From the NCBI GenBank assembly GCA_026386845.1, contig JAPLMW010000034.1, positions 1-32,797 on the forward strand: a stretch of DNA of 32,797 nucleotides, read 5' to 3'. The notes beneath the pieces are model-generated. The model was not told where the DNA came from and ran no database searches. It saw nothing but the letters and a program-made list of their open reading frames with translations. The DNA comes from Phycisphaerae bacterium (GTDB lineage: Bacteria; Planctomycetota; Phycisphaerae; Sedimentisphaerales; UBA12454). This document shows, one piece after another, positions 1-32,797 of this stretch (within the stretch, counting starts at the first letter, position 1; every line of letters begins with the position of its first letter). The translations under genes and the position numbers were made by a program.

Positions 1-285
1 GGCGGATTCGGCACAATGGATGAGTTCACCGAAGCTCTTGTCCTGATTCAGACCTTCAAACAGGCGTATTTTCCTGTAGTTCTTATGGGCAGCGATTACT
101 GGGCGGGACTTGTCGAATGGATGAAAAAAGATATGCTGGCCAAACACAAGTTCATTGAGCCGCAAGATATGAATGTTTTTACTGTTTGCGATGACCCGCA
201 GAAAGCCGCCCAGGTAATCATTGATTTTCAGAAATCCGGCAAGAAAATCGGACTGCAGGAGCCGAGCGGCCTGAAAAAAACTTAA
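1..285 (+). CDS. LOG family protein, 3' part (5' end outside window)
   Basis: The reading frame is open from base 1 and begins with GGFGT followed by an acidic segment (MDEFTE). This is the PGGxGTxxE nucleotide-binding motif of the LOG/TIGR00730 Rossmann-fold family (lysine-decarboxylase-like, cytokinin riboside 5'-monophosphate phosphoribohydrolase). About 94 C-terminal residues are present. Known members cleave nucleoside monophosphates to base and ribose phosphate; the true substrate here cannot be read from the sequence. The gene ends with TAA 46 bases before the CstA gene, so the two may be co-transcribed. The ATG at 16 is an internal methionine within the motif and not the real start. 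Confidence 0.85.
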   Translation, partial: GGFGTMDEFTEALVLIQTFKQAYFPVVLMGSDYWAGLVEWMKKDMLAKHKFIEPQDMNVFTVCDDPQKAAQVIIDFQKSGKKIGLQEPSGLKKT

Positions 286-331
286 CCTCCCTGCGAGCAA
301 TAAACTTTTTCTTCTCGGATAAGGAAGCAAT

Positions 332-2023
332 ATGATTCCGCTAATTGTGATACTTGCTATGACAGCTCTGTTTCTGGGTTATCGTTTTTACGGCAGAATT
401 CTTTCAAAACAAATGAATTTGGATAACTCGCGCAAGACTCCTTCTGAACAGTTCAGCGACGGCGTCGATTTCGTGCCGGCGAAGATGCCTCTGCTTCTCG
501 GCCAGCATTTTTCCGCCATCGCGGCGGCAGGCCCGATTATCGGCCCGATTCTAAGCTGTTTGTGGTTCGGCTGGCTGCCGACGATTCTATGGCTGATACT
601 CGGCGCGATATTCATCGGCGGCGTTCACGATTTTTACAGCCTTGTAGCATCCATTCGCCACAAGGCCGCAAGCATCGGCGAAATCGTCAAACAATACACC
701 TCGCCGATGGTGCATACCCTCTTTTTATTGTTCGTCTGGCTGACATTGATATATGTCATCATCGCGTTTACCGATGTAACCGCAAATACGTTTAAAACGG
801 TGGTTCAGAAAGCAGCCTACGGCCCGGCTGTAGCCGCATCGTCCATCCTCTACCTTCTTTTGGCTGTTCTTTTAGGAATCCTGCTGTATCATTTCAAAAT
901 GAAACTTTCGCTGGCCACGATAATTTTTGTCCCCCTCGTTTTATTTATTGTCTGGTTCGGCCCGAAATGTCCCGGCTGCGTGCTTTCTTTCCTGGGCGGA
1001 CTGTCGGTAAAACAGTGGGATGTTGTTTTGCTTATCTATTGTTTTATCGCGTCGGTAATTCCTATGTGGCTTTTGCTTCAGCCCCGCGGTTATTTAGGCG
1101 GCTGGATGCTTTATACGGTAATTATAGTTGGTTTCATCGGCGCGTTCAGCGGAAGATTTCGAATAGAATATCCCGCCTTTAATCTCGACGGCCTGTTTAG
1201 TCTTGCCAACGGCAAATTGCTGATTCCCACGTTGTTTATTACCGTTGCCTGCGGAGCCTGCTCAGGCTTTCACGGAATAGTATGCTCCGGCACAACATCG
1301 AAACAATTGGCAAAGGAAAAAGACGCTTTGCCGATTGGTTTCGGCGCGATGTTACTGGAAAGCCTTGTCGGCGTCCTTGCGCTTACTACGATTATGATTG
1401 TGCCGAAAAGCCCGAATCTCTTTACATCAGACCCGAATCTTATCTACGCAAACGGGATATCACGTTATCTCGGTCTTATTGGAATAAAGTTCAGCATCGC
1501 GTTTCCATTTGCGCTGCTTGTTTTTTCGACGTTTGTTTATGATACGCTCGATGTCTGCACAAGGCTTGCGCGATATGTCTTTCAGGAGCTTACCGGCTTA
1601 AAAAGCAGGGCGGGTTCTTTTATTGCAGCGGCGGTGAGTCTCTTTTTGCCGTTTGTTTTCCTGATGCTTACGAAGGAAAAGGCTTATCTTGTCGCTTGGC
1701 CGATTTTCGGCACGAGTAACCAGCTGCTTGCCGCTCTGATTCTTCTGGCGATTTCAATCTGGCTGATAAAGACCGGCAAAAAAGCCGTTTACGCGGTTGT
1801 TCCAATGGCGTTTATGCTTGTGGTAACATTATGGTCGCTGGTTAATCTTACAAAGCCGTTTATTGTTTCTCTGCCGGATATTTTCCGCGGCGCATCCGTT
1901 AAGATTGATATTGTTATCGCCGGCGTCTGCGGCCTTATCCTTTTATTACTGAGCTTGCTGCTTATTAAAGAAACGATAAAAACCTTACTGCTTAATCGTA
2001 ATAATACTGAAAAAGGTTCCTGA
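332..2023 (+). CDS. cstA: CstA family carbon starvation / peptide transporter
   Basis: A 563-residue polytopic membrane protein, with hydrophobic segments along almost its whole length. Near residue 60 it has the hallmark CstA block (GQHFSAIAAAGPIIGP), followed by a GGVHDF segment and later GTSNQLLA. CstA proteins take up peptides or pyruvate in carbon-limited cells. This is the shorter form of the family; the E. coli protein is about 700 residues. The start ATG is preceded by AAGGAAGC, a usable ribosome-binding site. The last codons and the TGA lie inside a small hairpin shared with the convergent radical SAM gene. Substrate is inferred from family only. Confidence 0.92.
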   Translation: MIPLIVILAMTALFLGYRFYGRILSKQMNLDNSRKTPSEQFSDGVDFVPAKMPLLLGQHFSAIAAAGPIIGPILSCLWFGWLPTILWLILGAIFIGGVHDFYSLVASIRHKAASIGEIVKQYTSPMVHTLFLLFVWLTLIYVIIAFTDVTANTFKTVVQKAAYGPAVAASSILYLLLAVLLGILLYHFKMKLSLATIIFVPLVLFIVWFGPKCPGCVLSFLGGLSVKQWDVVLLIYCFIASVIPMWLLLQPRGYLGGWMLYTVIIVGFIGAFSGRFRIEYPAFNLDGLFSLANGKLLIPTLFITVACGACSGFHGIVCSGTTSKQLAKEKDALPIGFGAMLLESLVGVLALTTIMIVPKSPNLFTSDPNLIYANGISRYLGLIGIKFSIAFPFALLVFSTFVYDTLDVCTRLARYVFQELTGLKSRAGSFIAAAVSLFLPFVFLMLTKEKAYLVAWPIFGTSNQLLAALILLAISIWLIKTGKKAVYAVVPMAFMLVVTLWSLVNLTKPFIVSLPDIFRGASVKIDIVIAGVCGLILLLLSLLLIKETIKTLLLNRNNTEKGS

Positions 2024-2032
2024 CACCTTTTT
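2010..2032. terminator. Small hairpin between convergent genes, possible bidirectional terminator
   Basis: AAAAAGGT (2010-2017) and ACCTTTTT (2025-2032) form a perfect 8-bp stem around a 7-base loop, with A- and T-runs at its edges, so it could stop transcription from both sides. It holds the cstA stop (TGA 2021-2023) and touches the radical SAM stop (TAA on the minus strand, 2031-2033). The sequence resembles a small palindrome I remember as dispersed in other bacterial genomes; that is recollection and was not checked. Confidence 0.5.
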
Positions 2033-3767
2033 ATCTATCCTCTGCCGTTTGTAGATGTTTTAGCAAATAATTTTTCTCAGGCCCGCCGAGATGCTGCCAT
2101 GGCAGAATTTCATCAGGCTCAAATTTCCTTGCCGCGAGTTTGTTTAAATCAAGACCGAACTTTTCAAACGCATTTTGCCATAAATCGAACCTGAAACATT
2201 CATCCCACAAATCAAACCTTGCACCACTTTTATACGCGTATTCAATAACATCGGCCAGTTTTCTGTCGCCTCTGCCAATGGCCGATTCGAGGAGACTTGC
2301 CTGGATATTGTGAAATTTGAAGTTTAAAAATCTTGCGTTAAGTTTTCTTTTTTCAGCTAAGATAATGTCTTTGACGTTTCTAAAATATTCCTCGCTTTGC
2401 TGCGCCTGCCAGCCAAAGGGTGTGTGGGCCTTGGGCACAAACCAGCTTACCGCAGCGTTTATCTTGGCAACTTTGCCGCGGACCTTTTTTCGCAATACCG
2501 CAAGCTCATAGCAAAGTTTTACTATATTTTTAATGTCTTCCTCGGTCTCGGTCGGCAATCCCGCCATAAAATAAAGTTTTATACTCTCAAAACCCTGCTT
2601 ATACGCTTCTTCGACCGCGGCGAAAAGATTTTCATCCGTTATGGGTTTATTGATAATTTTGCGAAGCCTTTCACTTGCCGCTTCAACCGCGATTGTCAGG
2701 CCGCTCTTGCGAACTGACGATGCGAGTTTCGGCAAAAGTTTTAATTGAACATCAACACGCAGACTCGGCAAAGATATTCCAACACGGCGAGGCTGAAAAT
2801 ATTCATTAAGCAGACTTATAGTTTCCTCGAGATATGGATAATCAGCCGTTGAGAGACTCAAAAGGCCGATTGTATCGAGACCGGTCGCGGCATAAGCAGC
2901 TTTTGCGATTTCGAGAATTCTCTGCGGGCTGCGAAAACGGACAGGTCTTCTGCAAAAACTCGCCTGGCAGAAATTACACCTGCCCGGACAGCCCCGCATA
3001 ACCTCAATGCTTATCCTTTCGTGAACGGCCTGCATAAAAGGCACAATCGGTTTTTCGGGCACAACGGATTTGTCAAGGTCATCAACGACAGCATCTAAAA
3101 TCTTCGGGGGCAACCCGTCGTAAAGCGAAGGAACGTAAATAAAAGGAAATTTTTTGGCAGTTTCTATTAAGATTTTTTGTTTTGGCGTATTGTTTTTTTT
3201 GTGTTCAATCAGAAATTGTGCCAGTTCGACAGCCGCCTCTTCAGCCTGGCCGAGCAGGAACATATCGAAAAAATCCGCTATTGGTTCGCAGCAGTTTGCC
3301 ATACCCGCCCCGCCTAAAATCAATGGGAAATCTTGTCCTCTGTCTTTGCTCCGCAGTGGAATACCGGCAAGGTCGAGGGTGTTTAAAATGCTTGTATAAC
3401 AAAGCTCGTTTGTAAGGCTAAAACCCAGAATATCGAAATCCGCGACCTTTGCCTTTGATTCGAGGGTGTAAAGGGGGATATTTTTCTGCTTCATTATTTC
3501 CTGCGCGTCAATCCACGGCAGAAAGACCCTTTCGGCAGCGACATTCGGCAGGCGGTTTAAAGCTTCATAAACTATAGCCATCCCCGTATGGCTCATTCCG
3601 ATTTCATAAACATCGGGAAAACATAAGGCAATTTTTAAATCGCATTTGTCGAAGTCTTTTTTAATCTGGTTAACTTCGCCGCCGATATAACGTGAAGGCG
3701 TTCTGACGAACGGCAGAAACGCCTGTTCGACCATATCTTTAAGTATTGTAATTTTTTGATTTTTCAC
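2031..3767 (-). CDS. Radical SAM protein, TIGR03960-like, B12-binding-type N-terminus
   Basis: A 578-residue protein. An N-terminal region of about 240 residues resembles a cobalamin-binding-like Rossmann segment (PDVYEIGMSHTG near 51, LGGAGMANCCEPIADF near 151). It is followed by a radical SAM core with the CX3CX2C cluster motif at C260, C264 and C267 (RGCPGRCNFCQ), which binds the 4Fe-4S cluster that cleaves S-adenosylmethionine. This matches the uncharacterised TIGR03960 family, often found next to or fused with a TIGR03936/DUF2344 partner; no partner is present here. The stop codon lies within the hairpin shared with cstA. The reaction is unknown. Confidence 0.85.
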   Translation of the reverse strand: MKNQKITILKDMVEQAFLPFVRTPSRYIGGEVNQIKKDFDKCDLKIALCFPDVYEIGMSHTGMAIVYEALNRLPNVAAERVFLPWIDAQEIMKQKNIPLYTLESKAKVADFDILGFSLTNELCYTSILNTLDLAGIPLRSKDRGQDFPLILGGAGMANCCEPIADFFDMFLLGQAEEAAVELAQFLIEHKKNNTPKQKILIETAKKFPFIYVPSLYDGLPPKILDAVVDDLDKSVVPEKPIVPFMQAVHERISIEVMRGCPGRCNFCQASFCRRPVRFRSPQRILEIAKAAYAATGLDTIGLLSLSTADYPYLEETISLLNEYFQPRRVGISLPSLRVDVQLKLLPKLASSVRKSGLTIAVEAASERLRKIINKPITDENLFAAVEEAYKQGFESIKLYFMAGLPTETEEDIKNIVKLCYELAVLRKKVRGKVAKINAAVSWFVPKAHTPFGWQAQQSEEYFRNVKDIILAEKRKLNARFLNFKFHNIQASLLESAIGRGDRKLADVIEYAYKSGARFDLWDECFRFDLWQNAFEKFGLDLNKLAARKFEPDEILPWQHLGGPEKNYLLKHLQTAEDR

Positions 3768-3801
3768 GCGGGCATTATAACATTTTCCACCGTAATTGTA
3801 A

Positions 3802-3830
3802 TTGATATTTGCTGTTAGATAAATGATAAT
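3802..3830 (+). promoter_or_regulatory. Predicted sigma70-type promoter for apbE
   Basis: TTGATA (3802-3807), a 17-base spacer and GATAAT (3825-3830) match the -35 and -10 consensus at five of six positions each. The predicted transcript would start just before the AACGGGAT dyads and so carry them in its 5' leader. Prediction by eye only. Confidence 0.5.
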
Positions 3831-3949
3831 AACCGGGAATGAATCCCGTTAGAAATCATAAATGGAAAAGAAGTTTCTAACTGGATGAATCCTGTTAAAA
3901 TAACAATGTGTAAGAGTTTGTAATGAAAAAGAAAGATTTCTAACGGGAT
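3829..3949. repeat. AACGGGAT dyad cluster with 15-bp inverted ends, running into the apbE start codon
   Basis: ATCCCGTTAGAAATC (3843-3857) and its exact complement GATTTCTAACGGGAT (3935-3949) form a 15-bp inverted repeat. Between them is a weaker dyad, AACTGGATGAATCCTGTT, and the left end forms a further small dyad (CGGGA/TCCCG). The unit appears to be AACGGGAT-GA-ATCCCGTT, present in two and a half decaying copies. The last two bases of the right arm are the first two of the apbE ATG. Confidence 0.75.
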
Positions 3950-4979
3950 GAAGAATCGAAAATTTATTTTTGCATTAACAGCCCTGATAATAATTTTCAT
4001 TTCGTATCTGCTGGTAAACAGACTTAATGATAAAAGGCTTGTTGTAGTTGAAAGCCCGAATAAGATTGTGATGAACACAATCGCAAGGGTTGTAGCTGTT
4101 GCGCCTGACGAAAAAATCGCTCGTTTGAGTATCGATGCCGCCTTTGAGAAGATATATCGTGTTGAAAAACTGATGAACAGATACGACCCGAACTCACAGT
4201 TGTCGCAGGTCAATAAACTTGCGGCCAAGGAGCCTGTAAGGGTTGATAAGGAATTGTTTGATATTTTGCAGCAATCGGTTTACTACAGCAAATTGTCGGA
4301 TGGCGCTTTTGATATTACCGTAGGTCCTCTGGTTGATTTATGGAGAAAATGTGCCGAGGCGAATTCAATGCCGACAGATGAGCAGCTTGCGGAAGTCAAA
4401 AAAATAATCGGCTGCGATAAATTACTGCTTGATGCAAATGATTTTTCAGTAAAGTTTGCGGCGAAAGGAATGAAACTCGACCTGGGCGGGATTGCCAAAG
4501 GGTTCGCGGTTGACCTTGCCGCAGGGGAAATGAAAAAAGCAGGTGCGGTCGGCGGATTAATAGACCTCGGCGGCCAAATCGGCTGCTTCGGCACAACTGA
4601 GAAAAAAGGCAAATGGATTGTCGGCGTTCGCAATCCGGCAAAATCCGAGGATAATAAGATTATCGCGAGGCTCACTCTTTCCGACGCGGCGGTTTCGACC
4701 AGCGGCAATTATGAAAGATTTTATAAAATCGGCGACAATCGCTTCAGCCATATTTTTAATCCCGCAACCGAGAAAAGCACCGACCAGCTCAGCAGCGTTA
4801 CAATTATCGCGTTAAACGGCACCGAGGCTGATGCTCTTTCTACCGCTGTAAGCGTAATGGGAGCGGAAAAAGGTCTTGAGCTAATCGAAAAAACAGAAAA
4901 TACGGAAGCTGTAATTATCAAAGCCGATAGTCAGGATTTAATCAAAAGCAGCGGGGCGCAGCAGTATTTGATAGAATAA
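3948..4979 (+). CDS. apbE: FAD:protein FMN transferase (ApbE family)
   Basis: A 343-residue protein with one N-terminal membrane anchor (about residues 6-23), so the enzyme is probably exported and anchored. ApbE attaches FMN from FAD to a threonine of flavoproteins such as the NqrB/NqrC or RnfG/RnfD subunits. Family signs are MNRYDPNSQLSQVN near 76, DITVGPLVDLW near 122, LDLGGIAKGFAVD at 177-189, HIFNPATEK at 268-276, and ADALSTAVSVMG near 294, which carries metal-binding residues. The start at 3948 keeps the anchor; starting at the ATG at 4071 would lose it. The ribosome-binding site is weak and the start codon overlaps a palindromic repeat. No Nqr/Rnf gene is in the window. The next gene follows after 25 bases. 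Confidence 0.92.
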   Translation: MKNRKFIFALTALIIIFISYLLVNRLNDKRLVVVESPNKIVMNTIARVVAVAPDEKIARLSIDAAFEKIYRVEKLMNRYDPNSQLSQVNKLAAKEPVRVDKELFDILQQSVYYSKLSDGAFDITVGPLVDLWRKCAEANSMPTDEQLAEVKKIIGCDKLLLDANDFSVKFAAKGMKLDLGGIAKGFAVDLAAGEMKKAGAVGGLIDLGGQIGCFGTTEKKGKWIVGVRNPAKSEDNKIIARLTLSDAAVSTSGNYERFYKIGDNRFSHIFNPATEKSTDQLSSVTIIALNGTEADALSTAVSVMGAEKGLELIEKTENTEAVIIKADSQDLIKSSGAQQYLIE

Positions 4980-5004
4980 AGATACAGATAAAAAGGAGCA
5001 AAAT

Positions 5005-6237
5005 ATGTCAGTCTTTTTAATCAGTATAGCGGTCGCGTTAGGCGTTTCATTTCTGTGCTCTTTGGCGGAGGCGGCTTTGCTGAGCCTTACTCCCAGCCAG
5101 ATTGCCCGCCTGTCGCAAAGACATCCTTCAATCGGCCAGATATGGCAGAATTTTAAAGCTGATATTACGCGGCCCATAGCGGTTATTCTAATACTGAATA
5201 CATCGGCGCATACCATTGGCGCCTCGGTCGCAGGTTCGAGTTTTGACGATATTTTCGGCGCTAAATGGATTTGGCTTTTTTCGCTCATATTCACTTTTGT
5301 GATGGTGCAGTTTACCGAAATTCTGCCCAAATCGCTCGGCGTCCGCTTTAACAGCGAATTAGGGTATCTTCTCGCAAGGCCGCTCGATATAAGCATCAGA
5401 ATATTTGAACCAGTAATAAAAATAGTTCACTTAATCAACAAACCCTTTGAGGGGAAATCGCAGAAAAAAGGTTCGCAGATGGCAGTTGATGAGATTGCCG
5501 CTCTGGCGGGTCTGGCACGCCTCTCGAAGCAAATCAGTCAGCATCAGGAAAAAATTATCCTTGGTGCATCCCGCCTGACAAGGCTTAGTGTCAAGGATGT
5601 AATGATTCCGGTCGAACAGGTTTCTTTCCTGTCTTCCCTGAAGTCTATAGGAGAGGCTGTGCTTGCCGCTCATAATGATTTTCATACGCGCTACCCTGTT
5701 TGCCGGGGCGATAACCGCGACGATGTTATCGGCTATGCCAATTTTAAGGAAATGATTTATTTTATGAAGACAAACCCAAAAGACCAGAGCTTCCTCGGCA
5801 TCATCAGGCCGCTGCATTTCGTATCGCCGCAGGATTCTGCCGCCGACCTGATGAAAACTTTTATCGAGCAGCACGTCCACATCGCGATTGTCCGTGATTA
5901 TTCCGGCAAAACCATTGGCCTGGTAACCCTCGAAGACATTGTCGAAGAGCTTGTCGGCGAACTGGAAGACGAATTCGACAGGCTGCCTCGTATGCAGCAC
6001 CAGCTTTCAGGCGGAATCTGGATGGTCGGCGGCGGCGTGATGACGGCGGAACTCTTTGCCGCAGTGCCTGCCGCAGGGCCGGCGGAAACAGCCAATAAAA
6101 AAGTCGCAGACTGGTTTGTTGAAAAGCTCGGCCATACCCCTCGCGTCGGCGACAGCTTAACTTATAACAATTTTGAATTTTCAGTCCGCCGTGTCCGCCG
6201 CGGAAGGGTCTTCGAAATCGCTGTTTCGAAAAAATAA
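5005..6237 (+). CDS. CNNM/CorC-type membrane protein with CBS domains (HlyC/CorC family)
   Basis: A 410-residue protein in the usual three-part layout. An N-terminal DUF21/CNNM transmembrane region (residues about 1-150) contains LAEAALLSLTPSQIARL and the TEILPKSLG motif. A CBS pair (about 190-325) begins at RLSVKDVMIPVEQV and ends at GKTIGLVTLEDIVEELVGEL. A small C-terminal CorC/HlyC domain (about 335-408) ends the protein. Relatives are linked to magnesium or cobalt efflux. The start is set by AAGGAG nine bases upstream. It lies 25 bases after apbE in the same direction, probably in one transcript. The ion transported cannot be judged from sequence alone. Confidence 0.9.
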   Translation: MSVFLISIAVALGVSFLCSLAEAALLSLTPSQIARLSQRHPSIGQIWQNFKADITRPIAVILILNTSAHTIGASVAGSSFDDIFGAKWIWLFSLIFTFVMVQFTEILPKSLGVRFNSELGYLLARPLDISIRIFEPVIKIVHLINKPFEGKSQKKGSQMAVDEIAALAGLARLSKQISQHQEKIILGASRLTRLSVKDVMIPVEQVSFLSSLKSIGEAVLAAHNDFHTRYPVCRGDNRDDVIGYANFKEMIYFMKTNPKDQSFLGIIRPLHFVSPQDSAADLMKTFIEQHVHIAIVRDYSGKTIGLVTLEDIVEELVGELEDEFDRLPRMQHQLSGGIWMVGGGVMTAELFAAVPAAGPAETANKKVADWFVEKLGHTPRVGDSLTYNNFEFSVRRVRRGRVFEIAVSKK

Positions 6238-6287
6238 TAGAATATAGAATAGAGAATGTAGTATATAGAGGCTGACTGTCAATTTGT

Positions 6288-6316
6288 TTGACTATCCTTG
6301 GCAATTGTGGTAAATA
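6288..6316 (+). promoter_or_regulatory. Possible promoter for pheA
   Basis: TTGACT (6288-6293) is followed after 17 bases by TAAATA, a poor -10 box. It lies in the 142-base gap between the CNNM gene and pheA, where a new transcript is expected. The -35 is good, the -10 weak. Confidence 0.3.
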
Positions 6317-6379
6317 TAACCGGTTTTAGGGCAATTTCACTGTATCCGCATTCGCTAAGGTTATGGCTGACAGGTTGTT

Positions 6380-7447
6380 ATGAATCTTGAGGATTTGCGT
6401 AAAAAGATAGACCAGATAGATTCAAAGCTCGTTGAGCTGCTCAATGAACGTGCGCAGGTTGTTATCCAAATCGGCAAGGTTAAAGGCGATGGTCCTGTTT
6501 ACGCCCCGGACCGTGAAAAAAAAGTGCTTGGGCGAATAGCGGAATTGAATAAAGGTCCTTTACCTGACAGGACGCTTGCCGCGATATGGCGGGAGCTGAT
6601 GAGCGGCTCGTTCTTTCTTGAACGGCCTTTGAGAATTTCATATCTCGGGCCGGAAGGAAGCTTTACGCATACTGCCGCGATTAGAAAGTTCGGCCAGAGC
6701 GTTGAATACGAAGCGGTGTTCGATATCCGCGGAATATTTGACGAAGTAAGCAGGGGGCATTGCGACCTCGGCGTTGTGCCGATAGAAAATTCGGCCGGCG
6801 GCGGTGTTATAGAAACGCTCGATGCCTTCGTGGATACAAATGTGTTTGTCTGTACCGAAGTCTATATGCCGATACATCATAATCTTCTTGCGAACTGCAA
6901 GCTGGAAAAGGTTAAAAAAATATATTCCAAACCGGAAGTTTTCGCTCAGTGCCAGCGATGGCTGAGTATGACCTTCAAGGAGGCGAACACGATACCTGTT
7001 GCATCGACCGCCAAGGCGGCGCAAATGGCGGCAAAAGAAAAGTTCGCTGCCGCGATAGGCTCGGATATTGCCGCTGAACTGTATGGATTGCAGATGATAT
7101 GCGAAAATATCGAGGATATCGCAAATAATGTAACGCGATTTCTCGTAATAAGCAAAGAAGACGCCAGACCCACAGGAGATGATAAAACCTCGATATTGTT
7201 CAGCACCGCCCATAAGGCAGGTGCTTTGGCTGATGTGCTGGATGTCTTCAAGAAACGGCAGATTAACCTTACCAATATAGAATCGAGGCCGAGCAAGAAA
7301 AGACAGCGGGAATATTATTTCTTCGTCGATTGTCAGGGACATCGAAAAGATGAAAAATTTATGAAATGTATCGAAGAAGTAAAGCAGCACTGTCTCCAGC
7401 TTTCTGTTCTTGGCAGTTATCCGAAAAACGATACATTGTTAGAGTAA
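6380..7447 (+). CDS. pheA: Bifunctional chorismate mutase / prephenate dehydratase (P-protein)
   Basis: A 355-residue protein with three domains. An AroQ chorismate mutase helix bundle (1-85) is followed by prephenate dehydratase (about 85-265), with YLGPEGSFTHTAA at 88-100, GVVPIENSAGGGV at 131-143 and the catalytic TRF at 252-254. The C-terminal ACT domain (about 270-350) has GALADVL and the phenylalanine-binding ESRP at 301-304, so feedback inhibition by phenylalanine is expected. The enzyme converts chorismate to phenylpyruvate in the cytoplasm. It stands first in a run of same-strand genes, with tpiA 15 bases downstream. Confidence 0.95.
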   Translation: MNLEDLRKKIDQIDSKLVELLNERAQVVIQIGKVKGDGPVYAPDREKKVLGRIAELNKGPLPDRTLAAIWRELMSGSFFLERPLRISYLGPEGSFTHTAAIRKFGQSVEYEAVFDIRGIFDEVSRGHCDLGVVPIENSAGGGVIETLDAFVDTNVFVCTEVYMPIHHNLLANCKLEKVKKIYSKPEVFAQCQRWLSMTFKEANTIPVASTAKAAQMAAKEKFAAAIGSDIAAELYGLQMICENIEDIANNVTRFLVISKEDARPTGDDKTSILFSTAHKAGALADVLDVFKKRQINLTNIESRPSKKRQREYYFFVDCQGHRKDEKFMKCIEEVKQHCLQLSVLGSYPKNDTLLE

Positions 7448-7462
7448 TTTCAGGAGAATAGA

Positions 7463-8227
7463 ATGAGAAAACCATTTATAGGCGGCAACTGGAAAATGAA
7501 TACGGACAGCAAAAGCGCTGTCGAGCTTGCCAAGAGTGTAGTGCAGAAATGCGGCCCGATGCCCGGCAAAGTTGACATTTGTATCTGTCCGCCGTTTGTT
7601 TATCTTCCGGCAGTGAAAAACGCACTTGGCTCCTCAAATATTAGCCTTGGCGCACAGGATGTTTATTTTGAATCTAAGGGCGCCTTTACTGGTGAGATAA
7701 GCTGTCAGATGCTTAAAGACATCGGCTGCAAAGATGTGATAATCGGCCATTCCGAAAGAAGGCATGTGCTCGGTGAAACTGATGAACTTATTAACAAGAA
7801 ACTTTTAGCGGCGATAGACGCAGGTCTGTTGCCGATATTCTGCGTCGGCGAGCTTTTGGAGCAGCGGAAAGCCGGTAAAACCGAGCAGATTGTAAAAGAA
7901 CAGGTTCAGAAAGGCTTGAAAGGGATAACTGTCGAGAAGGCAAAGGCGGTTACGATAGCTTACGAGCCTGTCTGGGCCATAGGCACAGGGATAAATGCCT
8001 CGCCGCAGCAGGCACAGGAAGTGCATTTAATGATTCGACAGCTTATTGCCGCGATGTATAATAAGGACTTTGCCGGGCAGATAAGAATACAATACGGCGG
8101 CTCGGTAAAACCGGACAACGCCGCTGAATTGATAGCACAGGCGGATGTTGACGGATTTTTAGTCGGCGGAGCGAGCCTCAAGGCCGATGATTTTGCTGCG
8201 ATTGTAAAAGCAGCGGCGGAAAGATAG
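7463..8227 (+). CDS. tpiA: Triosephosphate isomerase
   Basis: A 254-residue TIM barrel of normal length. Catalytic residues are visible: K11 in GGNWKMN, H96 in IIGHSERR and E168 in the AYEPVWAIGTG signature; the phosphate-binding GGS and GG(A)S loops are near 210 and 232. It interconverts dihydroxyacetone phosphate and glyceraldehyde 3-phosphate in glycolysis. AGGAGA sits seven bases before the ATG. The order tpiA-secG is common in bacteria. The 72-base gap to secG starts with a repeat-like stretch. Confidence 0.97.
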   Translation: MRKPFIGGNWKMNTDSKSAVELAKSVVQKCGPMPGKVDICICPPFVYLPAVKNALGSSNISLGAQDVYFESKGAFTGEISCQMLKDIGCKDVIIGHSERRHVLGETDELINKKLLAAIDAGLLPIFCVGELLEQRKAGKTEQIVKEQVQKGLKGITVEKAKAVTIAYEPVWAIGTGINASPQQAQEVHLMIRQLIAAMYNKDFAGQIRIQYGGSVKPDNAAELIAQADVDGFLVGGASLKADDFAAIVKAAAER

Positions 8228-8252
8228 CCGCGAAGGCGCGAAGACACAAAGT
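8226..8252. repeat. GCGAAGACACAAAG-type dispersed intergenic word
   Basis: The spacer after tpiA begins with CGCGAAGGCGCGAAGACACA. It resembles the left arm of the inverted repeat at 28576-28647 (CCACGAAGACACAAGG). It appears to be one arm of the same dispersed family. Confidence 0.4.
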
Positions 8253-8299
8253 ATTTAAAAGATATAGAAAATGACATTTGATTTTATTGAGGTAATGAT

Positions 8300-8641
8300 A
8301 TGACAGGTTTTGTTTTGGCGGCGGTGCCGTTTGTTATGAAAATTGTTATGGCGTTCTGGGTTCTTGCCGCTTTGATTTTGGTTCTTATCGTTTTGATACA
8401 GAAGGGCAAAGGCGGCGGACTCAGCGCAGCCTTTGGCGGAATCGGCAGCTCACTGCTTGGCACAAAGACAGGCGACTTTCTTACGTGGGTTACAATTTGC
8501 ATCGTCGCGGTCTGGCTGCTTTTAAGCGTTGTTGCCGTCAAGTGGTTCAAGCCTCGTGCAAGCGAATATCTCCAGAGCGGCCAATTTCAAGCCGAGTATC
8601 CGGCTGCCGGAAACGACGGCTTTTCTCGAGCAGGATATTGA
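8300..8641 (+). CDS. secG: Protein translocase subunit SecG, C-terminus altered
   Basis: A 113-residue protein with two transmembrane segments (about 15-33 and 61-78) and the SecG block IQKGKGGGLSAAFGG between them; it is the accessory subunit of the SecYEG channel. The start is supported by GAGGTAATGATATG. After WFKP near residue 80 the frame continues for about 30 residues that lie entirely in the out-of-frame 5' part of yicC, so the native SecG tail is probably lost and replaced by a frame-junk tail. The transmembrane core is intact, so function is likely kept. See the finding on the secG-yicC junction. Confidence 0.88.
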   Translation: MTGFVLAAVPFVMKIVMAFWVLAALILVLIVLIQKGKGGGLSAAFGGIGSSLLGTKTGDFLTWVTICIVAVWLLLSVVAVKWFKPRASEYLQSGQFQAEYPAAGNDGFSRAGY

Positions 8642-9380
8642 AAAATTTCTGCGCCAGCAGATTTATCGCGGCACGGTTAATTATTTTCTTCGCTATAAGA
8701 ATACCAGCGGAGAACCGATGTACGAGATAGACGCTGCTGCGCTGAAAAATTATGTCGCAAAACTCAACAGCATCAGCCGGCCTGACGGCGGAATCGAGTG
8801 CAGGATAAACCTTGCTGATTTGCTTCTGCTGCCGGGCGTTGTAAGGTCTCAGGAGCCGGAAAACGAACAGGCCCAGCAGTTGAGAAAGGCGGTTCTTGAG
8901 GTAACGGCTCAGGCTTTGGAGCAGTTAAAAGCGATGAGAAGGCAGGAAGGTCAGGCTCTTGCCGAAGACCTTGTGCAGCAATGCGGCCAGATAAAAAGTC
9001 TGCTTGAGGGTATTAAAACAAGAAAGCATATAGTGGTTAATGAGTATAAAGACAGATTGGCCGCTCGCGTAAAGGAACTGCTTGGCAGTGCCAGGCTTGA
9101 GCTTGACAGTGATACGCTTGCGAGAGAAGTGGCGCTCTTTGCCGACCGCAGCGATATAGGGGAAGAAGTTATCAGGCTCGGCTCTCATATTGAACAGTTT
9201 ATCGCAAGCTGTCAGACCGGTGAATATGCCGGCAGAAAGCTGGATTTTATTTCGCAGGAAATGCTTCGTGAGACCAATACGATTGCCAGCAAAGCCTCGG
9301 ATGCGAAAATATGCCTTGATGTGGTTCAGATAAAGTCCTGTATAGAAAGAATCAAGGAACAGGTTCAGAATGTCGAATAG
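8529..9380 (+). CDS. yicC: YicC family endoribonuclease-like protein, N-terminally truncated
   Basis: The body is clearly YicC (MCR-type RNase / stress-induced family). SIRLPETTAFLEQDIEKFLRQQIYRG is the region following the usual N-terminus, and the C-terminus has the DUF1732-type end QEMLRETNTIASKASDA...IKEQVQNVE. YicC proteins normally start with a conserved SMTG(Y/F)G block some 35 residues before this region; it is absent here in all frames. The open frame reaches back into secG, overlapping it by over 100 bases, with no good ribosome-binding site; the ATG at 8529 is a formal start and GTG 8556 an alternative. It overlaps gmk by 11 bases, the classic yicC-gmk-rpoZ order. Activity is doubtful. 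Confidence 0.8.
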   Translation: MLPSSGSSLVQANISRAANFKPSIRLPETTAFLEQDIEKFLRQQIYRGTVNYFLRYKNTSGEPMYEIDAAALKNYVAKLNSISRPDGGIECRINLADLLLLPGVVRSQEPENEQAQQLRKAVLEVTAQALEQLKAMRRQEGQALAEDLVQQCGQIKSLLEGIKTRKHIVVNEYKDRLAARVKELLGSARLELDSDTLAREVALFADRSDIGEEVIRLGSHIEQFIASCQTGEYAGRKLDFISQEMLRETNTIASKASDAKICLDVVQIKSCIERIKEQVQNVE

Positions 9381-9966
9381 TTCAAAGCAGGTGTTTGCCA
9401 AGGGGCAGTTGATTATCATAAGCGGACCAAGCGGAGTGGGCAAAAGCACTATATGCGATCAGCTTGTCAAGCAGCTTGACAATGTCTATCTGAGCGTATC
9501 GGCTACGACTCGCTCACAAAAAAATGGCGAAGAAAACGGCAGGGATTACTGGTTTGTCAGCAGGGATGAGTTTGAAAAACAGATAAAGGCCGGCAACTTT
9601 ATTGAACATGCGGAAGTTTTCGGCAACCTGTATGGCACGCCGAAGGATAAGGTTCTGCAGGCTCTCGACAAGGGCAAAACAGCGATTCTTGAGATTGACG
9701 TTCAGGGCGCTCAGCAGGTCAAGAATCTGTATCCTGCGGCAAAACTGATTTTTATCCTGCCGCCAAAGCAGACCGAGCTTGAGAAAAGAATAAATGACCG
9801 CGGCAGAGACGATGAAACAGATATCGAAAAGAGGCTTGACGGAGCAGGCATTGAGATAGCCGCTGCCTGGCAGCATTACAAATATATGGTTATAAATGAC
9901 GACCTCCAGCAGGCCGTACAGGAAGTTATAGATATTATTAAAAAACCAGTCGGAGAACAAGAATGA
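9370..9966 (+). CDS. gmk: Guanylate kinase
   Basis: A 198-residue protein of normal length. The P-loop GPSGVGKST lies at 19-27, followed by the GMP-binding region (VSATTRSQKNGEENGRDY near 42, FVSRDEFEKQI, FIEHAEVFGNLYGTP) and EIDVQGAQQV near 107. It phosphorylates GMP or dGMP to the diphosphate in the cytoplasm. It overlaps yicC at its start by 11 bases and rpoZ at its end by the ATGA tetranucleotide, which suggests translational coupling. Confidence 0.96.
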   Translation: MSNSSKQVFAKGQLIIISGPSGVGKSTICDQLVKQLDNVYLSVSATTRSQKNGEENGRDYWFVSRDEFEKQIKAGNFIEHAEVFGNLYGTPKDKVLQALDKGKTAILEIDVQGAQQVKNLYPAAKLIFILPPKQTELEKRINDRGRDDETDIEKRLDGAGIEIAAAWQHYKYMVINDDLQQAVQEVIDIIKKPVGEQE

Positions 9967-10193
9967 TAGATGAACTGAAGAACAAGCGGATTTTTGAAAA
10001 AGTCGGCGGACCATTTAAATTGTCGGCACTTATCCAGAAACGGATGGCCGAGCTTATGGAAGGCTCAAGACCGTTGATTGAGAACACAGAGAAAAAAACT
10101 ATGATGGAAATCGTCGTTGAGGAAATTATGCAGGATAAGATTGCCCCCGACTATGGTTCCGGGTCGCAGAAGGTTGATATACCAAAACTATAG
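9963..10193 (+). CDS. rpoZ: DNA-directed RNA polymerase subunit omega
   Basis: A 76-residue protein resembling omega. It has a conserved start region (GGPFKLSALIQKRMAELM, in place of the usual RF-LV--A-KRA-QL), a short acidic-basic middle and MMEIVVEEIMQDKI as the usual IALEEI-type helix. Omega helps assemble and stabilise RNA polymerase. The call rests strongly on position: it starts on the gmk stop (ATGA overlap) and lies 11 bases before coaC, which is the standard gmk-rpoZ-coaBC order. Confidence 0.85.
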   Translation: MIDELKNKRIFEKVGGPFKLSALIQKRMAELMEGSRPLIENTEKKTMMEIVVEEIMQDKIAPDYGSGSQKVDIPKL

Positions 10194-10204
10194 CTGTCAG
10201 GACA

Positions 10205-10777
10205 ATGGCGGAAAAAATTACTAAAATTAGTGGTTTGAAGGTTCTGCTTGGTGTCAGCGGCGGCGTCGCGGTATTCAAGGCGGTTGACCTTGCAAGCAAG
10301 CTTACCGCAGCCGGCGCTCTGGTGGATACTGTTATGACTGAAAACGCCTGCAGGTTCGTTTTGCCCAAAAGTTTTGAGGCGGTAACAGGCAGGGCTGTTT
10401 ATACCAGTATGTGGGAAAACCCGGCCGGCTTCCAGATTGAACATATCAGACTTGCCGATAACGCTGATATTGTTGTCGTCGCACCGGCGACGGCAAATAT
10501 CATCGGCAAAGCCGCCAATGGAATTTGTGATGACCTGCTTAGCACGGCATTGTGCGCCTGCTGGCAGAAAAAAGCTCTTTTTGTGCCGGCTATGAATGAG
10601 AAAATGTGGACAAATCCTGCCGTTCAGAAAAATGTCAAAATATTGAAAGAGATGGGCTTTGAGATTATCGGCCCCGAAAAAGGAAGACTGGCCTGCGGAA
10701 CGGAAGGCATCGGCAGAATGGCGGAAGTTGCTGATATAATTGCACAAATAGAAAAAATGATTGCAAGGCGGAAGTAA
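10205..10777 (+). CDS. coaC: Phosphopantothenoylcysteine decarboxylase (separate CoaC)
   Basis: A 190-residue flavoprotein. It has an FMN-binding Rossmann start (VLLGVSGGVAVFKAVDL), the catalytic histidine H80 in IEHIRLA, PAMNEKMW at 128-135 and the C164 region GRLACGTEGIGRM of the substrate lid. It decarboxylates phosphopantothenoylcysteine in coenzyme A synthesis. In most bacteria this is the first half of a fused CoaBC; here the frame stops at the usual domain border and CoaB follows as its own gene after a repeat-filled gap. It lies 11 bases after rpoZ. Confidence 0.93.
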   Translation: MAEKITKISGLKVLLGVSGGVAVFKAVDLASKLTAAGALVDTVMTENACRFVLPKSFEAVTGRAVYTSMWENPAGFQIEHIRLADNADIVVVAPATANIIGKAANGICDDLLSTALCACWQKKALFVPAMNEKMWTNPAVQKNVKILKEMGFEIIGPEKGRLACGTEGIGRMAEVADIIAQIEKMIARRK

Positions 10778-10796
10778 ATTGAGTCGCAGAGTCATA

Positions 10797-10905
10797 ACAT
10801 TGAATATTGAAAATTTAAGATTGAAGATTTGTGGAGTCCGCCTGCGGCGGGATCGTTTTTAATAATTTTAAATTTTCATTCTTCAATCTTCATTCTTCAT
10901 TTTTA
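10797..10905. repeat. AT-rich imperfect inverted repeat with GC hairpin at its centre, between coaC and coaB
   Basis: The left arm, about 10797-10830 (GAATATTGAAAATTTAAGAT then TGAAGATT), is echoed in inverted form by 10860-10905, which is rich in AAATTTTCATTCTTCAATC. The centre holds CCGCC-TGC-GGCGG (10838-10850). The element fills nearly the whole gap between the CoaC and CoaB coding regions. Confidence 0.7.
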
Positions 10906-10922
10906 GAGAGTTGTGTTTATTT

Positions 10923-11546
10923 GTGGCTAAATTACATTTTTTAATTACTGCCGGGGGGACAAGAGAATATATCGACCCCATTCGTTTTATCACCAACGCC
11001 AGCAGCGGCAAAATGGGCTACGCGCTCGCTCGTGCCGCAATTAAAGCAGGGCACAAAACAACACTCATAACCACCGTTAAAAACTCAGAACTAAAAATTG
11101 TGGAAGTTGAAACCGCTGATGAAATGTTTAAAGCCGTAAAAAAGCATTTTAAAAAATGTGATTGTCTGATTATGGCTGCCGCTGTAGCGGACTACGCACC
11201 TGCCAAAAAATCAAAAGTAAAAATTAAAAAATCAAAAAAAGATTTGGTAATAAGATTAAAACCGACGGTTGATATTTTACAATGGGCGGGAAAAAACAAA
11301 AAAAAGGGACAAATTATAGTCGGCTTTGCGCTGGAAGACAGAAATTTGCGAAAAAGCGCCGAGAAAAAGCTTCAAGGCAAGAATCTTGATATGGTAATTG
11401 TTAATAGTCCTGCCGCTATTGGCGGGGAGAAGACGGCGGTTCAGATAAAAACAGCAGGCAGCAAATGGATTAAAATACCCGTTGCTGAAAAAAGGGCGAT
11501 TGCCGCCCGAATTGTCCGTTTGTCGGAAAGTTTGTATAGGTGTTAG
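10923..11546 (+). CDS. coaB: Phosphopantothenate-cysteine ligase (separate CoaB)
   Basis: About 207 residues matching the CoaB half of CoaBC: LITAGGTREYIDPIRFI at the start, ITNASSGKMGYALA, MAAAVADYAP, KPTVDIL, GFALED and a VNSPAAIGG-type nucleotide loop. It joins cysteine to 4'-phosphopantothenate using CTP. GTG 10923 is preferred as start because it directly precedes AKLHFLITAGG, with AGAGAG 13 bases upstream; TTG 10911 in the same frame would add four residues but has no room for a ribosome-binding site. The protein is lysine-rich in its middle, unlike its neighbours. The next gene begins one base after its stop. Confidence 0.9.
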   Translation: MAKLHFLITAGGTREYIDPIRFITNASSGKMGYALARAAIKAGHKTTLITTVKNSELKIVEVETADEMFKAVKKHFKKCDCLIMAAAVADYAPAKKSKVKIKKSKKDLVIRLKPTVDILQWAGKNKKKGQIIVGFALEDRNLRKSAEKKLQGKNLDMVIVNSPAAIGGEKTAVQIKTAGSKWIKIPVAEKRAIAARIVRLSESLYRC

Positions 11547-13478
11547 ATGTCCCTGAAGAAAGTTGAATTAACCGGCAGGAATGTCTTTTGGGTTAGTTGC
11601 ATCATATTTCTTTTTGCCTTGTTTGTCCGTTTGCTTTACCTTTACGAAAGTTCCGATAGTCCTATTTTTAGGGCGCCTATAGTTGATGCCAGGGGTTATG
11701 ATTATATCGCCAGAATATTTGTCGATAAAGGCAAAATGCAGGACTTGTTTTTTTGGCAGCAGTTTTTTTATCCATTTTTTCTCTCTGTTGTTTATTTTTT
11801 TAGCAGTTGTTCCATCGTTGCCGCAAAAGTTGTCCAGGCGATATTAGGCTCATTGACATGTGTATTAGCATTTTTACTGGGGAGAAAAATTTTTAATTGG
11901 CGGACAGGCCTTGTTGCGTGTCTATTGACCGTGTTTTACGGGCCGCTGATTTTTCATGAATCAGACCTTATCTCCGCGGGCTGGGAAGCGTTGTGGGCAG
12001 TTGCTCTTGTCTGGTTGTTTTTAAAAGTCGCCGATAAACAAAATATTCCAATGTATCTTCTTCTCGGCATCTGTGGTGCGTTAAGCGCTCTTGTCAGGCC
12101 GAATTTTCTGCTGTTTTTCCTGGCGGCTTGCGGATGGCTCGGCGTTATTACCTATCGTTCGAAAAAACAATTAAGCTTTGTTGGGATAGCTTTGGCAGCA
12201 ATATTAATCACTTTTATTCTCGTAATGCTGCCGGTAGGGATTCAAAACTATCGTGTTACCGGCCATTTTGGTGTATTGCCGGCATCAGGTGGAATTAATT
12301 TGTATATAGGCAATAACCCTGATTTCGATGCCGCAGCGGTGCGCCCGGGCCCAAAGTGGGAAGAAGTAACCAATATGCCGAGAAAATACGGGATAAGCAA
12401 TAATATGTGGGACAAGCAAAGATTTTTTTATGCCAGGACCTGTGACTATATTGTATCTCAACCGATAAGCTTTTTGAAAGGTTTGGCTGGCAAAGCTATG
12501 CAGGTTATAAGTTCCCGTGAAATGCCCGGAAATGTGGATGTTTATTTGTTCAGGAAGTTTTCTGTTCTGCTTAGTGTATTGATGTGGGAAAAAGGACCGT
12601 TTGGGTTTCCATTCGGCCTGCTTTTGCCTTTATCTTTTGTTGGTCTTATTTACTCCTGGCGTCAGGTGCCGATGCCGGCAAAGCTGTTTCTTGTAATTTA
12701 TCCGCTGCCTTTGATTATGACACATATTGAGTCCCGATATCGGGTTGCAATGGTGCCAATCTTGTCGATACTGGCAGCAGCGGGAATAGAGGCTTTTATA
12801 AGCCTGATTAAGGGGTATCGTTGGAGCAGATTGATAGTAGCAGTAATGTTGATTGTTTTAGCTGTTCTGGCATCAACTCTGCCGGGACCGTTTCCATCGG
12901 AAAAACTGGATTACCTTCCGGAGCTTTATAATAGTGTTGGAATAACTTTGGGCGACCAGGGGAAAATAGGCCAGGCCATAGAAAATTATAAACGGGCAAT
13001 TCAGTTTGCTCCCGAATATTTTGAAGCGTATTATAATTTAGCGGCGACATATTATAAACTGGGGGACATCAATCAGGCTGTTATTAACTACGAAAAGTCA
13101 TTGCAACTTGACCCGAATAGTTATAAAGGCCATTACAATTTAGGTGTGGCCCTCTACTCGGTTGGTAATTTTGAACTTGCGAAAACCCGTTATATGGAAA
13201 CATTGCGATTGAAGCCGGACTATACATTAGCGTATAAAGCTCTGGCAATTGATTCGGTCAGGAAAGGCCAACCTGACCAGGCTATAGCTTATTATAAAAA
13301 GGTTTTGGAAATTGATTCCGGCGACGTCGAAGCCCATTACCAGTTAGGAATGTTATTGGTTCGAAGAAACGATATCGATTCAGCAATTCAGGAATTTGAA
13401 CAGGTTTTGCAGTTAGACCCAAACCATTCAGATGCTAAACAGGCCTTATTAATTTTGCAGCGAAGCCGGAATAAATAA
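11547..13478 (+). CDS. Membrane glycosyltransferase (GT39/ArnT-like) with C-terminal TPR repeats
   Basis: A 643-residue protein. The first 445 residues are a multi-span membrane domain of the PMT_2/GT39 type: a first helix at 15-33, an acidic luminal loop (APIVDARGYDYIARIF) with the Asp expected to be catalytic, and further helices to about 440. From about 455 to 640 there are five TPR units (for example YNLAATYYKLGDINQAVINYEKSLQLDPN). Such enzymes transfer sugars from polyprenyl-phosphate donors to proteins or lipids outside the membrane; the TPR tail could bind a partner or acceptor. It begins next to the coaB stop and converges on pyrE. Donor and acceptor are unknown. Confidence 0.85.
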   Translation: MSLKKVELTGRNVFWVSCIIFLFALFVRLLYLYESSDSPIFRAPIVDARGYDYIARIFVDKGKMQDLFFWQQFFYPFFLSVVYFFSSCSIVAAKVVQAILGSLTCVLAFLLGRKIFNWRTGLVACLLTVFYGPLIFHESDLISAGWEALWAVALVWLFLKVADKQNIPMYLLLGICGALSALVRPNFLLFFLAACGWLGVITYRSKKQLSFVGIALAAILITFILVMLPVGIQNYRVTGHFGVLPASGGINLYIGNNPDFDAAAVRPGPKWEEVTNMPRKYGISNNMWDKQRFFYARTCDYIVSQPISFLKGLAGKAMQVISSREMPGNVDVYLFRKFSVLLSVLMWEKGPFGFPFGLLLPLSFVGLIYSWRQVPMPAKLFLVIYPLPLIMTHIESRYRVAMVPILSILAAAGIEAFISLIKGYRWSRLIVAVMLIVLAVLASTLPGPFPSEKLDYLPELYNSVGITLGDQGKIGQAIENYKRAIQFAPEYFEAYYNLAATYYKLGDINQAVINYEKSLQLDPNSYKGHYNLGVALYSVGNFELAKTRYMETLRLKPDYTLAYKALAIDSVRKGQPDQAIAYYKKVLEIDSGDVEAHYQLGMLLVRRNDIDSAIQEFEQVLQLDPNHSDAKQALLILQRSRNK

Positions 13479-13487
13479 TCGCCTTTT

Positions 13488-14012
13488 TCAGCCTTTTATT
13501 CCGAGATCTTCTTTTGTGAGGATGCTCTCAAACTTGTAGCCTGCGTTTGTGATATTTTCGCCGGCCCCTTGTTTGCGGTCAATCACAGCGACAATTTTTT
13601 TTACCTTTGCGCCTGCCCCGGTAATTATTTTGGCTGCCTCAAGAACCTGTCCGCCGGTTGTGGCGATATCCTCAACAAGCAAAACAACATCGTCTTTATT
13701 TAATACCCCCTCAATCATCTTGCTTGTGCCGTAATCCTTTTTGCTGTTGCGGATAATAATCCATTTTTTTCCTGTCTGCATTGCCGTTGCCGCCGCGAGC
13801 GCGACGCCGCCAAGTTCAGCCCCTGCAATCAGCGTAACATCGCTCGTTACATATTTTGCGAATTCCGCTCCGAGCGCCTTTAAAATATCCGGCTGAGTCT
13901 CAAAAAGATATTTATCAAGGTAGTATTTGCTGCGTTTTCCGCTGCGAAGTAAAAAATCGCCTTCCAGATACGCCGTTTCTTTAATACGCTTCGCAAGTTC
14001 TTGTTTGGTCAT
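13488..14012 (-). CDS. pyrE: Orotate phosphoribosyltransferase
   Basis: A compact 174-residue protein, somewhat shorter than the common 200-215. The PRPP-binding loop VVLLVEDIATTGGQ lies at 109-122 and the lysine/arginine loop (RNSKKDYGTSKMIEG) at 88-102; RSGKRSKYYLDKY near 24 matches the N-terminal orotate-site region. It makes orotidine monophosphate from orotate and PRPP in pyrimidine synthesis. It is last in a minus-strand set after purB, with a 16-base gap. It converges with the glycosyltransferase gene, nine bases away. Confidence 0.95.
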   Translation of the reverse strand: MTKQELAKRIKETAYLEGDFLLRSGKRSKYYLDKYLFETQPDILKALGAEFAKYVTSDVTLIAGAELGGVALAAATAMQTGKKWIIIRNSKKDYGTSKMIEGVLNKDDVVLLVEDIATTGGQVLEAAKIITGAGAKVKKIVAVIDRKQGAGENITNAGYKFESILTKEDLGIKG

Positions 14013-14028
14013 AAGTTACATCCGTTTC

Positions 14029-15459
14029 CTAAACCTTCAGTTCTGTCTTTTTATGGATTTTCCCGCGATATTTTTTCAATGCCGGTTTTACGATTTTTGT
14101 TATAAATTCATCGACCTGCTGCGGCGCTCTGCCTACATAATCATCAGGCTTTAAAACCTTTTTAAAATCTACTTTTGCAAAGGCACTGTCTTCTTTAAGC
14201 CGTTCTATTAAATCGTTTGGCTTACCAAATTTTTTAACCTGTTCGGCGGCGGCCTGTGAATGAACCCTTATTTTTTCGTGAAGTTTTTGTCTGTTTCCGC
14301 CTGCCTTTACTGCCGCCATAAGAATATTTTCAGTTGCCATAAACGGCAGTTCCGCCGCGATGTGCGCAGAAATTACATTGGGATAAACCACAAGACCGCT
14401 CGATACGTTGATTAAAATTTCTAAAATACCGTCAACGGCAAGAAACGCCTCAGGTATTACTATCCGACGATTTGCTGAATCATCGAGTGTTCTTTCAAGC
14501 CATTGTTCGGATGCCGTCATCTGCGGGCTGCTCGAAAGACTTATTAAAAATCTTGCCAGTGCCGTTGCCCGCTCGCATCGCATCGGGTTTCTTTTATACG
14601 CCATTGCGCTTGAGCCTATCTGGGATTTTTCAAACGGCTCTTCGATTTCCTTTAAATTCGCAAGCAGACGAATATCGTTGCAGAATTTATGTGCAGACTG
14701 GGCTATCTGTGCCAGCGCGCTTATTATAAGCGAATCTATTTTTCGCGAATATGTCTGGCCTGTAACCGGACAAACATTTTCAAAGCCGAACGCCTTTGCG
14801 ACCATGTTATCAAGCTGTTTGACCTTATTGTGATTTCCGCCGAACAGTTCGAGAAACGATGCCTGGGTTCCGGTTGTGCCTTTTACGCCTCTAAACGGTA
14901 TGTTTTCTATTCGATACTCTATTTCAGCAAGGTCCCCGGCAAAATCGTTGCACCATAGTGTTGCTCGTTTGCCGACAGAGGTTAATTGAGCCGGCTGAAA
15001 ATGCGTAAATCCAAGCGTCGTCAGCGAGCGATATTTTTTCGCAAAACTGCTTAATGAATCGATTAAACTTGCCAGTTTTCCTGCGATAATCTGCATCGCG
15101 TTTTTCATAATAATTAAATCCGCGTTATCGCCGATGCAGCAGCTTGTCGCGCCCAGATGAATTATCGGCGCCGCTTTCGGAGCAGCATCGCCAAAAGTAT
15201 GGATATGTGCCATTACATCGTGTCGGAACTTTTTCTCATATTCAGCGGCTTTATCGAAGTTGATATTGTCGAGGTGTTTTGCCATCTGGCCGATTTGAGC
15301 CTGAGAAATTTTCAGGCCGAGTTTCTTTTCAGCCTTTGCCAGTTCAAGCCAAAGCCGCCGCCACGTTGAAAATTTTCTCTGTTCGCCGAAAAGCTCGGAC
15401 ATCTCTTTCGAAGCATTACGTTCGACTAACGGACTTGTGTAAATATTATGATTTTTCAT
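14029..15459 (-). CDS. purB: Adenylosuccinate lyase
   Basis: A 476-residue protein of the fumarase/aspartase superfamily. The signature [10 protein letters not shown] is at 283-292, the catalytic-histidine segment [10 protein letters not shown] near 149-158, and [10 protein letters not shown] with [15 protein letters not shown] near 81-115. It cleaves adenylosuccinate and SAICAR in purine synthesis. The length and the MAYKRNP signature resemble the eukaryotic-like branch of PurB. Its ATG overlaps the stop of the upstream aldo/keto reductase gene by four bases (ATGA), pointing to coupled translation in the order reductase-purB-pyrE. Confidence 0.95.
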
Positions 15460-16421
15460 TTTAATTCCTTGCTTCTTTTTTTCAGGAGTTCTTCGATTTC
15501 GGCTATATCGTCGGCGGACAGTGTTATATCTGCTGCCGGGGCGGTTTCCTTAATCTGCCCTTCTCTCCGGGCGCCGGCAATCGCAGCCGTAACTTCCGGT
15601 TTTCTTAATGTCCAGGCTATCGCAAGCTGAGCCAGAGTTATGTTATTTCGCTTTGCGATTTGTTTGAGTTTTCCGGTGTATTTAAGATTAATCTCTAAAT
15701 TCGGCATCTTATAATCCGGACTCATCAGTCGGACATCATCAGGCGGCAGAGCCGCGGCTTTTTCTTTTGTGAACTTGTCGGTTAGCAGCCCTTTATAGAG
15801 TGGACTGTAAACTATTACGCCGATGTTATGCTTTTTGCAGAAAGGCAAAATTCCCTCTTCAATATCGCGCCTGAACATACTGTATGGCGGCTGGAGCGAT
15901 GTCAATGGATGAATCTTCATCACACGCTCCATCTGCTCTGCGCTAAAATTCGATGCACCAAGGTAGCGGACTTTGCCTGCCTTGACGCATTTTGCCATCG
16001 CTCCATAACCTTCTTCAACATCCTCGTCAGGGGTCGGCCAGTGCATTTGATAAAGGTCGATTACTTCGATATTAAGGCGTTTCAGCGAAGCATCGCATTC
16101 CGCGAGGATACTTTTTGCCTTTAGGCAGGGGGTTCTTTCCTTTTTATCGCCCCAGGTAAGACTGCATTTGGTTGCGATAATAGGTTTGACTTTGGTTTGT
16201 TTAAGGGCCTTTGCCACGATTTCCTCGCTGTGGCCGAAACCGTAAATCGGTGCCGTATCCAGCCAGTTGACTCCGGCTTCGAGCGATTCGAGAATTGCCT
16301 TTATCGAATCGTTATCGTCCTGCGGCCCCCAGCCGAACTCCCACGGGCCGCCGATGGCCCAGGTGCCCAATCCGACCCTTGTTATTTGAAGGTCTGAGTT
16401 GCCAAGTCTTGCTTTTTTCAT
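15456..16421 (-). CDS. Aldo/keto reductase
   Basis: A 321-residue TIM-barrel oxidoreductase. The catalytic tetrad is visible: D55 and Y60 in [10 protein letters not shown]85 in ATKCS and H127 in YQMHWP. The NADP-binding C-terminal part carries [13 protein letters not shown] near 276. It belongs to the AKR11/13-like group that reduces small aldehydes and ketones; substrate is not predictable. An AGGAC box lies about nine bases before the ATG. It heads the minus-strand set with purB and pyrE and is divergent from the DUF1638-hydantoinase gene over a 56-base gap, which must hold both promoters. Confidence 0.92.
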
Positions 16422-16477
16422 TTTTTTATGTCCTAATTAAAGCAAATTAGTTTATCATAGCGGCGGAAATTAGAAAA

Positions 16478-19144
16478 GTGTTTTTTAACGATGTTGAATT
16501 GACGCAAACCAGCGAAAAAATATATGTAATAGCCTGCGGGGTATTAAGTGCGGATTTGCGGCAGGCCGCCCAAAAGGCCCAAATCCGCGCCGATTTCGAG
16601 ATTCTCGAATCCGGCCTCCACGAAAACCCGGCAAACCTTCGCTGTCAGCTCCAGCAGGTTATAGACAGGATATCGGACAGCGGCGATTACAGCAGGATTG
16701 TGATTGGATACGGCGTCTGCGGCCTGGGCACGGCGGGCCTGCTGTCTAAAAATGTCCCGCTGGTTATTCCGCAGGTGCACGACTGCATCGCCCTTTTTCT
16801 CGGCTCAGACCAGATATATAAAGAGCAGTTTAAAAAATGTCCCGGCACATATTATTTTACCGCCGGCTGGGTCGAAAAAAATGTCCAGCCCGATGGACAG
16901 AAATCTCAGCTCGGCCTTAAGCTTGCGCAGAAACACGATGCGAAAAACGCGCAGCTAATCGAAGATTTTTTGTCGAGCTGGCAGAAAAATTACAGCAGGG
17001 CTGTTTTTATTGATGATACCGCCAACAGGAACGAGGAAATCGAAAAATATGCCGAAGACACCGCTGAAAAATTCGGCTGGAAATACGAAAAAATCACCGG
17101 CAGCACAAGACTGCTTGAGAAAATATTGACGGCGCAAAAGAGTGATGACGAGGTTTTGTTTGTCCCGGCGGGTTTCGGCACGGTATTCGATGTCTCGGCC
17201 GGCAGACTCGAAACAGCAAAAAATCTCGAAGGTCATCGAACGGATGGTTTGGAAAGAATAGAGTATTTCGGCCAGGATTCCCAGGAAACGAGTGATGCCG
17301 GATATGGCCTGGGTATCGATACCGGCGGAACATATACAGATGTGGTTATTTATGATTTTCATAAAGAGCAGGTCTTGGCCAAAAATAAGGCGCTGACTAC
17401 GCGATGGGATTTTACCGTTGGAATAAAACAGGCTCTGTCCGCTCTCGACAGGCGGCTTTTAAATAAAGTAACTCTGGTTTCAGTTTCAACGACTCTCGCC
17501 ACCAATTCGATAGTCGAAAATACCGGCGTAAAAGTCGGCCTGTTGCTGATGCCGCCTTACGGTTTGTTGGATGCCGATGAAATTGAACATACCCCGGCAG
17601 CCGTTATTTCCGGCAGGCTGGATATTGACGGGAAAGTTTTAAGCGACATTGAGCCGCAGCAGATTAAGCGCATCGCCGAGCAGATGATAAAAGAGCATCA
17701 CGTAAAGGCGTTTGCCGTTTCAGGTTTTGCCGCCACCGTTAATCCGGAGCACGAATTAAAGGTAAAGCGGATATTGCAGGAGAATTTCGGATTAAGCGTA
17801 ACCGCCGGTTTCGAGCTTTCGGAGATGTTGAATTTTAAGACAAGGGCGATAACGGCTTGTTTGAATGCGCAAATTATTCCTTTGCTTGAAAAATTCCTCG
17901 CTCACGTGGAAAAAACGCTGCGCTCCGAGGGAATTTCCGCCCCGATTGTTGTCGTCAAGGGCGATGGTTCTCTTATAAGCATTGAACTTGCGAAGCAAAA
18001 ACCGGTAGAGACTATACTTTCAGGCCCGGCGGCGTCTGTTGCCGGAGCAAAGACGCTGACAAATCTTGCCAATGCGATAGTTGTTGACATCGGCGGAACT
18101 ACCACCGATACCGCGGCGATTAAAGATGGGTTGGTAAAGGTATGCGATGACGGTATTTTCGTCGGCTCGTTCAAGACCCATGTAAAAGCATTGGATATGC
18201 GTTCGACAGGTCTCGGCGGCGATAGTTTTATTTGCATCGAGCAGGGCAAATTAAAAATAGGACCAAAACGCGTTGTGCCGGTAAGCCGTCTCGGAGCGGA
18301 TTTCACCGGCGTTAGTGAAGCAATTAGTCGGCTCACCTCAAATAGTTTACCGATGCAGTTTATTGCGCCCAGCGGCCACAAAGAATCTGTTAAACTGACC
18401 GAGCAGGAGCAGAAAATTATCGATGCTATTGAAAAAAGGCCGATGTCCCTCCAGGAACTTGCCGTAGAGACAAGCTGCGATTTGCCTCTGGGCAGATTGA
18501 TTGAGCATAACTTAATAATCACAAGCGGCCTTACGCCGACAGATATTCTTCATATCAAAGGTGTTTTCGTTCGCTGGGATAAAAATGCCGCGCAAATGCT
18601 GTGCGAGTTATTCTGCAGATTGTATTCACTCGACCTGCAGAAATTTATCCAGCAGGTCCTGGATGAGGTAATTAAAAAACTTGCCGCTCAGATACGCGAA
18701 AAAGCGATTGCGGAGCATAGTTTTTCGGTGATAGGCATTGGTGCGCCTGCAAAATATTTTGTGCCGCAGGCCGCCAAACTCCTCAAGACCGAAGCGGTTA
18801 TTCCGGAAAATGCCGATGTCGCCAATGCAATCGGTGCGGTAACAAGTCAGGTGATGATATGCAGGCACGTCCGGATTAAACCCCAGCAGGGTCTTTGGCG
18901 GATAGAAGGTCTCGCAGGACACGATGAGTTCATTGATTTTAAAAGTGCCGCCGACTATGCGGTAAAAGAGATTGTCAGCCTGGTCGGAAATCTGGCAAAA
19001 GAGGCAGGCACAAGCAGCCGCAAAGTCGAGGTTAAAACAAAAGACAGTATTATAGATACAGGTTTCGGCACAGAGCTTTTTGTCGAACGCCTTATTACGG
19101 CAAGTCTCAGCGGGCGATGTGATATGGCACACAAAAGAGGTTAA
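16478..19144 (+). CDS. DUF1638 - hydantoinase/oxoprolinase (HyuA-like) fusion protein
   Basis: An 888-residue fusion. Residues about 13-215 form a DUF1638 domain (IACGVLSADL, VIGYGVCGLGTAGL, IPQVHDCIALFLGS, PGTYYFTAGW). From about 274 a HyuA-type ASKHA kinase-fold region begins with the nucleotide-binding loop GIDTGGTYTDVV; VVDIGGTTTDTAAI near 535 is the second phosphate loop, and a winged-helix-like segment lies near 640-675. Hydantoinase/oxoprolinases open 5-membered amide rings using ATP; some relatives reactivate corrinoid proteins. The start is GTG 16478, with GGCGGA about 12 bases upstream; TTG 16499 is possible. Its DUF1638 cysteines are conserved. Substrate is unknown. Confidence 0.87.
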   Translation: MFFNDVELTQTSEKIYVIACGVLSADLRQAAQKAQIRADFEILESGLHENPANLRCQLQQVIDRISDSGDYSRIVIGYGVCGLGTAGLLSKNVPLVIPQVHDCIALFLGSDQIYKEQFKKCPGTYYFTAGWVEKNVQPDGQKSQLGLKLAQKHDAKNAQLIEDFLSSWQKNYSRAVFIDDTANRNEEIEKYAEDTAEKFGWKYEKITGSTRLLEKILTAQKSDDEVLFVPAGFGTVFDVSAGRLETAKNLEGHRTDGLERIEYFGQDSQETSDAGYGLGIDTGGTYTDVVIYDFHKEQVLAKNKALTTRWDFTVGIKQALSALDRRLLNKVTLVSVSTTLATNSIVENTGVKVGLLLMPPYGLLDADEIEHTPAAVISGRLDIDGKVLSDIEPQQIKRIAEQMIKEHHVKAFAVSGFAATVNPEHELKVKRILQENFGLSVTAGFELSEMLNFKTRAITACLNAQIIPLLEKFLAHVEKTLRSEGISAPIVVVKGDGSLISIELAKQKPVETILSGPAASVAGAKTLTNLANAIVVDIGGTTTDTAAIKDGLVKVCDDGIFVGSFKTHVKALDMRSTGLGGDSFICIEQGKLKIGPKRVVPVSRLGADFTGVSEAISRLTSNSLPMQFIAPSGHKESVKLTEQEQKIIDAIEKRPMSLQELAVETSCDLPLGRLIEHNLIITSGLTPTDILHIKGVFVRWDKNAAQMLCELFCRLYSLDLQKFIQQVLDEVIKKLAAQIREKAIAEHSFSVIGIGAPAKYFVPQAAKLLKTEAVIPENADVANAIGAVTSQVMICRHVRIKPQQGLWRIEGLAGHDEFIDFKSAADYAVKEIVSLVGNLAKEAGTSSRKVEVKTKDSIIDTGFGTELFVERLITASLSGRCDMAHKRG

Positions 19145-19200
19145 TTTTTTACGATTTCGTTGCAAAACCGCCTTTATTCTGTTATAAAATTATTTTTAAT

Positions 19201-19260
19201 AGGTTTAGCCCCCACCCCTCCTGACCTGAGCGAAGTCGAAGGTGCGGTGGGGGGTTCAGA
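19201..19260. repeat. TTAGCCC...GGGTT palindrome with nested TCGAC-GCTCA repeat
   Basis: CCCCCACC (19209-19216) pairs with GGTGGGGG (19246-19253) between a TTTAGCCC left end and a GGGGTTC right end. Its loop holds ACCTGAGCGAAGTCGAAGGT, the reverse form of a second dispersed repeat that appears at 32771-32794. One repeat thus sits in the loop of another. It lies 60 bases after the DUF1638-HyuA stop. Confidence 0.8.
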
Positions 19261-19297
19261 GCCCCGAATGTAAATGAGGGGTATTTTTTAAAACAGA

Positions 19298-19322
19298 GCC
19301 TGGAGCGATAGCGACAGGAGAG
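19298..19322. repeat. GCCTGGAGCGATAGCGACAG small palindrome upstream of prfB
   Basis: CCTG and CAGG bracket an inner TCGC-like dyad (GAGCGATAGCGAC). Its right edge, ACAGGAGAG, is the only Shine-Dalgarno-like sequence before prfB, although it lies 16 bases or more from the start codon. Confidence 0.45.
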
Positions 19323-19336
19323 TTTAAAGTAGCATT

Positions 19337-20455
19337 ATGGAACTAACCGAACTTAAAAATGGCATCGAGGATTTAAAGTCCCGGATAGCAAAAATCCGAG
19401 ATTGTCTAGACATTCCCGCCAAACAAACCGAAAAACAGAACATCGAGGAGCAATTGTCACGTCCCGGCTTTTGGGATAATCAGGATTCCGCAAAAGCGGT
19501 AGTCTCAAAGCTCAGTGCGTTAAAGGCGATGATTGAGCCGGTGCTCGAAGCCGAGAAAAAATCCGCCGGCCTCGCCGAGCTTTTCGATATGGCCGTCGGC
19601 GAAAATGACCAGCAGGCCTTGGCGGAAGTGGAAAAGGACCTTGCCGAACTTGGGAAAAAATGTGCTCAGATAGAACTTACCGGCCTGCTCAGCGGCCCTG
19701 ATGATATGAAGGATTGTTTTTTCAGCATTCACGCCGGCGCCGGCGGAACTGAAAGCTGTGATTGGGCGAATATGCTCCTGCGAATGTACACCCGTTTTTT
19801 CCAGCAGAACAAATTCGATTATGAAGAGCTTGATTTAACGCCCGGCGAGGAAGCGGGTCTGCGGTCGATTACGTTGAAGGTAAGCGGCCCGTTCGCTTTC
19901 GGCAAACTTTCCTGCGAAACAGGCGTTCACAGGCTGGTGCGGATTAGTCCTTTCGATTCCAACAAAAGAAGACATACCAGTTTCGCGGCCGTTGATTGTC
20001 TGCCTGAGACCGAAGATGTTGATATTGTGATAGAAGAGGAAGACCTTAAAATAGATTTTTATCGTGCCGGCGGCGCAGGCGGCCAGCACGTCAACAAAAC
20101 AAGTTCTGCGGTTCGCATTGCGCATATCCCGACCGGCATTGTCGTCCAGTGCCAAAACGACCGCAGCCAGCATCGCAACAAGGCCGAGGCGATGAAAATG
20201 TTAAAGAGCAGATTATATATGCTTGAGCAGCAGAAACGCGATGCCGAGCTTAACAAAATCTACGGCTCCAAAGGCGAAATCGCCTGGAGCAATCAGATTA
20301 GAAGTTATGTCCTCCAGCCGTATCAGTTGGTCAAAGACCATCGCACTGATTTTCAGACAGGAAATGTTAACGCCGTCCTCGATGGCGATATCGAGGATTT
20401 TATTGATAGCTATCTGCAATACCGCGCAGAAAAAAAACATAAAAAAATTGTTTGA
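19337..20455 (+). CDS. prfB: Peptide chain release factor 2
   Basis: A 372-residue protein of full RF2 length in one continuous frame. It has the stop-codon recognition tripeptide SPF at 204-206 (RISPFDSNKRRHTSFA) and the catalytic GGQ at 248-250 (GGAGGQHVNKTSSAVRI). It releases peptides at UGA and UAA. Around residues 22-26, where many bacteria have the CUU-UGA programmed +1 frameshift, the codons are TGT CTA GAC and no stop is present, so that autoregulation is missing. It lies between two repeat-rich spacers and appears to be a single-gene unit. Confidence 0.96.
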   Translation: MELTELKNGIEDLKSRIAKIRDCLDIPAKQTEKQNIEEQLSRPGFWDNQDSAKAVVSKLSALKAMIEPVLEAEKKSAGLAELFDMAVGENDQQALAEVEKDLAELGKKCAQIELTGLLSGPDDMKDCFFSIHAGAGGTESCDWANMLLRMYTRFFQQNKFDYEELDLTPGEEAGLRSITLKVSGPFAFGKLSCETGVHRLVRISPFDSNKRRHTSFAAVDCLPETEDVDIVIEEEDLKIDFYRAGGAGGQHVNKTSSAVRIAHIPTGIVVQCQNDRSQHRNKAEAMKMLKSRLYMLEQQKRDAELNKIYGSKGEIAWSNQIRSYVLQPYQLVKDHRTDFQTGNVNAVLDGDIEDFIDSYLQYRAEKKHKKIV

Positions 20456-20460
20456 TATTG

Positions 20461-20538
20461 GTTAGCCCTGCCATTACGGAGTTTACCCCGTGAGATGTCC
20501 GCCCGCAGGCGAGACTTATCTCATCGGGGGCAGGGTTA
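20461..20538. repeat. Triple-nested palindrome: TTAGCCC...GGGTT outer stem with CCCCG-GAGAT element inside (copy 1)
   Basis: The outer stem is CCCTGCC (20466-20472) with GGCAGGG (20529-20535). Inside, CCCCG-T-GAGAT and ATCTC-AT-CGGGG bracket 20486-20529, and within that an inner GTCCGCC / GGCGAGAC stem closes on CCGCA. The 44 bases at 20486-20529 recur without change at 27298-27341 inside the HNH gene. Confidence 0.85.
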
Positions 20539-20539
20539 T

Positions 20540-20568
20540 TTAGCCCCCGGTTTTACCGGGGGTTATTC
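20540..20568. repeat. TTTAGCCCCCGG...GGGGGTTATTCG hairpin, possible prfB terminator
   Basis: CCCCCGGT (20544-20551) and ACCGGGGG (20555-20562) form an 8-bp stem with a 3-base loop, followed by TTATTCG. It has the same TTAGCCC / GGGTT ends as the other members of its family. With its GC stem it could end prfB transcription, but no clear T-run follows directly. Confidence 0.7.
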
Positions 20569-20651
20569 GTTCCGCAATTTTTTCTCATTGAGTTTGAAAA
20601 GAAAAAAAGATAGAATTCTTGTCGCGGCGTAGTCCGCAGGACGAAGACGGA

Positions 20652-20680
20652 TTGGTGAAGCAACGGGAAATTTTTATAAT
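20652..20680 (+). promoter_or_regulatory. Possible promoter for the GIY-YIG gene
   Basis: TTGGTG (20652-20657), a 17-base spacer and a perfect TATAAT (20675-20680) lie 78 bases before the start codon. The -35 is weak. The region just upstream (CGTAGTCCGCAGGACGAAGA) also looks like a dispersed repeat. Confidence 0.4.
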
Positions 20681-20757
20681 GGCAAAAACAATCTATATTT
20701 GGCGTTTTATGCAGTTTAATTATTGTTAGACGGCACTGGAGCCGTGTGGAGACCGTA

Positions 20758-21492
20758 ATGCAATCAGACCGCGAATCATTCCCCGAAGAGGTTGCCCGAC
20801 AACTCAAGACATATGTCTACAGGCTGATAGACCCGCGAAACGGCGAGACCTTCTATGTCGGGAAGGGCCGAGGCAATCGTGTGTTCTCCCATATCCGCGC
20901 TGAGGATAGTATAGGCGACGAGTTGGACAACAAGCTAAAGCGAATCCGCGAAATACGGCTTGCTGGCTTCGAGGTTGCTCATGTCATTCACCGCCACGGG
21001 ATGGATGATATGACCGCATTTGAGGTGGAGTCAGCACTCATTGATGCGTATCCGGGGCTGACCAATGTCATTGGGCCGAGGGGCTACGACTACGGGGCGA
21101 TGCATGCCAAGGAAATTATCCGCCGCTACTCAGCCAAGCCCGCAGTGTTCCAGCACAGGGCGTTACTGATCAGCGTTAACAGGAGTGCCACCGAGAGGTC
21201 GCTGTACGACGCAACTCGTTACGCTTGGAAGATCAGTAAGTCCAAGGCCAAGCAAGCTGAAGTCATTCTCGCCACACTGCAGGGCCTCATCGTCGGTGCC
21301 TTTGTTGCAGACGACTGGTTGGATGCGACCGCAGCGAACTTCCCGGGCCGCGCGAATCTACCAGGCCGCCTTGGTTTCATCGGCCGCGAGGCACCCCCCA
21401 AGATACAGGCCCTCTATGTGGGCAAGCGAGTGCCCGACAAATACCGGAAGCGAGGCGCCGCGAATCCGATCAAATACACCTATACCGCGTAG
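20758..21492 (+). CDS. GIY-YIG nuclease-domain protein (LEM3-like), probably imported
   Basis: About 244 residues. The N-terminal part has YVYRLIDPRNGETFYVGKGRGNR at about 19-41, the LEM3-type GIY-YIG core with both tyrosines and the conserved arginine; a glutamate near 92 (AFEVESALI) fits the metal site. The C-terminal half is not recognised. ATG 20758 is chosen over GTG 20746 because GGAG lies six bases before it. Codons appear more GC-rich than in the neighbours, suggesting transfer. The gene is bracketed by two direct copies of a 21-base sequence (20477-20497 and 21678-21698), both starting CCCCG-GAGAT palindromes. Possible roles include mobility, DNA repair or defence; none is proven. 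Confidence 0.78.
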   Translation: MQSDRESFPEEVARQLKTYVYRLIDPRNGETFYVGKGRGNRVFSHIRAEDSIGDELDNKLKRIREIRLAGFEVAHVIHRHGMDDMTAFEVESALIDAYPGLTNVIGPRGYDYGAMHAKEIIRRYSAKPAVFQHRALLISVNRSATERSLYDATRYAWKISKSKAKQAEVILATLQGLIVGAFVADDWLDATAANFPGRANLPGRLGFIGREAPPKIQALYVGKRVPDKYRKRGAANPIKYTYTA

Positions 21493-21686
21493 ACAATCGG
21501 AATTAATAGGGAACGTTTACCAATTTTTGATTTTTAATCTGTATTTTTTATTTTTTATCTTTTATTTTTGATATTATTTCCCCTCTTGCTAAAACCTCTT
21601 TTTCGGCTTATAGTTAAGTTGTAATATATCTCTGCCTGTCCGCCATAGCCTTGGCGACGGCGGATATTCTCGGTGTTCGGAGTTTA

Positions 21687-21721
21687 CCCCGTGAGATGCC
21701 GCTTCGGCTATCTCATCGGGG
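21687..21721. repeat. CCCCG-GAGAT palindrome, copy 2, with a different inner hairpin
   Basis: It has the same outer stem as copy 1 (CCCCGTGAGAT / ATCTCATCGGGG), but the inner stem is GCCG-CTT-CGGC instead of GTCCGCC / GGCGAGAC. It is preceded by CGGAGTTTA, as is copy 1. The outer arms are conserved while the inner stem changes but stays paired. Confidence 0.85.
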
Positions 21722-21733
21722 TGGTGAATTAGA

Positions 21734-21762
21734 AATCTGCGAAATCAGCGTAATCCGTGGTT
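21734..21762 (+). repeat. AATCCGTGG dispersed repeat, copy 1
   Basis: AATCTGCGAAATCAGCG followed by TAATCCGTGGTT. Related copies lie at 22037-22066 in the same direction and at 28294-28322 in the opposite direction. The consensus is ATCYGYGAAATCMGYG then YAATCCGTGGTT. Confidence 0.7.
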
Positions 21763-21792
21763 AAAAATCCTCAATTAAAAATTCCTCTGCCT

Positions 21793-21828
21793 CTATGCTT
21801 GTATGCAGTATACTGTATTCAAGCATAG
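21793..21828. repeat. 36-base near-perfect palindrome
   Basis: CTATGCTTGTATGCAGTA is followed at once by TACTGTATTCAAGCATAG. The two halves are complementary except at two positions, with a perfect CAGTATACTG core. No loop is present. Confidence 0.75.
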
Positions 21829-21841
21829 TGAAAATGTTCTT

Positions 21842-21966
21842 TTGCTTTAAGGCGAAACCCCATAGGGGTAAAAAAAGTCAAACACTAAACCCGGTTGAAG
21901 CGTGCTTCAGAAAGGGTTTTGTTTGAATTTTTATAGTCCCGACAAATCGGGACCGTCTTAAAGCAA
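21842..21966. repeat. Cloverleaf-like structured element (125 bases)
   Basis: A 10-bp closing stem, TTGCTTTAAG (21842-21851) with CTTAAAGCAA (21957-21966), encloses three hairpins. These are ACCCC-ATA-GGGGT (21857-21869); a long arm, CAAACACTAAACCC with GGGTTTTGTTTG (21879-21925), capped by TGAAGC-GT-GCTTCA; and TCCCGA-CAAA-TCGGGA (21937-21952). It may be a structured repeat or a small RNA; no known RNA family was recognised and it is not a tRNA. Confidence 0.7.
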
Positions 21967-22036
21967 TAGGCCGTGCAAATCTGTGTTAATCCGTGTCTAA
22001 AAAAATGTGTTAATTCGTGTCCATTCGTGGTGAAAA

Positions 22037-22066
22037 ATATCCGTGAAATCAGTGTAATCCGTGGTT
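22037..22066 (+). repeat. AATCCGTGG dispersed repeat, copy 2
   Basis: ATCCGTGAAATCAGTG followed by TAATCCGTGGTT, 54 bases before the pepA start. The TATAAT at 22066-22071 directly after it could serve as a -10 box for pepA, but no convincing -35 is seen. Confidence 0.65.
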
Positions 22067-22119
22067 ATAATACATCTCTATGTTCTCGGTGTTCTCTGTG
22101 GTGAATTTTAGGAGTCCTT

Positions 22120-23643
22120 ATGGCAAAGCAGATAATTAAAATAGATGTTAAGGCCGCAAAAGCCGACATTACGAAATTAAAAGCCGATTGTCTCGCCCTC
22201 GGCGTTTTCAGCAATGTGAAAAACAGTGATTTGCTCAATCTGCTCGACGCCAGACTCGATGGCGCGATAAGCAGGCTGAAGAAAATTGGTGATTTCAAAG
22301 CCGCCGCGGGCAGCAGCATTTTTATTTATACTCACGGCAAAATCGCCGCTGAAAGACTTTTGCTTATAGGTCTTGGCGAAAAAAAACAGGCGTCGATGGA
22401 CACCTTCCGCCAGGCCGCATCAAAGGCCGCCTTTGAAGCGGTAAATGTAAAGGCTAAAAAACTCGCCGTCCTTTTGCACTATAAGGAATCCGATACGAAC
22501 TTTGAAAAACTCGGCCGGATTTTAGCCGAGGGCATCCACTTCGGCGGATACAGATATGACGAATTTGTTACGCAGCAGGAAAACGGCAGGAGTAATTCTC
22601 TTTCCGCTGTAATTGTTAGTGATAGCGCTGCCAATGTCGCGAAACTCAACAAGGGAATTAAAGTTGGCCAGATTATCGGCAGGGCGCAGAATTATGCGAG
22701 GACTCTCGGCAATCGGCCGGGCAATATATTATATCCTGCGCAATTCGCCGCCGAGGCAAGAAAGGTTGCCTCTTCAGTGCCGGGTCTAAACTGCGCGATT
22801 CTCGATGAGAAAAAACTTGCCCAAAAGAAAATGGGCGGCATCCTGTCAGTAGGTCAGGGTGCGACGCACAAGCCCAGAATGATAATTTTAAAATACTCGC
22901 CGAGAAAAAAGAAAGGCACCCCAATAGCCCTTGTTGGAAAAGCGATAACATTTGATTCGGGCGGCATCAGTTTAAAACCCGCTGCCGATATGCACGAAAT
23001 GAAAATGGATATGACTGGCGGCGCAGCCGTGCTTATGACGATGGAAGTGATAGCAAGATTGAAACTGCCTGTCGAAGTTTACGGAATTATCTGCGCAGCG
23101 GAGAACAGACCTGATGGTGGAAGTTACTTGCCCGGCGATATCATTACCACTTTCAGCGGCAAGACAGTTGAGGTTTTGAATACTGATGCCGAAGGCAGGA
23201 TTGTTTTGTGTGATGGTTTGCAGCAGGCACGGGTCTTAAAATGCAAAACCGTTATCGACCTTGCGACTCTGACGGGCGCCTGTGTTGTCGCTCTTGGCAA
23301 GCACAAGGCTGGTCTTTTCAGTAACGATGAAAAGCTCGCCGAAAAACTCAAAGCTGCGGCAAAGGACAGTGGCGAGCCTCTTTGGCGGCTCCCCCTTGGC
23401 CCCGAATATTCGGATGAAATCAAAGGTAAGATTGCCGACCTTAAAAACATTGGTTCAAGATGGGGTGGCGCCAGCACGGCAGCGGCTTTTCTCGGCGAAT
23501 TTGTGGCTGGTCTCAAATGGGCGCATCTCGACATTGCCCCGAAGATGGATGCTTCCGAGCCGATGAAAAAATATGCCGAGCCAGGCTCTATTGGTTTTGG
23601 TGTTAGGCTTCTATGTAGTTTCCTGATGAACGAGGTGCTTTAA
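22120..23643 (+). CDS. pepA: Leucyl aminopeptidase (M17 family)
   Basis: A 507-residue M17 aminopeptidase. The C-terminal catalytic domain carries VGKAITFDSGGISLKP at about 272-287 (metal-binding Lys and Asp) and the family signature NTDAEGR at 354-360; DMTGGAAV and the bicarbonate/arginine region are present. The N-terminal macro-like domain spans about 1-165. It releases N-terminal residues from peptides in the cytoplasm, using two divalent metal ions; PepA proteins in some bacteria also bind DNA. GGAG lies seven bases before the ATG. It shares one base with folE (TAATG), so translation is probably coupled. Confidence 0.96.
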   Translation: MAKQIIKIDVKAAKADITKLKADCLALGVFSNVKNSDLLNLLDARLDGAISRLKKIGDFKAAAGSSIFIYTHGKIAAERLLLIGLGEKKQASMDTFRQAASKAAFEAVNVKAKKLAVLLHYKESDTNFEKLGRILAEGIHFGGYRYDEFVTQQENGRSNSLSAVIVSDSAANVAKLNKGIKVGQIIGRAQNYARTLGNRPGNILYPAQFAAEARKVASSVPGLNCAILDEKKLAQKKMGGILSVGQGATHKPRMIILKYSPRKKKGTPIALVGKAITFDSGGISLKPAADMHEMKMDMTGGAAVLMTMEVIARLKLPVEVYGIICAAENRPDGGSYLPGDIITTFSGKTVEVLNTDAEGRIVLCDGLQQARVLKCKTVIDLATLTGACVVALGKHKAGLFSNDEKLAEKLKAAAKDSGEPLWRLPLGPEYSDEIKGKIADLKNIGSRWGGASTAAAFLGEFVAGLKWAHLDIAPKMDASEPMKKYAEPGSIGFGVRLLCSFLMNEVL

Positions 23644-24218
23644 TGGCTAAACAGGTAAAAATAGATTCGCAAAGAATAGAAAAAGCGATAAAAGAAATCC
23701 TCGAGGCTCTTGGCGAAGACACTAACAGGGAAGGCATTAAGTTGACGCCTAAGCGTGTTGCCAATATGTATGCCGAGCTTCTTTCCGGCAGCGCCGAAGA
23801 CCCGGCCATTCACGTGAAAAGTCTGTTCAGGGAAAAATGTGATGAAATCGTCCTCCTCCGCGACATTCCTTTTTACAGTATTTGCGAGCATCATCTGCTT
23901 CCTTTCATTGGGATCGCCAATGTTGCATATCTGCCGGGCGAGTATGTGATAGGCGTAAGCAAACTGGCGCGGATTGTGGATTGCTTCGCGAAAAGACTTC
24001 AAGTCCAAGAACGACTAACCGCTCAAATCGCTGATTTCCTGAACGAACACCTGAAGCCCCAGGGCGTCGCAATCGTCCTTGAAGCCTCGCATAGCTGTAT
24101 GACAATACGCGGTATCAAAAAACCCGGCTCAATTATGGTAACAAGCGCTCTCCGCGGCATATTCAAAAAAGACCCAAGAAGCAGAGCCGAAGTCCTGAGC
24201 CTTATGCATAATGGTTAG
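23643..24218 (+). CDS. folE: GTP cyclohydrolase I
   Basis: A 191-residue protein of typical length. The zinc site is visible: C81 and H84 in ICEHHLLPF and C152 in ASHSCMTIRG; the end has GSIMVTSALRGIFK. It turns GTP into 7,8-dihydroneopterin triphosphate, the first step toward folate, tetrahydropterins and 7-deazaguanines such as queuosine. It overlaps the pepA stop by one base. It is followed after a 101-base repeat spacer by a pterin-synthase-like gene, which makes a queuosine or tetrahydropterin link plausible. Confidence 0.97.
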   Translation: MAKQVKIDSQRIEKAIKEILEALGEDTNREGIKLTPKRVANMYAELLSGSAEDPAIHVKSLFREKCDEIVLLRDIPFYSICEHHLLPFIGIANVAYLPGEYVIGVSKLARIVDCFAKRLQVQERLTAQIADFLNEHLKPQGVAIVLEASHSCMTIRGIKKPGSIMVTSALRGIFKKDPRSRAEVLSLMHNG

Positions 24219-24230
24219 AGAAATAAAGAG

Positions 24231-24309
24231 GCAAAGAAGTAAAGAGGTAAGGAAAAACTGTCGCGATAAATTCCTTACATCCTTAATTCCTTATTTCCTT
24301 GCTTCTTTG
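24231..24309. repeat. Simple-word imperfect inverted repeat between folE and the pterin synthase gene
   Basis: The left arm (24231-24254) reads CAAAGAAGTAAAGAGGTAAG and ends GGAA. The right arm (24271-24309) is built of the complementary words TTCCTTAC, TTCCTT and GCTTCTTTG. The centre holds CTGTCGCGATA. The same GGAAGTAAGGAA words occur at 27395-27485 and 31274-31310. Confidence 0.7.
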
Positions 24310-24319
24310 AAAAGGAAAT

Positions 24320-25075
24320 ATGCACATACTTTCAAGACAAATACGATTTACTGTAAATCCATTTGCAGATTCAACTGAAGACGGGGCAAATTCATATTGC
24401 GCAAAACCAACCGCAGAAGGACTATCCCTGTTTTTCGCGCTCTGGGTCGAACTTAAAGGCTCTGCAAATAAAGATACCGGCTTCGTCATCAATGTCTCCG
24501 ATATCGATAAAATTATCAGAGAAAAAGGGATTAAAATTTTCGATGAATTCGTAAAAGATTATTTAGCGGCCGCCGCTCGAGGCGGCCTAAACCCCCGCCC
24601 CAAGTGGCGGGGGCTAAATGGCGGTTTTGAACAAATCGGACAATTATTAAGCAAAGTCTGGAAAACAATCGAAAAAGATTTTCTGCCTGCGAAAATAGAT
24701 AGTCTCACTGTTGAAATTATGCCGGCAAGAAAAATCGGCATAAAAGAAAATGGAGGCGATATGCTTTACTTTAGCGAAAAATTCGAATTTTCAGCAAGCC
24801 ATACGTTGTGGAACGATAAATTTTCCGACAGCGAAAATGAAAAAGTCTTAAACGCAGGCGATTTTGAGCGGATAGTTCAGCAGGACTTTATCAGTGTTGT
24901 TGACCATAAAAACTTAAACGCCGATGTTGAGTATTTTAAAAAGATTAATCCCACAGTGGAGAATATCGCGGAATTTGCCTTCAAGAGCCTTGCGGACAAA
25001 TTAAAACCTCTCGAATTGGATTGCGTAACAGTCTGGGAAAATGACAGAACGTTCTGCTCTTTCAGAGCAGAATGA
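24320..25075 (+). CDS. Two-domain 6-pyruvoyltetrahydropterin / 6-carboxytetrahydropterin synthase-like protein, degenerate
   Basis: A 251-residue protein made of two T-fold halves. The first (about 5-140) keeps the fold pattern (GLSLFFALWVELKGSANKDTGFVINVSDIDKII) but has NPF and GLSL where active enzymes have the zinc histidines. The second (about 147-251) keeps FSASH, the catalytic DHKNLN and WENDRTF, but jumps from NEKV to LNAGDFERIV, missing about 30 residues that normally hold the catalytic Cys and the HGH zinc pair. A palindromic repeat is translated at residues 82-101. AAGGA lies five bases before the ATG. It follows folE, fitting queuosine or pterin synthesis, but activity is doubtful. 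Confidence 0.78.
   Translation: MHILSRQIRFTVNPFADSTEDGANSYCAKPTAEGLSLFFALWVELKGSANKDTGFVINVSDIDKIIREKGIKIFDEFVKDYLAAAARGGLNPRPKWRGLNGGFEQIGQLLSKVWKTIEKDFLPAKIDSLTVEIMPARKIGIKENGGDMLYFSEKFEFSASHTLWNDKFSDSENEKVLNAGDFERIVQQDFISVVDHKNLNADVEYFKKINPTVENIAEFAFKSLADKLKPLELDCVTVWENDRTFCSFRAE
24561..24619. repeat. Nested palindromic repeat inside the pterin synthase reading frame
   Basis: ATTTAGC (24561-24567) and GCTAAAT (24613-24619) are inverted ends. Inside lie two hairpins: GGCCGCC-GCTCGA-GGCGGCC (24568-24587), and CCCCCGCC with GGCGGGGG (24592-24613). The second is a TTAGCCC family member in reverse orientation. The segment is translated in frame as AAAARGGLNPRPKWRGLN between two helices of the first T-fold half and the linker. 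Confidence 0.85.
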
Positions 25076-25080
25076 ACAAA

Positions 25081-25130
25081 AGTTTACAGCGAACAGCTTA
25101 CAGTTAACTGTAAACCGTAAACGGTAAACT
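25081..25130. repeat. AGTTTAC...GTAAACT 50-base imperfect palindrome
   Basis: AGTTTACAGCGAACAGCTTA with CAGTT forms one half; AACTGTAAACCGTAAACGGT with AAACT forms the other. A related half-copy, GTTTACAGTTTACAGCGAAC, follows the second epimerase near 31214. The palindrome starts a few bases after the pterin synthase stop. Confidence 0.7.
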
Positions 25131-25152
25131 GAAAGGAATCCTGCCTTTTTCA

Positions 25153-25180
25153 TTGTTTTCCCGCCGGTCAAGGGTATAAT
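25153..25180 (+). promoter_or_regulatory. Predicted promoter for the ankyrin gene
   Basis: TTGTTT (25153-25158), a 16-base spacer and a perfect TATAAT (25175-25180) lie 33 bases before the start codon, which also has a good TAGGAG site ten bases upstream. Confidence 0.5.
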
Positions 25181-25212
25181 TTGGCAGGATATGAAAATTA
25201 GGAGAAATCAAA

Positions 25213-25863
25213 ATGAAACAAATCCTGTTTTTTATCGTGTGTATTTCTCTGATACCTGCCGCTTTTGCCGATGTGAACATACCGGACGCGAATGCTCAAT
25301 TACTTCAAGCTGCGGAAGATGGCAATCTCGCAGCTGTGCAAATCGCTCTGGCCAATGGTGCTGAGGTCAATACTAAAACCAGCGACGGAATAACGGCTTT
25401 GATGGCAGCGGCGTGGGGAGGAAATGCAGAAATAGTCAAACTTCTTCTGGAAAAGGGGGCTGATATCAATGCTGACAGCAACGGCATAACGGCACTGATG
25501 GCGGCAGCGATGAGAGACAGTAAAGAAGTCGCCAAGATACTTCTGGAAAAAGGCGCTGATGTTAACGCCAAGAGAACCAGCAATGATAAGACTATACTGA
25601 TGTATGCGCTGAGTGATGGTCGTGAGGAAATCGCGATGATGCTTTTGGAAAATGGTGCTGATGTAAATGCCAAGAGAACTAGTGATGGTGAAACTCCTCT
25701 GATGACGGCTGCATTTATGCGCTATCTGGAAATCGTAAAGTTTTTGCTGGAAAAGGGCGCTGATGTAAACGCTAAATCTAATACCGGCAAAACTGCCCTT
25801 ATGGAGGCAGTGCAGGGAGGTGACACGGAAATCATCAGGCTCCTTTCTGGAAAAGGGCGCTGA
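25213..25863 (+). CDS. Secreted ankyrin-repeat protein, first part (frameshifted)
   Basis: 216 residues. A signal peptide (MKQILFFIVCISLIPAAFA, cleavage likely before DVN) is followed by about six ankyrin repeats of 33-34 residues with the consensus G-TALM-AA--G--EIVK-LLEKGADVNAK. Such repeats bind proteins; being exported, this one would act in the periplasm or outside the cell. The frame ends at TGA (25861-25863) in the middle of a repeat because of one extra T in the CTTTCTGG at 25843-25850; removing it would join this part to the next frame as a single protein of about 647 residues. TAGGAG precedes the ATG. Confidence 0.88.
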   Translation: MKQILFFIVCISLIPAAFADVNIPDANAQLLQAAEDGNLAAVQIALANGAEVNTKTSDGITALMAAAWGGNAEIVKLLLEKGADINADSNGITALMAAAMRDSKEVAKILLEKGADVNAKRTSNDKTILMYALSDGREEIAMMLLENGADVNAKRTSDGETPLMTAAFMRYLEIVKFLLEKGADVNAKSNTGKTALMEAVQGGDTEIIRLLSGKGR

Positions 25864-27157
25864 TGTCAATGCTAAAGCCAGTAATGGTGCAACGGCCTTG
25901 ATTATGGCATCATTAGATGGTAAGACAGGAATAATTAAACTCCTGCTGGAAAAGAACGCCGATGTCAACGCCACAACAAATAAAGGTTTTACGGCCTTAA
26001 AAGCAGCAAGAATATATCAGCGTACAGAAGCGGAGCAAATGCTTAAAGAAGCCGGCGCAAAGGAACCTGAGGCGGCAGTATCAGACAAAAATGACCGAAT
26101 GATTCAAAACGAAGATTCCCTCAGCCAAGCTATAGAAATAACACATCCTAATCTTGATGAGGTCGGCGCCGGGGATAACAATAGTCCAGCAGCCCTGATT
26201 CAAGCGGCGGAAAAGGGCCAAATCGAAACCGTAAAGGCCATACTGGAAAAGGGAATTGATGTAAACGCCAAGAGCAAAACTTACGGTTACACGGCTCTGA
26301 TGGTGTCATCGGAAAACGGCCATATAGACATAGTAAAGTTTCTTTTGGAAAAAGGCGCTGATGTAAATGCAAAAGACAGCGGCGGAACCACAGCGCTGTG
26401 GGCGGCAGCAGAGAAAGGACATACGGAAATTGTCAAACTTCTCATAGAGAAAGGCGCTAAAGTAGATAGTGAAGATGGCAAAGACGAACCTTTGCGGATA
26501 GCATCGAGGAACGGCCATACGGGAATCGTCCAGCTCCTGTTGGAAAAAGGCGCAGATGTTAATGCCAGGGACAATCTTGGTGGAACGGCCCTATGGGATG
26601 CGGTGTCAGAAGGGCATACGGAAATTGCCAAGCTCCTGCTTGAAAAAGGGGCCGATGTCAATGTGAAGTATATAATGTTCCAAACTGCACTATTTTTAGC
26701 GGTTACGAAAGACAATACGGAAATCGTTCGGCTTATGTTGGAAAAAGGAGCTGATGCAAATGTTAAAAATGTCATGGGCATGACGGTTTTGATGTTTGCG
26801 GCAAAGAATGGCAATACGGAAATCGTCAAACTTCTTCTGGAAAAAGGCGCTGATGCCAATGCTAAGGCCGATAATGGCGGAACGGCACTAATGGTAGCGG
26901 TTTTGAAAGGCGATACGGAAATTGTACGGCTCATGTTGGGAAAAGGTGCTGATGTCAATATCAAAAATCCCCAAGGTATAACACCTTTAATGATGGCGGC
27001 GAAGAATGGCAATATGGAAATCGCCAAGCTTCTGCTAGAAAAAGGCGCTGATGTCAACGCCAGGCATAACGAGGGCAGAACAGCATTAGGAGTGGCAAAA
27101 AAGAACGGGCAGGCAGACATTGTGCAACTGCTTGAAAAAGCCGGCGCAAAAGAATAG
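25820..27157 (+). CDS. Ankyrin-repeat protein, second part (continuation after frameshift)
   Basis: The true continuation starts at about 25847 (LEKGADVNA); the GTG at 25820 is only the formal start of the open frame and has no ribosome-binding site. Two ankyrin repeats finish the first array, which ends in KEAGAKE. A non-repeat linker of about 50 residues follows, and then a second array of about ten repeats starts with ALIQAAEKG and ends in EKAGAKE. There are thus two complete arrays, each with its own start and end signature. Without the signal peptide this part alone would stay in the cytoplasm. No enzyme domain is seen. Confidence 0.85.
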   Translation: MTRKSSGSFLEKGADVNAKASNGATALIMASLDGKTGIIKLLLEKNADVNATTNKGFTALKAARIYQRTEAEQMLKEAGAKEPEAAVSDKNDRMIQNEDSLSQAIEITHPNLDEVGAGDNNSPAALIQAAEKGQIETVKAILEKGIDVNAKSKTYGYTALMVSSENGHIDIVKFLLEKGADVNAKDSGGTTALWAAAEKGHTEIVKLLIEKGAKVDSEDGKDEPLRIASRNGHTGIVQLLLEKGADVNARDNLGGTALWDAVSEGHTEIAKLLLEKGADVNVKYIMFQTALFLAVTKDNTEIVRLMLEKGADANVKNVMGMTVLMFAAKNGNTEIVKLLLEKGADANAKADNGGTALMVAVLKGDTEIVRLMLGKGADVNIKNPQGITPLMMAAKNGNMEIAKLLLEKGADVNARHNEGRTALGVAKKNGQADIVQLLEKAGAKE

Positions 27158-27193
27158 TGGCCGTTTATTTTTTCCTGCTGCGTTTCAGATTGG

Positions 27194-27243
27194 GTTAGCC
27201 CTGCCAATATTTATCCGCCTCAGGTGGACCTTGGCAGGGTTCG
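27194..27243. repeat. TTAGCCC...GGGTTCGT palindrome after the ankyrin gene
   Basis: CCCTGCCAA (27199-27207) pairs with TTGGCAGGG (27231-27239). The loop contains a smaller dyad, TCCGCC-TCA-GGTGGA. It starts GGTTAGCCC and ends GGGTTCGTC, matching the family at 20461 and, reversed, at 32731. It could also end ankyrin transcription. Confidence 0.8.
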
Positions 27244-27262
27244 TCAAGAAACATTTTAAATT

Positions 27263-28087
27263 TCAATTACCCTTATTTTCTTCGTGGTTTCTGCCTGCCC
27301 CGTGAGATGTCCGCCCGCAGGCGAGACTTATCTCATCGGGGTGGTGAGAATTTTTCCGGCAGAATCGCAATATTTGCTTATTAAGCTTTGGTTTCTTCCT
27401 TGTTTCCTGCTTCCTTACATCTCTACTTCTTTCTTTCACGTTCCTTACTTCCTGATTCCTTACCTCTTTGCTTCTTTCTTTGAACTTCCCCAAATCCTCC
27501 TTCATCAATATACTTCTCAGCGGTTCAAACTGCCATTGTGGAAAATTTAGCGGCGCATACTCCTCTTCCCCTGCTTGCAGCACAAATTTATCATGTGCTA
27601 ACGCCGCAAGAGTTCTGTTAAATGGCGTATCCGGGCAGTTAAAACGTAATCTTTTCGTTTTATTTGCTCTGAAATTCGCACGAAGGTAGAAATTACCGTC
27701 ATTAAGGTGAGCAGTTACGCCAATCAGGCCCGTATTATTTTTAATCTTCCGGTTAAGCATATTTTGTCTGCTGTTTACTATTCGTAAATTACATCGGCGA
27801 TTATCTAATGGATTTCTGTTTATATGGTCAACTATTTCGCCCCTGCCGGCATGCATAATATATCTTGATAGCAGAATCGTTTTATTTTTCCCGTTTTTTA
27901 AAACCATTCGTGGACAGCCATTGGCCAGATAAAAACTTTTTATAAACGTATATTTGCGTTTCGGTTTTATGTCGGGGTCTTTGAATATTCTGCGGTAAAT
28001 AAAATCGTCAATGATTATTGTCCGTCCGCAAAGTTCGAATGTGCGATAGTTTTCAATTCTTTGCTCCGGCATTTTACTTACATTCAT
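27263..28087 (-). CDS. HNH homing-type endonuclease with AP2-like domain and repeat-derived tail
   Basis: 274 residues. The HNH core runs over LSRYIMHAGRGEIVDHINRNPLDNRRCNLRIV (about 73-104), with the DH and the downstream N and R of the family. An AP2-like DNA-binding segment follows (NNTGLIGVTAHLNDGNFYLRANFR, about 117-140). Relatives usually stop soon after a NFP segment, here at 181-183. Residues about 201-274 are instead translated from dispersed repeats: GGAAGTAAGG words give KERSKEVRNQEVRNVKERS, and a CCCCG-GAGAT palindrome gives DEISLACGRTSHG. AAAGGA lies eight bases before the ATG. It is likely selfish; no intron or intein host gene is near. Confidence 0.85.
   Translation of the reverse strand: MNVSKMPEQRIENYRTFELCGRTIIIDDFIYRRIFKDPDIKPKRKYTFIKSFYLANGCPRMVLKNGKNKTILLSRYIMHAGRGEIVDHINRNPLDNRRCNLRIVNSRQNMLNRKIKNNTGLIGVTAHLNDGNFYLRANFRANKTKRLRFNCPDTPFNRTLAALAHDKFVLQAGEEEYAPLNFPQWQFEPLRSILMKEDLGKFKERSKEVRNQEVRNVKERSRDVRKQETRKKPKLNKQILRFCRKNSHHPDEISLACGRTSHGAGRNHEENKGN
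27298..27341. repeat. CCCCG-GAGAT palindrome, copy 3, inside the HNH reading frame
   Basis: This is the same 44 bases as 20486-20529, with the same right-hand context (GGGGTGGTGA) as copy 2 at 21721. It is translated on the minus strand as about HNH residues 250-264. Confidence 0.9.
27395..27485. repeat. GGAAGTAAGG-type simple-word repeat inside the HNH reading frame
   Basis: On the minus strand it consists of variations of GGAAGTAAGGAA and AAAGAAAGAAG. The same words fill the spacers at 24231-24309 and 31274-31310. It is translated as a highly charged tail. Confidence 0.75.
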
Positions 28088-28100
28088 TTTTAAAATCCTT

Positions 28101-28151
28101 TCATTGATTGATAAATTTTGGAACGGGGATAGATAAAGTAATTTTGTCCAT
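28101..28151 (-). CDS. Possible 16-codon leader ORF ahead of the HNH gene
   Basis: ATG at 28151-28149 opens a frame reading MDKITLSIPVPKFINQ and ending TGA at 28103-28101, 13 bases before the HNH start. A strong GAGGAG lies eight bases before this ATG, better than the site of the HNH gene itself. It could be a leader peptide or a coupling ORF, or chance. No homology is recognised. Confidence 0.3.
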   Translation of the reverse strand: MDKITLSIPVPKFINQ

Positions 28152-28293
28152 TTAGATTGCTCCTCTTATATGAAGACGAGTTAAAAGAATCCCACAAGCC
28201 GGGATGGTTTTTGATGTAAATTATTAACTTTTTGTCTAACTTTATGGGTATTTTACCAAATTGCTTAACAAGAGTCAAGAAAATTATTAAAAA

Positions 28294-28322
28294 AACCACG
28301 GATTGCGCGGATTTCGCAGATA
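28294..28322 (-). repeat. AATCCGTGG dispersed repeat, copy 3 (reverse)
   Basis: On the minus strand it reads ATCTGCGAAATCCGCG then CAATCCGTGGTT, matching the copies at 21734 and 22037. Confidence 0.65.
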
Positions 28323-28480
28323 ATTTAATGTTGAGAAGCAAGCTAATAGGCGACAAATATCATCTTTTTAAGAACAATGTTGTTAATTTTCGAGTAATAT
28401 GATAGTATCCAGCGTTTTGTCGGCAAACCCCCACACCTATTTGTATTGCGGCGGCAAAATTTAAAAACTGTGGTGGTAAA

Positions 28481-28541
28481 CCCCGTTAGAGTCAGGCCAT
28501 CTTTGATGGCCGTCAAGCCGCAGGCTTTGACTCTAACGGGG
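28481..28541. repeat. Three-way-junction palindrome (61 bases)
   Basis: A perfect 14-bp stem, CCCCGTTAGAGTCA (28481-28494) with TGACTCTAACGGGG (28528-28541), closes two perfect side hairpins: GGCCATC-TTT-GATGGCC (28495-28511) and AAGCC-GCA-GGCTT (28515-28527). Only GTC is unpaired between them. The outer CCCGTTAGA resembles the arms of the apbE-upstream dyads. Confidence 0.85.
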
Positions 28542-28575
28542 TAAAGCTATCTTCTTTTTTTGTCGATATTTATGA

Positions 28576-28647
28576 ATAGCCACGAAGACACAAGGGCACG
28601 AAAAAAATATATTTAAAAACTTAGTGTCTTGGTGCCTTAGTGGCTAT
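28576..28647. repeat. ATAGCCAC...GTGGCTAT imperfect inverted repeat
   Basis: Perfect 8-bp ends (28576-28583 and 28640-28647) enclose two imperfectly complementary arms, CGAAGACACAAGGGCACGAA and TTAGTGTCTTGGTGCCTTAG, around an AT-rich centre. Confidence 0.75.
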
Positions 28648-28691
28648 GTTCAGTACCTTTCGGCGGAGCCGACGGGGACGGAGTCTAAAAT

Positions 28692-28747
28692 CAGATGGCA
28701 GATTATAGATGACAGATTACAGATAACGGATAACAGAAGGCAGATTG
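28692..28747. repeat. CAGATTA-word flank left of the S23 gene
   Basis: A run of CAGATTATAGATGACAGATT-like words ends ten bases before the S23 start codon. The sequence after the gene (29133-29170) is similar in reverse complement. Confidence 0.6.
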
Positions 28748-28756
28748 TGAGAATAA

Positions 28757-29113
28757 ATGCTTGATTATCGGAAATTAAATGTGTGGCAAAAAGCTCACGT
28801 GTTTGCCTTGGAAATATATAAAATTTCATCTGCTTTTCCACAAAATGAAATTTACGGGCTTGTGAGTCAAATGAGAAGAGCGGCGGTTTCTATCCCTTCA
28901 AATATTTCTGAAGGATGCGGCAGATTAGGAAATAGTGAGTTAAAACAGTTTTTGGGTGTTTCAATGGGCTCTGCCAATGAGATTGAATACCAACTTCTTC
29001 TTGCCTGCGATTTGGGTTATATTTCCCGAAATGATTATAAAAAGCTGAATAGCGATATCGAAGAAATTAGAAAAATGCTGGCCAGCTATATCAAAAAGAT
29101 AAACAAGACTTGA
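28757..29113 (+). CDS. Four-helix-bundle protein of the 23S rRNA intervening-sequence (S23/IVP) family
   Basis: 118 residues starting LDYRKLNVWQKAHVFALEIYK and containing FPQNEIYGLVSQMRRAAVSIPSNISEGCGR, the family hallmark, then an all-helical end. The family was first seen as ORFs within intervening sequences of 23S rRNA genes, forms four-helix bundles and has many stand-alone copies; its role is not known. The copy here is not in an rRNA gene. It is enclosed by similar repeat words in inverted orientation on both sides (28692-28747 and 29133-29170), as if gene and flanks moved together. The ribosome-binding site is poor (GTGAG). Confidence 0.88.
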   Translation: MLDYRKLNVWQKAHVFALEIYKISSAFPQNEIYGLVSQMRRAAVSIPSNISEGCGRLGNSELKQFLGVSMGSANEIEYQLLLACDLGYISRNDYKKLNSDIEEIRKMLASYIKKINKT

Positions 29114-29132
29114 ACATCGGATTTTTCAATAC

Positions 29133-29170
29133 AAGTCTGCAATCTATAATCTGTAATCCATAATCTATTT
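29133..29170. repeat. AATCTATAATCTGTAATC-word flank right of the S23 gene
   Basis: Read on the minus strand it gives GGATTACAGATTATAGATTG, related to the words left of the gene. It ends 11 bases before the next start codon. Confidence 0.6.
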
Positions 29171-29181
29171 TTTGGAATGAA

Positions 29182-30210
29182 ATGACAAAAAATGTTGTTG
29201 TTACCGGCGGGGCGGGGTTTATCGGTTCACATCTGTGTGAACATCTCCTGGCCTGCGGGCAGAAGGTCATTGTTGTTGACGATTTGAGCACGGGCAGTAT
29301 CGCTAATATTCAGCATCTGATTTCCCACAAAAATTTCAGGTTTATTGAGGGTTCTGTCCGTGATGAGGAATTGATGAAGGAAGTGATAGAAAAGGGAGAT
29401 TGTATTTATCATCTCGCGGCAGCGGTCGGCGTTAACCTGATAGTTGAAAGACCTGTCCATACCATAGAGACAAACATTCACGGCACCGAGGTTGTGCTTT
29501 CGATTGCCAACCAGTTCGGCAAGAAAGTTTTGATAACCTCAAGCTCTGAAGTTTATGGCAAGAATGAACAGGTGCCTTTTAAAGAAGACGACGATACGGT
29601 TCTTGGCAGCACAAAATTTTCGCGATGGTCATACGCGTGCAGCAAGGCGATAGATGAATTTCTGGCTTTTGCCTATCATCGCCAATATGGCCTGGCTGTG
29701 GTTATTGTCCGGCTTTTTAACACTATCGGTCTGCGGCAGACGGGCAGATACGGAATGGTAGTGCCGCGGTTTATAGACTGGGCGATGAAGAATGAGCCGG
29801 TCATGATTTACGGCACAGGAAAGCAGAGCAGGAGTTTCACTTATGTCGGCGATGTGATAAAAGCAATGGCGGCGCTGATGGAAGCCAAAAACGCTGAAGG
29901 CGAAGTTTTTAATATCGGCTCGGCGGAAGAAATAAGCATCGAAAAACTTGCGGATAAGGTTATCGAAAAAACGCACAGCAAAAGCCTCAAGCAATATATT
30001 CCTTATTCCGAGGCTTATGGACAGGGATTTGACGATATGCAAAGACGGCTGCCCTGCCTTGAGAAAATAAAACGCGCAATCGGATATGAGCCGAAGATAA
30101 AACTCGATGAAATGATTGATATTATTATTGCTGATGCCGTAAGGCCCGTCTCGACGCGGTCGAGTTGCGGCGGGCATCCCATAGTGGACAAACGAGGCAA
30201 AAATGAGTAA
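29182..30210 (+). CDS. NAD-dependent epimerase/dehydratase (nucleotide-sugar), repeat-derived C-terminus
   Basis: A 342-residue extended SDR protein. The NAD loop VTGGAGFIGSH lies at 7-17, the catalytic SSSEVYG near 120-126 and Y151-x3-K155 in WSYACSK. The substrate side has RSFTYVGDV and NIGSAEE, which fits UDP-glucose 4-epimerase, UDP-glucuronate decarboxylase or similar; the exact sugar cannot be decided. The last 24 residues (about 319-342) come in part from a palindromic repeat at 30144-30175 and are not expected in homologs. It is followed 38 bases later by a second epimerase and then a UDP-sugar dehydrogenase, a polysaccharide precursor set. Confidence 0.87.
   Translation: MTKNVVVTGGAGFIGSHLCEHLLACGQKVIVVDDLSTGSIANIQHLISHKNFRFIEGSVRDEELMKEVIEKGDCIYHLAAAVGVNLIVERPVHTIETNIHGTEVVLSIANQFGKKVLITSSSEVYGKNEQVPFKEDDDTVLGSTKFSRWSYACSKAIDEFLAFAYHRQYGLAVVIVRLFNTIGLRQTGRYGMVVPRFIDWAMKNEPVMIYGTGKQSRSFTYVGDVIKAMAALMEAKNAEGEVFNIGSAEEISIEKLADKVIEKTHSKSLKQYIPYSEAYGQGFDDMQRRLPCLEKIKRAIGYEPKIKLDEMIDIIIADAVRPVSTRSSCGGHPIVDKRGKNE
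30144..30175. repeat. GCCCG...CGGGC palindrome inside the 3' end of the first epimerase gene
   Basis: GCCCG (30144-30148) pairs with CGGGC (30171-30175), and inside it CTCGA-CGCGG-TCGAG (30150-30164). It is translated as RPVSTRSSCGGH near the protein's C-terminus. Confidence 0.75.
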
Positions 30211-30248
30211 ACTGTCGGCCTCATTTTTCATTGAAAGGTCGGATTAGA

Positions 30249-31211
30249 ATGGGTTTATCGCTAATTACTGGCGGGGCAGGATTTATCGGCAGCAATATGG
30301 TAAGGTTTCTGCTCGAAAAAGGGCAAAAGGTCAGAGTTCTTGACAATTTCGAGACAGGAAAGCGGGAGAATCTGGCCGAAGTTGCCGGCGGTTCGACAGG
30401 CTCACCATTAAACCGGATTGAGCTTATTGAAGGCGATATTCGTGATATGGATGCTGTCCGGCAGGCAGTGGCCGGCGCAGATGTAATTTATCATTTAGCA
30501 GCGTTAGGTTCAGTTCCGAGGTCTATTAAAGACCCGTTGACAAGTCACGATGTGAATATAAATGGAATTGTGAATATGCTGATAGCGGCAAGAGATGCCA
30601 AGGCAAGGCGATTTATTTTTTCGTCGAGCTCTTCCGTTTATGGTCAAAGCAAGGTTCTGCCGCAGCATGAAGGGCTGCTGCTTCAGCCGATTAGTCCATA
30701 CGGAGCGACGAAGGCGGCGGGGGAGATTTACTGCAAAGTGTTTTATGAAAGCTATGGCCTGCAGACGATAAGCCTGCGATATTATAATGTTTTCGGACCA
30801 CGGCAGGACCCGACGAGTCAGTATGCAGCGGCGATACCATTGTTTGTTTCTGCGCTTTTGAGAGACAAATCGCCAACGATATTCGACGACGGCGAGCAAT
30901 CGCGTGGATTTACTTATATTGAAAATGTTATGCAGGCAAACTGGCTTGCAGCAAATGCAAAAGAAACTCACGGCGAAGCGATTAATATTTCCACAAGAAA
31001 CGCTGTTACGGTAAATACGGTAGTGAACACAATAAGAAAACTAATGGGCAAAGAAAATATCAGGCCGATTTACGCGCCGCCGAGGCCGGGCGATATAAAA
31101 CATTCGCTGGCAGATGTCAAACGTGCAAAAGAACTGATAGGCTATGAGCCATTTGTTAGTTTTGAAGAAGGCATAACAAAAGCGATTAACTGGTATAAGG
31201 AGAATCTGTAA
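30249..31211 (+). CDS. UDP-sugar epimerase, WbpP/TviC-like extended SDR
   Basis: A 320-residue protein. The NAD loop ITGGAGFIGSN lies at 6-16, SSSSSVYG near 125-132 and Y151-x3-K155 in PYGATK; DPTSQYAAAIPLF and DGEQSRGFTYIENV are typical of the WbpP/TviC group that epimerises UDP-GlcNAc or UDP-uronic acids at C4. ATG 30249 is chosen because it begins two residues before the NAD-binding strand; TTG 30231 would add six residues. Residues 47-55 (GGSTGSPLN) look like an inserted repeat. With the dehydrogenase that follows it could supply UDP-GalNAcA-like sugars. Confidence 0.88.
   Translation: MGLSLITGGAGFIGSNMVRFLLEKGQKVRVLDNFETGKRENLAEVAGGSTGSPLNRIELIEGDIRDMDAVRQAVAGADVIYHLAALGSVPRSIKDPLTSHDVNINGIVNMLIAARDAKARRFIFSSSSSVYGQSKVLPQHEGLLLQPISPYGATKAAGEIYCKVFYESYGLQTISLRYYNVFGPRQDPTSQYAAAIPLFVSALLRDKSPTIFDDGEQSRGFTYIENVMQANWLAANAKETHGEAINISTRNAVTVNTVVNTIRKLMGKENIRPIYAPPRPGDIKHSLADVKRAKELIGYEPFVSFEEGITKAINWYKENL
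30390..30414. repeat. GGTTCGAC...GCTCACCAT...AACC repeat inside the second epimerase gene
   Basis: GGTTCGACAGGCTCACCATT then AAACC: GGTT and AACC ends enclose TTCGAC-AG-GCTCA. It is related to the TTCGAC-TTC-GCTCA words at 19224-19242 (reversed) and 32776-32789. It is translated as GSTGSPLN in a loop between two Rossmann strands. Confidence 0.65.
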
Positions 31212-31381
31212 GAAAGTTTACAGTTTACAGCGAACAGTGGACAGAAACGTCTTGTTATCGGTTATCAGAAACAATAGTGGCGAGGCGAGGAAGTAAGGAA
31301 GCAGGGAAGTAAGGAAAATAACGTCGCCGCGCCGGCGACGGCTAAACAAAGAAATTATAGGCAATTTATTTGGAGTAAATT
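31212..31381. other. 170-base repeat spacer before the dehydrogenase gene
   Basis: In order: a GTTTACAGTTTACAGCGAAC half-palindrome (from 31214), GGAAGTAAGGAAGCAGGGAA words (31274-31310), and a perfect CGTCGCCG-CGC-CGGCGACG hairpin (31322-31340). The last 40 bases, ending TTTGGAGTAAATT, carry the GGAG ribosome-binding site of the dehydrogenase. Confidence 0.7.
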
Positions 31382-32692
31382 ATGGTGAAGAAGAGTAAAA
31401 GTGAGAAAAAAGCGCCTTTTGTAGGTATTGTCGGTATGGGTTATGTCGGGCTTCCGCTGGCGCGTGAATTTATCGGCGGAGGCGCAAAGGTGCTCGGATT
31501 CGATATAAACGAAGTAAATGTGAAAAAAATCAATTCAGGGGAAAGCCCGCTAAAACATATTCCATCGGAAGATATAACAAATATGATCGAAACCGGCAGA
31601 TTTCATACGACAACAGATATGAAACAGATGAGCAAGCCGGATGCGCTGATAATCTGCGTGCCGACGCCGCTGACGAAAAATCGCGAGCCGGATATGACCT
31701 ATATCGTCGTTACCTGCGAGACGATTTCAAAGTATTTGCGCAAGGGACAGCTTGTTGTGCTGGAAAGCACAACTTATCCCGGAACGACAAGAGAACTGAT
31801 GAAGCCGATACTTGAAAAGAGCGGCTTAAAGGCCGGTAAGGATTTTTATCTTGCCTTCTCTCCGGAAAGAGAAGACCCGGGCAATAAACATTTCAGGACA
31901 GCAACGATACCGAAAGTCGTCGGCGGTATAGACAAGGCAAGTCTGCAGAAGGCGCTGGATATTTATAAATACGCTATCGATGAACTTGTGCCGGTGTCGA
32001 GCTGTGATGTAGCGGAGTCGGCGAAGATTCTGGAAAATACTTACCGCTGCGTGAATATCGCGATGGTCAACGAACTAAAACAGCTTTTCGACAGGATGAA
32101 AATCGATGTGTGGGAAGTAATCGAAGCGGCAGGGACAAAGCCATTCGGCTTCCAGAAATTTTTCCCCGGGCCGGGCCTGGGCGGGCACTGCATACCGATA
32201 GACCCGTTCTACCTGACGTGGCGGGCAAGACAGTTCGGTATGCCGACAAAATTTATCGAACTGGCAGGCGAAATCAATACCGCTATGCCGCACTATGTTA
32301 TCAGCAGGACACTGGAAGCGATGAACGAAAGAGGGAAAAGCCTCAAGGGTTCCAAAGTTCTGGTTTTGGGTCTTGCATATAAAAAAGATATTGACGATGT
32401 GCGTGAATCGCCGTCGATAGAGCTGATAGAGATTTTGAAAGGGAAAGGGGCAAAGGTCGATTACAACGACCCGTATATTCCGCATACGCATAAAATGCGC
32501 GAGCATAACCTGAAGATGAAAAGCAAACCGCTGAGCGCAAAGATGCTCAGGGGATACGATATTATTATGATTTCAACAGACCATAGCTGTTACGATTATA
32601 AATGGATTGTTAAAAACGCAAAAATGGTTGTTGATACCCGTAACGCAACGGCGAAAGTGAAAAGCGGCCGCAGTAAAATTGTTATGGCGTAA
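31382..32692 (+). CDS. Nucleotide-sugar dehydrogenase, WbpA/UDP-GlcNAc 6-dehydrogenase type
   Basis: A 436-residue protein of the UDP-glucose/GDP-mannose dehydrogenase family. The NAD loop GMGYVGLPLA lies at 18-27, LESTTYPGTTRE and PGNKHFRTATIPKVVGG follow, and the catalytic Cys is C270 in GPGLGGHCIPIDPFYL. The C-terminal domain has GLAYKKDIDDVRESPSIEL near 334. The spacing and the PFGFQKFFPGPGLGGHCIPIDP block resemble WbpA/WecC enzymes that oxidise UDP-HexNAc to the uronic acid. GGAG lies about eight bases before the ATG. With the two epimerases it points to capsule or O-antigen synthesis continuing beyond the window. Confidence 0.92.
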   Translation: MVKKSKSEKKAPFVGIVGMGYVGLPLAREFIGGGAKVLGFDINEVNVKKINSGESPLKHIPSEDITNMIETGRFHTTTDMKQMSKPDALIICVPTPLTKNREPDMTYIVVTCETISKYLRKGQLVVLESTTYPGTTRELMKPILEKSGLKAGKDFYLAFSPEREDPGNKHFRTATIPKVVGGIDKASLQKALDIYKYAIDELVPVSSCDVAESAKILENTYRCVNIAMVNELKQLFDRMKIDVWEVIEAAGTKPFGFQKFFPGPGLGGHCIPIDPFYLTWRARQFGMPTKFIELAGEINTAMPHYVISRTLEAMNERGKSLKGSKVLVLGLAYKKDIDDVRESPSIELIEILKGKGAKVDYNDPYIPHTHKMREHNLKMKSKPLSAKMLRGYDIIMISTDHSCYDYKWIVKNAKMVVDTRNATAKVKSGRSKIVMA

Positions 32693-32706
32693 GTGAATAG
32701 TTGAGA

Positions 32707-32797
32707 TTGTCCGCCTTGGCGGACAATAACGAACCCCGCCAAAGTGTTGGCGGGGCTAACCACGTCGCCGTGTCCTTCGACTTCGCTCAGGACAGGC
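32707..32797. repeat. Three consecutive palindromes at the right edge
   Basis: TTGTCCGCC-TT-GGCGGACAA (32707-32726); CCCCGCCAA-AGTG-TTGGCGGGG (32734-32755), a reversed TTAGCCC family member ending GGGGCTAACC; and TGTCCT...AGGACA (32771-32794) around TCGAC-TTC-GCTCA. The first hairpin, 14 bases after the stop, could act in termination but has no T-run. Confidence 0.8.

Follow-up and report, generated by a model that had tools for sequence, protein, structure and literature searches.

How does a stretch of DNA that folds back on itself twice come to be read as part of a protein? The question is raised by a 32,797-nucleotide contig of an uncultured planctomycete, a Phycisphaerae bacterium (the whole of which we call the window), where a 59-nucleotide palindromic element (24561-24619, plus strand) lies inside an open reading frame. 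The best-known cases of selfish palindromes within protein-coding genes come from Rickettsia, whose genomes are reduced, and an earlier note on this DNA, made from the letters alone, proposed a comparable insertion process. We consider it very probable that the element is a REPIN, an inverted pair of REP sequences that is mobile but non-autonomous, most likely spread in trans by an HUH/Y1 transposase of the RAYT type.

The element and its host gene

The element reads, in full order, ATTTAGC-GGCCGCC-GCTCGA-GGCGGCC-TAAA-CCCCCGCC-CCAAGT-GGCGGGGG-CTAAAT, and re-reading the sequence confirmed the ends, the two perfect hairpins and the coordinates given in the earlier note. The left tag, ATTTAGC (24561-24567), begins the first REP half and is followed by a hairpin, GGCCGCC-GCTCGA-GGCGGCC (24568-24587), with perfect 7-bp arms (24568-24574 and 24581-24587); these arms and the TTTAGC of the tag are invariant among the 13 aligned genomic copies. 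The second hairpin, CCCCCGCC-CCAAGT-GGCGGGGG (24592-24613), recognized from the alignment of copies and the DNA fold, has perfect 8-bp arms (24592-24599 and 24606-24613) and represents the inverted second REP half, which closes with the inverted left tag, GCTAAAT (24613-24619). All of these features are on the plus strand. As a single strand the 59-mer is predicted to fold into a three-way junction, in which the two tags pair as an outer stem and the hairpins form the other two (-20.8 kcal/mol; z -3.3, with none of 200 shuffles equally stable). Two REP palindromes in inverted orientation, TTTAGC-hairpin and hairpin-GCTAAAT, thus make up one unit, as in a REPIN.

The host gene (24320-25075, plus strand) encodes 251 residues and is identified as a tandem T-fold, 6-pyruvoyl-tetrahydropterin synthase (PTPS)-like protein by a PF01242 match covering its second half (8e-21), a 31-sequence alignment and an AlphaFold model. 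A GTP cyclohydrolase I gene adjoins it, and no second PTPS-like gene was found in the genome. The frame does run intact across the element, as had been claimed, and residues 81-100 are encoded by it (YLAAAARGGLNPRPKWRGLN). The insert is missing at this site from all 29 homologs of relatives, which leave a gap of 13-17 residues in a loop of variable length, and also from 42 named planctomycete metagenome-assembled genomes, nearly all of them Phycisphaerae/Sedimentisphaerales. A gap had been anticipated near residues 82-101; the homologs, rather than encoding the same residues in different DNA, lack the segment, and this absence supports its interpretation as an insertion. The AlphaFold model (31 sequences; mean pLDDT 85.8) places the insert where helix 59-86 ends and in the loop leading to helix 104-121, a loop of low confidence (about 53 over residues 91-100). 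At 59 nucleotides the window copy departs from lengths of 57 and 60, and hence a small loss or gain of target sequence must have accompanied its insertion.

Upstream of the gene, at 24228-24305, runs an octamer-like intergenic repeat, GAAGTAAG / TTCCTTAC, which occurs on both strands, recurs at 27396-27485 and 31282-31318, and is also found around several copies of the element elsewhere in the genome.

A repeat family with an associated transposase gene

The earlier note had suggested searching the genome with the 59-mer, and further copies are indeed present. Own-genome BLAST returned 19 matches, and a covariance model built from 13 copies picked out 13 separate strong loci together with one diverged copy in scpB; the 2.4-Mb genome thus carries 14 copies of 54-60 nucleotides, a low number for a REP family. 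Besides the window copy, 12 are near full length (E 1e-17 to 1e-12), and the diverged copy scores 4e-9. For the census the whole genome was searched, together with 413 kb sampled from large contigs.

Six of the 14 are found within unrelated genes, with the frame kept, namely those for the PTPS/T-fold protein, Lnt, PabB, a BHMT-MTHFR fusion, Mfd and ScpB, mostly in linkers or loops. Seven of the other eight are intergenic or flank the transposase gene described below, and one (C86:8581) is ambiguous and was left uncounted; copies just upstream of likely starts (C65:2574, and those on C22 before ORFs resembling an aminotransferase and an rRNA methyltransferase) were left out of the intragenic count. 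Copies stand in both orientations relative to their host genes, and inspection of their flanks by eye revealed no target duplication. At the ambiguous C86 site an HNH/AP2 gene continues into an ABC ATPase gene as one uninterrupted ORF, possibly because the two genes fused or a stop codon was lost.

The inserts in PabB and the BHMT-MTHFR fusion have Pfam domains on both sides (the peptide across the latter is HLAPATSGGVRPP). In Lnt the insert falls just after LNT_N, at the junction of two contigs that share an exact 141-bp overlap; in Mfd, whose ORF with the insert spans 1177 aa, it precedes UvrB_inter; and in ScpB, a gene named by reading of its sequence, it is near the N-terminus. These hosts retain their Pfam domains, which are full-length in PabB and almost complete in the others, with no loss like that described below for PTPS. 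In either orientation a 57-mer can be read through in just one frame, and an open frame of this kind is the one used by the intragenic copies. Lengths divisible by three are found in five of six intragenic as against four of seven intergenic copies, in a sample too small for significance.

Homolog alignments at the insert sites covered all hosts except ScpB. With the insert subtracted, the host linkers look shorter than those of relatives, so that insertion may not have been a simple one that left the target unchanged; between genera, linker lengths are too divergent for an exact comparison with empty sites. For Lnt the site was covered by a single aligned homolog, whose linker is similarly long, and hence only the identity of the repeat argues for insertion in that gene.

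Among five Y1_Tnp matches in the genome, the candidate partner of the element is a gene at C78:58275-58829, which encodes a small HUH/Y1 transposase of 185 aa. Copies of the element, each of 60 nucleotides, abut both ends of the gene (C78:58217-58276 and 58827-58886), whose TAG stop codon comes from the downstream copy. Both copies point the same way; since each is a complete REPIN, each flank contains REPs of both orientations. The Y1_Tnp match is above the Pfam cut-off, and among NCBIfam models the REP-associated tyrosine transposase scores best (E 7e-16), at 58.4 bits against an equivalog cut-off of 80. The HUH motif is DHIH and the Y motif YINSNP, a combination that fits no listed TnpA-Y1 subclass exactly, and comparison with the TnpA-REP structure 4er8 gave an E of only 0.08.

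Orthologs occur in seven relatives at 51-59% identity, and all seven are flanked by TTTAGC-tagged hairpins with lineage-specific stems, a common tag with differing stems being the pattern expected of RAYT-REP coevolution. Close relatives of the gene were found in only 8 of 294 sampled planctomycete genomes, this one included, and the plasmids searched contained no RAYT relative. Further RAYT-like genes of the same genome, on C70 and C95, have different TTAGC-tagged repeats on their flanks. All copies, and the relatives too, carry TTAG in place of GT(A/G)G. In 413 kb, 48 of 445 [GTA]TTAGC sites begin a GC-rich hairpin, as against 0-9 for each of six permuted tags.

A common tag does not imply a common family. 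The earlier note had assigned intergenic hairpins at 19201, 20461, 20540, 27194 and 32731 of the window to the family of the second hairpin; this grouping did not hold, as only the [GT]TTAGC tag is common to them and their differing stems place them in other REP families. At least one of the five, TTTAGC followed by CCCCCGG-TTTTA-CCGGGGG (20539-20562, plus strand), matches the repeat that flanks the RAYT on C95. Another TTTAGC-tagged hairpin (19204-19253, plus strand) bears CCTGACCTGAGCGAAGTCGAAGG as an insert in its loop, and two GTTAGC-tagged hairpins, at 27194-27239 (plus strand) and 32734-32760 (minus strand; CCCCGCCAA/TTGGCGGGG), again have stems of their own. Repeats of other families are also found in frame in genes, which by reading of the sequences encode an RdgB-like protein, a TPR membrane protein and a LysE-type transporter.

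Further palindromic repeats were observed alongside these. Of two identical 44-nucleotide palindromes, CCCCGTGAGATGTCC...ATCTCATCGGGG, one (20486-20529) sits inside the loop of a REP and the other (27298-27341) towards the 3' end of a minus-strand gene for an HNH endonuclease (27263-28087), in which it is read in frame as PDEISLACGRTSHG. The RdgB-like gene contains a REP pair (C22:23607-23666) and, further on, a palindrome encoding CPEPVEG, both in frame.

Mechanism, known systems and alternative explanations

In the mechanism that we propose, two REP half-sites, each a 5'-TTTAGC tag with a stem-loop, would together act as a small non-autonomous mobile element, mobilized in trans by a RAYT-type transposase acting on single strands, for which the C78 gene is the best candidate. 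In this reading the enzyme would catalyse transposition in a strand-specific manner, with insertion as a single strand and without target duplication. As most lengths are divisible by three and each orientation has one open frame, about one third of intragenic insertions would be expected to add some 19 codons without truncating the protein. Purifying selection would then leave mainly those copies that are in an open frame and in loops or linkers. In the PTPS-like protein, the presumably translated insert would lengthen the N-terminal T-fold domain by 20 residues at a point between two of its helices.

REPINs and RAYTs are well-documented systems (PMC3116915, PMC2817692), and the planctomycete element resembles them (PMC3116915, PMC2817692, PMC3733652) in its inverted REP halves forming a hairpin or clover, its dispersed copies, the position of copies directly beside a Y1 transposase gene and the TAG stop contributed by a REP end. 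It differs from them in its TTAG tag, as opposed to GT(A/G)G, in two arms with unlike stems, in having 14 copies rather than more than 100, six of them inside genes, and in a transposase that falls below the NCBIfam cut-off and matches no listed subclass motif set exactly. Because GTAG is only 'most often' the REP tag (PMC8266576), we regard the system as a variant rather than a plain member. Intragenic, in-frame GTAG and CGTC REP dimers, contributing 20-30 residues to diverse proteins, were described in 2013 from species that include the verrucomicrobium Opitutus terrae (PMC3733652). The present element likewise lies in frame within diverse proteins, but has another tag and belongs to another lineage, and to that description it adds relatives without the insert, a site common to two genera and loops hit repeatedly by different repeats. 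With the IS200/IS605 family it has in common an HUH/Y1 single-strand transposase recognizing subterminal hairpins, and the C78 protein is a weak profile match to IS200 transposases; unlike those, the gene has no adjoining tnpB, is present in a single copy and carries YINxNP instead of YxxxQ.

The Rickettsia palindromic elements (RPEs) are palindromic repeats found in frame in unrelated protein-coding genes and kept where tolerated; they measure about 150 bp, and the RPE literature compared names no transposase (PMC10969869). The RPE-like process suggested in the earlier note therefore stands as far as in-frame insertion into unrelated genes is concerned (six here), while we do not place the element among the RPE families: by the size and tag compared it differs from them, being about 57 nucleotides long, and it has an associated RAYT, and the copies on both sides of a Y1 transposase gene led us to file it as a REPIN/RAYT variant. 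That it might yet be a true relative of the RPEs, or else a MITE, bounded by ATTTAGC terminal inverted repeats and mobilized by a DDE transposase, with the C78 gene having gained its copies by chance, appears unlikely. Such repeats are present, the size is MITE-like and RPEs behave alike in coding genes (PMC10969869), but element copies abut both ends of the Y1 gene, seven orthologous genes have hairpins with the same tag and other stems, and the flanks of the copies gave the eye no target duplication.

A different objection concerns the host, which could be a decaying pseudogene whose open frame is coincidental and whose insertion says nothing of tolerance. The FGKCANxxGHGHNY block (about residue 176), with the catalytic Cys and the zinc-binding HxH, is gone from the window protein and kept by all 30 aligned relatives, and as the sole PTPS-like gene found has lost it, the encoded enzyme is, to judge from the alignment, probably inactive and under relaxed constraint. 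Yet the block was lost in frame, the rest of the ORF is intact with its DHKNLN and E motifs conserved, and five other hosts carry the element in frame with their Pfam domains present, so that decay cannot explain the pattern of the family; as an account of the insertion we hold it to be rather unlikely. It is very improbable that the palindrome is kept as an intragenic regulatory RNA or attenuator: the fold is stable, but a search of the window matched no Rfam family, no T-run follows 24561-24619 on its 3' side, and copies occur in unrelated genes in both orientations. A native loop of the protein family, palindromic by chance, would accord with the variable length of this loop among homologs and is refuted by near-identical DNA at 13 other places (E down to 1e-17).

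The same loops and linkers in sister genomes

Related genomes carry other palindromes at the same sites. In sister genome G001 the PTPS loop holds a different palindrome, TGTCATTCCCGCGAAAGCGGGAATCC, a pattern found at 13 sites in that genome; its PabB linker contains a 57-nucleotide repeat beginning GTAGGGGC, with 17 further matches in G001, and PabB has a second insert, CHSRESGNP, beside the conserved ITTCPIKGTRPR. A CTAAA-tagged palindrome occupies the Mfd linker of G001, and the PabB linker of G002 contains yet another repeat-like insert. The two inserts of G001 pabB (C6:117317-117382 and 117620-117644) are different multi-copy palindromic repeats, both in frame and one of them within the chorismate-binding domain.

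The orthologous pabB site of G004, which belongs to another genus, carries a 57-nucleotide element (C32:40950-41006) whose first hairpin is that of the family and whose second stem is different yet perfectly paired. That the differing stem still pairs throughout suggests that base pairing has been kept, or regained, within a coding region. The element is the only strong covariance-model match in G004, where its second stem occurs once. An element common to both genera is most simply explained by one ancestral insertion, with independent insertion of a related element as the alternative. We offer tentatively, as a possible but doubtful extension, that the pabB REPIN predates the split of the two genera and has kept its 57-nucleotide length and its pairing while the second stem changed. 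A selfish palindrome would then have become a stable part of a protein, intragenic REPINs would be long-lived, and certain linkers would be repeated landing sites for unrelated palindromes.

Intragenic in-frame REP dimers, REPINs, RAYTs and the Rickettsia RPEs are already known. What is new is the TTAG tag, this clade of RAYTs and its lineage, the high intragenic share (6/14), the presence of a pabB element at the orthologous position in another genus, and unrelated palindromes having hit the corresponding loops and linkers in sister genera. In-frame copies in the PTPS-like gene and several others imply that bacterial proteins outside Rickettsia also gain short segments of selfish DNA. The case offers a candidate transposase beside the element, six hosts in one genome, sister genera without the inserts and, in this lineage, loops hit independently by different repeats. 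It would make the origin of new protein segments from mobile DNA a question testable by comparison and simple biochemistry.
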